Assembly (NCBI GenBank): GCA_902776955.1 | Contig: CACYSG010000045.1 | Location: 1-54,244, forward strand | Source: an uncultured Bacteroidales bacterium | Lineage (GTDB): Bacteria > Bacteroidota > Bacteroidia > Bacteroidales > Muribaculaceae | Length of the DNA: 54,244 bases | Direction of reading: 5' to 3' | In this document: positions 1 to 54,244 of the stretch, piece after piece | Position numbering within the stretch: position 1 is the first letter of the stretch | Layout: the number at the start of each line of letters is the position of its first letter | The notes under the pieces: generated by a model | Database searches by the model: none | What the model was told of the DNA's origin: nothing | What the model saw: the letters and a program-made list of their open reading frames with translations, nothing else | Program-made: the position numbers and the translations under genes

Positions 1-1
1 A

Positions 2-1216
2 CCCGTGAGCGACAATATCCTGTTGCCCAGCAGTGGCGAGTTCTATTATGCTCCATCCTATAACAGCGGTGCCCATACGCTCAACAAGACCAGGATTGAT
101 AACTCCAAGGGTATCAAGGGCAGTGAAGGAATGCTCATGAAGGGTACCGTCGGGACGGTATACCGCTTCAGGCGTAACGATGCTGTCTCGAGCTATTCTT
201 ATGTATCCCCGGCAATCAACTATCTGAAAGGTATTTCAGGCTACCACGTGACGCTGAGCTACAACTCTTCAGGCCCCTGGTACTACACCTTTGATGGTAC
301 CGATGAGTTCAACAAGGTGACCTCGACGACATCCGCCTATACCCCTAGCGCCTACGTCGAGTTGACCTCATCTGACCCTGGAGCCAGCGCGACAAGTACC
401 GTTTACATCGAGAACGACATTGAGACCTATGACCTCTGGATCGCTGGCATTCAGGTGACCAGTGAGAATTGCAACAACCTGTCGGTAATCAGTGGCGTGA
501 GCGGAACCGTCACCTATAACCCGTCCACCAAGTTATTGACGTTACAGAGCGCCACCATCCAGCCCAGCTCTCTCGCTGCAGGTATAGACAGTGAGATCTC
601 TGGTCTGAAGATCAGATTTGTCGGCACCAACATCATTAAGTCTTATGCCAACCGCCCTGCTGTCAGACTTGATGCCAATACCACTATGTATGGTACTGGA
701 ACGGCTAGTTGCCAGAGCGCCAACAACTCTGGATTATACGTGAATAACAGTACTACTACTGTGACTATCCAGGGTGGTCTGAATTTATTAGCATACGGAT
801 ACAACTATGGCATACAAGGTGCCAACAATGGCAAAATCACGATCAGCGGTGCTAGCACCAAGGTATTGGCCAATGGTATGACGGCAAGTTACTACAACTG
901 TAAGACCACGTTGAACGACGGCTTGGCTATCACCACGCCCGCAGGAGCCAAATTCAATACGGCCGGCACAGTGGTATCAAGCGGTGGTATAGTAATTTCA
1001 AATACCGATGTCATCATCAGCAAGCCGACTGTCACCATGGGCGATGTGAACAGCGACGGCGTGGTGAACATCACCGACGTCACGCTGCTCATCAGTGCCG
1101 TGCTGAGCGAGAGTTACAGCAACATCAACACCACAGCCGCTGACTTGAACGGTGACGGCGTTATCAACGTGACCGATGTCACCACGCTCATTACCAGGGT
1201 AACATCATCCAAATAG
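2..1216 (+). CDS. Secreted/surface protein with C-terminal dockerin-like Ca-binding repeats (5' partial)
   Basis: The reading frame is open to the left edge of the window, so the N-terminus (and any signal peptide) is missing; a GTG at position 5 is not a convincing start. The visible ~400 residues are Ser/Thr/Asn-rich and beta-strand-like. A segment beginning YDLWIAGIQVTS (about residue 140) followed by a TVTYNPSTKLLTL stretch is a pattern seen in Bacteroidales and clostridial carbohydrate-binding or adhesin-like surface proteins (from memory of the families). The C-terminus carries two EF-hand-like loops, GDVNSDGVVNITDV and ADLNGDGVINVTDV, the duplicated dockerin type I arrangement. The 549-aa protein at 30030-31679 ends in the same module. 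Role and partner (a cohesin?) are unknown; no cohesin is visible here. Confidence 0.75.
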   Translation, partial: PVSDNILLPSSGEFYYAPSYNSGAHTLNKTRIDNSKGIKGSEGMLMKGTVGTVYRFRRNDAVSSYSYVSPAINYLKGISGYHVTLSYNSSGPWYYTFDGTDEFNKVTSTTSAYTPSAYVELTSSDPGASATSTVYIENDIETYDLWIAGIQVTSENCNNLSVISGVSGTVTYNPSTKLLTLQSATIQPSSLAAGIDSEISGLKIRFVGTNIIKSYANRPAVRLDANTTMYGTGTASCQSANNSGLYVNNSTTTVTIQGGLNLLAYGYNYGIQGANNGKITISGASTKVLANGMTASYYNCKTTLNDGLAITTPAGAKFNTAGTVVSSGGIVISNTDVIISKPTVTMGDVNSDGVVNITDVTLLISAVLSESYSNINTTAADLNGDGVINVTDVTTLITRVTSSK

Positions 1217-1231
1217 TCCGTTGAACAAAAC

Positions 1232-1296
1232 AGGAAGTCACTGCGACTTCCCATGAATCGAGAGGATGCGGCACAATGACTGTCGCATCCTCTTGA
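1232..1296 (+). terminator. Tandem hairpins ending the dockerin gene
   Basis: Two stem-loops follow the stop codon by ~15 nt: GGAAGTC/GACTTCC (about 1233-1251), then GAGAGGATGCG pairing with CGCATCCTCTTG (about 1259-1294), followed by a weak T-rich tail. Likely transcription terminator; the second stem is the stronger one. Confidence 0.6.
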
Positions 1297-1310
1297 TTTA
1301 GCTTACTAGG

Positions 1311-1380
1311 GCGGACGTTGTCGGACTTAGTCGGACTTAGTCGGACTTAGTCGGACATTGTCGGACATTTGTCGGACGTT
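1311..1380. repeat. 10-bp-period tandem array (TCGGACttag / TCGGACattg)
   Basis: About seven units with core CGGAC at a 10-bp period: three identical tcggacttag units, then two tcggacatt(g/t) units and degenerate edges. It lies between the dockerin gene terminator and recA. A second array with the same core follows recA (2693-2770). The period equals roughly one helical turn. Confidence 0.85.
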
Positions 1381-1542
1381 TTGATAATAACATGTTTTAG
1401 CTTTACTTGGCTTTATGGTGCCAAAAAGTTGCACTCAATCATAGTTCCTTTGCATCGTGAAAAGGAAAATAGCCGCTAGCTATTAACACTTTTCATGAAG
1501 ATGATGGACAATTAAATACTGACAAATAAAACTTATAAGACT

Positions 1543-2646
<1,104 letters not shown>

Positions 2647-2692
2647 AATCCACAACTCAATACCATGAAAACCAACGAGCCCGCCCGGCAGG

Positions 2693-2770
2693 GTCGGACA
2701 GAGGTCGGACAGAGTCGGACAGAGTCGAACACTGTCTGACCTTGTCGGACATTGTCTGACATTGTCGGGC
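2693..2770. repeat. Second 10-bp-period array (GTCGGACAGA / GTCtGACATT)
   Basis: Eight units of about 10 bp: three GTCGGACAGA-type units, a diverged GTCGAACACT, then GTCTGACCTT, GTCGGACATT, GTCTGACATT and GTCGGGCGAC. It shares the TCGGAC core with the array upstream of recA. It separates recA (+) from the methyltransferase (-), which converge here. It is not a clear terminator, as no T-tract follows. Confidence 0.85.
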
Positions 2771-2789
2771 GACTGGGGTTATTGGGGGG

Positions 2790-3515
2790 TTAGGGAGTTG
2801 TTTTGCGGGTGAGGCGGGCCAGGTAGTCGTAGTGGGGGCCACGGGCGATGATGTCGCAGTCGAAGCCGTGCGCTGCCGCTTGCTCGCTCAGGGTTTCGGG
2901 GTCAATAAACAGCCATGGGAACGGCTGGCCCTTGACCGACTTGTATTGCATCTGGTAGGTCACCTCTCCATAATATCCCTCGACACCGGTGAGGTCGATA
3001 AAGCCGTCCTCGTCCTCAAAGATGTAACAGATGTCGCTCGAGTCGCACAACACCTGGCCACCGGGAGCCAACAGCCTATCCACCTGCATGAAAAATGCCG
3101 ACAGGCGAGACACCTTGCCGACGATGCCGATGCCGTTCATCAACATGAGAATCGTATCATAGCGGCGGTCGGCGTCCATGGTGAAGAAATCCTGCTCGAC
3201 GACGTCGCCAACGCCGCGCTCGCGCATCGTCTTGACGGCAAGCGGCGAGATGTCGATAGCGGTCACCTGCTTGCCCATCGCCTGCAACGCCAGCGAGTGG
3301 CAGCCAGCACCGGCACCCACGTCAAGGATAGAGCCCGTGGCTTGTCGCAACGCCTCCTGCTCGATGGCGGGCATTTCCTCCATCGGGCGGAAGAGGGACC
3401 TCACGGGAATCACGTCTTCCTCAAACATGGGCGAGAGCACGCGCAGCCGGGCCGCCTTGCCAGTGGCATGGAAGTCGGCGATGGCGTGCCCCATCGGGTC
3501 TTGCAACTCCTTCAT
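2790..3515 (-). CDS. Class I SAM-dependent methyltransferase
   Basis: 241 aa counted from MKELQDPMGH. Motif I ILDVGAGAGCHSLAL (residues 63-77), an acidic post-I VTAIDISP, and a DTILMLMNGIGI motif IV-like stretch give a standard Rossmann methyltransferase. The substrate cannot be read from the sequence. I chose the start at 3515 because it overlaps the upstream stop as TGATG, which indicates translational coupling to the flavodoxin-like gene; a start 27 nt upstream is possible. It is the last gene of a leftward run from about 6138. Confidence 0.85.
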   Translation of the reverse strand: MKELQDPMGHAIADFHATGKAARLRVLSPMFEEDVIPVRSLFRPMEEMPAIEQEALRQATGSILDVGAGAGCHSLALQAMGKQVTAIDISPLAVKTMRERGVGDVVEQDFFTMDADRRYDTILMLMNGIGIVGKVSRLSAFFMQVDRLLAPGGQVLCDSSDICYIFEDEDGFIDLTGVEGYYGEVTYQMQYKSVKGQPFPWLFIDPETLSEQAAAHGFDCDIIARGPHYDYLARLTRKTTP

Positions 3516-4135
3516 CAGCGGATGAAATGGGTGCCCTCCCACGGCTCGAGTTCAGGCATCGGGGCGGTTCCGGTCTTAAACTGCTTGATCATCCATGCCA
3601 TGTTGCGGGCCATGACGCGCATCGTCTGCATACCCTCGGCGTCAAGCTGCACCTGTCCCGGTTCCATGCCATAGACGATATTCCAATATTGAGAGGTCGC
3701 CAACGGCATATTCACCATCTGGAACGGCAACTGCAACGTCTGGAACGCCGCCGAAGCGCCACCGCGGCGACAAACGGCGACCGCAGCAGCGGGTTTGCCC
3801 TGTACCTGAGCACCGGCGTAGAGCATGCGGTGAATCAGGCTCAGGACGGGGCCGGTCGGCGTACCGTAGTAGGTGGGAGAGCCCACAATCAGGCCGTCAC
3901 TGGCGTTCATCTTGTCGATGACCTCGTTACAGATGTCGTCACCGAAGACGCAATGGCCGTCGCCCTTCTGTGCGCAGGTGCCACAAGCGATGCAGCCCCG
4001 CACGGGCTTGGTGCCAATCCACACGATTTCGGTCTCGATGCCCTGCTCGTTCAGGGCTTTGGCGGCCTCGCTCAGCGCCAGGAACGTGTTTCCCTGCTGA
4101 CGAGGCGACCCATTGATTAACAATACCTTAGACAT
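3515..4135 (-). CDS. Flavodoxin-like NAD(P)H-dependent FMN reductase / iron-sulfur flavoprotein
   Basis: 206 aa. The N-terminus VLLINGSPRQQGNT (residues 4-17) is the FMN phosphate-binding loop of the NADPH-dependent FMN reductase family. A cysteine-rich stretch GCIACGTCAQKGDGHC (about 47-62) resembles the compact cluster-binding motif of archaeal and anaerobe iron-sulfur flavoproteins. GSPTYYGTPTG is the second flavin-contact motif. It probably moves electrons in the cytoplasm of an anaerobe; the partner is unknown. Its stop overlaps the methyltransferase start. Confidence 0.85.
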   Translation of the reverse strand: MSKVLLINGSPRQQGNTFLALSEAAKALNEQGIETEIVWIGTKPVRGCIACGTCAQKGDGHCVFGDDICNEVIDKMNASDGLIVGSPTYYGTPTGPVLSLIHRMLYAGAQVQGKPAAAVAVCRRGGASAAFQTLQLPFQMVNMPLATSQYWNIVYGMEPGQVQLDAEGMQTMRVMARNMAWMIKQFKTGTAPMPELEPWEGTHFIR

Positions 4136-4162
4136 AATATTACAGTATTTTAAGCTTGCTTG

Positions 4163-4690
4163 TTACAACTTGGTCATGTGATAACCCATCACCTTGAGTT
4201 GGACGGCCATACCCATCTGATACATGCACTGCAGCCCGGCGACATAGGCCTTGAACGCATCGACCGTTCCCGGCTCGACATCCAGACGGAAAATCGCGCG
4301 CTTGGTGCGCTCGGCACAGTCGCCCACGAGTTCCTGCATCGCTTCGGCAGCGTCGCCGTGCAGGTCGAGCACCTCGTCGAGGATATACTCGTCAAGATTG
4401 TCGAAGCCCCGCTTGTCACGCATAGGCGTGTACAGGTCCTTGACATCGCTGTATTTTTCCCAATCGGCATCCCACATCTGGGCGACAGCCATGCCGATGA
4501 ACATCATCCATCCCAGCGAAGCCACGGGATAGTTGGCAAACTCGCGCGCACCGTCGGGGAGATAGGCCTCGGCAATGGCGGGCCACTTGGCCTCGACATC
4601 GGGGCACTCGGGCAAACGCTCGTCAACGGCATCGCGGCCAACGAGATAGCGGTGCAGGTCGTTCAACATTGTTGCGGCAAAATCCTCCAT
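4163..4690 (-). CDS. Conserved hypothetical protein, helical, aromatic-rich
   Basis: 175 aa from MEDFAATMLN. I do not recognise a domain. Visible features are an N-terminal DLHRYLVGRD segment, a hydrophobic NYPVASLGWMMFIGMAVAQM stretch (possibly a buried helix rather than a membrane span), and a Cys/Met-rich C-terminus. The longer GTG-initiated frame up to 4768 runs into the PAS gene and is less likely. It sits 17 nt after the PAS gene and 27 nt before the FMN-reductase-like gene, so it is probably co-transcribed and may serve the same redox or stress-related function (inference). Confidence 0.7.
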   Translation of the reverse strand: MEDFAATMLNDLHRYLVGRDAVDERLPECPDVEAKWPAIAEAYLPDGAREFANYPVASLGWMMFIGMAVAQMWDADWEKYSDVKDLYTPMRDKRGFDNLDEYILDEVLDLHGDAAEAMQELVGDCAERTKRAIFRLDVEPGTVDAFKAYVAGLQCMYQMGMAVQLKVMGYHMTKL

Positions 4691-4707
4691 AGCACAACAG
4701 GTTTTAT

Positions 4708-5064
4708 TTACCTGATATAGTGAGGCATCTCGTTGGGGATGACCATCGAGATCTCTACCATGCCGCACACCTTGCCGTCGCGCCGCCAGGGCGTCTGGTA
4801 AATCATCTTTTTGACACCCTGCTTGTCGATGGTATAGCAGTTGACGGTGTCGGTAGCAATCATGTGACGTATTTTCTCCTGCGACTTGGGGCTATGGCAG
4901 GGCATGAGGTTCTGGCCCAGCATGGTGCGGCCTTCCTTGTCAAAGGTGGCCCGCGAGCGCTCGTTCATGAAAATCACTTTACCTTCCAGGTCACACACGG
5001 TGATGGCACAATGGGTGCCCTCGGCCCAAGCCAGGGCGTCGTTGATGATATCTTGCTCGTTCAT
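4708..5064 (-). CDS. Single-domain PAS protein
   Basis: 118 aa, almost entirely one PAS fold: AITVCDLEGKVIFMNERSRA gives the first strands, QNLMPCHSPKSQEKIRHM the central helical region (His and Cys residues could ligate heme or another cofactor), and IYQTPWRRDGKVCGMVEIS the last beta-strands. There is no output domain, so it acts alone or in trans. It lies in the leftward run between the hydroxyacid dehydrogenase and the unknown 175-aa protein. Confidence 0.82.
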   Translation of the reverse strand: MNEQDIINDALAWAEGTHCAITVCDLEGKVIFMNERSRATFDKEGRTMLGQNLMPCHSPKSQEKIRHMIATDTVNCYTIDKQGVKKMIYQTPWRRDGKVCGMVEISMVIPNEMPHYIR

Positions 5065-5084
5065 TGTCTTGAAATTATTGAGTG

Positions 5085-5166
5085 GGGTTTAAGGGACCTT
5101 AGGGACTTTAGGGTTTTTAAAGACTTTAGGGTCTTTAAGGTCCTTAGGGTCCTTTAGGGTCCCTTG
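5085..5166. repeat. 9-bp-period array (AGGGACTTT / AGGGTCCTT) with dyad symmetry
   Basis: About eight units of ~9 bp, e.g. agggacctt, agggacttt, aaagacttt, agggtcttt, aaggtcctt, agggtcctt. The first half (AGGGAC) and second half (GGTCC) are roughly reverse complements, so the array can fold into a long imperfect hairpin. It fills the gap between the PAS gene and the hydroxyacid dehydrogenase and might act as a weak terminator or mRNA stabiliser. Confidence 0.8.
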
Positions 5167-5172
5167 AGGGTT

Positions 5173-6138
5173 TTACTTGTTGTTTACCACGTTGACGGGT
5201 TTGCCGTCAAGATAGGCGGCGACGTTGCTGGTGATGACATTCATCAGGCGCTCACGGGCTTCAAAACTGGTCCAGCCGATGTGAGGCGTGATGTAGCAGT
5301 TGCGGGCGGTGAGCAGCGGATGGTCGGCAGCGGGCGGCTCAACGCTGGTGCAGTCGATAGCGGCGGCATAGAGGTGGCCGCTGTTCAGGGCGTCGGCCAG
5401 GTCCTGCTCAACGATGAGGGCACCACGGGCCATGTTGAGCACGATGCTGCCTTGCTTCATCAACGCCAGTCCCTGGGCATTGATCATGCCTGTGGTGTTG
5501 GCGTTCAACGGGCAATGCATGGTGAGGACGTCACTCGTGCGCAGCAGGTGCTCCAGGTTGTCGGCTTTCATCACGCCCTCGGGCAGTTGCTCGGGGCTCT
5601 TGCTGGTAAAGGCCATCACGCGCATATTCATCGCCAGGGCCATGCGTGCCACGGCACCGCCGATGTTGCCCAGTCCGACAATACCCATCTGCTTGCCAGC
5701 CAACTCGATGAGCGGCGTGTTAAAGTAGGCGTAACTGCCGCAGTTGGTCCACTTCAGGTCGTGGGCCTCGTCGGTATAGTGCTGGGGCTGCCAGCAGATG
5801 TTCAGCAGGTGTGCGATCGTGAGTTGGGCCACGCTGTCGGTACTGTAGGCCGGCACGTTGGTCACGATGATGCCGCGTCGGGTAGCCTCGGCACTGTCCA
5901 CGACATTGAATCCCGTTGCCATCACGCCGATGTACTTCAGGTCAGGCAACTGCGCTATGGCGTCGGCATCGATAGGCACCTTGTTGGTCAATACCATTTC
6001 GGCGCCCTGGCAGCGCTCCACCACGGTGTCGGCGGTACCAAAGTCGTAGATGTCACAAGGAGCCAATGCCTTCATCGGTTCCCAAGAGAGGTCGCCGGGA
6101 TTGCCGGCATATCCGTCAAGGATAACGATTTTTCTCAT
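5173..6138 (-). CDS. D-2-hydroxyacid dehydrogenase (NAD-dependent; glycerate dehydrogenase-like)
   Basis: 321 aa. The NAD-binding Rossmann motif GLGNIG is at residues 155-160. The catalytic triad of the family is visible as R238 (NMARGALIVE), E267 (SVEPPAADHPL) and H286 (TPHIGW). The closest described subfamily is hydroxypyruvate/glycerate dehydrogenase (HprA-type), by the DHPLLTARNCYITPHIGW context, but the substrate is not decided by sequence alone. It has its own promoter (6175-6205), making it the first gene of a leftward transcript that may read through the 5085-5166 array into the PAS gene. Confidence 0.9.
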   Translation of the reverse strand: MRKIVILDGYAGNPGDLSWEPMKALAPCDIYDFGTADTVVERCQGAEMVLTNKVPIDADAIAQLPDLKYIGVMATGFNVVDSAEATRRGIIVTNVPAYSTDSVAQLTIAHLLNICWQPQHYTDEAHDLKWTNCGSYAYFNTPLIELAGKQMGIVGLGNIGGAVARMALAMNMRVMAFTSKSPEQLPEGVMKADNLEHLLRTSDVLTMHCPLNANTTGMINAQGLALMKQGSIVLNMARGALIVEQDLADALNSGHLYAAAIDCTSVEPPAADHPLLTARNCYITPHIGWTSFEARERLMNVITSNVAAYLDGKPVNVVNNK

Positions 6139-6174
6139 TTTGTCTAGTTTTTAATGGTTATAGTGAATGATTGA

Positions 6175-6205
6175 CAAAATTAACTGAAAATTACCAAATG
6201 ACAAA
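6175..6205 (-). promoter_or_regulatory. Bacteroidetes promoter for the D-2-hydroxyacid dehydrogenase
   Basis: On the minus strand, TTTG (6205-6202), 19 bp, then TAATTTTG (6182-6175), a full match to the TTTG/TAnnTTTG consensus. The implied start of transcription is ~30 nt before the ATG. It is divergent from the HU promoter. Confidence 0.7.
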
Positions 6206-6214
6206 AATTATCTT

Positions 6215-6222
6215 TAATTTTG
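6215..6222 (+). promoter_or_regulatory. -7 box TAATTTTG for the HU gene
   Basis: A perfect TAnnTTTG about 26 nt before the HU start codon. No good -33 box is visible at the usual spacing. Confidence 0.55.
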
Positions 6223-6248
6223 CACTCCAAATAAAGATAATACGACAG

Positions 6249-6521
6249 ATGGACAACAAGAAACTAGTTGAGACCGTCGCTAAGAACCTAGGGCGAACAA
6301 ACAAAGACGTTGAAAAACTCATCGACGCCTTCGCAGGAGTGCTGCGCACGCGTTGCAGCGAGATGGACAGCGTAGCGATTCCCGGATTTGGCACATTTGA
6401 ACCCAAGAAGCGCAACGAGCGCATCATGGTGCAACCCAGCACCGGCAAACGCATGCTCGTTCCGCCCAAGATGGTGCTCGGATTCAAAGTGAGTAAAGTG
6501 CTCAAGGCTAAGCTTCAATAA
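6249..6521 (+). CDS. HU-family nucleoid DNA-binding protein
   Basis: 90 aa from MDNKKLVETVAKNLGRT, the canonical N-terminal helices of HU/IHF, followed by the saddle segment VAIPGFGTFEPKKRNERIM and the arm with QPSTGKRMLVPPKMVLGFK. The longer frame starting at 6171 would begin upstream of the -7 box and is rejected. It binds and bends DNA as a dimer. The next gene begins 21 nt downstream and also starts with an HU domain, so the two could be co-expressed and could heterodimerise (inference). Confidence 0.93.
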   Translation: MDNKKLVETVAKNLGRTNKDVEKLIDAFAGVLRTRCSEMDSVAIPGFGTFEPKKRNERIMVQPSTGKRMLVPPKMVLGFKVSKVLKAKLQ

Positions 6522-6542
6522 CCATTTAAGGACAAACAGGTC

Positions 6543-8042
6543 ATGAACACCAAAATCACATTCCTTGAACTTAGCGAATTAATAGCCGAGGCCACTTCTA
6601 CCTCCAACCGCATGTGTGAACTGTTCCTCAGGGAGCTGTTCAACACCATCTCACAGGCACTTATCGATGGCGAATCGGTGAAAATCAAAGGCATCGGCAC
6701 GTTTAAGGTCACCCAAGTCAAGCCGCGCAAGAGCGCTAACGTGAACACCGGCGCCCCCATTGAAATCGCCGGATACAAGAAGTTGACCTTCACCCCCGAC
6801 AAATCGTTGGCCGAGGTCATCAACCAACCGTTCGCCCAGTTTGAGACGGTCATGCTGTCGGATGACATGACCGACGAGAAACTCGCCGAGATTGACAAGC
6901 AGTATCCCTCGGTGGCCGCCGACAACGACGAGCCGGATGCCGCAATGCTGGACGACCAGGAACTGAGTCAGCCCGACATGCCGATGGCTCCCCTACCCGA
7001 CGACCTGCCCCAGATGCAGGAGGCGGCACCCGCGCCCGAGACCGACGGGCTCCTTGATCCCATCGCCGACATCAGTCCTGCCGAGCCCGCAAAGCCGGAG
7101 CCGAAGCCTGTTGAGCCGAAACCTGTCGAGCCGAAACCTGTCGAGCCGGAGCCCGTTAAGCCGGAGCCGGAGCCTGTCAAACCCGAGCCAACGCCTGTTA
7201 AGCCCGAGCCGAAACCCGTTGAGCCAAAGCCTGTGGAGCCGGAGCCCAAACCCGTGGAGCCCGTCAAGCGCAAGCCGATGCTGGTGGGTATTCCCATCGA
7301 TGGGCCCAGTCAACCCGTACCTCAAGAGGAAAAGCCCGAGGAAGTCATTCCTGACCGGCGCTTCTACCGTCCCGAGCCGCGTAACGTCTATACGCCGACG
7401 CCCGAACAGATCGAGGAAGCGTCACGCAAGCCCGACCGCCGATGGCTGTGGGCCTTGCTGGGAGTGATTGCGACAGCCCTGGTATTCTGGGGCATCCTGA
7501 AGGGTTGCGGCAGCGGCATCACCGAGCCCGAAGAGCACATCGCCGTGCAAGCCGACACTCTGGTGGACCTTGAGGACGACGGTGCCGACAAGGCCGATGT
7601 CCAGGCTAAGGAAGAGCCCAAGGCCAAAGAAGAAAATAAAGCCGCCGAGACAAAGAAGGTCGAGGAAAAGAAGGTCGAGGAAAAGAAGGTCGAGGAGAAA
7701 AAGCCCGGACCTAAAGCCGAGGAGAAGAAAGCCGAGCCTGAAAGCAAGGCCAAACCCGACAGCAACACTGACGCCGCCAAGGGCGGAAAAGAGGTCACCG
7801 ATGTGGTCACGTCACAGATTGTGTTGAGTACCCTTGCCGAGAAGCACTACGGCAGCCCGTGGTTCTGGGTATATATCTACCAGGAGAACAAGAACAGGGG
7901 CATCATCTCGGACCCGAACAACATCCGTCCCGGCACCAGGGTGGTCATCCCGCCTGCCAAGAAATACGACATCAACCCCAACGACAAGGCAAGCCTCAAG
8001 AAGGCGCAACGCTTGTCATGGGAAATCCTGAATGGGAACTAA
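6543..8042 (+). CDS. HU domain - transmembrane helix - LysM-like domain fusion protein
   Basis: 499 aa in a clear order. Residues 1-95 are an HU/IHF domain (VKIKGIGTFKVTQVKPRKS and the arm near 60-85). Residues ~100-180 are acidic. Residues ~183-240 are KPEP/KPVEP proline repeats. Residues 301-318 (WLWALLGVIATALVFWGI), preceded by the basic RKPDRR, form one transmembrane helix with the N-terminus predicted in the cytoplasm. Residues ~350-415 are a Lys/Glu-rich linker with KVEEKKVEEKKVEEK repeats. Residues ~420-475 (VLSTLAEKHYGSPWFWVYIY ... RPGTRVVIPP) are LysM-like. The layout suggests DNA binding inside and peptidoglycan or envelope contact outside. It forms a likely operon with the HU gene upstream. 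Confidence 0.85.
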   Translation: MNTKITFLELSELIAEATSTSNRMCELFLRELFNTISQALIDGESVKIKGIGTFKVTQVKPRKSANVNTGAPIEIAGYKKLTFTPDKSLAEVINQPFAQFETVMLSDDMTDEKLAEIDKQYPSVAADNDEPDAAMLDDQELSQPDMPMAPLPDDLPQMQEAAPAPETDGLLDPIADISPAEPAKPEPKPVEPKPVEPKPVEPEPVKPEPEPVKPEPTPVKPEPKPVEPKPVEPEPKPVEPVKRKPMLVGIPIDGPSQPVPQEEKPEEVIPDRRFYRPEPRNVYTPTPEQIEEASRKPDRRWLWALLGVIATALVFWGILKGCGSGITEPEEHIAVQADTLVDLEDDGADKADVQAKEEPKAKEENKAAETKKVEEKKVEEKKVEEKKPGPKAEEKKAEPESKAKPDSNTDAAKGGKEVTDVVTSQIVLSTLAEKHYGSPWFWVYIYQENKNRGIISDPNNIRPGTRVVIPPAKKYDINPNDKASLKKAQRLSWEILNGN

Positions 8043-8084
8043 ACCCCACCGAATCGACCTATAGGTCATTTTGCAGGATACAAG

Positions 8085-8130
8085 AAAAGCCTGTAGAGCC
8101 AAAATGCACTGGCTTTACAGGCTTTTCATT
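8085..8130 (+). terminator. Intrinsic terminator after the HU operon
   Basis: A 16-bp stem, AAAAGCCTGTAGAGCC pairing with GGCTTTACAGGCTTTT (one G-T pair), loop AAAATGCACT, ending in a T-rich tail. A-rich and T-rich flanks make it potentially bidirectional. Confidence 0.85.
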
Positions 8131-8241
8131 TATTATCATTAGGGTGTTCGGGGAAAATGCAGACCGAAAGTCAGCACGGCGCTGCAAAACTCCACTTGAC
8201 GTAGTTTTAATGCTAATCTATCGAATGAAGCCAATTATTAT

Positions 8242-8300
8242 AATAAATTCGCATTCAATTAGTTGAATTAGTGAAATTTGCATTAGCCCCGCAGGGTTTG
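8242..8300. repeat. Dispersed repeat copy 1 (inverted partner at 12129-12186)
   Basis: Positions 8242-8284 are a perfect reverse complement of 12144-12186 (43 bp). The following GCCCCGCAGGGTTTG also resembles the partner. The core contains its own dyad around TTCAATTAGTTGAATTA. A shorter third relative (AAATTCGCATTAGCCCCGC...) lies at 12395-12422 in the same orientation as this copy. Confidence 0.9.
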
Positions 8301-8330
8301 GGTCAACTTCTATATCATTGCTTTTTATTT

Positions 8331-9080
8331 TCAAACGAGTTTCATCACGCGTTTCATCTCCAGGTTTTCATAGCCCTCGGGGCAATGGGTTGAGAGATAA
8401 ACGGTGGAATGGGCGGCAATGAACTCGCGCACGCGGTCGAGCGTCTCGCGGGCTGCCTGGAGGTCCTCAAACACGATGCTGAGTTTGTTGGCCTTGAGCG
8501 CGGCGTCGCAATAGGTCACATCGCCATGAAACATATAGAACAGGTCGCCGTCCTCGAGGATAACGATGCTGTTGCCGCGGGTGTGCCCCTTGGCCTCGAT
8601 GAACCACAGGCCGCCGGCAACCTGCATGGCGTTGGGGAAGTTATGATAGGCCTCGCCATAGCCAGCGCGGACGATATTGTCGCCTTCCAGTTTCATGGCG
8701 TCGGCATCCTCGGGTGCAATATACACCTTAGCGTTGGGAAATTCACCGATGCAGTCGCTGTGGTCGTTGTGCTTGTGGGTGATGAGGATCTTGGTCACCT
8801 GCTCGGGTTTGTAGCCAGTGGCAGCAAAGGCCTCCATATAGTCGGCCATCTTCTCACCCATATATAGCGGAGCGCCATACTTCTTGGCCGGGGCGGCATA
8901 GCCTGTCTTGAAGCCCGTGTCAATCAGGATCACCTCATCGCCGGTGTCGATGAGGAAGTTCTGCAAGCTGCTGCGATAGATGATTTGCTCGTCGAAGGCT
9001 TCCCTGCCTTCCTCGCCGCCAAAGGCGAACGGCTGGTTCATGAAACCGCCGTCAAACATGCGAATTGCTTTGATTTTCAT
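8331..9080 (-). CDS. Metallo-beta-lactamase-fold hydrolase, lactonase-like
   Basis: 249 aa from MKIKAIRMFDGG. The zinc-binding signature HKHNDH is at residues 102-107, with further ligands H166 (KGHTRGNS), D187 (FHGDV) and H232 (STHCPEG), the pattern of the glyoxalase II / N-acyl homoserine lactonase branch. The substrate is not known; lactonase is only the nearest description. The frame can be extended to 9170 but that would overlap the lipoprotein gene, whose stop is 37 nt upstream of this start. The two are probably co-transcribed. Confidence 0.85.
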   Translation of the reverse strand: MKIKAIRMFDGGFMNQPFAFGGEEGREAFDEQIIYRSSLQNFLIDTGDEVILIDTGFKTGYAAPAKKYGAPLYMGEKMADYMEAFAATGYKPEQVTKILITHKHNDHSDCIGEFPNAKVYIAPEDADAMKLEGDNIVRAGYGEAYHNFPNAMQVAGGLWFIEAKGHTRGNSIVILEDGDLFYMFHGDVTYCDAALKANKLSIVFEDLQAARETLDRVREFIAAHSTVYLSTHCPEGYENLEMKRVMKLV

Positions 9081-9117
9081 AAGGAAATACTGTTTGATGG
9101 TTGAAAAATATGTGTTC

Positions 9118-9576
9118 TTAAAAATTGTTCTTGAGCCACAGGGTGTAGTAGCGGGACTCGCCCTCGCCAAAGCCTCCGCCCTCGGTCTTCAGTTTCCATT
9201 TTGACTCGTCCTTCCAGAGTTCAGGGCTCAGCTCTGTGCCACCGATGGTTATTGACTTCACGTAATCCCACATGGGGACAATCCATTCCTCGCGGTACAG
9301 TCCGCTCCACTCATATTCAGCCCATAGAAGCTGATTGGGGGGAATCGTTGCCACCAGATCACTGTCGGCCTCATGATAGACAGCCACGCTGTCATTTTCC
9401 TGAACCGTGTATCCCTTAAAGGAGGAAATCATGATTTCCTTGTAGAAGGTTATCGTGACCGTGTCGGTCGTCATGTTTCGTATGGTATATTCCACCGATG
9501 ACAAGGGGTCACATGACGCGAGCGACATGAGCGTGACAAGGCTTACGACCCAATATATTTTACATTTTTTTTTCAC
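9118..9576 (-). CDS. Hypothetical lipoprotein
   Basis: 152 aa. A Lys-rich N-terminus and hydrophobic segment end in the lipobox LASC (SLASCDPL), so the mature protein would start at about Cys22. The rest is beta-rich and aromatic (YEWSGLYREEWIVPMWDYV) with no family I recognise. A minus-strand -7 box, TATCTTTG (9581-9588), lies directly at the start codon, leaving almost no leader. It is probably the first gene of a pair with the MBL-fold hydrolase. Confidence 0.75.
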   Translation of the reverse strand: MKKKCKIYWVVSLVTLMSLASCDPLSSVEYTIRNMTTDTVTITFYKEIMISSFKGYTVQENDSVAVYHEADSDLVATIPPNQLLWAEYEWSGLYREEWIVPMWDYVKSITIGGTELSPELWKDESKWKLKTEGGGFGEGESRYYTLWLKNNF

Positions 9577-9580
9577 GCTG

Positions 9581-9588
9581 CAAAGATA
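9581..9588 (-). promoter_or_regulatory. -7 box TATCTTTG for the lipoprotein gene
   Basis: A minus-strand TAnnTTTG match immediately upstream of the ATG at 9576. The predicted transcript starts at or within a few nt of the start codon. It is divergent from the promoter at 9667; the two share a GTTTTCG(A/G)TAGT motif upstream of their -7 boxes. Confidence 0.5.
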
Positions 9589-9666
9589 CTACTTTTTTCA
9601 CTACCGAAAACAGTAGTTTTTTTGTCATTTTTTTATACAAAGGTATAGTTTTCGATAGTAAATCAT

Positions 9667-9674
9667 TATATTTG
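9667..9674 (+). promoter_or_regulatory. -7 box TATATTTG for the 742-aa secreted protein
   Basis: A perfect TAnnTTTG about 125 nt before the start codon, giving a long AT-rich leader. No consensus -33 box is seen; GTTTTCG lies 13 bp upstream. Confidence 0.5.
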
Positions 9675-9801
9675 CACATTCGAAATTAATGATTACATTT
9701 AATTTCATCAACTACATTAACCTATCATAATTAACTCGATTAATTATTTGTTTATTATCAACAATATTTTATTCGTATTAATCAACCAAATTTTTAACAT
9801 T

Positions 9802-12030
9802 ATGAAGAAATTATCAGTACTTTTGGTTGCTCTCGCAGTGGCTGTCAGTGCATCGGCAGGCGTCAGCCTGAAGGCACAGCGCACCGTGCGCAGCAACAAG
9901 GTCATCAACACCGAGATGACAAAGTTCAAGGTGAGTGACTTGAAGTCCAAGGCCGACTTCAAGGTGATCAACACCCAGCCCGAGGGCGAGCTCAAGAGCT
10001 ACCTTCGCTCTGGCGAGGCCATCTATGCCAGCGGCAGCTCCATCTATTACGGTGAGCAGTCCAACGGCCGCATGGACATCGTCTTTGGCGAGAACAATGT
10101 GGTTTATCTGAAGAACATCCTCTACAACTGCGGCGCTTTCTTTGGCGACAACTGGGTTGAGGGTACCATCAACGAGGAAGGCACCGAGATCACCGTTCCC
10201 CTGGGACAGTCGATCTACTGGAGCGACAGCTACCAGGCCGACGTAGTTCTAGCATGGGGCTCGACCGCCGTTGCCTATGACGAAGAGGGCAATCCCTACA
10301 TCGAGTTCATCCCCGACACCCGCACCACCGAGGTGGTTTACACCATCGACGGCGAGACCATCACCGGTCCCCAGGGCGTAGCTCCCGTTGAGGATGAGGC
10401 CAACGAGTGGTGGCGCTTTGAGGCTACCGGCCTGAGCTGTTACTGGACTGACGACGACTCGTTCGGCGGCTTCATGGAGTGGGGCACCACCTTCACCGAG
10501 ACCGAGCCGTTCGTTGCTCCCACCGTTATCACTGAGATTCCCGAGGGTTGCGAGATTAACCTGTACTACCGCACCAGCGGTTACATCGCCAACAGCATCT
10601 TCGGCATCATGAACGGTATGACCGACGGCAAGTTCCAAGTTGCCTTCGCCAACGACGGCACCGTTTACATCCAGAATCCCTCATGGTGGCATGACAGCTA
10701 TGGCAGCTGGGTAAAGGGTACCTTTGATCCCGAGACCAACATCATCACCATTCCCGTTGGCCAGTACCTGACCTACAACGAGAGCTATCAGTATGGTATC
10801 CAGCTGATGTGGGGCTATACCGATGTTGTTGAAACTGTAGATGAGGAAGGCAATCCCGCTTACAGTCTGAATTATGCTATTGACGAGCGCGCTACCGAGA
10901 TCCAGTTCATGGTTGATGGTGATTACCTCCACCTGGTTGGCTCTTATGGTGACATCAATGCTGACTTCCCCAACGACTACGTTGCTACGGGTATGATGAC
11001 CGTCTACAGCGACGACCTGAGCATGACTTCTCTCGAGTTCACCAACGTTGAGGATCCCTTCGGCACGATCGTGAACCTCGTTCCCGCCGTTCCCGCCGAT
11101 CCCACCGCTGATGATTGGTACGATGCCGGTAACGAGAACGGTTACACCCGCTTCGACTTCACTCTGCCCACCACCGACGTGGACGGCAACCCCATTGATC
11201 CCGAGTTCATCAGCTACAGCATCTTCACCGATGACGACCAGATCTTCACCTTCGATGCTGCAACCTATGACTACGATCTCACCGAGGATATGACCGAGAT
11301 TCCTTACGACATCTTCAATGGCGGTTATGACTTCGGCACCAACCACGTTTACTTCTACCGCACCAACACTGGTTACAACCCCTTGTTCCAGGATCGTATT
11401 GGTATCCAGGTATTCTACACCATTAATGGTGTGAAGAATGCCTCCAACATCGTTTACTTTGAGGTTGTTCCTCCCACGCCCGCCGTGCCCGCCAACCCGA
11501 CGGCCGACAGCTGGAGTGACTGCGGTGACGAGAGCGGTTACAGCCGCTTCGGCTTCACCCTGCCCACCACCGACGTGGACGGCAACAAGATCGAGCAGAT
11601 GTTCCTGAGCTACAGCATCTATCTGGACAACGACGAGCTCTTCATGTTCCTGGCTGACGACTACTCAGATCTGCCTTACAACATGACCGAGATTCCTTAC
11701 GCTATCTGGAGTGACGGTTGGGACTTCTACAAGGGCGCTGTTTACTTCTATCGCACCAACGAGGGTCAGAACGGCGAGGAGCCTCTGTTCCACCACCAGA
11801 TTGGTATCCAGGTTCACTACACCGTTGACGATATCAAGAACTCGAGCGACATCGTTTACCTCGAAGTCTTCCCCGACACCAAGGTTAACGAGATCAACGC
11901 CGGCAAGACTGTTGCCAACGTACGCTACTTCAACATGGCCGGTCAGGAGATGGCTCAGCCCCAGGGCATGACCATCCAGGTTACCACCTACACCGACGGC
12001 ACCAGCAGCGCCGCTAAGGTTGTGAAGTAA
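9802..12030 (+). CDS. Large secreted protein with two repeated beta-domains and a KVVK C-terminal tail
   Basis: 742 aa from MKKLSVLLVALAVAVSASAG (signal peptide). The N-terminal ~420 residues are acidic and beta-rich. Two copies of a ~110-residue module follow: each opens with (F)TLPTTDVDGN, passes through YSI(F/Y) and DMTEIPY or NMTEIPY, then VYFYRTN and IGIQV(F/H)YT. A proline-rich AVPA(D/N)PTAD linker precedes each. The last ~40 residues (VRYFNMAGQEMAQ ... DGTSSAAKVVK) match the tails of three other proteins here and look like a type IX secretion signal variant (inference). The protein at 46309-47538 is a paralogue with one module. Confidence 0.8.
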   Translation: MKKLSVLLVALAVAVSASAGVSLKAQRTVRSNKVINTEMTKFKVSDLKSKADFKVINTQPEGELKSYLRSGEAIYASGSSIYYGEQSNGRMDIVFGENNVVYLKNILYNCGAFFGDNWVEGTINEEGTEITVPLGQSIYWSDSYQADVVLAWGSTAVAYDEEGNPYIEFIPDTRTTEVVYTIDGETITGPQGVAPVEDEANEWWRFEATGLSCYWTDDDSFGGFMEWGTTFTETEPFVAPTVITEIPEGCEINLYYRTSGYIANSIFGIMNGMTDGKFQVAFANDGTVYIQNPSWWHDSYGSWVKGTFDPETNIITIPVGQYLTYNESYQYGIQLMWGYTDVVETVDEEGNPAYSLNYAIDERATEIQFMVDGDYLHLVGSYGDINADFPNDYVATGMMTVYSDDLSMTSLEFTNVEDPFGTIVNLVPAVPADPTADDWYDAGNENGYTRFDFTLPTTDVDGNPIDPEFISYSIFTDDDQIFTFDAATYDYDLTEDMTEIPYDIFNGGYDFGTNHVYFYRTNTGYNPLFQDRIGIQVFYTINGVKNASNIVYFEVVPPTPAVPANPTADSWSDCGDESGYSRFGFTLPTTDVDGNKIEQMFLSYSIYLDNDELFMFLADDYSDLPYNMTEIPYAIWSDGWDFYKGAVYFYRTNEGQNGEEPLFHHQIGIQVHYTVDDIKNSSDIVYLEVFPDTKVNEINAGKTVANVRYFNMAGQEMAQPQGMTIQVTTYTDGTSSAAKVVK

Positions 12031-12066
12031 AGACACTGGAAGCATCTAGCTTTTAGATGATATTTT

Positions 12067-12102
12067 CAGGCGGCCCGCCAATACGGGTCGCCTGATTTTT
12101 TT
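12067..12102 (+). terminator. Intrinsic terminator after the 742-aa gene
   Basis: Stem CAGGCGgCCCG / CGGGtCGCCTG with a short loop, followed by a run of T (ATTTTTTTATT). Confidence 0.85.
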
Positions 12103-12128
12103 ATTAGGAACGATACGGAAGTTGGCCC

Positions 12129-12186
12129 AAATCCTGCAGGACCAATGCAAATTTCACTAATTCAACTAATTGAATGCGAATTTATT
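12129..12186. repeat. Dispersed repeat copy 2 (inverted relative to 8242-8300)
   Basis: 12144-12186 is the exact reverse complement of 8242-8284; similarity continues less exactly to 12129. Downstream sequence to ~12265 (cgaatttcgcaaattaaac, attacacgaattgcgg) looks like further degenerate members of the same AATTCG-type family. Confidence 0.88.
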
Positions 12187-12297
12187 TATTTTAAACAAAC
12201 TACGAATTTCGCAAATTAAACAAATTGGCATCCGCGTTCAATTACGCCAGATTACACGAATTGCGGCCACGCCAAGGCGAGGCCCTACCTGCCAGCG

Positions 12298-12360
12298 ACC
12301 GGGTACGGTTCTTCTAAGAAAAATGCCTGCATTTTTCGGACTGGAGAACCGCCCCCCGTA
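12298..12360. repeat. Degenerate REP-like palindrome (GGTACGGTTCT...AGAACCGCCCC)
   Basis: Outer arms (G)GGTTCT / AGAACC and inner arms AAAAATGC / GCATTTTT with mismatched centres. It is related to the palindrome at 32139-32196 and to the two perfect copies beside the transposase at 16102-16917. Together with the flanking AATTCG repeats it fills the 12,100-12,450 spacer. Confidence 0.75.
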
Positions 12361-12490
12361 CCCACAAAATACTAGAAAAATTAGATATAATTCGAAATTC
12401 GCATTAGCCCCGCAGGGGTTTGACAGCACTGAGTATAGGCTGGGCCACAACAGCTATATCTTTGATTTTTTTGTTTTTTTTGTTATTCTC

Positions 12491-12520
12491 TTGCCAAAAT
12501 CCAAAAAAATAGTAACTTTG
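12491..12520 (+). promoter_or_regulatory. Promoter for the 338-aa secreted protein
   Basis: TTG (12491-12493), 19 bp, TAACTTTG (12513-12520), a full Bacteroidetes promoter match, about 105 nt before the start codon, with a long T-rich leader. Confidence 0.7.
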
Positions 12521-12625
12521 CATCGTTTTTTTTACAAGAATCAGTGTTTCTTGTTGTAGGATAGATCTAGAAATCTACTTTTATTATTATAGTTTTTTTA
12601 TTAACATTTTATTCATTCATTTATT

Positions 12626-13642
12626 ATGAAGAAATTCTTTACTTTTATTGCTGTTGCCGGTATGGCTCTCGCCGCACAGGCAAATGTTCTGACCGTTGCT
12701 GATCCCGCCAGCGTTGATGATGCATGGTACTCTGGCTATTCGCCCATCTGCGGTCTGTATTGCGACACCTATGGCACTCAGGTTCAGCTCATCTATTCGG
12801 CCGACATGCTTGCTGAGATGGCTGGTAACCAGATCACCCAGGTTCGTTTCTACACCCTGAACGATTTTTATGAGAACAACGGTTACGGTGCTTCTACCGA
12901 TGTTACCGACTACATCAACTTTGAGAATGCCAAGATTCAGCTCTCCCTCAAGGAGGTTGACGAGGCTGGCTTCACCGAGGTTGCTGCCATTACCGGTGCT
13001 ACCATCGTTGCTACCACCGTTCCCGTGAAAGGCGATACCTACCTGACGTTTGAACTTGACGAGCCGTTCACCTACAATGGCGGTAACCTGATGGTTGAGA
13101 CCCTCGTTATCGAGGAGGGCAGCTGGGGTGCTACCTATTTCATTGGCTCGAGCACTGATCCCGTAATGTGCGGCTATTATGACATCGCTGGCGAGGCCGA
13201 CCTGAGCAGCTTCATGCCCAAGACCAGCTTCACCTATGAGGCCGGCACGACTCCCGTTGAGCCCACCGAACTGACCGCCGCTCCCACCTTCAACGGCTAC
13301 ACCACCGACGGTATCCACGCTTACTTCGTTGAGATCGTTCCCACCGAGCCCAGCGTAATCTACTACCGTGTTCAGTATCAGGATGGTGAGTTCACCGATT
13401 GGGCTGTTTATGAGGACATCCTGAGCTTCACCGGTGATGGCAAGTACCGCATTGAGGCTTACGCTGTTGCTGACGGCAAGCTTCCCAGCTACGAGATCGC
13501 TTATGAGTTCGTTGTAAGCCCCGCTACCGGCCTGAGCGAGATGAACGCCGACAAGGCTGTTGCTGGCGTACGCTACTTCAACATGGCTGGTCATACCACC
13601 TACACCGACGGCACCACCAGCACCGCTAAGGTTGTGAAGTAA
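12626..13642 (+). CDS. Secreted protein with shortened C-terminal tail
   Basis: 338 aa. Signal peptide MKKFFTFIAVAGMALAAQA. Residues 20-205 form a beta-rich domain with QVRFYTLNDFY and YINFENAKIQLSL, as in Bacteroidales proteins of unknown function. Residues ~210-300 contain a YYRVQYQDGEFTDW fibronectin/chitobiase-like segment. The end VRYFNMAGHTTYTDGTTSTA..KVVK is the family tail, but 12 residues found between NMAG and TTYTDG in the paralogues are missing in frame. If that tail is a secretion signal, this copy may be impaired. Confidence 0.8.
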   Translation: MKKFFTFIAVAGMALAAQANVLTVADPASVDDAWYSGYSPICGLYCDTYGTQVQLIYSADMLAEMAGNQITQVRFYTLNDFYENNGYGASTDVTDYINFENAKIQLSLKEVDEAGFTEVAAITGATIVATTVPVKGDTYLTFELDEPFTYNGGNLMVETLVIEEGSWGATYFIGSSTDPVMCGYYDIAGEADLSSFMPKTSFTYEAGTTPVEPTELTAAPTFNGYTTDGIHAYFVEIVPTEPSVIYYRVQYQDGEFTDWAVYEDILSFTGDGKYRIEAYAVADGKLPSYEIAYEFVVSPATGLSEMNADKAVAGVRYFNMAGHTTYTDGTTSTAKVVK

Positions 13643-13694
13643 GACTTTAAACCATGAGCTTCAGCCATTAGGCTCAAGCTGATTGATAATTACG

Positions 13695-13722
13695 GCAGGG
13701 ACGCAAAAATTTGCGCCCCTGC
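13695..13722. repeat. Palindrome GCAGGG-CGCAAA...TTTGCG-CCCTGC
   Basis: A near-perfect palindrome after the 338-aa gene, related to the gagacgcaaaa-type palindromes at 46144-46231. It could serve as a terminator, but no T-run follows. Confidence 0.7.
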
Positions 13723-13753
13723 TTGTATATATCAGGCTTATTTTGTAATTTTG
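13723..13753 (+). promoter_or_regulatory. Promoter giving a leaderless or near-leaderless fRMsr transcript
   Basis: TTG (13723-13725), 20 bp, TAATTTTG (13746-13753); the ATG is at 13758, only 4 nt after the -7 box. Transcription should begin at or next to the start codon. Confidence 0.65.
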
Positions 13754-13757
13754 TGGT

Positions 13758-14222
13758 ATGGACAAGAACAAAACTTACGAACTGCTCTTGAAGCAAGTCG
13801 AGAGCCTCATCGAGGGCGAGGATAATCCCGTGGGACAGCTTGCCAATGCCGCGGCCCAGCTCCAGGAGACGATGGGATGGTGGTGGACCGGATTCTATAT
13901 CGTCAAGGGCGACACGCTGCAGCTGGGACCGTTCCAGGGCCCCATCGCATGCTACAACATCAAGCGCGGGCGCGGTGTGTGCGGCACGGCTTGGCAGGAG
14001 AACCGCACTATCGTCGTCCCCGACGTGGAGCAGTTCCCCGGTCACATCGCGTGCAGCAGCCTCTCGCGCAGCGAGATTGTGGTTCCCCTGCGCGACAAGC
14101 AAGGCCAAGTCACCGCCGTGCTCGATATCGACAGCAAGGACCTGGCCACATTTGACGACACCGACGCGCAGTGGCTCGAGCAGATTTGCCGCGTCATCGA
14201 GCGCCACGTCAACCTCCCTTAA
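13758..14222 (+). CDS. msrC: Free methionine-(R)-sulfoxide reductase (GAF domain)
   Basis: 154 aa, one GAF domain covering the protein. It reduces free L-methionine-(R)-sulfoxide in the cytoplasm. The three cysteines characteristic of the family are present: C65 (GPIACYNIKRG), C75 (GVCGTAW) and C99 (PGHIACSSLSRSEIVVP). WWWTGFYIV and the AVLDIDS segment complete the fold. The length matches YebR/fRMsr. It is followed 34 nt later by rarA, so probably an operon of maintenance genes (msrC-rarA-yraN). Confidence 0.9.
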   Translation: MDKNKTYELLLKQVESLIEGEDNPVGQLANAAAQLQETMGWWWTGFYIVKGDTLQLGPFQGPIACYNIKRGRGVCGTAWQENRTIVVPDVEQFPGHIACSSLSRSEIVVPLRDKQGQVTAVLDIDSKDLATFDDTDAQWLEQICRVIERHVNLP

Positions 14223-14256
14223 TTCAAGTTTGCAACGTTAATCCCGAGAACACAGC

Positions 14257-15561
14257 ATGAGCTACGAACCATTAGCCGAGCGCCTGCGGCCACGGTCGCT
14301 CGATGACTACATCGGCCAACGTCACCTCGTGGGCGAGGGTGCGGTGATCCGCCGCATGATCGAGAGCGGCAGCATCTCGTCGTTCATCCTGTGGGGACCT
14401 CCCGGCGTGGGAAAGACCACGCTGGCCCGCATCATTGCCGAGCAGACCCAGGTGCCGTTCTACACCCTCAGTGCGGTGACATCGGGGGTAAAGGACGTGC
14501 GCGAGGTGCTGGACCGTTGCCTGGCCGATGCCCGTAGCGTCTTTTCTAAGGGTCGCCCCATCCTGTTCATCGACGAGATCCACCGCTTCAACAAGTCCCA
14601 GCAGGACTCGTTGCTCGGTGCTGTCGAGCGGGGCACGGTGACGCTCATCGGTGCCACGACCGAGAACCCCTCGTTTGAGGTCATCCGCCCCCTGCTCTCG
14701 CGCGCCCAGGTATACGTGCTCAATCCGCTGGACCGTGACGACCTGCTGCAGCTGCTCGACCACGCCATCAAGACCGACAAAGTGCTCTGCCAGCATGAGG
14801 TCAAGGTCGAGCAGACCGAGGCCCTGCTGCGCTTTGCCGGCGGGGACGCGCGCAAACTGCTCAACATCCTCGACCTCATCCTGCAGTCGCTGCAACCCGG
14901 CGAGCCGATGGTCATCAGCGACGAGATCGTCACCAGCCGCCTGCAGCAGAACCCCCTCGCCTTTGACAAGGGCGGCGAGATGCACTACGACATCATCTCG
15001 GCCTTCATCAAAAGCATACGCGGCAGCGACCCCGACGCGGCGGTCTATTGGCTGGCAAGGCTCATTGCCGGCGGCGAGGACCCGAAGTTCATCGCCCGTC
15101 GCCTGTGCATCCTCGCGGCCGAGGACATCGGCCTGGCCAACCCCAACGCCCTGCTGCTGGCCAACGCGACATTTGACATCATCAACAAGATCGGGTGGCC
15201 CGAGGGACGCATCCCCCTGAGCGAATGCGCCATCTACCTGGCCACCAGCGCCAAGAGCAACAGCGCCTACCTCGCCATCGACGACGCGCTGGCCCTCGTG
15301 AACGAGACGGGCAACGCTCCCGTTCCCCTGCACCTGCGCAACGCCCCGACCGGGCTGATGAAGCAACTGGGATACGGAAAAGATTACCGCTACGCCCACG
15401 ACTTCCCGGGACATTTCGTCATGCAGCAGTACATGCCCGAGGAACTGCACCATCCCCAAATCTGGCACCCCCAGGACAACCCAGCCGAGAATCAGATGAC
15501 TGCACGGCAACAGGCCCGCTGGGGCAAAAATGCAGGGCACGGACCAGAAGAAAATCATTAA
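14257..15561 (+). CDS. rarA: Replication-associated recombination protein A (RarA/MgsA AAA+ ATPase)
   Basis: 434 aa. N-terminal MSYEPLAERLRPRSLDDYIGQ is the typical opening. Walker A GPPGVGKTT is at residues 47-55, Walker B ILFIDEIHRFNKSQQD around 102-117, sensor 1 GATTENPSFEV, and the C-terminal tetramerisation region includes AARRLCILAAEDIGLANP-like sequence and the conserved LRNAPTGLMKQLGYGKDYRY. It acts at stalled replication forks. Length and motifs are normal. Confidence 0.95.
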   Translation: MSYEPLAERLRPRSLDDYIGQRHLVGEGAVIRRMIESGSISSFILWGPPGVGKTTLARIIAEQTQVPFYTLSAVTSGVKDVREVLDRCLADARSVFSKGRPILFIDEIHRFNKSQQDSLLGAVERGTVTLIGATTENPSFEVIRPLLSRAQVYVLNPLDRDDLLQLLDHAIKTDKVLCQHEVKVEQTEALLRFAGGDARKLLNILDLILQSLQPGEPMVISDEIVTSRLQQNPLAFDKGGEMHYDIISAFIKSIRGSDPDAAVYWLARLIAGGEDPKFIARRLCILAAEDIGLANPNALLLANATFDIINKIGWPEGRIPLSECAIYLATSAKSNSAYLAIDDALALVNETGNAPVPLHLRNAPTGLMKQLGYGKDYRYAHDFPGHFVMQQYMPEELHHPQIWHPQDNPAENQMTARQQARWGKNAGHGPEENH

Positions 15562-15594
15562 ACAATCACTTGAAGATACTGGTTGCAAATCGCT

Positions 15595-15978
15595 ATGGCA
15601 CAGACTGCAAAAATCGGTAAAGAAGGAGAAAAAGCCGCTTGTGATTTCCTCATCGCCCGGGGCTATACCGTGCGCGAGACCAACTGGCGCATGGGGCACC
15701 TCGAGATTGACATTGTCGCCCAGGAGCCCGCAGCCAATCGCCTGCACATCATCGAGGTCAAGACCCGCACGGGCGACACCACCCACTACGACCCGATGAA
15801 GGCCATCAACGCCCGCAAGATACGCAATCTGGTTAACGCCGCCAACGGCTACATCAGCCTCTACCGCCTGCCCCTGTCAGTCCAATATGACGTCATGATC
15901 ATCACCGGCATCGCCCCCAACCTCACCATCCACTTCATCCCCAACGCCTTCCAGCCCCCACTCCGCTCCATCCGCTAA
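15595..15978 (+). CDS. yraN: YraN family protein (UPF0102, endonuclease-like)
   Basis: 127 aa from MAQTAKIGKEGE; a TTG four codons upstream is a weaker start. GEKAACDFLIARGY, TNWRMGHLEIDIVAQE and IIEVKTRTG reproduce the nuclease-like E-x-D...E-V-K core of UPF0102. The biological role of the family is not settled. It follows rarA by 33 nt. Confidence 0.88.
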   Translation: MAQTAKIGKEGEKAACDFLIARGYTVRETNWRMGHLEIDIVAQEPAANRLHIIEVKTRTGDTTHYDPMKAINARKIRNLVNAANGYISLYRLPLSVQYDVMIITGIAPNLTIHFIPNAFQPPLRSIR

Positions 15979-16000
15979 CCCCTCGCCCAGAGTCGTCCAA

Positions 16001-16056
16001 AGGGACGGTTCTTTTGGACGAAAAAATCAAATTTTTCGTCCAAAAGAACCGTCCCT
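16001..16056. repeat. REP palindrome, left of the RAYT gene (25-bp perfect arms)
   Basis: Arm 16001-16025 starts AGGGACGGTTCTTTTGGACG and ends in AAAAA. It is exactly complementary to 16032-16056, with a 6-nt loop (ATCAAA). It lies 46 bp from the 3' end of the transposase gene and can also form a terminator-like hairpin. Confidence 0.92.
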
Positions 16057-16101
16057 CCGAACGAAATCATTTTGGGAATGATACGCGGCAACTTTGCCGT
16101 T

Positions 16102-16917
16102 TCACTCGTTCATTTTATCTAATGCATACTTAGCCCTTCGAACAGCAGAATAATCGACACTAAGTATGCGGGCGAGCTGACGCATACCCACACCCGCTAG
16201 TAGAGCACTTTGCATTAGACCTGCTCTATCCGCCTCCTCCATCTTAGGTACATCATCTATGCTCATTCCTTGAGGCAGCATGTCATTTATCTTGTTCAAC
16301 GCGTCATCATTAGATAAACGACGACTGGATAAAATCGGGTTATCATGAGAATATGCCTCATTCACTTTTAGTACCAGTTCACACAACTCATCACGGCTCA
16401 TCCCAGCAAAAGGCACAGAAAATTCACAAATGGATTGCGGAAGCAAATCCCTGCTCAAGTATTCATGCCAACTGCTCCATCGATAATCGTCGGGAGTAGC
16501 AACCATGCCAGCCTCTACTGGATTCTGATGGATATACCGCAACAGCGTTACGAAATAGCCTACATCTTGAACCGGCTCGCTCTTGAATCGTCCTTCAAAA
16601 AGTGGTCCTCTGCGGTCATAATGCTTATTATAGTAACTCACATAGGCTATTCCTATCCGCTTCATCACGGTTCCAATATCCTCAGTGCCCTCTTTAATCA
16701 GCAAGTGCACATGATTCGGCATAAGACAATATGCATAAATCTTGCACCCGGACTCCATCAGCTCACCGTTTTCTTCTTTTGGAGAGACTACCGTTTTTAA
16801 GATTTTCTCAAATTTGAGATAGTCAATCTCTCCATGAAATATTCTATCTCTATTAATACCCCTTATCATCACATGGTATACTCCTGTTACACTTATTTCA
16901 CGACTTCGTCTAGGCAT
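16102..16917 (-). CDS. REP-associated tyrosine transposase (RAYT, Y1_Tnp/TnpA_REP)
   Basis: 271 aa. N-terminal GVYHVMIRGINRDRIFH is the usual opening of the Y1 transposase family. The HUH motif is HVH at residues 69-71 (LMPNHVHLLI), and YVSYYNKHYDRRGPLFEGRF (92-111) carries the conserved tyrosine region and the RxxxLFxGRFK motif. A C-terminal HTH (GMRQLARILSVDYSAVRRAK) is typical of these domesticated enzymes. They cut and join single-stranded REP hairpins. Perfect REP palindromes flank the gene on both sides, so gene and substrate appear intact. Confidence 0.92.
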   Translation of the reverse strand: MPRRSREISVTGVYHVMIRGINRDRIFHGEIDYLKFEKILKTVVSPKEENGELMESGCKIYAYCLMPNHVHLLIKEGTEDIGTVMKRIGIAYVSYYNKHYDRRGPLFEGRFKSEPVQDVGYFVTLLRYIHQNPVEAGMVATPDDYRWSSWHEYLSRDLLPQSICEFSVPFAGMSRDELCELVLKVNEAYSHDNPILSSRRLSNDDALNKINDMLPQGMSIDDVPKMEEADRAGLMQSALLAGVGMRQLARILSVDYSAVRRAKYALDKMNE

Positions 16918-17030
16918 TTTATCTCTCCTTAACTGGTTAATAATTACTAAGTGGCAAAATTACAATTAATAATACTGCAAGACAAATTCTTTAACCAGTT
17001 TTCGCCATGGAGGGACGTTTTTTCGTTCAG

Positions 17031-17087
17031 GGGGACGGTTCTTTTGGACGAAAAATTTGATTTTTTTCGTCCAAAAGAACCGTCCCC
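17031..17087. repeat. REP palindrome, right of the RAYT gene (25-bp perfect arms)
   Basis: Arm 17031-17055 starts GGGGACGGTTCTTTTGGACG; exactly complementary to 17063-17087, with a 7-nt loop. A partial extra arm (AGGGACGTTTTTTCGTTC) precedes it at about 17011-17028. It ends 11 nt before the stop of the hybrid sensor gene, so it may double as that gene's terminator. Confidence 0.92.
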
Positions 17088-17097
17088 TTGGACGAAG

Positions 17098-19944
17098 TTA
17101 TTTGTTGGAGTTGCGGACTTGGCTGGGGGCCATACCGTAGTGTTGCTTGAAGACGCGTGAGAAGTAGGCGACGTCCTGGAAGCCGCACTGGTCGGCGATG
17201 TCGCCGATGAGGCAGTCGGGGTTGTTGTGCAGCAGGCGCATGGCTTTTTCCATGCGCAGCTGGGTGACATAGGCGGGCACGCTCTTGCCGGTCAACGCCT
17301 GGATGCGACGCCGCAGCTGTGTCTCACCCATCTTGAGCTTATGGGCTATCTTGTCGAAGTCGAGTTTCGAGCCGTTGGCAAACTGCTTATCGACCTCGGT
17401 GGCAAAGTCGGCCAGGAATCGGATATCATCCTGCTGGCTAGCCATATCGTCTTGTCCGGAAATAGCCACCGGAACGGCTTGCTGGTGGCGTGTCACCGAT
17501 TCGACCAACGAGCGGCGGCGCTGCAACAGGTGCGACACCCAGATGCGGAGCTCGTCCTTGGCAAACGGCTTGACCATATAGACATCGGCTCCCGCCTCGA
17601 TGCCGCGAATGCGGTCGGCCTCACTCGTGCGGGCGCTGAGCACGATAATGGGGGTGTCACACACGCTAGGTGAACGGCGCACACGGCGACACAGCTCGAG
17701 GCCATCCATGAGCGGCATCTTCACGTCGGTGATAATCACGTCGGGCACAAGGTCTTGGGCCTTGGCCAGTCCCATCTCGCCGTCGGTGGCATAGTGCACC
17801 ACATAGTCCTTGCCCAGTGTTCGTCCCACGATACGCGCCACATCGATGTGGTCCTCTACCACCAGCACCACGGGCAGGTCAGACGGGTCGGTAGGCGTGG
17901 TGGTGTCGTGCGACCTGTGGAGCAAATTCCTAACCCTGTCGCGCACAGGCTCCACCTTCATCTCGAGACGCTGCTTTGTTCCGCTGACGTGCTTGCTGGG
18001 CACGGTCACGGTGAATACTGCGCCATGTCCGCTCATGCTGTCCACGGCTACAGTGCCTCCCATGGCCATCGTCATATCACGCACGACGGTCAACCCGATG
18101 CCGATGCCGTCGACAATCTGCTCGGCGGCGGCAGACCTGTAGAACGGCTCGAACACGTGAGGCAGATCGGTCTTACTGATACCCATGCCGTCGTCGGCCA
18201 CACGGATGGTACATTTATCGCCATCCACCTTGGAGGTGACGATAATCTTGCCGTAGTCGCGGCTATAGTTGATGGCATTCTCGATGAGGCTGCCGATGAT
18301 TGTGTTCAGGTAAGACGGCACGATATCGATGTCCACATCGCTCTCGCGGGGGGCATAGGTGAGCTCGATGTGCCGGTTGACGCACTGCTCGCGATAGCTC
18401 TCGATGACCATCCTCAAGAAGGCCACGATGTCGCCGGTGCGCCATTCGGGGTCAGTGAGGGCGCTGCGCACACTACCGACCTGCAGGATGCGGTCGACGA
18501 GCGTGAGCAGGTTCTTTCCCTGCCGCTCGATGACCTCGGTGTTCTCGCGGCTGACAGTGACCTGGCCTGACGGGTCCTCGGTCACCATCTCGTCGATGGC
18601 GCCCATGATGGCAGACAGGGGGCTGCGCAGCTGGTGCACGACATTGGTGAAGAAGAGCGAGCGTGTCTCCTCGACCTGACACATGAGCCGCTGGGTGCGG
18701 GCACGCACACGCATGGCATACATGAGGGCCGCAATCACTGCGGCAGACATGATCAAGAGCATGACGAGGAAAGTCAGCTGCATGTTGCGCATGCGTTTCA
18801 GATTGTTGATATCACGGTTGAGCACATCCACCTCGCCGCTCTGTCGCCCACGCTCGTAGTCAGAGCGCTGGGCACGCATTTCCTCGTCGGTCTTGAGGCC
18901 GTGGATGCTGTCATACAACTCGGTACTCTTGATGTAATACTCCAGTGCGCCCTTGGAGTCGCCGGCCAGCAGTGAGAGCTCATAGTGGAGCATGCTGGCC
19001 TCGGCTTGATATTCCTTGCTGCCGATGCGCTCGGCCTCGGCTTCGGCCTCGTTGAGGTAGCGCTGCGCCTCTTCTTCCTCGCCAAGCAGGATATTGACGC
19101 GCGCGAGCGCGAGGCAGGAACTCAACCAGTGCCAGTTGTCAGCCAGGTTCTTGAGCTGGTCATAGGCCAATTCGTACTCCTCGATGGCGTGCGAGAAACG
19201 GCGTCCGTCCTCGTGCAGCTCGCCGAAGTGCATGTGGCACAGGGCCACGCCCAGTTCACTGCCAGCCAATTGATTATATTCCAAGCTCTTGCGGTGATAG
19301 ACCCAAGCCGAATCAAGTTCGCCGATGCTGCGCTTGATGCTTCCCAGGTTGCTATAGTTGATGGCTATGCCGAGGTTACGCTCGAGTCGTCTCTCGCCGT
19401 CAAGGGCGACACGCAGGACGCTGTCGGCGACGGCATAGTTACACAGTTCTATCTCGATGTTGCCGATGCCGTTGAGCGTTGCCACCCGCACCTTGAGCAT
19501 CTCGTCGCTGTCGCGTCCGCTGAAGTTGTCACACAATTTCAGCGCCTGGTAATGGTAACCGTTGGCGCGGCTCAGGTCACCAATGCGACGATAGTTGGTG
19601 CCCAGGTTATTCAGCGCCAGCGCCATCTCGACCGTGTCGGACAGCGCCGAGGCGACCTCCAGGCCGGCATTGTGCGCCACAACGGCCTCGTCGAAGCGCG
19701 ACTGGTTGCGCAGCAGTCGTCCCTGGTAGCGCAGGGCTATCATCTCGCTCTGGGCATCGTTCTGCTCGTGGGATTGCCGCACCACTGCCGCCAGTGAGTC
19801 CACGTCGCCGATGCGGCCGAGCAGGCTGTCGAGTTGCTGGTAACGGGCATCTTTGGCATGTTCGGTGACCGGTGCATGGCGGCATCCGGGCAGCACAACG
19901 GTCAACAAGACAACAACGGCACCTATCGCAAGGCGACGCATCAT
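17098..19944 (-). CDS. Hybrid two-component sensor/response regulator with TPRs and AraC output
   Basis: 948 aa from MMRRLAIGAVVV. This start gives a lipoprotein-like signal ending LPGC at Cys21 and lies downstream of the likely promoter; MKNCGSVFGL (19980) is an alternative. Order: periplasmic TPR-like helices (~30-380), TM helix (~388-412), histidine kinase with H437 in HQLRSPLSA, N-box ENAINYS (~555), DDGMGIS and GIGIGLTVVRDM; receiver with D740 (VIITDVKMPLMDG) and K792; AraC HTH (~865-945, IADQCGFQDVAYFSRVFK). All signal-transfer residues are present. The target genes are unknown; no SusC/D pair is adjacent. Confidence 0.93.
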   Translation of the reverse strand: MMRRLAIGAVVVLLTVVLPGCRHAPVTEHAKDARYQQLDSLLGRIGDVDSLAAVVRQSHEQNDAQSEMIALRYQGRLLRNQSRFDEAVVAHNAGLEVASALSDTVEMALALNNLGTNYRRIGDLSRANGYHYQALKLCDNFSGRDSDEMLKVRVATLNGIGNIEIELCNYAVADSVLRVALDGERRLERNLGIAINYSNLGSIKRSIGELDSAWVYHRKSLEYNQLAGSELGVALCHMHFGELHEDGRRFSHAIEEYELAYDQLKNLADNWHWLSSCLALARVNILLGEEEEAQRYLNEAEAEAERIGSKEYQAEASMLHYELSLLAGDSKGALEYYIKSTELYDSIHGLKTDEEMRAQRSDYERGRQSGEVDVLNRDINNLKRMRNMQLTFLVMLLIMSAAVIAALMYAMRVRARTQRLMCQVEETRSLFFTNVVHQLRSPLSAIMGAIDEMVTEDPSGQVTVSRENTEVIERQGKNLLTLVDRILQVGSVRSALTDPEWRTGDIVAFLRMVIESYREQCVNRHIELTYAPRESDVDIDIVPSYLNTIIGSLIENAINYSRDYGKIIVTSKVDGDKCTIRVADDGMGISKTDLPHVFEPFYRSAAAEQIVDGIGIGLTVVRDMTMAMGGTVAVDSMSGHGAVFTVTVPSKHVSGTKQRLEMKVEPVRDRVRNLLHRSHDTTTPTDPSDLPVVLVVEDHIDVARIVGRTLGKDYVVHYATDGEMGLAKAQDLVPDVIITDVKMPLMDGLELCRRVRRSPSVCDTPIIVLSARTSEADRIRGIEAGADVYMVKPFAKDELRIWVSHLLQRRRSLVESVTRHQQAVPVAISGQDDMASQQDDIRFLADFATEVDKQFANGSKLDFDKIAHKLKMGETQLRRRIQALTGKSVPAYVTQLRMEKAMRLLHNNPDCLIGDIADQCGFQDVAYFSRVFKQHYGMAPSQVRNSNK

Positions 19945-20022
19945 CCTAAGAAGGCCAAAAACCGAACCACAATTTTTCATCAAAGGTGATGATAGTAATG
20001 TCATTAAAATGATTATAAAGCA

Positions 20023-20030
20023 CAAAAATA
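20023..20030 (-). promoter_or_regulatory. -7 box TATTTTTG for the hybrid sensor gene
   Basis: A TAnnTTTG match on the minus strand. It overlaps the longest possible start codon (20025), which argues for a downstream start. Confidence 0.5.
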
Positions 20031-20168
20031 ATGTGTTTTTTTTAATTTTAGCCCTTTTCGTGTGTCAAATTTATTCATCATTAACGCTTTTCGGCATTTT
20101 CGGGCATACATTTGACATTAATCAGCAGTTTTTTTCTTCAATGTGGGTCGAGAATCACGGAAAATGCG

Positions 20169-20176
20169 TAACTTTG
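20169..20176 (+). promoter_or_regulatory. -7 box TAACTTTG placed 8 nt before the DUF4199 gene
   Basis: A perfect -7 match; the ATG of the next gene is at 20185. This implies a leader of a few nt at most. No convincing -33 box. Confidence 0.55.
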
Positions 20177-20184
20177 CAGTTTGT

Positions 20185-20721
20185 ATGACAGAGCAGAAAA
20201 AGAGCATCTATCAGCGGGCGGGCGAATGGGGCATTCCATTCGGCCTGTACTTGGCATGCGCCGCGTTGGCATCAATTTTTGCCGACTGGTTTCAGCCATT
20301 GGCCTTCATCTTCATGATCCTGCTGCTGGCAACGCCCGTGGTGGTGTACTACTTCCAGCGCCGCAAGTTCATCGAGGATGACGGTTTCACCGAGCACGCC
20401 GCCCTGTGGATGCTGGGCATCCTGCTGTTCATCCTGGGTTCGGTTATCTCGGGATTCATCGTCTATCTGGTGGTGCAATTTTTCCGTCCCGAATTCTTGT
20501 ACGAACAAGCCGATGCCGCCATCAAGATGTATAGCGAGATACCGCAGATGCAGGACAGCGAGTTGTTAAAAGTGCTGCAGCAAATGGTGGACAAACGTAT
20601 GCTGCCGACGCCCATCGAGATGGTATTCAATGCCTTCTGGTTTGTCACGTTCTTTGGCTCGATACTCAGTGCTGTGACGGCATTCATCGCCCGTCGTCCG
20701 CTCAAGCGTTATCGCCGTTGA
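20185..20721 (+). CDS. DUF4199-like four-helix membrane protein
   Basis: 178 aa from MTEQKKSIYQRAGEWG. Hydrophobic segments at about 14-28, 33-52, 72-98 and 146-166 suggest four membrane helices, with a soluble region (EQADAAIKMYSEIPQMQD) between the third and fourth. The family is widespread in Bacteroidetes and often next to a family 2 glycosyltransferase, as here (51 nt downstream). No function is established. Confidence 0.75.
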   Translation: MTEQKKSIYQRAGEWGIPFGLYLACAALASIFADWFQPLAFIFMILLLATPVVVYYFQRRKFIEDDGFTEHAALWMLGILLFILGSVISGFIVYLVVQFFRPEFLYEQADAAIKMYSEIPQMQDSELLKVLQQMVDKRMLPTPIEMVFNAFWFVTFFGSILSAVTAFIARRPLKRYRR

Positions 20722-20771
20722 CAATATTAAAAAGGAATAAAGAAAAACTGTACAATAATTCAAGACACGAT

Positions 20772-21842
20772 ATGGACATTTCAGTAGTGATCCCCTTGTT
20801 TAATGAGGCCGAATCCCTGCCCGAGCTGGCACAGTGGATCGAGCGCGTCATGGACGAGAACGGTTTCTCCTATGAGGTGCTGTTCATCAACGACGGCAGC
20901 ACCGACGACTCATGGAACGTCATCAAGGGACTTCACGACAAGAACCCGCGCATGAAGGGCGTTTCCTTCAGGCGCAACTACGGCAAGTCACCGGCCCTGA
21001 ACACCGGCTTCAATCGGGCACAGGGCGATGTCGTCATCACGATGGACGCCGACCTCCAGGACAGCCCCGACGAGATTCCCGAACTCTACCGCATGATTGT
21101 TGAGGACGGCTACGACCTGGTGAGCGGCTGGAAAAAGAAACGCTATGACCCGCTCAGCAAGACCATCCCCACCAAGCTGTTCAACGCCACGGCCCGTCGC
21201 GTGAGCGGCATCCACAACCTGCACGACTTCAACTGCGGCCTTAAGGCTTATCGCAAAGAGGTTGTCAAGCACATCGAGGTCTATGGCGACATGCACCGCT
21301 ATGTGCCCTATCTGGCCAAGAACGCCGGCTTTGCCCGCATCGGCGAGAAAGAGGTCAAGCACCGCGCGCGCAAGTACGGCACGACCAAGTTTGGCCTCGA
21401 CCGCTTTGTCAACGGCTACCTTGACCTGCTGACCCTCTGGTTCCAGGCCAAGTTCGGTGTGAAGCCGATGCACTTCTTCGGTCTGCTCGGCAGCCTGATG
21501 TTCCTGCTCGGTTTCATCGCCGTCATCGTTGTCGGCGCCATCAAGCTGTACAACATGCACAGCGGCAACAGCTACCGTCTGGTCACCGATTCGCCTTACT
21601 TCTACCTGGCCCTGACGTCGATGCTGCTGGGAACCCAACTCTTCCTTACCGGATTCCTGGGAGAGCTTATCATCCGCCACAGCAACGACCGCAACCACTA
21701 CGAGATCGGTGAGGAAATCAAGGACGAGCAAAACAAGGAAACCGTCGCCGCCATCGCGCCGCGCATCCATGGCAACGGCTTGCCCGAACCCGAGGCAAAG
21801 CCCGTATCGGTTGAACGCAAAGCCGTCATCGACACACCCTGA
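20772..21842 (+). CDS. Family 2 glycosyltransferase, polyprenyl-phosphate glycosyltransferase type
   Basis: 356 aa from MDISVVIPLFNEAESLPEL, a typical GT2 opening. FINDGSTDDSW (residues 38-48) and MDADLQDSPDE (91-101, the DxD metal site) are conserved. Two C-terminal hydrophobic segments (about 231-260 and 289-312) anchor it in the inner membrane, as in DPM/GtrB/ArnC-type enzymes that transfer a sugar to a lipid phosphate. The sugar is unknown. The start was set to the GT2 consensus methionine. The stop overlaps the next start as TGATG. Confidence 0.9.
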   Translation: MDISVVIPLFNEAESLPELAQWIERVMDENGFSYEVLFINDGSTDDSWNVIKGLHDKNPRMKGVSFRRNYGKSPALNTGFNRAQGDVVITMDADLQDSPDEIPELYRMIVEDGYDLVSGWKKKRYDPLSKTIPTKLFNATARRVSGIHNLHDFNCGLKAYRKEVVKHIEVYGDMHRYVPYLAKNAGFARIGEKEVKHRARKYGTTKFGLDRFVNGYLDLLTLWFQAKFGVKPMHFFGLLGSLMFLLGFIAVIVVGAIKLYNMHSGNSYRLVTDSPYFYLALTSMLLGTQLFLTGFLGELIIRHSNDRNHYEIGEEIKDEQNKETVAAIAPRIHGNGLPEPEAKPVSVERKAVIDTP

Positions 21843-22318
21843 TGAAACACATTTTCCACATAGTCCTGGCCACCGTCGCCGTGTGCATCGCCCTAACGGC
21901 ATGCAGCGACAACACCTGTAACGACAACGGCAGCAGCCTGCCGCTGGCCCAGTGCTATGTAGGCAATGCCCAGCAGACCATCAGCGGCCTCACCGTCAAG
22001 GGCATCAACGTGCCTGGCGACAGCTTGCTGGTGTCGTCGGCCTCGTTAAAGGAGATTTACCTGCCCCTGCGCGCCAGCGTCAGCACCACCAGCTACCAAA
22101 TCAGCCGCTCAAGGGCCGAGAGTGCCACCGTTAACGACACCGTCACCATTAATTATCAAGCCATTGAATTCTTCCACTCCATTGAGTGCGGAGCCATGTA
22201 TAACTTCGACATCCAGGACGTGAGCTGCACCAAACACGGCATTGACTCGGTGGTCGTGCTCTCGACCCTCGTCACCAACTCCCGCATCCCAGCGTTGCGC
22301 ATCTACTTCAAACAATGA
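21842..22318 (+). CDS. DUF6452-like lipoprotein
   Basis: 158 aa. Signal MKHIFHIVLATVAVCIALTAC with lipobox LTAC. The mature part is beta-rich, with Cys pairs (CSDNTC, the late CG and SCTKHG) and a typical YLPLRASVSTTSYQI segment. Start overlaps the glycosyltransferase stop; the stop overlaps the next gene as ATGA. DUF6452 and DUF6048 genes occur together in Bacteroidetes, which supports the naming of both. Confidence 0.75.
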   Translation: MKHIFHIVLATVAVCIALTACSDNTCNDNGSSLPLAQCYVGNAQQTISGLTVKGINVPGDSLLVSSASLKEIYLPLRASVSTTSYQISRSRAESATVNDTVTINYQAIEFFHSIECGAMYNFDIQDVSCTKHGIDSVVVLSTLVTNSRIPALRIYFKQ

Positions 22319-23208
22319 CGCGGCAATCGACACATCACACCCTAAGCCTGAAGGTCATTAAGAGGACGGTCCTCCTGATGGCGCTGCTGGTGTCGATGGC
22401 CTTCAGTGCGGGCGCTCAAGAGCCTGACAAACGGCACGTTACGCCCGTCAAGCCCGAGACCAACAAGGTGCAGCCGCCTCCCAAGGGTACCGACGAGAAA
22501 ATCATCCAGCAATACATCAGCGGTGACAGTGCCGAGGCCGTTGCCGAGGCCCGCCGCGACTCGTTGCGTCGCGTCTATCACCATTACCCGCTGTTGACCG
22601 ACCTGTCAATCGGTATCGACATCTCCAGCCCGCTGCTCAAGGTCTTCGGGCAGAGCTACGCCAACACCGGCATCCATGCGACGCTCAATATGTGGAACCG
22701 CTTGCAGCCCACTGTCGAGTTGGGCCTGGGTTGGGCAAAAAACACGCCCGACGGCATGAACTTCACCTACCGCTGCAAGCCGTCTCCCTACTTCAAGGTC
22801 GGTGTCAATTACAACTTAATGTTCAAGAACAGTCCTGACTATCAAGCGATTGTCGGACTCCGGTTGGGATACAGCCCGTTCTCCTATGAGGTGACCGACG
22901 TGAACTATGTCAACAACTACTGGCTCGAGTACCTCAACTTTGACCTCACCGGGCTCCATTCCCACGCCCTGTGGGGCGAGGGCGTAGTGGGCCTCAAGGT
23001 GCGTATTATTGACCGCATCTCGGTGGGCTGGCTGCTTCATTACCACGGCATCTTCAACTACGGCAAGAACGAGCACGCAAAGCCCTGGTATATACCCGGT
23101 TACGGACCGCGCGGCAGTTCGTTGGGTTTTTCATTGAGCGTGTGCTACACCCTACCCCTCCACCGAGAGGAACCCGCTCCCGCCAAGACGACATCCACCA
23201 CCCCTTAA
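22315..23208 (+). CDS. DUF6048-like outer-membrane beta-barrel protein
   Basis: 297 aa. An N-terminal hydrophobic segment (VIKRTVLLMALLVSMAFSAG) ends in AGAQ, a signal peptide slightly displaced from the first Met. Residues ~90-285 alternate in the manner of barrel strands (IDISSPLLKVFGQSYANTGI, VELGLGWAKNT, RLGYSPFSYEV, KVRIIDRISVGWLLHYHG). The end is a Pro-rich tail after CYTLPLH. It is translationally coupled to the DUF6452-like gene. It probably acts in the outer membrane with that lipoprotein; substrate unknown. Confidence 0.78.
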   Translation: MTRQSTHHTLSLKVIKRTVLLMALLVSMAFSAGAQEPDKRHVTPVKPETNKVQPPPKGTDEKIIQQYISGDSAEAVAEARRDSLRRVYHHYPLLTDLSIGIDISSPLLKVFGQSYANTGIHATLNMWNRLQPTVELGLGWAKNTPDGMNFTYRCKPSPYFKVGVNYNLMFKNSPDYQAIVGLRLGYSPFSYEVTDVNYVNNYWLEYLNFDLTGLHSHALWGEGVVGLKVRIIDRISVGWLLHYHGIFNYGKNEHAKPWYIPGYGPRGSSLGFSLSVCYTLPLHREEPAPAKTTSTTP

Positions 23209-23222
23209 CATACTATTGAACA

Positions 23223-23363
23223 ATGAAGATACGCCCCATCAACAGGACAAAGAGCGGTCCCAAAATGGTCATTCCACGCCTCGTGCCGCCCGCCCAACCC
23301 GGTTGGTACAAGCGGTTCAGGCAACTTGCCGCCCGTGCCGACAAGCGCTTCAAGGTCAAGTAA
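23223..23363 (+). CDS. Small basic protein, 46 aa, previously easy to overlook
   Basis: An ATG at 23223, 14 nt after the DUF6048 stop, opens 46 codons to TAA at 23361. The peptide starts MKIRPINRTKSGPKM and ends ADKRFKVK; about a third of the residues are Lys or Arg, with a WYKRF core. It is in the same direction and closely spaced in the operon, and the next gene begins 13 nt after its stop. No homologue is known to me; it could be a real small protein or translated spacer. Confidence 0.5.
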   Translation: MKIRPINRTKSGPKMVIPRLVPPAQPGWYKRFRQLAARADKRFKVK

Positions 23364-23376
23364 CCCAGTTTTGCCC

Positions 23377-24150
23377 ATGACACCCGCCAGCCGACATCTG
23401 CCCCTGCTGCTGTGCTGCCTGATGGCTGCGGCCATTGCGGCATGCGGCGGTGACGAGCCGAGCGATAACCGTCCCGGCAGACACGGCCACGACACACCCA
23501 CCGATACCACCGGCAACACCACCCCCTCAGACACCATCCATAACCCGACGGACACCACGCCGAGCGACCCGCCACGGCCCACCATCACGGTGACCGCGCC
23601 CCGCGGCTACGGATACATGGGACAGACCATGCAGCTCACCGCCGTCGACGGCGACGGGCATTCGGTGGCCGCCACATGGACCTCCTCGCGGACCGACCTC
23701 GCCACGGTTGACGACAACGGTCTGGTTACATTTGCCAACACACGCCAGGACGGCCAAACCCTCATCACGGCAGCGGCCGACGGGGCAACCGCCACCTTGC
23801 AGCTCGATTGCCGCCAGTGGACCGTCGCCATGCACGACGGCACGCAATGGGCCATCCCCGATCTGCCAAGCGCCCATGCCGGGGACACCCTTGTCCTTAC
23901 CATCACCGACTCGGCCCTGAAACTCATCAACGACGACGGTTTCAACGCCAGCTCGTGCACCTGGAGCCACAACTCCCGCAATGCTGATCCCGATGACATC
24001 GTCGCGCGCGTCTATCCTCCTGACGCCCTTAACGGATGGTGCGCACGATATGTGATCAGCACGACGGCCGCCGACGGTGCCATCATCAACATACGGGCCA
24101 CGCTCGGAGCCGCCGCGTCATCACTGTCCATCGTCATTCGCAATCCCTAG
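23377..24150 (+). CDS. Lipoprotein with Ig-like (BIG2-type) domain
   Basis: 257 aa from MTPASRHLPLLL. Lipobox IAAC gives Cys23 or thereabouts, followed by a low-complexity Thr/Pro/Asp linker (DTPTDTTGNTTPSD, repeated). Residues ~68-150 are a bacterial Ig-like domain: MQLTAVDGDGHSVAATWTSS and ATVDDNGLVTFANT. The C-terminal ~100 residues (WTVAMHDGTQWAIPDL onward) are unassigned. It is surface or periplasmic, role unknown, and the last gene of the run that starts with the DUF4199 gene. Confidence 0.78.
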   Translation: MTPASRHLPLLLCCLMAAAIAACGGDEPSDNRPGRHGHDTPTDTTGNTTPSDTIHNPTDTTPSDPPRPTITVTAPRGYGYMGQTMQLTAVDGDGHSVAATWTSSRTDLATVDDNGLVTFANTRQDGQTLITAAADGATATLQLDCRQWTVAMHDGTQWAIPDLPSAHAGDTLVLTITDSALKLINDDGFNASSCTWSHNSRNADPDDIVARVYPPDALNGWCARYVISTTAADGAIINIRATLGAAASSLSIVIRNP

Positions 24151-24317
24151 GCGGGTTATCGGCGCGCAAACGCTTTTCGGTGCCTTTTGCAGGAAAATTT
24201 CACCGATTTTTCAAAAAAATTTTGTCAGTTCAAAAAAAGTTCGTAATATTGTACTCTGAAAAGCGGTAAAAAACACGCATTTTTCGTGTACAACTCTGTT
24301 TTTCAGTGGTTTATAGC

Positions 24318-24325
24318 TATATTTG
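24318..24325 (+). promoter_or_regulatory. -7 box TATATTTG for the 327-aa secreted protein
   Basis: A TAnnTTTG match ~108 nt before the start codon; TCTG lies 19 bp upstream as a weak -33. The leader is AT-rich, as for the other KVVK/KVIK-tailed proteins. Confidence 0.5.
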
Positions 24326-24432
24326 CAACTCCTTGACGGGGTTCTTGCTGATATGGTTATGCGTATTATAAAGAACAGCTAAAAACAAAAAATATTAATT
24401 AACATTATTACTAACATTTTAACTCATTTACT

Positions 24433-25416
24433 ATGAAGATTAAAAATTTACTTCTTTTTGCTGCAGCTGCATCGCTGAGCCTCTCTGCATTTGCAGATGA
24501 CCTCGAGACCGGTGAATGGGCAGTCCTCGCTGATGGCACCCCCGCTATGGTAGGTCAGGCCACCGTGGACCACCTGTTCGTTCGTGGTGACTACGATGAC
24601 ATGGGCGAGATGACTACCGTTGACAACAAGGTTAGCTTCAAGGGTGGTACTCCCCAAACCGTATGGCTCTGGCTCGATGACGATCAGATCTACCTCAACG
24701 AGAAGGTTCAGGCTCTGCCCAAGTCTCTCATCAAGGACGGCGGCGCTCCTTACAACGAGATCACTTACAACTCGTTCCAGTGCGACCTCTACCTGCCGAT
24801 GAGCGTGCAGATGATTAAGAGTGAGAATGAGGATGGCGACGAGATCCTGTTCGTACAGGGCGACCGTCTCCCCGGTTCAGCTGAGTTCACCTTCGGTGAG
24901 AAGGAAGAGACCAAGGTTATCGACGGTATTACCTACCGCGTTTACACCCTGATCGTTTCCAACAAGCAGAACAATGGTACCCACTTCTCGGCTCGTAACG
25001 CTACCCGTTACACCAACAACGGCGCCCTGAGGAAGGACGACGCTGCCTTGATTGGTATCTTCCTGCAGAACAACAACCAGATGGAGGCCGAGGGTCACCT
25101 CGCCGACATGATTCTCGCAAACCAGGAGTTTGGTATGCGTGAGCCGTTCATCGTAGAGCCCAAGTGGGAGCCCAATGACTACCGCTTCATCTACGGCACC
25201 GGTGGTAACAACGAGACCCAGCGCTTCCAGCTCTACAACCGCGTTGCTCTCTATGGCAGCTCGAGTGTAGTTGAGAACCTGGCCCAGAAGACCATCAACA
25301 ACGTGAAGTATTACAACATCGCTGGTATGGAGAGCACCGTGCCCTTCGACGGCGTTAACATCAAGGTGACCACCTACAACGATGGTACCACCAGCACCTG
25401 CAAGGTGATCAAGTAA
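24433..25416 (+). CDS. Secreted protein with KVIK C-terminal tail
   Basis: 327 aa. Signal peptide MKIKNLLLFAAAASLSLSAFA. The middle is beta-rich with YNEITYNSFQCDLYLPMSVQ and a TLIVSNKQNNGTHFSARN stretch, a pattern met in Bacteroidales proteins of unknown function (possibly cohesin-like folds). The tail NVKYYNIAGMESTVPFDGVN ... TYNDGTTSTCKVIK is the same ~40-residue module as in the genes at 9802, 12626 and 46309, probably an export/sorting signal (inference). Confidence 0.8.
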   Translation: MKIKNLLLFAAAASLSLSAFADDLETGEWAVLADGTPAMVGQATVDHLFVRGDYDDMGEMTTVDNKVSFKGGTPQTVWLWLDDDQIYLNEKVQALPKSLIKDGGAPYNEITYNSFQCDLYLPMSVQMIKSENEDGDEILFVQGDRLPGSAEFTFGEKEETKVIDGITYRVYTLIVSNKQNNGTHFSARNATRYTNNGALRKDDAALIGIFLQNNNQMEAEGHLADMILANQEFGMREPFIVEPKWEPNDYRFIYGTGGNNETQRFQLYNRVALYGSSSVVENLAQKTINNVKYYNIAGMESTVPFDGVNIKVTTYNDGTTSTCKVIK

Positions 25417-25437
25417 TTTATTTCACTTGTAAACAAT

Positions 25438-25470
25438 AAAAGCCACGGGCTCACGCCCGCGGCTTTTTTT
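25438..25470 (+). terminator. Intrinsic terminator after the 327-aa gene
   Basis: Stem AAAGCCaCGGGC / GCCCGcGGCTTT with loop TCAC, followed by eight T. Confidence 0.9.
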
Positions 25471-25526
25471 TGCCCCGACGGCCAAGCAGGAGGCCTCGCG
25501 CTAAGGCGCGAAGCAGGGCATCCTGT

Positions 25527-25563
25527 TGAACGGAGATTACGGATAAAACGGAGATTACGGGGG
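25527..25563. repeat. Dispersed repeat AACGGAGATTACGG x2 (copy 1)
   Basis: Two 14-bp AACGGAGATTACGG units separated by ATAA. The same unit occurs at 31991-32027 and 32071-32108. All three are next to cgctaag-gcgc-aag type sequence. Confidence 0.9.
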
Positions 25564-25579
25564 CTACCGCGCACTGAGG

Positions 25580-25734
25580 TCGCACGCGAAGGCGCGAAGG
25601 CTTTTTTAGGGTATCGACGCGTGTTTAAAGGGAAAACAAGAAGTACAAGAAATACAAATTGTTGATTTTAAATAAATTATATTTCTTGTACTTCTTGTTT
25701 TCTTTTTTTTGTTGTTGTTTGACCTTGGGGCGGT
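25580..25734. repeat. Left inverted repeat of the terminase unit
   Basis: Aligns with the reverse complement of 29760-29920 over ~150 bp: shared blocks include CGAAGGCTTTTTTAGG-like, CGACGCG, TTTAAAGGGAAAACAA and TTCTTGTTTTCTT, then TTGTTGTTGTT. Inside it, 25632-25654 is a perfect 23-bp inverted repeat of 25680-25702 (core AACAAGAAGTACAAGAAATA), so the arm can fold on itself. It ends about 9 bp from the terminase stop codon. Confidence 0.85.
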
Positions 25735-25742
25735 GGTGTGGG

Positions 25743-27632
25743 TCATGCGGGGAGGAAGACGCCGGTGTTTTGGGACAGCGAGGCGTCGGGAAGGGGCGTC
25801 ATGCCGTCGGCAAGGCACTCGTCCTGCATCACCAGCAGACCGATGGCTCGAGTCATCAGGATGTCGTCGTGCTTGCCTTGGCGCGCACCGTAGCGGCCGT
25901 TGCACTCGCGGTAGTCGCGCATCTCGTTGACCGCATCGAGGTCCCGCTCGATGTAACTGTGGTCCCGCACGGCCTCGATCAGCGCCGTCACAGCCATGCG
26001 CTTGGTCTTGACGTTGGTGTGAAAGCCCAGGCTCTTGCCGTCGCGCCTGTACACCCGGCCATAGACCTGGCTCACCGACTGCAGAATATAGTCGCTCTCG
26101 CCAGCCCGCGCTGCCTCGTTGGTCAGCGTGTTGCTCTCAATCACCAGCGCTGCGTCATTGTAAAACTTGGCTAACTGCATCGACTTCCACCCCAGTTGGT
26201 CATGGTCGATGTGGCCGCGCCACTGGGCAACGATGGCCGGCGGTCGCATCCTGTCGCGCATGCGCCAGACGGCAATCACCGAGTAGTCGCTACCCTCCCA
26301 TCGGCCACCGACGTCCACCACGACGACATAGCGCACCGTCACCGCCGTGTGCCGCTCGGGCAGTTCCCACACATTGAGCAGCCCGTTAGACGCCTCGACC
26401 AAGTGGATACCCCGCTTGGCCGGCAAGCCCCTCTGCCCGTCGGCCTGGATGTCCCCCTTGAGCAACGGCGCCACGGTACAATCCCGCTGCAGACGATCCA
26501 ATTGCTCACGCGGGAACGGATTATTGCCGCTCGTGGCGAAGGCCTCGCTCGAGGTGCTGGGATACTCTGCCATCATCAGTTCGTGGGTGCGGTACTCGCG
26601 GCGCTTGGCATGATACCAGTTGATCTGTTCGAGCGTGCGGCCGTCATGCCACAATTCCCGCTCATACTCGTCCATCTGCTCCCACAACGCCGACGGGTCA
26701 TCGACGGGAAAGCGATAGATGTCGATTTCGTACCACGGCACAAACACCGGCACCTTGTCGCTGCGGTCCTGGCACGCCCGCAGCCACTCGTCGTGGAAAT
26801 AGTCGCCCACACCGTTTGCCGTGGACTCGAGCACGATGACGGTGTCGGCCTTTAACGCGACGCTGCCGCACACGCTGCGCACCACGTCGTCGGGACTGTG
26901 CAGCGGGCTCTCCTGCCAGTAGGCCACCTCGCTCAGGTGGGCCATGGCGATGTCATAGCCGCGCGCCACGTCCTCGCTGCGCGAGCTGCCCGTGAGCACG
27001 AGGCAGTCGCGTTGTTCGATCTGCTGCACGTTGGGTTGGCCCTCGAGTTTGGCGAATCGCAGCGGCTGGCTCTCGTCGTCGAGCAGTTCACGCGGATAGT
27101 GGCGCAGCAGCAGATTATACATCCGCTTGATGCCCTTGCTCGTGATGTGCTTATGGCCGCAGATGAGGCTGTTCCATCCGTGGTGGCGCACCAGCTGCAT
27201 CCATGCCAGATACATCTGCACCAACGTCGAGCCACCCCACTGGCGAGCCTTGAGCAAAATCACACGCACTGGGCGCCCCGCCACACGCTGCTCCTCCATC
27301 GCCGCCAGCAGGCGCCGCTGCGGACGATTGAGCCTCAGTGGCACGTTGCTCCCGCTCATCTTGTCCTTGATGGTCACGCAGCGGACGCACCAATACTCAA
27401 AGTCCTCCTCGATGCGCCGTCGCTCCTGTTCCAGCGGCGGCAGCGACGCGTAGTCGGGATAGCGCGCGAGCACCGCCACGGGGATGCGGGAGCCGGCCAC
27501 CTCGACACGCTCGCCCCAGCACCCCTCGCCCGTCAGCGGGTCATAGCCGCCCTGCTCGAGTTGGACCACGCGGCGCGCGTTCTCGGCCAGGATTTCATCC
27601 ATATTATTATATAATGTGTTTTCCATTTCCAA
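25743..27632 (-). CDS. Terminase large subunit-like ATPase/nuclease
   Basis: 629 aa. A Walker A-like KARQWGGSTL is at residues 128-137 and an acidic Walker B-like MAHLSEVAYW at ~230-239, then VIVLESTANG (motif III region). The C-terminal half has an RNase H-like nuclease signature, VVVVDVGGRWEGSDYS near residue 435 and HDDILMTRAIGL near 600. This is the layout of phage DNA-packaging motors. No portal, capsid, protease or small terminase is nearby. It follows the 663-aa gene by 15 nt and lies inside the inverted repeats. It is full length, so probably not simple decay; a domesticated or transposon-like use is possible. Confidence 0.85.
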   Translation of the reverse strand: MEMENTLYNNMDEILAENARRVVQLEQGGYDPLTGEGCWGERVEVAGSRIPVAVLARYPDYASLPPLEQERRRIEEDFEYWCVRCVTIKDKMSGSNVPLRLNRPQRRLLAAMEEQRVAGRPVRVILLKARQWGGSTLVQMYLAWMQLVRHHGWNSLICGHKHITSKGIKRMYNLLLRHYPRELLDDESQPLRFAKLEGQPNVQQIEQRDCLVLTGSSRSEDVARGYDIAMAHLSEVAYWQESPLHSPDDVVRSVCGSVALKADTVIVLESTANGVGDYFHDEWLRACQDRSDKVPVFVPWYEIDIYRFPVDDPSALWEQMDEYERELWHDGRTLEQINWYHAKRREYRTHELMMAEYPSTSSEAFATSGNNPFPREQLDRLQRDCTVAPLLKGDIQADGQRGLPAKRGIHLVEASNGLLNVWELPERHTAVTVRYVVVVDVGGRWEGSDYSVIAVWRMRDRMRPPAIVAQWRGHIDHDQLGWKSMQLAKFYNDAALVIESNTLTNEAARAGESDYILQSVSQVYGRVYRRDGKSLGFHTNVKTKRMAVTALIEAVRDHSYIERDLDAVNEMRDYRECNGRYGARQGKHDDILMTRAIGLLVMQDECLADGMTPLPDASLSQNTGVFLPA

Positions 27633-27647
27633 TTCAGCATCTGACTC

Positions 27648-29639
27648 CTAACTACAATAAATCCTCGTTGCCAGCAGCAGCGTGCCGCTGTGCGCCGTGC
27701 CCGTCACCGCCAGCCGCACCGTTCGCGCACGCGCCGCCACAGTCGGCGACGCCAGCGGCACATTTATTGCTCCGGCCACCGTTGTTACGCTCAGGTCGCT
27801 GTCCACAGCCATGATGCCGCGTTGCCCCACGACCTTGAGCGTCAGCTCCACCTCGTCGCCACTCACGTGCCACACCACACGCTTCAAGGCCATCCCCATC
27901 AGCTCATGCAATGCCACGGGGTGAGTGCGCCATGTGACGGGCATGACGGCGCTCTGCTCGCGTTCCAGGTCCAGCAGTGTACCGTCGTCGGTCACGGCGA
28001 CGGCGTGGCGCGGGTCGCTATAGAGCTGGGAGGCGTCGACAGTGCGCTCACTCAAGCGGCCGCTCGCCATCATCACGACCGGATAGCCCGATGCAGGCAT
28101 CAGCCACAACTCACTATAGGCCTCGCTCCATGCCAGAGCATGGTAGCCCGCATTGCGCTGCACCACCGTCACCTGGGCTCCCGACAGACGGCACAGGTGG
28201 CCATGGCGCGACACGAACCACACGTCGCGCCACGCCTCAACCGGGGCGACGCCAGTAGCGATAACCGTGCGGTCCACCAGACGCGCCTCACCCAAAGTGC
28301 CTGTCGCGCTCTGAGGGATGGCATAGATGCCGTCGTCGCTGAACACATACACCGGATAGCGGCCGAAGCCGCCCGAATACAGTGGCCGGGTCACTACCGC
28401 CAGCGTCAATGGCACGGCACCGAGCACGCTGCGGCGGTGGGACTCGGCAAGGGCGTTACCAGGCGCGCTCACGACGATGTCGCCATCGCGCGTACAGCAG
28501 TACAGGCGACCGCCGGCGCTCGTCGAACCCACAATCCCAGCCTGCGACGGCAGGTGCCCGATGGCGGCACACTGGGCCGTCGTCAACGTCAGCGGAACGG
28601 AGGGGGTCACAAAGTCGGCCCCCGTCATCCCCTGCGACACAGGGGCCGTGGCTGCCAGATGCCATGGGGACGAGGCCAGATCCATCGCGATAGCTGCGGC
28701 ACTGCGGCGCGACAGCCCCATCTCCAGCACATACTCGCGTGCGCCTATCGTGCGCGTCAGGCAACGGTAGTCGAGCGTGCGGCTCGATGTGATGAGCCTT
28801 GCGGCATCGGTAACCAGCACGTCGATGCTCTTGACCAGGGGCAACCACTCGGCAGCGACACCGCCGGTCACGTTGACACCGATGCTGTAGTGTGCCATCG
28901 ACAGCACCGCCGCTTGCGTTCCTGTAAAGCCATTGCTCCCGTTATCGACGAGGGCAGCGATGCGGTCGGCATTGGACAGCGTGACATCGCCCAGGCGGAC
29001 GGGGTCGCTCATCCACAGGTAGCTGTCATCCCACAGCCGTACGGCCCAGCGCGCCAGCAGCGGCGCGGCATAGCGGCCCTCGGCGGCGATGTCGGTGCTC
29101 AGGGCGTTCCAAGCCGAACGCAGCAAGGCGGACAGCGCGGTAATGTCGGCATCGGCCAGTGGAGCCTGCCACTGGCTGTAGGGCTCGGCAAATGGCGTGG
29201 CGGGAATGACGGCAGAGGACGTGGCGACCTGTTCGGTCAACGTCAGTGACGGGATGGCCGACGACGGGTCGAGCACGGTCCACGCCCCACCGCGGTGCGC
29301 CAGATAGGTCAGCCCGGTATCAGTCACCACTACAATCAGTTCGCCTATAGCGTGAGCTCCCACCACCGAGCCACTCACCACAGCTACCGCGGCGTTGTCC
29401 ACCTTGATGGTAGTACCCGCACATGTCACACGGTGCCCGTCGGCAATCAGCAGCAGTCGGTCACCTACCGACAGTGCGCCCACCGTGGCGGGCCGACCCG
29501 TCACCTGCAGCGACTGCTCGCACTCGCGCACGTTACGCGCCAGCACGGCCTCGCCCTCTTGCGCCGCCTCACCATTGGCCAGCGGCGTCATTGCCCGGGG
29601 TGTCACCCGGATTTGTTTCATTGCTTGATGTTTGTTCAT
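27648..29639 (-). CDS. 663-aa protein paired with the terminase; phage tail/stabilisation-like, beta-propeller-like
   Basis: 663 aa; a second possible start is MKQIRVTPRAMTPL at 29621. Beta-rich, with blade-like repeats such as DRLLLIADGHRV, GRLYCCTRDGDIVVS, PVYVFSDDGIYAIPQ and DVWFVSRHGHLCRLSG, and a C-terminal Ala/Val/Thr-rich beta-domain. The N-terminal NGEAAQEGEAVLARNVR resembles the openings of phage tail or head-completion proteins in general style, but I cannot assign a family. No signal peptide. First gene of the two-gene unit, with its own promoter. Confidence 0.65.
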   Translation of the reverse strand: MNKHQAMKQIRVTPRAMTPLANGEAAQEGEAVLARNVRECEQSLQVTGRPATVGALSVGDRLLLIADGHRVTCAGTTIKVDNAAVAVVSGSVVGAHAIGELIVVVTDTGLTYLAHRGGAWTVLDPSSAIPSLTLTEQVATSSAVIPATPFAEPYSQWQAPLADADITALSALLRSAWNALSTDIAAEGRYAAPLLARWAVRLWDDSYLWMSDPVRLGDVTLSNADRIAALVDNGSNGFTGTQAAVLSMAHYSIGVNVTGGVAAEWLPLVKSIDVLVTDAARLITSSRTLDYRCLTRTIGAREYVLEMGLSRRSAAAIAMDLASSPWHLAATAPVSQGMTGADFVTPSVPLTLTTAQCAAIGHLPSQAGIVGSTSAGGRLYCCTRDGDIVVSAPGNALAESHRRSVLGAVPLTLAVVTRPLYSGGFGRYPVYVFSDDGIYAIPQSATGTLGEARLVDRTVIATGVAPVEAWRDVWFVSRHGHLCRLSGAQVTVVQRNAGYHALAWSEAYSELWLMPASGYPVVMMASGRLSERTVDASQLYSDPRHAVAVTDDGTLLDLEREQSAVMPVTWRTHPVALHELMGMALKRVVWHVSGDEVELTLKVVGQRGIMAVDSDLSVTTVAGAINVPLASPTVAARARTVRLAVTGTAHSGTLLLATRIYCS

Positions 29640-29685
29640 GGTAATTTCTCATGATTTAAAGGTTCAACAATAACGTTTTGACATG

Positions 29686-29718
29686 CAAAGGTACATACCG
29701 CCCGCTGCGCTCCACAAG
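29686..29718 (-). promoter_or_regulatory. Promoter of the terminase unit
   Basis: Minus strand: TTG (29717-29715), ~21 bp, TACCTTTG (29693-29686). It lies between the right inverted repeat and the 663-aa gene, so the unit carries its own promoter. Confidence 0.6.
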
Positions 29719-29759
29719 CACAAAAAGCACACACGACACATCGCCGACGCCCCCTCCTG

Positions 29760-29920
29760 CTCAAGACCAACAACAACAAAATTTTAAAATAAGAAAACAA
29801 GAAATACAAGAAAAACAATTTATTGAAAATCGGCAATTTGTGTTTATTGTACTTATTGTTTTCCCTTTAAATGCGCGTCGAAGGCCTAAAAAGCCTTTGC
29901 GTCTTCGTGCCTTAGCGTGG
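29760..29920. repeat. Right inverted repeat of the terminase unit
   Basis: Inverted partner of 25580-25734 (see there). Its internal palindrome (GAAAACAAGAAATACAAGAA / TATTGTACTTATTGTTTTC region, 29793-29862) is less perfect than in the left arm. The outer edge (tttgcgtcttcgtgccttagcgtgg) is a motif also seen dispersed at 31949-31975. Confidence 0.85.
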
Positions 29921-29940
29921 GGTAATAGTGTTGAGAGAGC

Positions 29941-29981
29941 AAAAAAATTGGGGGCAGGTGCCCTTGCGGGTCCTGCCCCCA
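29941..29981 (-). terminator. Intrinsic terminator of the 549-aa dockerin protein gene
   Basis: Read on the minus strand: GGGGGCAGG...CCTGCCCCC stem, then AATTTTTTT. It lies ~50 nt past the stop codon at 30030. Confidence 0.88.
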
Positions 29982-30029
29982 TAAATGGGATGAAAAATTA
30001 TCTGTTTTCTAATTCTTCACTTCCTTTAA

Positions 30030-31679
30030 TTAGCTATTCTGAACCTTGGTGATCAGCATGGTAACGTCGGTTACGTTGATGATACCGTCGTTGTTCATGT
30101 CAGCATAGTCAGCGTTGATGTTGCTGTAGTTGTCGTTCAAGACAGCGTTGATCAGCATGGTAACGTCGGTGATGTTAACCACGCCGTCGGTGTTCACGTC
30201 ACCAAGCTCATAAGCGGCAGCGAGAGCGGGAACGGTGTACTCGTCACCAACAACCTCACTCAGGTTCTTACCAATGTTGTAACCATCGGCAATAGCAGCG
30301 ATGTAAACAACCTGATCTTCCTCGGTACGAACTACAGTGTAGGGGTTCTCGATCATCTCAGTCAGCTGACCGGTGGTCGGATCGAACAAGAACAAGTAAA
30401 CATCAGCACCATCGGTGGAAACACCGGTGAAGGTGTAAGCATCATCACCCTCGGTAACTACGATCTGAGGAGCAGCAGCATTGCCAAGGAGGAACTTGTC
30501 GTCAACGGTGAAGGTCAGCACGTTGTTGATCATGGGATAGTAGCCCAGGGTGTACCAGTCGCTACCGAGAGCAGCCCAACGACGCCAAGTGGTCTCGTCC
30601 CACTTGATCGAGGTGTTGTCAACAGTACCATAGATAGAGTCAAGGTTCCAGAACTCATAGCCCTCTGACCAGTCATAGGCAGGATAAGCAGCTACCAGGT
30701 CATCAATGCCCTCGGTACCTACGCACTGGGGAGCAAAGAACATGGTGCCATCCTCATAGATCTTGAACTCCATGCCACGGTAACCGAACTGCCACAGGTT
30801 CCATACGTTAACGGTGGTGTCATCACTCTGATACATATAAACCTCGTTGCTGTAGCTGGTGCCACTGCTCTGAGCGGTGTAGCTGTGGGTGCCAGTGGGA
30901 GCCATCAGATAGGTACCGCGCATGATGTCAGTCCAAAGAACGCCAGCGGTGTCGGTAGTTTCAGACTGTACATTGCCGTTGCGGAGGCGAGTGGTCTTGG
31001 TGATGTCAATCGAGTAAACTGCCCATCCATCGGGAATGTAGAGAGTACCATCGTCATAGACAGTAACGGGCAGGTTGGAATCCTCCTCAGCATCGCTGAA
31101 CAGATAGTTCTCAGAAGCGAGGAATACGTACTGAGTGGTGTCATAGTAGTAAGTGGTCTGACCGCTGCGAACGGTGTCAATCCAGTGTTGGTTGAAGAGG
31201 TTCTCCATAACCATCTCACCAGTCTTAGCCTCGAGGTCGAGATTGAAAACGAAAGGAATCGAAACGAAGTACACATAAGCGTTATAAACGCCATCGCTTG
31301 CCTTCTCGAACTGGGTCATCCAACCACCCTGGCAGTAGTCACCAGCAAATTCCAAAGTATTGGAATCTGAATTGAACTCATAGGCCAGCATGAACGTAAT
31401 CTTGTCGCTCAGAACATCAGCCTCGGTAACGCGACGCGGAGCCTTCTTGATCAGCTTGTTGTCGTTCGGGGTCACGTTATTCTCAGCAAAGAAGCGCTGG
31501 GGTGACATCACTTTCTTGTCAGCTTTCATGACGGGGGCAGACAGCTGATTGGTCAACGTGTTTGCCTTCATCACCAAAGCCTTGTTGGGCTGAGCTTGGC
31601 CAGAAATGTGAACTTTGGGTGTAGCGGCCGTTGCGGTCAGAGCTGCACCTACTAACAATAATGCTAATAATTTCTTCAT
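30030..31679 (-). CDS. Secreted protein with C-terminal dockerin type I-like module
   Basis: 549 aa. Signal peptide MKKLLALLLVGAALTATA. The body is acidic and aromatic, beta-rich (IPFVFNLDLEAKTGEM, TVTVYDDGTLYIPDGWAVYS-like segments). The C-terminal ~57 residues carry two Ca-loop repeats, GDVNTDGVVNITDVTMLINA and ADMNNDGIINVTDVTMLITK, nearly identical to those at 1020-1210. Dockerins anchor proteins to cohesins in clostridia; in Bacteroidales the role is not established. Confidence 0.8.
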   Translation of the reverse strand: MKKLLALLLVGAALTATAATPKVHISGQAQPNKALVMKANTLTNQLSAPVMKADKKVMSPQRFFAENNVTPNDNKLIKKAPRRVTEADVLSDKITFMLAYEFNSDSNTLEFAGDYCQGGWMTQFEKASDGVYNAYVYFVSIPFVFNLDLEAKTGEMVMENLFNQHWIDTVRSGQTTYYYDTTQYVFLASENYLFSDAEEDSNLPVTVYDDGTLYIPDGWAVYSIDITKTTRLRNGNVQSETTDTAGVLWTDIMRGTYLMAPTGTHSYTAQSSGTSYSNEVYMYQSDDTTVNVWNLWQFGYRGMEFKIYEDGTMFFAPQCVGTEGIDDLVAAYPAYDWSEGYEFWNLDSIYGTVDNTSIKWDETTWRRWAALGSDWYTLGYYPMINNVLTFTVDDKFLLGNAAAPQIVVTEGDDAYTFTGVSTDGADVYLFLFDPTTGQLTEMIENPYTVVRTEEDQVVYIAAIADGYNIGKNLSEVVGDEYTVPALAAAYELGDVNTDGVVNITDVTMLINAVLNDNYSNINADYADMNNDGIINVTDVTMLITKVQNS

Positions 31680-31820
31680 AAATCAGTGATTTAGTGTTAA
31701 TAAAAAAGTGTTAATAAAAAGTATTTAAATTTTTAAGTTTTCTGGTTGATATCCCGCATTACGGGATGTCTATTTTGATGAATAGATGGTTTACTACCAA
31801 ACCCTTAGTTTTTAATGCGA

Positions 31821-31828
31821 CAAATTTA
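31821..31828 (-). promoter_or_regulatory. -7 box TAAATTTG for the 549-aa protein gene
   Basis: A minus-strand TAnnTTTG match ~142 nt before the start codon; the leader contains the ATCCCGCATTACGGGAT palindrome at about 31750-31766. Confidence 0.5.
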
Positions 31829-31944
31829 CACCTTATTTCTGAGATTCACAACATTTTGGTCTAAAAAATTTGGTTTCATCAACATTTTTCACATTTATAA
31901 ATAATAAATCCGCACACATGAAACGGCCCGACAATCAGCTGAGA

Positions 31945-32110
31945 TGCCCCACGCTAAGACGCCAAGACGCCAAGTTTTTTTTGGCGCTGTAAAACGGAGA
32001 TTACGGATAAAACGGAGATTACGGGGGCTGACGCACACGGGGGAGGGGCGGCGAATTGGCTGACGCGCTGTAAAACGGAGATTACGGATAAAACGGAGAT
32101 TACGGGGGGC
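31945..32110. repeat. Repeat cluster: AACGGAGATTACGG copies 2 and 3 in an ~80-bp direct repeat
   Basis: 31985-32027 and 32065-32108 share GCGCTGTAAAACGGAGATT and the rest of the double AACGGAGATTACGG unit, ~80 bp apart. A cgctaagacgccaagacgccaag stretch (31950-31973) precedes them. No gene is supported in 31829-32240. Confidence 0.88.
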
Positions 32111-32138
32111 TGCCGCGCGAGCCATGGGGTAATACAAG

Positions 32139-32196
32139 GGGGACGGTTCTGCTGGATGAAAAATGCATGCATTTTTCGGACTGCAGAACCGTCCCC
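32139..32196. repeat. REP-like palindrome, variant type
   Basis: Outer arms GGGGACGGTTCTGC / GCAGAACCGTCCCC, inner arms GAAAAATGCA / TGCATTTTTC, with unpaired TGGAT / GGACT between. It shares the outer arm with the RAYT-flanking palindromes but has a different centre; the copy at 12298-12360 is closest. Confidence 0.85.
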
Positions 32197-32240
32197 TCGA
32201 ATTCTTCGTTTTCGACCCAGGGGAGGGTGAATGTATGAGG

Positions 32241-32789
32241 TTAGAGCAGCATGCCTGCAGCGACGGCGTTGGCCACATCGGCGCCCATGCTACATGACAC
32301 CATCGCCAGGGCGAAAGCCGCTGCAGCAGCGGGACCGTTGCCCGTTACCACATTACCGTCGATGGCCACGGAGTCTTGTCCCCAGCGCACGGCCTCACGC
32401 GGCGCCTCCATGCCCGGATAGCACACGGCATCGCGGCCGTCGAGGATTCCCAGCGGCGCAAGCACGATTGACGGCGAGGCGCAGATTGCGCCCACCTTAC
32501 CGCCACGCTTCACCTGGGCCACCAGCTCGTCGCACAGGGGCTCATGGTCGGCCAGGTTGGTCGCACCAGGCATTCCGCCGGGCAGTACCAGCCACTCGGC
32601 GTCGCTATAGTCGTTGTCGTCGTAGAGGCTGTCGGCCACCATCGTCACGCCATGCGCTCCGGTCACTTCCAGCTCGGGGTTGATCGACACCGTCACCACG
32701 GGCATACCCGCGCGACGCATCACGTCCACACACGTCATCGCCTCGACTTCCTCAAAGCCGTCAGCAAAAAAAACATAAGTCGTCTTCAT
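32241..32789 (-). CDS. DJ-1/PfpI family protein (YajL/ThiJ-like)
   Basis: 182 aa. The family nucleophile is C103 in the elbow GAICASPSIV, with the conserved Glu14 in DGFEEVEAM and the LVLPGGMPGA segment (68-76). It resembles YajL/DJ-1 proteins linked to oxidative or carbonyl stress; the exact activity in this subfamily is disputed. It lies alone on the minus strand, with a REP-like palindrome just past its stop codon. Confidence 0.92.
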   Translation of the reverse strand: MKTTYVFFADGFEEVEAMTCVDVMRRAGMPVVTVSINPELEVTGAHGVTMVADSLYDDNDYSDAEWLVLPGGMPGATNLADHEPLCDELVAQVKRGGKVGAICASPSIVLAPLGILDGRDAVCYPGMEAPREAVRWGQDSVAIDGNVVTGNGPAAAAAFALAMVSCSMGADVANAVAAGMLL

Positions 32790-33017
32790 CTGTGATTACT
32801 TTATTATTTTATATCAAACAACAAATCTTTATTTCAAAAACATTTTTTCAAACGGCCAGAACAACGTCTAACAACGCGCACAACATGGAAACAGCGCCAG
32901 CTGCCTGAAATTGCTCCGGTTTTTTGAAAAACATGGAGCGAAATTAGGGTATTTTCGGCAAAAAACCGTGCTTTTTTGAAAAAAATCGTCTTTTTTTGAA
33001 AAAAAACCGCGATTTTT

Positions 33018-33048
33018 TTTGGTAGTTTCAAAAAAGGCAGTACCTTTG
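33018..33048 (+). promoter_or_regulatory. Strong promoter for the tRNA-Val gene
   Basis: TTTG (33018-33021), 19 bp, TACCTTTG (33041-33048): a full match. The tRNA 5' end follows at 33068. Confidence 0.75.
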
Positions 33049-33067
33049 CATCGCTTTTGACAGCAAC

Positions 33068-33141
33068 GGGCAGTTAGCGCAGTTGGTTCAGAGCATCTGC
33101 CTTACAAGCAGAGGGTCGGGGGTTCGAATCCCTCACAAGTG
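33068..33141 (+). tRNA. tRNA-Val (anticodon TAC) with a non-pairing acceptor stem; possible pseudo-tRNA
   Basis: The D-arm, the anticodon arm (TCTGC-CTTACAA-GCAGA, anticodon TAC), the variable loop GGGTC and the T-arm (GGGGG-TTCGAAT-CCCTC) are intact. The 5' acceptor strand is GGGCAGT, which requires ACTGCCC on the 3' side, but the sequence after the T-arm is ACAAGTG. Only the first two of seven bases fit. The gene keeps a good promoter. It may be inactive, or edited or altered by a recombination at its 3' end. Confidence 0.75.
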
Positions 33142-33347
33142 CGAGGCCGTTTTCCTTTTATCTCCCCCCCCCCCTTAATCGATTAACGCATCCACCCTCA
33201 CGCGGCCAGTGACGGTCGCATGGGAACGGTTGATTGGTGTGTTTTGGTGTGAAAAAAGCAGAAAAACACTTAAATCTGGGGGCCGTTTGAAAAATTATAT
33301 GTAGTTTTGGGGTTCGAAACGCGTTAAAGAGTTAAAAACTAGAGACA

Positions 33348-33944
33348 ATGAGATTCAACAAACATACCCTCCTGGCTGTTGCGCTGCTCGTGGTGATGGC
33401 TTTGCCGGCTGCCGCACAGGTGCGACTGGGCGTCCGCGGCGGCATGACCGTCAACGATCTGCGCTTTGACCGCAAACTCATCGACAGTGACAACCGCGTG
33501 GGCTATACCGCCGGACTGGTCCTCGACCTGAACATCCCTGTCGTGGGCCTCGGCCTTGAGGCCTCGGTGATGTACACCCACCGCAACAACCGCTTGAGCG
33601 ACAAGAACTTCCTCTACAAGCGCAACTACCTCGACATCCCGGTATATGCCCGCTACAAGCTGTCGCTGCCCAAGGTTGAGTACATCGTCGCCCCCATCGT
33701 GTTCACGGGACCGAGTTTCTCCATCCTGTTCAACGAGAACGCGCCGACCAACTACAAGAACTCCAAGACGTTCCTCTCGTGGGACGTAGGCGCCGGTGTG
33801 GACCTGTTCAGGCACCTGAGGGTCACCGCGGCCTATGGCATCGGCATGTCCAAGGCGATGAGCTTTATCGACCGCGATTTCTCCGGCTCCACCGTCGAGG
33901 GCAAGGACCGCTGCTGGACCTTGAGCGCCGCCTACATGTTCTAG
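33348..33944 (+). CDS. PorT-family outer-membrane beta-barrel protein
   Basis: 198 aa. Signal peptide ends PAAAQ (residue 24). The mature protein follows the PorT/OMP_b-brl_2 pattern: VRLGVRGGMTVNDLRFD, NRVGYTAGLVLDLNIPVVGLG, then YLDIPVYARYKLSLP and VEYIVAPIVFTGPSFSILF, ending ...LSAAYMF with a terminal Phe. Eight barrel strands are likely. The gene at 34022 is a paralogue 77 nt downstream. Function unknown. Confidence 0.85.
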   Translation: MRFNKHTLLAVALLVVMALPAAAQVRLGVRGGMTVNDLRFDRKLIDSDNRVGYTAGLVLDLNIPVVGLGLEASVMYTHRNNRLSDKNFLYKRNYLDIPVYARYKLSLPKVEYIVAPIVFTGPSFSILFNENAPTNYKNSKTFLSWDVGAGVDLFRHLRVTAAYGIGMSKAMSFIDRDFSGSTVEGKDRCWTLSAAYMF

Positions 33945-34021
33945 TCGCCGCCCTCCCTCTCCAGTTATCCACGCCGTGCCGTGTGCCACGGCCAACACGA
34001 ACAAAACGATAAACGACAATA

Positions 34022-34648
34022 ATGAAAAAGAAAACCTTCACGCTCCTCTTCTCCCTGCTGCTTGTCAGCGCCTCTGCCTTGGCCCAGACCTCATCGCGCT
34101 GGGGTATCACCGCTGGCGCCAACTATAACGAGATACACTTCAAGCAGACCGATATCGTGCCGTCGTCGCGCATGTGGGGTCCCCAGGTGGGTCTCACTGG
34201 CGAGATGAACTTCAGCGGCATCGGCTTCGGTGTCGAGGGCGCGCTGCTCTACACCCTCAAGCAGGGCAAGGTGAATTACGGCGACCGCACGATGTGGGCC
34301 GCTGTCGGCGCCGACAACGAGACCGTCTCGATGCACTACATCGACGTGCCACTGCACCTCAAGTTCAAGTACCACCGCCTCAACGGCTTTGAGGAGACGC
34401 TGATGCCGCTGGTGTATGTAGGCCCGCAGTTCTCGTTCCTGGCCCACGGCAGCCACGGCAATCTCAACACCTATCCTCCCGTGAACGTCTACCTCGACAT
34501 GGGCGCCGGCATCGAGTTGCTGCAACGCGTGCAGATACGTGCCGGTTACAACTTCTCGATCGGCCAGTCGTTCCACACCAAGCTCCTTGACGAGAACTTC
34601 GCCAAGAACCGCACCTGGTATGTCAACCTCACCTGGTTTCTCAAGTAA
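34022..34648 (+). CDS. PorT-family outer-membrane beta-barrel protein
   Basis: 208 aa. Signal peptide MKKKTFTLLFSLLLVSASALA. WGITAGANYNEIHF, GPQVGLTGEMNFSGIGFGVE, SMHYIDVPLHLKFKYH, MPLVYVGPQFSFLAHG and a final LTWFLK follow the same template as the upstream gene. The two probably arose by duplication and are co-transcribed, with apbE 71 nt downstream. Confidence 0.85.
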   Translation: MKKKTFTLLFSLLLVSASALAQTSSRWGITAGANYNEIHFKQTDIVPSSRMWGPQVGLTGEMNFSGIGFGVEGALLYTLKQGKVNYGDRTMWAAVGADNETVSMHYIDVPLHLKFKYHRLNGFEETLMPLVYVGPQFSFLAHGSHGNLNTYPPVNVYLDMGAGIELLQRVQIRAGYNFSIGQSFHTKLLDENFAKNRTWYVNLTWFLK

Positions 34649-34719
34649 TCCGGTCTAGCACCCTAACGCTGGCTGATGCAGCAAGCGCTCAGTCGAGTAG
34701 TTATTATTGATACAATCAC

Positions 34720-35721
34720 ATGAGACGATACATTGCCATATTGATTGCGCTGGCTGTCGCCGTAACTGCCATGTTCTGCTCGCGCGAGCGCAAGCGGTAC
34801 TTCGTTAACGAGGGCGTCGTATGGACCACCGAGTACCATATCACCTATGAGGCGACACACGACCTGAACGACAGCATCCAACTCCTCCTGGGCAACCTCG
34901 ACATGAGCGTCTCGCCCTATAACAAGGCGTCACTCATCACAGCCCTGAACGAGGGCTCGATGACGCGTGTCGACGCCTATATCAAGCGCCTGCTTGAGGC
35001 CTCGCGCATCGTGCACAACGAGAGCGGCGGCGCCTTTGACCCGACGGTCATGCCCCTGGTCAACGCCTGGGGATTCGGCTACAAGAACGGCAAGATGCCT
35101 ACCAAAGCCCAGATTGACAGCATCCTCACGTTCATCGGCATGGACAAGGTGAGCCTGCGCGGCGACACCCTCGTCAAGAGCGATCCGCGCGTGATGCTCG
35201 ACTTCAGCTCCATCGCCAAGGGGATGGCCTGTGACGAAATCGGACGGATGCTCGCCCGTAACGGCGCCCGCAACTGGCTAGTCGAAATCGGTGGCGAAGT
35301 GGCCGCCAGCGGCGTGAGCAAGCGCGGCACCCCATGGCAGGTATCGGTAGACCTGCCCAACGGCGATGCCCACGAGAGCGCCGTAGTGCTCGCCCTCGAC
35401 AGCGGTGCCGTTGCCACCAGCGGCAACTACCGCAAGTGGCGCGAAGAAGGAGGTAACAAAATTTCGCACATCATCGACCCGCACACGGGTGACAGCCGCA
35501 CCGGCACGCTGCTCAGCGTCACCATCATCGCCCCCGACTGCATGACCGCCGATGCCTGGGCCACCGCCTGCATGGTCATGGGCGACAGTGCCGTCAAGGC
35601 CATGATGCAGCCACGCCGCGACCTGGGCGTGATGACCATCAGCGCCGACACCGTCACCGGTAACCTCGTCGTCTGGAGCAACGCCCCGTTTGCCGACCGC
35701 ATCAACGCACAAAATCCGTAA
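34720..35721 (+). CDS. apbE: FAD:protein FMN transferase (ApbE)
   Basis: 333 aa. It transfers FMN from FAD to a Thr in periplasmic proteins (e.g. Nqr/Rnf subunits). The N-terminus (MRRYIAILIALAVAVTAMFC) is a lipoprotein-type signal. Conserved pieces: ESGGAFDPTVMPLVNAWGF, DFSSIAKGMACDEI, LVEIGGEVAASG, SGNYRKW, HIIDPHTG and TADAWATACMVMG (the metal/FAD site). Length is normal. It may serve the Na-pumping quinone reductase that re-oxidises quinol produced by the neighbouring GlpABC (inference). Confidence 0.93.
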   Translation: MRRYIAILIALAVAVTAMFCSRERKRYFVNEGVVWTTEYHITYEATHDLNDSIQLLLGNLDMSVSPYNKASLITALNEGSMTRVDAYIKRLLEASRIVHNESGGAFDPTVMPLVNAWGFGYKNGKMPTKAQIDSILTFIGMDKVSLRGDTLVKSDPRVMLDFSSIAKGMACDEIGRMLARNGARNWLVEIGGEVAASGVSKRGTPWQVSVDLPNGDAHESAVVLALDSGAVATSGNYRKWREEGGNKISHIIDPHTGDSRTGTLLSVTIIAPDCMTADAWATACMVMGDSAVKAMMQPRRDLGVMTISADTVTGNLVVWSNAPFADRINAQNP

Positions 35722-35737
35722 GACAACGGCACATACG

Positions 35738-35880
35738 ATTCCTTTTAAAAGACAACTTAGACAACTTTAACAACTTTTTCAAAGACAACGAGATAAACGG
35801 CCTTTTAAAAAGACAACTTGGACAACTTTAACAACTATTTCATTATTAAGTTGTTAGAGTTATCCAAGTTGTTTTTTCAA
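35738..35880. repeat. 9-bp-period ACAACTT array with a 30-bp bidirectional terminator hairpin
   Basis: Units GACAACTTA, GACAACTTT, AACAACTTT recur at 9 bp. The second half folds: 35807-35836 (AAAAAGACAACTTGG...) pairs with 35848-35877 (...CCAAGTTGTTTTTT) with about three mismatches. A-tract and T-tract flanks suit termination from both sides, fitting the convergent apbE (+) and glpR-like (-) genes. Confidence 0.85.
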
Positions 35881-35904
35881 CTAAGGAGGCGAGGGGTAGT
35901 TGTA

Positions 35905-36669
35905 TTATTGGGCTATGATGAGTTCGATGCCGAGCTCCTCGATGCGCTTGATCACCTGGGGCGACACGCCGGCGTCGGTGATGATGGCATCCACAGCGTC
36001 GATGTCGGCAATCTTGGCGAAGCCACGGCGCCCGAACTTGCTGCTATCGGCCAGGACGATGGTCTTTTGGGCTGCCGCCATCATCTTCTGATTCAGATTG
36101 GCCTCGCGCAAATCGGTCGTCGTGATGCCGTACTCGATATCGATGCCGTCCACCCCCAGGTAGAGTTTGCTGAACGAACACTGCTCGAGGATGCGCATCG
36201 CGTACTCCCCCACCACCGACAGGCTGCTGTGCCGCAACATGCCGCCCAGCTGGATGATGTCGATGTCGTCGTGCTGCGACAGGATGTTGCTCACCGCCAG
36301 CGACGCCGACACAACCGTGAGTCTGTGGACGGGTTGGATGTTGCGGGCCAGGGCGTGAACCGTGGTTCCCGAGGCGATGGCAATGCTGTCGTCCTGGGTG
36401 ATGAGACGTGCCGCCTCACGGCCGATGGCATGCTTCTGATCGGAGGCAAGTTTCTCTTTCTCGTTCACCGAGCGGTTATTGATGTAGGGGTTCACCAGCA
36501 CCGCCTTGCCATGACTGCGATACAGCTTGTCGCTCTTTTCCAGATCAGTGAGATCCTTGCGAACCGTTACCGCGCTGACATTGAGCATCGACACCAAATC
36601 CGATACCTGCACCGACCCATGCTTGATCAGTGCTTCCATAATCATCTCGTGACGTTCTTCCTTGGTCAT
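35905..36669 (-). CDS. glpR: DeoR/GlpR-family transcriptional repressor
   Basis: 254 aa from MTKEERHEMIMEALIKHGSV. N-terminal winged HTH: VQVSDLVSMLNVSAVTVRKD then LYRSHGKAVL. The C-terminal DeoR sensor domain has IASGTTVHALARNI, LGGMLRHSSLSVVG, GVDGID-x-GITT and TIVLADSSKFGRRGF, the sugar-phosphate isomerase-like fold. The divergent position next to glpABC-T-Q makes it the likely glycerol-3-phosphate-responsive regulator; the symbol rests on that context. A -7 box TACTTTTG (36718-36711, minus strand) lies ~42 nt before the start. Confidence 0.85.
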   Translation of the reverse strand: MTKEERHEMIMEALIKHGSVQVSDLVSMLNVSAVTVRKDLTDLEKSDKLYRSHGKAVLVNPYINNRSVNEKEKLASDQKHAIGREAARLITQDDSIAIASGTTVHALARNIQPVHRLTVVSASLAVSNILSQHDDIDIIQLGGMLRHSSLSVVGEYAMRILEQCSFSKLYLGVDGIDIEYGITTTDLREANLNQKMMAAAQKTIVLADSSKFGRRGFAKIADIDAVDAIITDAGVSPQVIKRIEELGIELIIAQ

Positions 36670-36830
36670 AGCAAAAAAAATGAATTGATTCTGTTTTCGT
36701 TTTGATGCGGCAAAAGTAAATAAAAGACCAATACGCTCCAAAGAAATCGGCAAGAATCTTTCGTTTTTTTTCAAAAAGAAAGAAAAACTGGGTTAAAATC
36801 AACAAATTTTACTTTTGATTACAGAACAAG

Positions 36831-36870
36831 ACGAAACTATAATGAAATATAAACGAAACTACTATCTTTG
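36831..36870 (+). promoter_or_regulatory. Direct repeat ACGAAACTA x2 overlapping a -7 box; candidate GlpR operator
   Basis: ACGAAACTA at 36831-36839 and 36853-36861, 22 bp apart (two helical turns), immediately followed by TATCTTTG (36863-36870). A third CGAAACTA lies at 36999-37006. DeoR-type repressors bind repeated short motifs containing TTTCG/CGAAA. Confidence 0.55.
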
Positions 36871-36964
36871 GTAGAAATCAAACCATTGCACAATTATATC
36901 CCACTATAAATTAATATTTTACGCAAACTGAAAATCGTGTATTTCAAAAATAATACGAAATTAT

Positions 36965-37006
36965 TTTGTCAATCCAAAAACCTTTTATAACTTTGCACCG
37001 AAACTA
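36965..37006 (+). promoter_or_regulatory. glpA promoter with operator-like CGAAACTA at the start site
   Basis: TTTG (36965-36968), 19 bp, TAACTTTG (36988-36995), a full consensus match, then CGAAACTA at 36999-37006, where a bound repressor would block transcription. glpA starts at 37045. Confidence 0.7.
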
Positions 37007-37044
37007 ATTCATACAATTGGTCAAGCTAGCTTAAAACCGAGTAT

Positions 37045-38688
37045 ATGGTTACCAACGAAGTTTATAAGAAAGAATATGACGTGATCATCGTGGGTGGCGG
37101 CGCTACCGGCGCCGGCACCGCGAGAGATTGCGCCTTGCGCGGCCTGAACGTGCTGCTGGTCGAGCGCAATGACTACAGCACGGGTGCCACGGGCCGCAAC
37201 CACGGCCTGATGCACAGCGGCGCGCGCTATGCCGTCACCGACGGCGAGAGCGCCAGCGAATGTATCAGCGAGAACATGATTCTGAGGCGCATCGCCCGCC
37301 ACTGCGTGGAGGAGACCGACGGCCTGTTCATCACCCTTCCCGAGGACGACCTGGACTACCAGCGCACCTTTGTGGAGGCGTGCCAGCGTGCCGGCATCCG
37401 CGCCGACGTCATCGACCCCGACGAGGCGCGCCGCATCGAGCCCGCCGTGAACCCCGCCCTCATCGGCGCCGTGCGTGTTCCCGACGCCGCCATCGACCCG
37501 TTCCGCCTCACCGTCGCCAACCTGCTTGACGCCCGCATGCATGGCGCCGAGACGCTCAACTACCACGAGGTGGAGGGCGTGATCGTCAACCAGAACCGCG
37601 TCGAGGGCCTGAAACTTCTCAACAAGCTCAACGGCGAGCATGTGGAGGTGCGCGGACGCGTCATCGTCAACGCCGCCGGCATCTGGGGCCAGCGCATCGC
37701 CCAGATGGCAGGGGTGAACATCTCGATGTTCCCCGCCCGCGGCGCGCTGCTCATCTTTGGCCACCGCGTGAACAACATGGTCATCAACCGCTGCCGCAAG
37801 CCCGCCAACGCCGATATCCTCGTGCCCGACGACACCGTGTGCGTGATCGGCACCACCAGTGACCGCATCCCCATCGAGACGGTCGACGACATGCGCGTGA
37901 CGCGCGAGGAGGTGGACGTGCTGCTCAAGGAGGGCGTGAAAATCGCCCCGTCGCTTGCCACGACCCGCATCATCCGCGCCTACGCCGGCGTGAGGCCGCT
38001 GGTCGCCAGCGACAACGACCCGAGCGGCCGCAGCATCAGCCGCGGCATCGTGTGCTTGGACCACGCCCAGCGTGACGGCCTCGAGGGCTTCATCACCATC
38101 ACGGGCGGCAAGATGATGACCTACCGCCTGATGGGCGAGATCGCCACCAACGCCGTGTGCGCCAAGCTGGGCAACACCGCACCCTGCGTCACCGCCAGCC
38201 GCCCGCTGCCGGGTTCTGAGGAAGATGGACCGCGCGAGAGCGACGCCACCAAGCGTTACAGCTTCGGCGAGCGCGCCGCCATCGGACGCCACGGCTCGCT
38301 GGCTGCCCGCATTGAGAAAGACAACGATATCGACAACGCCCTGGTGTGCGAGTGTGAAGGCGTCACCGTGGGCGAGATCAAATATGCCGTGCACCAGCTG
38401 CATGTGCACAACCTGGTGAACCTGCGCCGACGCACCCGAGTGGGCATGGGTACCTGCCAGGGCAAACTCTGCTCCTGCCGCGCCGCATCGCTGATGGGCG
38501 AGTTCCGCCACGACGTGAAGGGCGCCCAGGAAGACCTGGCGGCCTTCCTCGACGAGCGCTGGAAGGGCATGAGGCCCGTCGCCTGGGGCGACACGCTGCG
38601 CGAGGCGCAGCTCACTGCCGCCATCTATGAGGGGCTGTGCGGACTGGATATGGCTGTAAACATCGAAGGAAAGGAGGACGTGCAATGA
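37045..38688 (+). CDS. glpA: Anaerobic glycerol-3-phosphate dehydrogenase subunit A
   Basis: 547 aa. FAD-binding motif VIIVGGGATGAGTARDCALRG near the N-terminus (residues ~14-34 as a whole), then GRNHGLMHSGARYAV, GGKMMTYRLMGE. The C-terminal ~110 residues are the BFD-like [2Fe-2S] domain with CECEGVTVGEI (~435) and GTCQGKLCSC (~469-478), as in E. coli GlpA. It oxidises G3P to dihydroxyacetone phosphate. Its stop overlaps glpB as ATGA. Length agrees with the family. Confidence 0.97.
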   Translation: MVTNEVYKKEYDVIIVGGGATGAGTARDCALRGLNVLLVERNDYSTGATGRNHGLMHSGARYAVTDGESASECISENMILRRIARHCVEETDGLFITLPEDDLDYQRTFVEACQRAGIRADVIDPDEARRIEPAVNPALIGAVRVPDAAIDPFRLTVANLLDARMHGAETLNYHEVEGVIVNQNRVEGLKLLNKLNGEHVEVRGRVIVNAAGIWGQRIAQMAGVNISMFPARGALLIFGHRVNNMVINRCRKPANADILVPDDTVCVIGTTSDRIPIETVDDMRVTREEVDVLLKEGVKIAPSLATTRIIRAYAGVRPLVASDNDPSGRSISRGIVCLDHAQRDGLEGFITITGGKMMTYRLMGEIATNAVCAKLGNTAPCVTASRPLPGSEEDGPRESDATKRYSFGERAAIGRHGSLAARIEKDNDIDNALVCECEGVTVGEIKYAVHQLHVHNLVNLRRRTRVGMGTCQGKLCSCRAASLMGEFRHDVKGAQEDLAAFLDERWKGMRPVAWGDTLREAQLTAAIYEGLCGLDMAVNIEGKEDVQ

Positions 38689-39932
38689 GAATGGACACCG
38701 TCATCATGGGCGGAGGCCTGAGCGGCCTCACCTGCGGCATCGCGCTCGCCAAGCGCGGCAAGCGTGTCGCCATCGTGGCAAGCGGACAGAGCACCATGCT
38801 GTTTAACGGCGGCTCGATGGAGCTGCTGGGCAACATCGACGGCAAAACGGTCACCGCACCGCTGGAGGCCATCGCTACCCTGCCCAAGGACCACCCCTAC
38901 AGCAAAATCGGCGCCGACCGCATCGCCGGCCTCGCTGCCCGCGCCAAACTGATGCTCAGCGACTCGGGCATCAACATGGAGGGTGACGTGGCCGCCAACC
39001 ACTGGCGCATCACGCCTATGGGCGTCGCCAAGCCCGCCTGGCTCACGCTGAACGACCACCTGCGCATCAACGACCTCAACCAGCTGCCCGCCAAGCGCGT
39101 GGCGCTGATGTGCATCCGCGGATTCTTCGACCAGCCCAACTCGATGCTGGCCCAGGGATTACGCGACCTGGGATTTGAGGTAAACGCCATCGAGTTCACC
39201 ACCGACGACATCACGGCATTGCGCCGCAGCCCCAGCGAGATGCGCGCCACCAGCCTGGCAAAGCGCCTGGTGAGCCACAACGCCCTGCAGCGTTTGGCCG
39301 ACCAGGTCAACAGCCTCGCCGGAGATGCCGACATGGTGCTGCTGCCCAGCGTGTTCGGCCAGAACAACGCCGACGACTTCCAGACGCTGCAGTCGATGGT
39401 CAACAAGCCGCTGAGGCTCGTCGCCACCCTGCCGCCGTCAGTCGCAGGCATGCGGATGATGACGCAGCTGCGTCACTACTTCAGGATGCTGGGCGGCAAC
39501 TACCTGATGGGAGACAGCGCCGTCAGCGGCACCTTTGAGGGCGACCGCCTGACCGCCGTCACCACCGCCAAACTCGGCGACATGCCCCTCAGGGCCGACC
39601 ACTTTGTGCTCGCTACGGGCTCCTTTATCAGCCGCGGCCTGGTGGCCGACTATGAGCGCGTCTACGAGCCCGTGCTGGGCGTGGATGTGAACGCCGACAG
39701 CGACCCCAACCGATGGACGCAATTCGGCGTGCTGCAACCTCAGGCTTACTCCCGCTTTGGTGTGGCCACCGACGAGAGGCTGCGCTGCCTCAAGCAAGGC
39801 AAGCCAATCGTCAACCTCCATGCCGTGGGCAGTATCCTGAGCGGACACGACGCAGTAAAGATGGGCGACGGCACCGGTGTGTCACTGTTGACGGCACTTG
39901 CCGCCATCGACGACATCATCAAGAGCGAATAG
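38685..39932 (+). CDS. glpB: Anaerobic glycerol-3-phosphate dehydrogenase subunit B
   Basis: 415 aa from MRMDTVIMGGGLSGLTCG, preceded by the ribosome site AAGGAGG and overlapping the glpA stop by ATGA, which decides the start against an upstream one at 38637. FMN/FAD-binding Rossmann GGGLSG at the N-terminus; FDQPNSMLAQGL, FVLATGSFISRGL and the final GTGVSLLTALAAID match GlpB. It links the GlpA catalytic subunit to GlpC. Confidence 0.95.
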   Translation: MRMDTVIMGGGLSGLTCGIALAKRGKRVAIVASGQSTMLFNGGSMELLGNIDGKTVTAPLEAIATLPKDHPYSKIGADRIAGLAARAKLMLSDSGINMEGDVAANHWRITPMGVAKPAWLTLNDHLRINDLNQLPAKRVALMCIRGFFDQPNSMLAQGLRDLGFEVNAIEFTTDDITALRRSPSEMRATSLAKRLVSHNALQRLADQVNSLAGDADMVLLPSVFGQNNADDFQTLQSMVNKPLRLVATLPPSVAGMRMMTQLRHYFRMLGGNYLMGDSAVSGTFEGDRLTAVTTAKLGDMPLRADHFVLATGSFISRGLVADYERVYEPVLGVDVNADSDPNRWTQFGVLQPQAYSRFGVATDERLRCLKQGKPIVNLHAVGSILSGHDAVKMGDGTGVSLLTALAAIDDIIKSE

Positions 39933-40022
39933 CCACCTTCATAACCCCTGTGCTAAAGAAGTTGGGAAACCTCAAGCAAAAATTTAAAATTACAACGATA
40001 ACTAAATTATAATCGGGACATT

Positions 40023-41282
40023 ATGTCTGACCGAATGCAAATCAGCAACCTCAGCGAAAACAACTTTGAGCAATGCACCAAGTGCAGCATCTGTACCACG
40101 GTTTGCCCGGTTGCCGCTGTGACTACCGACTATCCCGGACCCAAACAGGCCGGCCCCGATGGCGAGCGCTATCGTCTGAAGGATCCCGCCTATTATGACA
40201 AGGCGCTGAAACTGTGCCTGAACTGCAAGCGCTGCGAGGTGGCATGCCCCAGCGGCGTGCACATTGCCGACATCATCCAAAAAGCCCGCATGGACGCCGG
40301 CGAGGGCAAGCGTGCCAGCCTGCGCGACACAATGCTCGCCAACACCGACCTGCTGGGCACTGTCGCCAATATCGTGGCCCCCGTCGCCAACGTCACCCTA
40401 GGCCTCAAGCCCACTAAGTGGGCCATGCACAACATGATGGCCATCGACAAGCGCCGCACCTTCCCCGCCTACAGCCGCACCAAGTTTGAGACATGGTTCA
40501 AGCGTCATGCCGCCGACCAGCAGAACGCCTACCCCAACCACGTGAGCTACTTCCACGGCTGCTATGTGAACTACAACTTCCCCAAGCTCGGACAGGACCT
40601 CGTGAAGCTGATGAACGCCGCTGGCTATGGCGTGCATCTGCTCAACAAGGAGCGGTGCTGCGGCGTCGCCCTCATCGCCAACGGCCTCTACAAGCAGGCC
40701 AAGCGACAGGCACGCGTCAATGCGACGAACATACGCCAGGCCGTGAACGGCAAGCACTACACGGTGCTCACCACGAGCTCCAGCTGCACCTTTAACCTGC
40801 GCGACGAGTACCCCGCCATCCTGGACGAGGACACCAGCGATGTGCGCGACAGCATCATGCTGGCAACACGTTTTATCTATAAACTTGTAGATGAGGAGAA
40901 AATCAAATTAATCTTCAAGCAAGACTATAAGCGTCGCATTGCTTATCACACCGCCTGCCACATGCAGCGCATGGGCTGGCAGCTGTACAGCATCGAGCTG
41001 CTGAGGATGATTCCCGGCCTCGATCTCGTGGAACTTGAGCAGAACTGCTGCGGCATCTCGGGCACCTACGGCTTCAAGAAGGAGAATTACGAACGCAGCC
41101 AGGCCATCGGAGCCACCCTGTTCAAGGACATTGAGGACGCACGGGTAGAGGCCGTGTCCACCGACTGCGAGACCTGCAAGTGGCAAATCGAGATGTCCAC
41201 AGGCCTGCCCGTCGAGAACCCCGTCAGCATCCTCGCCGACGCCCTCGACGTAGAAGCCACGCGCAAGGCGAATGGAGTTTAG
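40023..41282 (+). CDS. glpC: Anaerobic glycerol-3-phosphate dehydrogenase subunit C
   Basis: 419 aa. Two 4Fe-4S ferredoxin motifs: C18-x2-C21-x2-C24-x3-C28P (CTKCSICTTVCP) and CLNCKRCEVACPSG (~65-78). Two CCG domains follow: HGCYVNYNFPKLG with ERCCGVAL (~211) and CHMQRMG with QNCCGISGTYG (~342). It passes electrons from GlpAB to the membrane quinone pool. 90 nt separate it from glpB. Confidence 0.96.
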   Translation: MSDRMQISNLSENNFEQCTKCSICTTVCPVAAVTTDYPGPKQAGPDGERYRLKDPAYYDKALKLCLNCKRCEVACPSGVHIADIIQKARMDAGEGKRASLRDTMLANTDLLGTVANIVAPVANVTLGLKPTKWAMHNMMAIDKRRTFPAYSRTKFETWFKRHAADQQNAYPNHVSYFHGCYVNYNFPKLGQDLVKLMNAAGYGVHLLNKERCCGVALIANGLYKQAKRQARVNATNIRQAVNGKHYTVLTTSSSCTFNLRDEYPAILDEDTSDVRDSIMLATRFIYKLVDEEKIKLIFKQDYKRRIAYHTACHMQRMGWQLYSIELLRMIPGLDLVELEQNCCGISGTYGFKKENYERSQAIGATLFKDIEDARVEAVSTDCETCKWQIEMSTGLPVENPVSILADALDVEATRKANGV

Positions 41283-41312
41283 TTTCTAGTCCCTAGTCCC
41301 TAGTTTCTAGTT
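41281..41312. repeat. 7-bp-period array CTAGTCC/CTAGTTT
   Basis: Four units (ctagtcc, ctagtcc, ctagttt, ctagttg) directly after the glpC stop. One more of the short-period spacer arrays found in this window. Confidence 0.8.
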
Positions 41313-41397
41313 GATACTTGAGTAGTGGCAAGCGAATAAAAAAATATTCATATTATTACATAAATCAACAACTTAACACCTAAAACCTAAAGTAATT

Positions 41398-42822
41398 ATG
41401 GCAAGTTTTTTAGCTCCCCCGGCCTATAAGCCGGAACAGACCGGCCCCGAGGCCGATGCCAAGTACAAGAGACTGCGTTGGCAAGTCTTTATCGGCATCT
41501 TCATCGGCTATGCCGGCTTCTACCTGGTGAGAAAGAATTTCTCCATGGCAATTCCCATGCTGGAGCCGTTCGGCTTCACCAAGGGCATGCTGGGTACTGC
41601 CCTGGCGATGAATGCCGTAGCCTATGGCTTCTCGAAGTTTGTCATGGCCAGCATCAGCGACCGCAGCAACGCGCGTCGTTTCCTGCCGCTGGGTCTGATC
41701 CTGTCGGCCATCGCCATGCTGTTCATGATGGTTCCCATCACCCTGCTCGACCCCATCGGTCATCCCGAGCGCAAGGGTCTCGCCGTCTTCCTGATGGGTG
41801 CCTTCAACTTCCTCGTGGGTTGGTTCCAGGGTATGGGCTGGCCTCCGTGCGGACGCGTGATGACGCGCTGGTTCTCGATTAAGGAGCGCGGCACCTGGAT
41901 GAGCGTGTGGAACTGCGCCCACAACGTGGGTGGCGCCCTCGTCGGCCCGATGGCCGCCTATGGTGCCATGTGGTTCGGCTCGTGGTTCTATGGCACCGAC
42001 GAGAAGATGTACTTCCTCATCGGCACCTATGCCTTCCCCGCCGCTGTAGCCATCCTGATTGCGATTATCGCCTACATCCTTATCCGCGACACCCCTCAGT
42101 CCTGTGGTCTGCCCCCCATCGAGAAGTGGAGCGGTAGTGCTTCCAAGAACTATGACGAGAAGAAGAGCGAGCAGTCACTGAGCATCGGCCAGATTTTCAA
42201 GACCGTCCTCAGCAACAAGTTCCTGTGGTACATCGCGCTGGCCAACTCCTTTATCTATATGGTGCGCTACGGCTGCCTGGACTGGGCTCCCACCATCCTG
42301 AGCGAGCAGGGCGTGGACATCAAGAACGCCGGTTGGGCTTACTTTGCCTATGAGATCGCCGCCATTCCCGGCACCATCTTCTGCGGCTGGCTGAGCGACA
42401 AGGTCTTCAACGGCCGTCGCGCGTTGCCCACCATGATCTTTATGGCGCTCATCATCGTCGCCATCGTCATCTACTGGCAGAACATGACCAACCTGAGCGT
42501 TGTCATCGGCTGCCTGATTGCCATCGGCTTCCTCATCTACGGTCCCGTGATGCTCATCGGTGTGCAGGCTCTTGACCTGGCTCCCAAGAATGCAGCGGGC
42601 ACCGCCGCCGGCCTTACCGGTTTCATGGGCTACGTGCTCGGTACCGCCATCCTGGCCAACTCGGTGCTGGGTTATGTGGCCGAGAGCACCGGCGGATGGG
42701 ACATGCCGTTTATCCTGCTTATCGTGGGTTGCGTGTGCGCCATCTTCTTCATGGCCTTGACCTACAAGGAGGAACAATACCTCGTTGCCGACCGCAAGGG
42801 CGAGCACATCGAGAAGAAATAA
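41398..42822 (+). CDS. glpT: Glycerol-3-phosphate transporter (OPA-family MFS antiporter)
   Basis: 474 aa with 12 predicted hydrophobic helices. Family marks: GYAGFYLVRKNFSMAIP near residue 40, GWFQGMGWPPCGRVMTRWFS (OPA signature) near 145, and VRYGCLDWAPTIL near 290. It exchanges G3P for phosphate across the inner membrane. It lies between glpC and glpQ, giving a G3P uptake-and-use operon. The 115-nt gap upstream contains the CTAGTCC array and an AT-rich leader, so a secondary promoter is possible. Confidence 0.95.
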   Translation: MASFLAPPAYKPEQTGPEADAKYKRLRWQVFIGIFIGYAGFYLVRKNFSMAIPMLEPFGFTKGMLGTALAMNAVAYGFSKFVMASISDRSNARRFLPLGLILSAIAMLFMMVPITLLDPIGHPERKGLAVFLMGAFNFLVGWFQGMGWPPCGRVMTRWFSIKERGTWMSVWNCAHNVGGALVGPMAAYGAMWFGSWFYGTDEKMYFLIGTYAFPAAVAILIAIIAYILIRDTPQSCGLPPIEKWSGSASKNYDEKKSEQSLSIGQIFKTVLSNKFLWYIALANSFIYMVRYGCLDWAPTILSEQGVDIKNAGWAYFAYEIAAIPGTIFCGWLSDKVFNGRRALPTMIFMALIIVAIVIYWQNMTNLSVVIGCLIAIGFLIYGPVMLIGVQALDLAPKNAAGTAAGLTGFMGYVLGTAILANSVLGYVAESTGGWDMPFILLIVGCVCAIFFMALTYKEEQYLVADRKGEHIEKK

Positions 42823-42868
42823 ACAGTAATTATCACAATAATTTTATTCATCAAAAACCAAACTACTT

Positions 42869-44491
42869 ATGTTTAAACATCTCGTTAGAGTAGGTCTGTT
42901 GAGCGCCGTTGTGCTCGCGACCTTCACCTCATGTGAGGAAGAACAGCAGTTCACCAATGAGAAGCTTGATGCCAAGCGTGTTGAAGTTCAGGTGCTGAAC
43001 AACGACCTGGCCAAGGTTCGTGATTATGTACCCTTGTATGCCGTCGTTGCACACCGCGGTTCCACCTTCTGGGCTCCCGAGGAGACCGAGGCATCGTGGC
43101 GCTGGGCCCGTGAAATGGGCGCCGACTATCTCGAGAGCGACGTGCAGTGCACCAAGGACGGTATCGTGCTTGCCAACCACGATGAGAACCTGAAGCGCAC
43201 CACCAACATCGAGAACGTCTTCAGCGAGAACGTTCCCGCCAGCCGTGTGGACTTCTACATGAGTCTGGGTTTCTCGCGCGCTGACGCCGAGGCACAGTAT
43301 GGCCGCGACATGGCCGCCTTCCGCCCCTTCTACACCCTGAGCTACTACTATGCCGAGCTGCTCATGCTCGACGCCGGTAGCTGGTTCAACGAGAGTTCGC
43401 TGGAGCAGGCCCGTCCCACCTTCAAGGCTACCGAGAACGGCCGCTTTGAGAATGGCCACATCGTTTACAGCAACGGCCTGTACATCAGCGCCATCCAGGA
43501 CCAGATCGCCTATGCCCAGGGCAAGCGACTGGTGCGTGACGCCGAGGGCCGCCGCGTGCTCACCTACAAGGTGAAGGACGAATACCGTGGCATGACGCTG
43601 GAGCAGATTTACAACAAGATCAAGGAGAAAGGCCAGTACAACGCCAAGTACATGGACTTCATCGAGTACGACTTCGCCAACGCCTATGAGGCTGACCCCG
43701 AGGACACCGGCAACCGCCCCGGCATCTATGTCGAGTTCAAGGAGAGCTGGCTGAACCCCGGCAACATGGAGCAGCGCGTGTATGACGTCCTGGCCGAGTG
43801 TGGCTGGAACATCATCACCAAGGATCCCGGCGAGCAGCCCTTCTACAAGAATGGCAAGGTGAACGTGGGCAACACCCGCGGCCGCGTCATCCTGCAGACC
43901 TTCTCGTTTGACGCACTGCGTCGCGCCAACGACGTCTTCAAGGGCCGTATCCCCATGTGCTACCTGCTGTGGATCAGCGAGCCTCCCTATGCTACCGATA
44001 TCGCCTATGACAACCCCACCGGCTATGCAGCCTTCATCAAGTGGGCACAGGACAATGGCGCACACATCATCGGTCCGGCCATCAGCGGTGCTCCCAACAA
44101 CTATCCCGAGATGAACGCTCCCTGGCAGGCCTACATGATTCGCAAGAGCCAGATGCTCAACCATCCCTACAGCTTCGACAGCTGGGCCCAGATGACCAAG
44201 TACATGGGCTACTACAACTATGAGTGGGAGACCGAGTTTGACGACTTGCTCCGCCTGGAGATTCCCGCTACTCCCTATTGCACCTCGAGCTATCCCCACA
44301 GTGTACCCGTGTACATGGACGGCTTCTTCACCAACCGCACCGAGATGTCGTTGCGTTACATGATCGAGAACGGTTTCCGCGGCAACGCTCAGCTGCCCAA
44401 CCCCTTCCACGCCGGTCAGAAGTATGACAACTCGCAGGCCAATGTCACCGTTCCCGATGCCGTTGCCACCCTCGAGCGTCTGGGTTACTAA
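42869..44491 (+). CDS. glpQ: Glycerophosphodiester phosphodiesterase lipoprotein
   Basis: 540 aa. Lipobox near residue 19-20 (FTSCEEE). The GDPD TIM-barrel motifs are VAHRGSTFWAPEETEASWRW (~59-78), LESDVQCTKDGIVLANHDE (~89-107) and EFKESW (~290); His61 and His105 would be the acid/base pair. It is longer than E. coli GlpQ by ~180 residues, mostly an insertion around 115-230 (YMSLGFSRADAEAQY and following). It hydrolyses glycerophosphodiesters to G3P plus alcohol on the cell surface or in the periplasm, feeding GlpT. Confidence 0.93.
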   Translation: MFKHLVRVGLLSAVVLATFTSCEEEQQFTNEKLDAKRVEVQVLNNDLAKVRDYVPLYAVVAHRGSTFWAPEETEASWRWAREMGADYLESDVQCTKDGIVLANHDENLKRTTNIENVFSENVPASRVDFYMSLGFSRADAEAQYGRDMAAFRPFYTLSYYYAELLMLDAGSWFNESSLEQARPTFKATENGRFENGHIVYSNGLYISAIQDQIAYAQGKRLVRDAEGRRVLTYKVKDEYRGMTLEQIYNKIKEKGQYNAKYMDFIEYDFANAYEADPEDTGNRPGIYVEFKESWLNPGNMEQRVYDVLAECGWNIITKDPGEQPFYKNGKVNVGNTRGRVILQTFSFDALRRANDVFKGRIPMCYLLWISEPPYATDIAYDNPTGYAAFIKWAQDNGAHIIGPAISGAPNNYPEMNAPWQAYMIRKSQMLNHPYSFDSWAQMTKYMGYYNYEWETEFDDLLRLEIPATPYCTSSYPHSVPVYMDGFFTNRTEMSLRYMIENGFRGNAQLPNPFHAGQKYDNSQANVTVPDAVATLERLGY

Positions 44492-44544
44492 TCCACAACA
44501 GGTGTAATGAACATTATCAATAACATTAAATCGACACATTTAAT

Positions 44545-45888
44545 ATGAAAAAATATATTTTGATGCCTGTTTTGGCAATCTTCGCGTTGACAGCAGCTGC
44601 TCAGGACTTCGATACCGACCCTACCCTGGAGCTTGAGAACGCCGAGAAGGAAGTGAAGTTCACCGTGGGCGCCCGCATGATGGCCGACGCCGCCTATTAT
44701 CGCTCAGACTTCACCCCGCTGCAGAGCGGTGCCTCGATCACCGATGCCCGCATCCGCACCTCGATGACCTATAAGGACTGGTACTTCTATGCCGACTTCG
44801 GCTTCGGCGGCGGCAAGTTTGCCCAGAAGAACATCTTTGTGCAGTACAGCACCCTCGACAACAACGACAACACGCATGCCGTGAAGGTGGGTTACTACAA
44901 CGACCCCGCCGGTTCGATGGCCCGCAACACCTCGCTGGGTAGCTACCACTTCATCAGCCGTCCCGGTTCCTCGATGGCACTGGGTGAGGGCCGTAAGCTG
45001 GGTATCTCCTACAAGTACAGCAACAACCGTTTCATGGCTTATCAGGGTGTGTTCACCGAGAACCAGTACAACAAGATTGACGCAGGTTTCAACGGTCTTA
45101 CCGTTGCCGGTCGTTACTTGTTCCGTCCCATCGCCAGCGATTACCAGACCCTGCACGTGGGCGTGAGCGCCCGCTATGCACACCTGGGTGGTGGCGAGGT
45201 CTATAACAACGTGCTCAAGAAGAGTCTCAGCCTGGCACAGCCCCTGGAGACCTATGTTGACGAGGACGAGCAGTTTGTCAGCGCAGACCTCGACTGGGCC
45301 AACAACGTGGTCAACCTGGGTGCCGAGGCCCTGTATCGCAACAACAAGTTCTTTGCCCGTGGTGAGTTCTTCTACAAGCATGTCACCAAGAAGCGTGACA
45401 GCTACTCGCTCTATATCGATGCCCAGAACAACATCGACGGTTGGGGTGACATCGAATGGTGGGAGAATGCCAACAAGCTCAAGGCCAACAACTTCTTTGG
45501 CGGCTACGTGGAGGCTGGTATCCAGCTCCTGGGCAATGGCTACAAGTATAACATGCAGGAAGGCCTGCTGGGCGGCATGGACGGCAAGTCACTCGAGATC
45601 GTGGCCCGTTACAACTACACCGGTCTGAACAACCTCACCGACGGTGAGTACTTCAACGCTGGTCGTGGACACTACTATGCCAACGGCTATATGGAGGATT
45701 GGCCCGGCACTGGCGCTACCAGCGTCGGTGGTGGCGACATCCACAGTGTCACCCTTGGTCTGAACTACGCGTTCAACCGCTATGTGCTGTGCATGTTTGA
45801 CTACACCTTCCACAAGCTCGACAAGCCCTTCCTCCCCAATGACAAGAACTTCCATGTGGCTCAGGCCCGCGTGCAGTTCACTTTCTAA
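44545..45888 (+). CDS. Porin O/P-like outer-membrane porin
   Basis: 447 aa. Signal peptide ends TAAAQ (residue 19). DARIRTSMTYKDWYFYADFGF, KKNIFVQYSTL-like and FMAYQGVFTENQYN strands, and a final FHVAQARVQFTF with terminal Phe, follow the OprO/OprP (porin_O_P) template of phosphate-selective porins. In this operon it probably admits glycerophosphodiesters or G3P. It is the last gene of the glp operon, followed by two large hairpins. Confidence 0.9.
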   Translation: MKKYILMPVLAIFALTAAAQDFDTDPTLELENAEKEVKFTVGARMMADAAYYRSDFTPLQSGASITDARIRTSMTYKDWYFYADFGFGGGKFAQKNIFVQYSTLDNNDNTHAVKVGYYNDPAGSMARNTSLGSYHFISRPGSSMALGEGRKLGISYKYSNNRFMAYQGVFTENQYNKIDAGFNGLTVAGRYLFRPIASDYQTLHVGVSARYAHLGGGEVYNNVLKKSLSLAQPLETYVDEDEQFVSADLDWANNVVNLGAEALYRNNKFFARGEFFYKHVTKKRDSYSLYIDAQNNIDGWGDIEWWENANKLKANNFFGGYVEAGIQLLGNGYKYNMQEGLLGGMDGKSLEIVARYNYTGLNNLTDGEYFNAGRGHYYANGYMEDWPGTGATSVGGGDIHSVTLGLNYAFNRYVLCMFDYTFHKLDKPFLPNDKNFHVAQARVQFTF

Positions 45889-46002
45889 AAAAGAGGAGAA
45901 TCCGCTTCGGCGGTCATTGGAAAAAATCAAATGGAATTAATCGTCTAGATACCATTATATTAGATTTTTCATAGTAATTATTTTTTCCTATCAATCACTG
46001 TT

Positions 46003-46041
46003 ATCCCGCCTCGCCCGCGACTGGGTCAGGCGGGATTTTCT
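46003..46041 (+). terminator. Terminator of the glp operon
   Basis: Stem ATCCCGCC / GGCGGGAT with an 18-nt loop (itself partly paired), followed by TTTTC and T-rich sequence. Confidence 0.8.
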
Positions 46042-46046
46042 TTGCG

Positions 46047-46231
46047 CCATCAACAATACGGGCGCGACCTGCATGGCCGCGCCCATATTGTTGATTAAAG
46101 TGAGTTCGACGAAATTAAAGTACTGATGCTCAATGTTTCTAGTCTGTAGAGACGCAAAAATTTGCGTCTCAAGGGTAGCATAATGGTAATTTCTACCGAC
46201 CGGAGACGCAAAATTTTGCGTCTCTACAGGT
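46047..46231. repeat. Three consecutive palindromes in the spacer after the glp operon
   Basis: (1) ATCAACAATAcGGGCGCG / CGCGCCCATATTGTTGAT (46047-46096). (2) GAGACGCAAA / TTTGCGTCTC (about 46149-46170). (3) GAGACGCAAAATTTTGCGTC and its flanks, CTACAG on the right (about 46202-46230). Palindromes 2 and 3 are ~55 bp apart with opposite CTGTAGAGACGC ends, so together they also form an inverted pair; 13695-13722 is a relative. Confidence 0.82.
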
Positions 46232-46308
46232 CTCAGATGGCTAACTTATTGACATCTAAGTATACTTTCGTCGAACTCACGTTGATTAAGTCACTAAACT
46301 ACCGCGAG

Positions 46309-47538
46309 TCACTTCACGACCTTGGCGGTGCTGGTGGTGCCGTCGCTGTAGGTGGTCACCTGGATGGTCAAGCCGTTGGGCTGAGCCATCTGCTGGCCCG
46401 CCATGTTGTAGTAGCTGACGCCCGTAACCGTCTTGCCGGCATTAACCTCATCGATTCCCGTGTGGGGATAAACCTCGAGATAAACGATATCCGACTTGTT
46501 GACGACATCGTCAACGGTGTAGGTCAGCTGAATACCGATGCGCCAGCTGAAGAACGGATTGTCGCCCATATTGGTGCGGTAGAAATATACACGGCGCAGG
46601 TAGAAGTCCCAACCATTGAATCCGTAGGGAATCTCGGTCATATCGGCATCAAAGCCATTGTTCTGGCCATAGGTCGCATAATCAAACGTGAACAACTGGT
46701 CGTCGTCGGTGAAGATGCTGTAAGTCAGGTAATCGGAGTTCAACGCATTGCCGTCAACGTCAACCAGATTGATGTTGAAGTCAAAGCGCGTGTAGCCCTC
46801 CTCGGTACCGCAGTCATAGAACTCGATCACCTCGGGATTGGCGGGAACGGCAGGCGTCGTCTCGCCCATCATCGTCCATTCAGACTTCCACTCGATCGTG
46901 GCCAGGGAGCCGTCGTCGCTCCAAATGCCGGCAAGGCCCGTGGCAGCGGCATTGTAGGGATACGGGTTGTCAACACTGCCGTCGCCGCCCAGCATCGTGA
47001 TGGTGCCGGTCTCGTCGTCGATGGCATAGGTCACCTCGGTAGCGCGCTCGTCAGCGGTGAATTCAATCCAGTAAAACTCGTCGCCCAGGTCGATGACTTC
47101 GGTCGAACCCCAAGCCAGCACCACGCCATATTCAAATTCCTCGTTATAGGCGATGTATTGGCCCAACGGAACCGAGATTGTCGAGCCGCCATCGGTCAAC
47201 TCGCCGACAACCCAGGTGCCGGTGCCTTCGCCATAGCACAGGATGTCCTGAATGTAAACCGTGTGACCGTCATCGGCATAGACGACCCTCACGCGACCCG
47301 TCTGATAGCCGGTATCGTAACCATAGAGGCTGGAGAACAAGTACTCGCCGCCACGCAGGTAGTTCACTACCGTGCCTTCGGGCTGCTCGGTGATGATGTC
47401 GACACGTGAGGGAGCCTGGACCTTGGTGCTGGGCTTCATCTTGTCCAGCGGGCGGTAACCCTGGCCTGCCGATTTCACAATAGCCGATGCGCTCAACGCA
47501 ATCACGGCGCTCAATAAAAGTAAGGTTAATTTCTTCAT
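46309..47538 (-). CDS. Secreted protein, one repeated beta-module and KVVK tail (paralogue of 9802-12030)
   Basis: 409 aa. Signal peptide MKKLTLLLLSAVIALSASA. An N-terminal beta-rich domain contains EQPEGTVVNYLRGGEYLFSS, similar to TQPEGELKSYLRSGEAIYAS in the 742-aa protein. One copy of the ~110-residue module follows (FDFNINLVDVDGN ... DMTEIPYGF ... VYFYRTN ... IGIQLTYT). The tail is VSYYNMAGQQMAQPNGLTIQ...DGTTSTAKVVK. Compared with 9802-12030 it is a shorter version of the same architecture. Confidence 0.82.
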   Translation of the reverse strand: MKKLTLLLLSAVIALSASAIVKSAGQGYRPLDKMKPSTKVQAPSRVDIITEQPEGTVVNYLRGGEYLFSSLYGYDTGYQTGRVRVVYADDGHTVYIQDILCYGEGTGTWVVGELTDGGSTISVPLGQYIAYNEEFEYGVVLAWGSTEVIDLGDEFYWIEFTADERATEVTYAIDDETGTITMLGGDGSVDNPYPYNAAATGLAGIWSDDGSLATIEWKSEWTMMGETTPAVPANPEVIEFYDCGTEEGYTRFDFNINLVDVDGNALNSDYLTYSIFTDDDQLFTFDYATYGQNNGFDADMTEIPYGFNGWDFYLRRVYFYRTNMGDNPFFSWRIGIQLTYTVDDVVNKSDIVYLEVYPHTGIDEVNAGKTVTGVSYYNMAGQQMAQPNGLTIQVTTYSDGTTSTAKVVK

Positions 47539-47595
47539 AAGCTTGAATTGATAATAAATTAATATTTAATGGTCATTATTGGTCAGATTTTGGCG

Positions 47596-47603
47596 CAAAT
47601 TTA
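47596..47603 (-). promoter_or_regulatory. -7 box TAAATTTG for the 409-aa secreted protein
   Basis: A minus-strand TAnnTTTG match ~58 nt before the start codon. Confidence 0.5.
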
Positions 47604-47645
47604 ATCAAAAAACCGAAAATATTTCATTAATAGCAGAAAAAACAG

Positions 47646-47653
47646 TAGTTTTG
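47646..47653 (+). promoter_or_regulatory. -7 box TAGTTTTG for the LRR protein
   Basis: TAnnTTTG ~42 nt before the ATG; TTTC lies 20 bp upstream as a weak -33. It is divergent from the previous promoter, with only ~40 bp between the two -7 boxes. Confidence 0.5.
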
Positions 47654-47694
47654 TGACTTCAAATAAATAATTACTGATTAAAAAACGACAAACT

Positions 47695-48333
47695 ATGAAA
47701 CATCTCATCAAGACTTCATTATTGTTTCTGGCATTGTTTATGCCTCTGTCTGCCATGGCCTATGACTTTGCCGTTGACGGCGTTTATTACATGACAGATA
47801 CTTGGGGCGACTACGCTATGGTCTGCGAACAGGGCGAGGACGGCGGACTGTACAGTGGTGAGGTGACGATTCCCGAGTCAGTCACCAATGATGGAACACT
47901 TTATCCCGTTCGCAAAATCGGAGCTTACGCCTTCAACAACTGCACTGAACTCACCAGCGTGAAGATGCCCGCCTCGATCAAAGAAATCAGTGACCACGCG
48001 TTTGAGAACTGCAGTGCCTTGTCGAACGTAACGATTCCCGATGCGGTCACCGTCATCGGGCCGGCTGCTTTCAAGGATTGCTCGTCTATCACCCAGATCA
48101 ACATACCCGCCAGCGTCACCGAGGTACACATCTGGGCCTTCGAGAACTGCACCAGCCTTACCGACGTGTACTGCCACATTGCCGACCCGTCGGCGATTGA
48201 CTTTAACAGTTTGGCCTTTACGCTGGAATCCGAGAATTACGCCAACCGCACGCTCCATGTTCCCGCAGGCAGCGTCAACGCCTACAAGGAAGCTGGATGG
48301 AACGATTACTTCGGCAACATTGTCGAGATGTAA
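47695..48333 (+). CDS. BspA-type leucine-rich repeat secreted protein
   Basis: 212 aa. Signal peptide MKHLIKTSLLFLALFMPLSA. After a short DGVYYMTDTW beta-domain come three LRR_5 repeats: AYAFNNCTELTSVKMPASIK, HAFENCSALSNVTIPDAV and AAFKDCSSITQINIPASV, then a fourth partial (WAFENCTSLTDVYC). The C-terminus LHVPAGSVNAYKEAGWNDYF is the common cap of Bacteroidales BspA-like proteins. Probably surface adhesion. Confidence 0.9.
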   Translation: MKHLIKTSLLFLALFMPLSAMAYDFAVDGVYYMTDTWGDYAMVCEQGEDGGLYSGEVTIPESVTNDGTLYPVRKIGAYAFNNCTELTSVKMPASIKEISDHAFENCSALSNVTIPDAVTVIGPAAFKDCSSITQINIPASVTEVHIWAFENCTSLTDVYCHIADPSAIDFNSLAFTLESENYANRTLHVPAGSVNAYKEAGWNDYFGNIVEM

Positions 48334-48400
48334 ACCCTAACAACCACACGGCAGGTAACGCCGACGTGCCACCACCACATTGAGGGAAACCTCAACTTGG

Positions 48401-48447
48401 ATTTCTGGTGAGAAACTCACTTTTTTCACCAGAAATTCTTATCTTTG
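48401..48447 (+). promoter_or_regulatory. Symport gene promoter with 11-bp inverted repeat upstream of the -7 box
   Basis: ATTTCTGGTGA (48401-48411) and TCACCAGAAAT (48426-48436) are perfect inverted repeats with a 14-nt spacer, ending 3 bp before TATCTTTG (48440-48447). The position suits an operator, though it could instead be the terminator of the LRR gene (T-rich loop). Confidence 0.55.
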
Positions 48448-48474
48448 CACTTTCAACCTTAATAACGACGACCA

Positions 48475-49860
48475 ATGATGGAAGCCTTAAACAATTTCTT
48501 CACGACCCTGAGCGACTACCTGTGGGGGTGGCCGATGATCATATTGTTGCTTGGTACGCACATCTTTCTCACTTTCAGGCTGGGAATACCGCAGCGCAAA
48601 CTCTTGACCGGCATCAAGTTATCAATCAGTAAAGACAAGGACTCGACAGGAGACGTGTCACAATTCGGAGCGCTGGCCACAGCGCTCGCGGCCACCATCG
48701 GCACCGGTAACATCGTGGGCGTTGCCACGGCCGTCGCCCTGGGAGGACCCGGCGCGGTGCTCTGGTGCTGGCTCTCGGGCGTGTTCGGCATCGCCACCAA
48801 GTACAGCGAGGGGCTGCTCGCCATCAAGTACCGCGTCAAGGCCAGCGACGGGCGCATGCTCGGCGGCCCCATGTACGCCCTTGAGCGCGGACTGGGATGG
48901 AAGTGGCTCGCCGTGCTGTTCGCGCTGTTCACAGCGCTCGCCTCGTTCGGCATCGGCAACACGGTCCAGGCCAACGCCATCTCGACCATTGCATTCGACT
49001 CCTACGGTATCCCCGTGTGGCTCACCGGCGCACTCGTCTGTCTGCTCACCGGCCTGGTGCTGCTGGGAGGCATCCGCAGCATCGCGCGCGTGTGCAGCGC
49101 CCTCGTGCCCTTCATGGCCTTCTTCTATGTGATTGGATGCATCTACATCCTCTTCATCAACGGGCAATACGTCCTGCCGGCCATCAAGCTCATCTGCGAA
49201 TCGGCATTCTCGCCCCAGGCGGCAGGAGGCGGATTCGTGGGCAGCACAGTCATCCTGGCAGCACGCATGGGTATCGCACGAGGCCTGTTCAGCAACGAGT
49301 CGGGTTTAGGTTCTGCCCCCATCGTCGCAGCGGCAGCCCAGACGCGCAATCCCGTGCGGCAAGCCCTCGTTTCCTCCACAGGCACATTCTGGGACACCGT
49401 CGTCATCTGCGCCTTTACCGGGCTGGTCATCGTCAGCAGCATCATCGCCTACCCCGACATCAGCAGCACCGACGGCGCAGCACTCACCAGAGCCGCCTTC
49501 TCCAAGATTCCCTACGTCGGCACTCCCCTACTCACCTTCGGCCTGCTCACCTTCGCCTTCACCACCATCCTCGGCTGGTGCTATTACGGCGAGCGCGCCG
49601 TCGAGTACCTCAAGGGCAAGAAATGGATGCTCGCCTACCGAGTCATCTTCGTCGCCATGGTCTTTGTGGGCAGTATCATCAGCCTCGACATCGTCTGGAA
49701 CGCCGCCGACTGCATGAACGCCCTCATGGCAATCCCCAACCTCGTCGCCCTGCTCCTGCTCAGCGGAGTCATCGCCCGCGAGACACGGCACTACCTGTAC
49801 GGCGACCGACTCGACCACTACTCCCCCGATAACGACAATCGACCCGACGACGAACAATAA
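48475..49860 (+). CDS. Alanine/glycine:cation symporter (AGCS family)
   Basis: 461 aa with ~11 hydrophobic helices. Family signatures: GALATALAATIGTGNIVGVA (residues ~62-81), GGPGAVLWCW, GGPMYALERGLGWKW, and ARGLFSNESGLGSAPIVAAA (~270-290). It takes up alanine or glycine with Na+. The start could also be the next codon (48478). An inverted repeat overlaps the promoter region. The next feature is tmRNA. Confidence 0.93.
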   Translation: MMEALNNFFTTLSDYLWGWPMIILLLGTHIFLTFRLGIPQRKLLTGIKLSISKDKDSTGDVSQFGALATALAATIGTGNIVGVATAVALGGPGAVLWCWLSGVFGIATKYSEGLLAIKYRVKASDGRMLGGPMYALERGLGWKWLAVLFALFTALASFGIGNTVQANAISTIAFDSYGIPVWLTGALVCLLTGLVLLGGIRSIARVCSALVPFMAFFYVIGCIYILFINGQYVLPAIKLICESAFSPQAAGGGFVGSTVILAARMGIARGLFSNESGLGSAPIVAAAAQTRNPVRQALVSSTGTFWDTVVICAFTGLVIVSSIIAYPDISSTDGAALTRAAFSKIPYVGTPLLTFGLLTFAFTTILGWCYYGERAVEYLKGKKWMLAYRVIFVAMVFVGSIISLDIVWNAADCMNALMAIPNLVALLLLSGVIARETRHYLYGDRLDHYSPDNDNRPDDEQ

Positions 49861-49918
49861 TCCACGCCCATAAACTACCGTTTTCGGTAATTTTTCATCA
49901 AAAAACCGCCTCAAATTA

Positions 49919-49949
49919 TTTGCCTGGCACGATTTTTGTTGTACTTTTG
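49919..49949 (+). promoter_or_regulatory. ssrA promoter
   Basis: TTTG (49919-49922), 19 bp, TACTTTTG (49942-49949): full consensus; the mature RNA begins ~30 nt downstream. Confidence 0.78.
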
Positions 49950-49980
49950 CAGGCCGTTTACAACCGGTATACACACATAA

Positions 49981-50377
49981 GGGGCTGACTGGCTTTGACA
50001 GCGTGTAGAGGTGGTAAGCAAGCATGCAGAGCGATAATGGCTATGCTCTTTAATATCAGTCATTGACACAATTAAATGGCGAAAACAACTACGCTCTCGC
50101 TGCCTAACCGAAGAACAGTAAGTTCGGCTTTATCACAGCCCAAGGGGTTGTGACGAGACATCACCCAACTGCCCTCGCGCCGAGGCGGGTTGAACCGGTG
50201 GTGCAGGAATATCGGCGATAGGACAAGGAACGCCTCGAGCCAAGTCCGAAATTTAGAGGATAAGCCTCCGGTTGGTCGTCTTGGGCCTGCCAGCGGTCGA
50301 AAACCAAGCCAAGACTAAGCATGTAGAAACCTTATTAGTTCCACGTTTGGACGAGGGTTCAAACCCCTCCAGCTCCA
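49981..50377 (+). ncRNA. ssrA: Transfer-messenger RNA (tmRNA)
   Basis: The 5' end GGGGCTGACTGGCTTTGACAG and the 3' end with T-arm GGGTTCAAACCC and acceptor strand CAGCTCC are diagnostic; the acceptor ends pair (one G-T). The tag frame begins at 50078 and reads GENNYALAA before TAA at 50105-50107, the Bacteroidetes-type proteolysis tag. CCA is not encoded after the discriminator A. A small hairpin (TGGAGC/GCTCCA, 50383-50399) follows. It rescues stalled ribosomes with SmpB. Confidence 0.95.
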
Positions 50378-50597
50378 CAAATTGGAGCATGAGGCTCCAC
50401 TTATCATATCTCGTTTTGTTTTGGAACTCTTTGCTCCATATGCTATTGCTCACATCAAAAAGGCCAAATTTGAGATGACGATGTTTGGGGAGTACAAATG
50501 TCGAAAAGTCCAACTGAGTTTTATCCAAAACAATTAAAATATCTTATTTTTGGACAAAACCCATTGCTTGCTCAGGATAGATGAATCTTTTGGCAAT

Positions 50598-52073
50598 TCA
50601 GTGTTCCCATCGCATCTTCATGTCGGCAAAGCGCTCGTGAATTTCGGTGATGCAACTGCTGGGATCGCCTTTTTCGCTTGGATCGTCTATCAAGCGAGAG
50701 ACTTCGGCATAATCGCCACAAGCGCCAAGGTCAACAAGTCCTGTGGCAAACATCTCGCGAATCTCGGGCAGCAATTCCTTGGCCTGGATGTCAAGTATAC
50801 TGTTAAGCATAAGCCCAGCGAGGCAGCTGTCAAACCATTGTGTCTTGGGCAACACCTTGGTAGCGAACTGGAGGATTTCTCGGAACCATGCCACGACCTC
50901 AGCTTGGCGTTCAGGATGGACTAGAGCTATATTGGCAACGGCAGTGAATATATGACATTTACAAAATGTTTCCAGCCCCTCCTCCTTGATAAAGTTCATC
51001 AGTTTTTCCAACTTGTTCTGACCTAACAGATAAAGTGTGGGTACAAATACTTCTTCACCAGAATCACCAAAATGATAGTCGATAAAATCACTTGACTGTC
51101 GCAACACTTCAAGAACGACATCAAGGCTACTGTCCTCGTTTCCCACCTCTCCCAAAAGGAAGATACAGTGTGACAACGTTCCAGCATAGCCATCTGAATC
51201 ATAGTCGTCAGGGATGCCATCGCAGGTCTGTCCCATATGATAGAGCACTATCTGTTCCAAGTCATGGCGCACAGTGTCGTGAGGTAAGGCAAGAATACGG
51301 TCTGTCACCTCATCTGGCAGATATATAGGATGGCTTGTGTCCCTCAACTCCTGATAGAGCCATTCTGGGGCATCAAGTTGTAGCGTTGTCGGATAGTCGG
51401 GGTGTTGATAGGTGTACTGCGTGCTAGAACCATAGCTCTTAAATAGAGGGCTCTCACTGGCATGCTTTAGTCGTTCAATCATCTCATCGGGGCTCAAGTC
51501 AAGGTCTTTATCATCATGCTTTACAACGAATTTATAGTTTCCCTCTCCCAGGTTCTCCTCTAGTAAAGGCAGATATCGGCTTGCTTCAAGATTATCACTA
51601 GCCACCAAGAAATGCATACCCTCTCGACCATATTCATACTCAATAAGTGGAATCTCTTCGGTGTCCTCCTCTAGCATGTATTGTGTGACGGCAAACGACT
51701 TGTCGGGTTCAATGCCGGCTTCCTCGGCCCAACTGATAGCACCATAGATCCAGTTATGCGCCTCTTCATAGGAACACTCCCTGACATCCAAATCATTATC
51801 AAGGATATTATTCAGTTCTTTTTCCTCAAGCCTAAGATGATAGAAAGAATCTTTCACACCGAGGCAAAAGATGTCCACCAAGTAAAAAGCGACACTGATG
51901 CGTCCACCCGTATGCTTTCTTGAGACAACCACATGCCCCTCACCATACTCCTCAATATCATCGGAGATGTAGCATTTGCCTATCTCAAGAGAGCGCACGC
52001 GCTGTTTCATAAACTGTTCGGGAGAAAGGAACTGCGCACCAGCCTGTTGTTTCTTCTGCTTTTTCTTAGCCAT
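50598..52073 (-). CDS. DUF1186-like protein of unknown function
   Basis: 491 aa, soluble and acidic, no signal peptide. N-terminal MAKKKQKKQQ basic tail, then a domain with GKCYISDDIEEYGEGHVVVS and VDIFCLGVKDSFYHL (residues ~30-85). A C-terminal helical-repeat region (~270-430: LYHMGQTCDGIPDDYDSD, TLSHCIFLLGEVG, TLYLLGQNKLEKLMNFI, HIFTAVANIALVHPER) resembles DUF1186 HEAT-like helices. Function unknown. Its start lies ~30 nt downstream of the DUF3791/DUF3990 cassette on the same strand, so it could be carried on that transcript. Confidence 0.65.
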   Translation of the reverse strand: MAKKKQKKQQAGAQFLSPEQFMKQRVRSLEIGKCYISDDIEEYGEGHVVVSRKHTGGRISVAFYLVDIFCLGVKDSFYHLRLEEKELNNILDNDLDVRECSYEEAHNWIYGAISWAEEAGIEPDKSFAVTQYMLEEDTEEIPLIEYEYGREGMHFLVASDNLEASRYLPLLEENLGEGNYKFVVKHDDKDLDLSPDEMIERLKHASESPLFKSYGSSTQYTYQHPDYPTTLQLDAPEWLYQELRDTSHPIYLPDEVTDRILALPHDTVRHDLEQIVLYHMGQTCDGIPDDYDSDGYAGTLSHCIFLLGEVGNEDSSLDVVLEVLRQSSDFIDYHFGDSGEEVFVPTLYLLGQNKLEKLMNFIKEEGLETFCKCHIFTAVANIALVHPERQAEVVAWFREILQFATKVLPKTQWFDSCLAGLMLNSILDIQAKELLPEIREMFATGLVDLGACGDYAEVSRLIDDPSEKGDPSSCITEIHERFADMKMRWEH

Positions 52074-52102
52074 AATGAATTGGAGTTAATGATATTCAAG
52101 CA

Positions 52103-52330
52103 TCACTTTGCGGCAAAATGGCCGTTCATCAGTTCGTAGAGATAGGCAGGGCTTTGGACGTATAGTTCGTTTTCTTCGTCTTGAAGGGCGGGAAGCAAGG
52201 GTGAGTTATATACTCGCTCCATTGCCTGCTCGATGGTGCATCCAGTGTCTTCCATGACATATTTAACTAATTCGCTCAGGGCGTAATCAGTCAGATAGGT
52301 TGCTATTTGTTGATGTGTGGGCTGGATCAT
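52103..52330 (-). CDS. DUF3791-like small protein (second copy)
   Basis: 75 aa, starting MIQPTHQQIATYLTDYALSE. Helical; TGCTIEQAMERVYNSPLLPA and YVQSPAYLYELMNGHF are the recognisable parts. Its start overlaps the DUF3990 stop as ATGA. It probably acts as antitoxin or accessory partner (inference from family context). Confidence 0.75.
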   Translation of the reverse strand: MIQPTHQQIATYLTDYALSELVKYVMEDTGCTIEQAMERVYNSPLLPALQDEENELYVQSPAYLYELMNGHFAAK

Positions 52331-52815
52331 ATCGTCTCTACGTTTATTTTATGAAGGTAATTAAGAGCCCTTTCCGTCCTAAAATAGTACTGCTGGTCAA
52401 GATATCTGTCTTGAAGCAACCTGGCGGCATCTTCTGGTGAGTAGATTCCCTCTCGGTAGTTGGTCAACTGTAAGACAACACCGTCATCAGCTATCGGGCC
52501 TATCACGACATCATAGTCATGCACGGGCTGTTGGCTCTTCCTGTCGCGGTTGGCATCCACGAACAAGAGCCATTCCACGCTGGCCATTTCGGGAAAAACT
52601 CTCACCTTTAAATCAGATTGCAAGGCAGAGTCATCTAATTCGTAGGTAATCAATGTGGCAGTTCCGCCGAAGAGTCGCGCTCTCTTTAGCGCCATGCGGC
52701 ACGCGGTTTCCCTATTGGGAGTCAAATAGAAGCCCTTGCCGAAATCTTTGAACCGCAAGCCCTTTGTAAGGTCTATTGACTCAATGTCCGCATTTGTTCC
52801 GTGATAAAGTATCAT
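52327..52815 (-). CDS. DUF3990-like protein, ADP-ribosyltransferase-like, putative toxin
   Basis: 162 aa from MILYHGTNADIESIDL; the ATGA overlap with the upstream DUF3791 stop selects this start over MSKEWRNLG (52842). Residues LYHGTN (3-8) and GKGFYLTPNRETA (27-39) are the His and Tyr motifs of the ART superfamily (H-Y-E type); a late Glu (YFRTERALNYL, ~146) could complete the triad. It would modify a cellular target with ADP-ribose from NAD. Embedded between two DUF3791 genes with 4-nt overlaps at both ends. Confidence 0.78.
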   Translation of the reverse strand: MILYHGTNADIESIDLTKGLRFKDFGKGFYLTPNRETACRMALKRARLFGGTATLITYELDDSALQSDLKVRVFPEMASVEWLLFVDANRDRKSQQPVHDYDVVIGPIADDGVVLQLTNYREGIYSPEDAARLLQDRYLDQQYYFRTERALNYLHKINVETI

Positions 52816-53027
52816 GCCAAGGTTCCTCCATTCTTTTGACATATGATGAGCAGGTCGTCTATCGTTTCATCCATCGACTGCAGATGTTCCACGTCATAGA
52901 ACTCTATCAAGAACGCCAATCCCTTATGCTCATGCAAATAACGGAAGGCTGCTTGACGAGTCATGTCAAACCGATGTCCAAATGCCCGAATGCAGGCTGT
53001 CAAAAATGGAATCTCGTACTTGCTCAT
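52812..53027 (-). CDS. DUF3791-like small protein (first copy)
   Basis: 71 aa, MSKYEIPFLTACIRAFGHRF onward. Contains MTRQAAFRYLHEHKGLAFL and the acidic DVEHLQSMDETIDDLL typical of DUF3791. First gene of the cassette; a minus-strand -7 box TAACTTTG lies at 53091-53084. Likely the antitoxin-type partner of the DUF3990 protein. Confidence 0.8.
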   Translation of the reverse strand: MSKYEIPFLTACIRAFGHRFDMTRQAAFRYLHEHKGLAFLIEFYDVEHLQSMDETIDDLLIICQKNGGTLA

Positions 53028-53083
53028 ATCCTATTGTTCTATTTCACTGATAATGCCGAGGCATCATAGCACACTTTCATGTG

Positions 53084-53091
53084 CAAAGTTA
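53084..53091 (-). promoter_or_regulatory. -7 box TAACTTTG for the DUF3791-DUF3990 cassette
   Basis: A minus-strand TAnnTTTG match ~57 nt before the first start codon; CTTG lies ~22 bp upstream as a weak -33. Confidence 0.5.
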
Positions 53092-53225
53092 CAGTTTATT
53101 TGCAAATATCGTGCAAGATTGGAACATTTTATCAGAATTAGAATATTATTTGCTGTTCCATTTTGCATGAATGATGGCAAGATGGGGTGATAATCCATTG
53201 AATAATGGCAGCTTTCAACTCGTCA

Positions 53226-53268
53226 AGAAAAGGGGGAATAACCCCTGTTTATATTCCCCCCTTTTGGG
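53226..53268. terminator. Bidirectional-looking hairpin AAAAGGGGGAATA / TATTCCCCCCTTTT
   Basis: 13-bp stem (one bulge) with an A-run and T-run at the two ends. It lies between the FtsK-gamma gene (leftward) and the DUF3791 cassette promoter, so it would insulate the two leftward transcripts. Confidence 0.65.
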
Positions 53269-53407
53269 ATATAACATACTAATCGTTTGATATGACAAAT
53301 TAATCATCAGGCTGCAATCACCTGATAACCAATGATTTTCATTAGTTTATAGTATCACATGATTAGCATGTAATATCAATCGATAAAACCTCCAGATCAA
53401 CAAAGCA

Positions 53408-53450
53408 CGAGTAACTATCTAATTTGTAGATAGTTACTCGTTTGTTTTTA
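53408..53450 (+). terminator. Orphan intrinsic terminator, 14-bp perfect stem
   Basis: CGAGTAACTATCTA / TAGATAGTTACTCG with a 5-nt loop, then TTTGTTTTTATT on the plus strand. No plus-strand gene precedes it for over 3 kb; the 53,270-53,400 stretch shows no ORF or promoter I can support, so the transcript it ends (if any) is unknown. Confidence 0.6.
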
Positions 53451-53580
53451 TTGTGGCAGACTGGCCCCAAATTATATTTACTGATAATATATGATGCTCA
53501 ATAAAACAAACGCCAAAAGTTTTGTATCCAACTTTTGGGGTGCAGTTCACTTGTTAGTTTTGTCTTTCTTTTCCATATCA

Positions 53581-53844
53581 CTACTTTTTTAGCATCGCCT
53601 CAAGGGTTGGAAGGTCAACGAGCACTTCACGGGGTTTGCGTCCTCGATTTGGTCCTACAATACCAGCTGCTTCAAGTTGATCTACAATTCGACAGGCGCG
53701 ATTGTAGCCAATACCGTTCTCAAACATAAACATCGCTGTAGTCACATTGCCGTCCGCAACAAATTGCCTTGCAGCCGCCTCAAACAGAGGATCACGTTCA
53801 CATGACTCACTGTGAACCGTCTTTGATGATTCTTTCTTGTTCAT
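53581..53844 (-). CDS. Stand-alone FtsK gamma (winged-helix, KOPS-reading) domain protein
   Basis: 87 aa. DPLFEAAARQFVADGNVTTAMF, IGYNRACRIVDQLEAAGIVG and GPNRGRKPREVLVD reproduce the FtsK/SpoIIIE gamma domain almost motif for motif, normally the last ~65 residues of an ~800-aa translocase. Here there is no motor. In FtsK this domain reads chromosome polarity motifs and activates XerD. It may have a life of its own on mobile DNA. It starts 4 nt after the stop of the upstream gene, hence an operon. Confidence 0.88.
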   Translation of the reverse strand: MNKKESSKTVHSESCERDPLFEAAARQFVADGNVTTAMFMFENGIGYNRACRIVDQLEAAGIVGPNRGRKPREVLVDLPTLEAMLKK

Positions 53845-53848
53845 AATG

Positions 53849-54244
53849 TTACACTGATTTTTTGATTTCTATTTTGATTTCGGTCTCAAATTGGCGCACA
53901 TAGATGAAGTCGGTGATGGCGAACTTCATGTGGTCAAACAAGTGGTGGAAAGGCAACGTGAGGTGCAAGTCCTTGGTTAGTTCCTGGTCCAGACCCTCGT
54001 TCCAGTTGGGCGGAGCGCAGTCCATGCCTGTCAAACGCTCAAAACTGTACCCTTCATCCATTGGGATGATAAGATGCCCATGCGTCACGCCATCATCATA
54101 GATACGGTTCCAGCCCCAGTCACACAGTGCATTCCACAGTTCCTGGCGATCGGCCCCTTGGACTGGATGAAGAGGCGGATAATCGTCACCCAAGTAGCAT
54201 TTCGCTGTCAAATGTATGTGGTCAGGATTCTCAGCCTTGTCCTT
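53849..54244 (-). CDS. Hypothetical protein (5' partial at window edge)
   Basis: The frame is open to the right edge (KDKAENPDHIHLTAKCYLGD precedes the TTG at 54211), so the true start is outside. The visible ~131 residues are rich in Trp, His and Asp (ELWNALCDWGWNRIYDDG, GHLIIPMDEGYSFERL) with a KIEIKK end. I recognise no family. It forms an operon with the FtsK-gamma protein. Confidence 0.65.
   Translation of the reverse strand, partial: KDKAENPDHIHLTAKCYLGDDYPPLHPVQGADRQELWNALCDWGWNRIYDDGVTHGHLIIPMDEGYSFERLTGMDCAPPNWNEGLDQELTKDLHLTLPFHHLFDHMKFAITDFIYVRQFETEIKIEIKKSV

Follow-up and report, generated by a model that had tools for sequence, protein, structure and literature searches.

Terminases translocate and cut DNA, and a large terminase gene (TerL) that lies with a single partner gene, between two inverted arms, raises the question of what such a pair is for. 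The pair studied here is found in a Sodaliphilus genome (Muribaculaceae), in a stretch of 54,244 nucleotides that was analysed as a whole and is called the window. An earlier note on this DNA described two leftward genes, one for a 663-aa protein and then a terminase, and both open reading frames (ORFs) were confirmed in place (Table 1). We hold with good confidence that the two genes make up one locus of a head-and-packaging system of podovirus origin, which has been domesticated, is inherited vertically and most likely is a gene transfer agent (GTA).

The terminase and nozzle genes

The 629-aa protein matched phrog_2 in a profile search (E 3.6e-17) and is 38% identical to gp51 of Bacteroides phage BKO1-TP3, which is annotated as 'tail spike protein'. 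Patterns that we take to be Walker A, Walker B and three nuclease motifs were each present in 77-81 of 81 TerL sequences, the relatives in this set being the best 80 of 547 confirmed genomic stretches. Judged from these patterns, the protein is a large terminase with its predicted ATPase and RuvC-type nuclease motifs intact.

The 663-aa protein has no family in Pfam and matched phrog_32516 (E 4.7e-12). Its AlphaFold2 model, built from 31 sequences, reached a mean pLDDT of 90.7, and the top 15 Foldseek matches in the PDB were all podovirus-type tail, portal-tail or virion entries (E 5e-12 to 2.5e-7; TM 0.31-0.47 by query length), with Kp9, E1004, Pa223, SU10, T7, LME-1, GP4, P22, Sf6, VP1, crAss001 and Pam1 as sources. 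Predicted viral structures also matched, several of them named P22 Gp10 or stabilization protein. The structure prediction that the earlier note had suggested for this protein thus returned a phage tail nozzle fold, and the protein models as a relative of the podovirus tail nozzle. The nozzle gene adjoins TerL in 54 of 80 relatives (best 80 of 547), and each of the two genes has a single match in its own genome.

The base composition of both genes was also recorded. GC content was above that of the flanking coding DNA in 74 of 77 loci for TerL and in 56 of 56 for the nozzle gene; in viral contigs, TerL GC exceeded that of the remainder in 18 of 23.

Table 1. Positions of the gene pair, its flanks and the partner loci (window coordinates unless a contig is named)
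Feature	Position	Strand	Description
TerL	25743..27632	-	629 aa from TTG; downstream ATG at 27626
Tail nozzle protein	27648..29639	-	663 aa; T7 gp12 / P22 gp10 / SU10-like fold (predicted)
Promoter element GTGCTTTTTG-N27-TAnnTTTG	29686..29730 (29730-29686)	-	upstream of nozzle gene; common to the C38 portal-capsid locus
Left arm	25580..25734		dispersed palindromic repeat copy, directly 3' of TerL
Right arm	29760..29920		same dispersed repeat; 3' of dockerin gene 30030-31679
Portal, scaffold-like, capsid and M15 lysin genes in a row	contig C38: 15679-11884		between host genes
Promoter element, same form	contig C38: 15830-15786		upstream of portal gene
TerS-like and neck-like genes	contig C37: 47603-46536

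Partner loci and a promoter element

The earlier note had seen no other phage gene nearby. This agrees with a Pfam scan of 15 of the other window ORFs, which gave host-type families or no match; further particle genes were found on other contigs. On contig C38, the row consists of a portal (P22_portal, E 2.1e-20), a 129-aa scaffold-like protein (phrog_22323, E 0.00036), a capsid (SU10_MCP, E 1.6e-48) and an M15 peptidase (phrog_894 endolysin, E 1.1e-35). On contig C37, the TerS-like profile matched phage gp49 homologues (best E 1.4e-13; gp49 of BKO1-TP3, 1.6e-6), which in phages sit immediately upstream of TerL, and the neck-like profile gave a weak match (E 0.0012); the labels TerS-like and neck-like rest on position, size and these profile matches. 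A pooled query of small phage proteins had no match in the window's own genome, and its weak match in genome G001 pointed to this third locus. The gene pair as a complete element is ruled out, as it is one of at least three loci. Capsid and portal, like TerL and the nozzle gene, have one match each in the genome, so no second complete phage of such a kind was found there.

Next to the portal gene in G010, four genes appeared conserved as well; they were set aside as carrying host-type Pfam families (GYF_2, DUF805, CD225, DUF2752). In the alignment, the capsids of Sodaliphilus (L083:12279-13685 and homologues) have an N-terminal hydrophobic, membrane-anchor-like segment; shorter capsids (414-432 aa) are found in G349, G271, G413 and G061.

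The promoter that the earlier note had placed at 29686-29718 lies inside a longer element, which recurs upstream of the portal gene. The exact decamer GTGCTTTTTG has only these two sites, nozzle and portal, in 94,556 bases of the genome. Across 936,505 bases from 49 loci, there were 29 matches to NTGCTTTTTG with TAnnTTTG 15-40 nt downstream of it; the spacing was 27 in 28 of the 29, and 27 of those 28 precede a nozzle or portal gene, a specificity that holds within loci of this kind since every locus had been chosen around a gene of the system. When 36 of the loci were shuffled five times, no such match arose. Among nozzle loci of relatives, the exact element was present in 19 of 32 and the other 13 carried it with at most two substitutions and a spacing of 26-28; none of 224 other ORFs had the loose form upstream, and nine of 384 random 700-bp windows from those loci contained it. 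Similarly, the own-clade portal loci have the exact element in seven of nine cases, with one at spacing 26 and one at a contig end. The TerS locus is without the shared element, and its promoter sequence differs. Taken by their upstream sequences, the nozzle-TerL and portal-capsid loci are apparently co-regulated.

In other Sodaliphilus lineages (L100 and L101 of G014; L155 of G005), the portal and capsid loci have TTGACCTTG in common before TAnnTTTGCGG, a motif that hints at lineage-specific co-regulation.

Dispersal, conservation and inheritance

The chromosomal loci differ sharply from viral contigs in what surrounds the terminase. None of 80 chromosomal loci (best 80 of 547) had a homologue of capsid, portal, scaffold, gp45, gp46 or gp49 near TerL, against 80 of 80 viral contigs (best 80 of 576), and for capsid or portal the counts were 0 of 80 and 78 of 80 in the same two sets. 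The flanks covered up to 10 kb, with at least 5 kb on both sides in 52 of the 80 chromosomal loci (best 80 of 547); in these 80, no homologue of the BKO1-type integrase was found. By these counts, and within the flanks covered, the 80 TerL loci (best 80 of 547) are not intact prophages, which have contiguous structural, replication and integration genes.

Genomes with the genes on one contig show how far they are scattered. In G328, a single-contig genome, they lie at 1.132 Mb (nozzle), 1.149 (portal), 1.294 (TerS), 1.395 (capsid) and 1.428 (TerL); in G392, the same set extends across about 454 kb of one contig, and in G295, again a single-contig genome, across about 56 kb. G328 and G392 have host neighbours in common at four of five loci, and G057, from another family, has TerS-locus neighbours in common. 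In G175, of the sister genus g27, nozzle, TerL, scaffold, capsid, gp45, portal, TerS and neck genes form one 10.5-kb run between host genes; its TerL is 44-47% identical to the window's own. The Sodaliphilus arrangement is a broken-up version of such a cluster.

Two IMG/VR records listed as viral (L236, L237) are close to the G175 cluster (TerL 75%, portal 71%, capsid 73%) and are perhaps chromosomal clusters mistaken for viruses. Separately, one chromosomal locus, L231, includes a prophage-like piece (L231:1-9536) with a gp44-like tail protein, an endolysin-like gene and, judged by eye, an integrase-like gene; this piece stops about 400 bp short of the terminase.

Within the genus, own genome included, the terminase and the nozzle gene were each found in 35 of 37 genomes, the TerS/neck locus in 36 of 37, and capsid and portal each in 22 of 23 tested. 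The congeners without some part (G020, G023, G028, G031) are 62 to 81% complete genomes. Records of Avimuribaculum and Muribaculum contain the terminase as well. In a scan of the whole order, the capsid profile matched 33 of 393 genomes, of which 31 belong to seven GTDB families (f1, f22, f28, f60, f68, f88, f109) and two are phage-like (G055, G347). A gp45-like gene, perhaps a head-tail adaptor (its predicted model is poor, pLDDT 57.6), was detected in 14 of 37 congeners and, among these 37, in none of the own clade. The nozzle is truncated in L177.

Inheritance was followed against RpoB, which was recovered in 26 of 30 genomes queried. The trees share 18 of 22 splits with RpoB for TerL, 12 of 23 for the capsid and 10 of 22 for the portal; shuffled labels share at most three, and at most two for TerL. 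The moderate congruence of capsid and portal may be due to short proteins or to some exchange. In a TerL tree of 66 rows, 25 phage sequences stand alone on one side of a branch supported at 97/93, with 38 chromosomal and three paralogous sequences on the other.

A second terminase occurs in four genomes: in G008, where its contig also carries phage genes, and in G024, G033 and G035 as a divergent, terminase-like paralogue (L057:9245-11083, L056:9885-11696 and L055:9810-11690, respectively). The paralogue keeps the Walker patterns and none of the three nuclease patterns, and forms a long branch within the Sodaliphilus terminases. Its neighbours include AAA_25 and DUF6371 genes, and it may be a packaging ATPase turned to new use.

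A candidate gene transfer agent and its rivals

That these loci form a domesticated podovirus packaging system is almost certain in our view, and a GTA function for it appears probable. GTAs are described, in an excerpt of PMC9662315, as having caudoviricetes-derived particle proteins, full endogenization, often over several loci, and mostly vertical inheritance with host co-diversification; further, their own genome is not fully packaged, mostly random host DNA is encapsidated, and DNA is delivered to other cells. The first three features were found here: TerL, portal, capsid and lysin families together with the nozzle fold; three contigs in the own genome and scattered genes in single-contig genomes; and the tree splits in common with RpoB. 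With three of these six features the system is therefore GTA-like, not a proven GTA. The distance of up to 454 kb between loci bears on the self-packaging feature.

We further lean towards an ancient podovirus-derived GTA, kept across Muribaculaceae and related families as unlinked mini-loci tied by a dedicated promoter, which would be the first in Bacteroidota according to the literature searched, where none is described. In the GTA reading, a common regulator would lead some cells to build SU10-type heads on a P22-type portal. TerS, TerL and the portal would then load the heads with host DNA by a headful mechanism with no site preference, the nozzle would close the head and later deliver the DNA, and the M15 peptidase would aid particle release through lysis.

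Among known systems, the RcGTA, BaGTA and BhGTA viriforms are similar in their phage-derived proteins, endogenization, often at several loci, and host co-diversification (PMC9662315, in excerpt). Unlike these, which belong to other host phyla and to three independent origins, the present TerL is related to Bacteroidales-type phages, and gene transfer is here a prediction. The nearest in style, compared by description, is FpGTA of Faecalibacterium prausnitzii (PMC12946183, in excerpt), a candidate from another gut bacterium with podovirus-like TerL, TerS, portal, scaffold and capsid and with two loci. Its two separate operons lie about 125 kb apart in one strain, and the present system is also multi-locus; the second FpGTA operon encodes baseplate and fibre proteins, a holin and an endolysin. 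FpGTA belongs to Bacillota and its particles and packaged DNA have been shown, whereas the present system belongs to Bacteroidota and is known from its genes. The same source, as excerpted, reports lateral transduction in Bacteroides. Among phages, BKO1-TP3 (PQ571269) has homologues not only of TerL (38%) but also of capsid (40%), portal (36%), the scaffold-like protein (32% over 87 aa) and the nozzle (21% over 328 aa). In contrast to the present loci, its genes are contiguous in a single genome of 65 kb, which by annotation has genes for integrase, recombination and replication and for giant tail proteins.

If the GTA reading is true, common gut bacteria would have a built-in DNA-exchange system, and this group of gut Bacteroidota would gain a gene-transfer route absent from the literature searched. 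TerL, the SU10-type capsid and the nozzle would serve as marker genes for particle data. In addition, the phage-like cluster of G175 and the scattered loci of Sodaliphilus and G328 would be two ends of one route, and as both ends are visible, the change from phage to host trait could be traced by comparison.

Several findings weigh against the GTA reading: a gp45-like gene was not detected in the own clade, searches revealed neither a tail fibre nor a holin nor a regulator, some parts are broken, truncated or missing in single genomes, capsid and portal trees match RpoB only partly, and the TerS locus is without the common element. The main rival is a domesticated phage particle whose heads or nozzles have another job than gene transfer, such as DNA release, DNA storage, other delivery or programmed lysis. 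The lack of a recognised receptor-binding protein and of a detected gp45-like adaptor in the own clade fits such a particle, as does the M15 lysin within the capsid locus. Against it, nearly all of the 81 TerL sequences (relatives being the best 80 of 547) have the ATPase and nuclease motifs, and the TerS-like and portal genes persist as well; this indicates DNA packaging, and we consider this rival unlikely.

New GTAs are hard to distinguish from dead prophages (PMC11841831, in excerpt), and decaying or separately acquired prophage remnants would account for isolated genes, for a capsid match in broken pieces in G007 and G015, and for G349 (99% complete), in which capsid, gp45 and portal are present and TerL and nozzle were not found. 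But 80 of 80 relatives have an uninterrupted TerL frame (572-702 aa; best 80 of 547), and the dN/dS of TerL has a median of 0.17 and a maximum of 0.41 over 40 pairs, the closest of 129 screened; for the nozzle gene it is 0.19 over four pairs. RpoB congruence, common host neighbours and the common promoter element also speak against remnants, which are largely refuted and, in our estimate, highly improbable. The domesticated phage remnant that the earlier note had offered as one reading gains from the same open frames, purifying selection and vertical inheritance, and from the further conserved particle genes.

A capsid-forming phage satellite (a cfPICI-like island) is similarly very hard to sustain. 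A cfPICI is an integrated island with integrase and replication genes that takes its tails from helper phages. A head-and-packaging set without fibre genes, in one 10.5-kb run in G175, would suit such an island, but no integrase or replication gene was seen among the listed ORFs of that run (by similarity to the phage set) or of the C38 locus, the genes of G295, G328 and G392 are scattered across 56 to 454 kb, and they are inherited along with RpoB.

The earlier note's other reading was a compact transposon-like element between inverted repeats of about 150 bp. The arms it described are real: 25603-25709 and 29786-29892 are 86% complementary across 107 nt, a second pair of 20 nt at 90%, blastn between the arms gives 83% over 133-137 nt (E 3.7e-34), and the left palindrome (25632-25654 / 25680-25702) has 23 perfect base pairs. 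The note had proposed to test whether such arms always travel with the pair, and had named their presence as ordinary dispersed repeats with no terminase in between as a result that would refute the idea. The left arm recurs at 14 further places in the genome at E <= 0.01 (11 at E <= 1e-4), and arm-like sequence adjoins the unit in 0 of 80 terminase-bearing relatives and occurs anywhere in the locus in three of 80, 2.6 to 5.3 kb off (both for the best 80 of 547 stretches). Each arm is thus one copy of a palindromic repeat that is dispersed in the genome and is not beside the pair in these relatives, and the two bound no element. A two-gene transposon, for which inverted arms on both sides of the pair in this genome would speak, is practically excluded by these counts, by the single genomic match of each gene, and by the DUF6048 gene that flanks the pair here and is found close to TerL in 32 of the 80 loci of the window's lineage (best 80 of 547).
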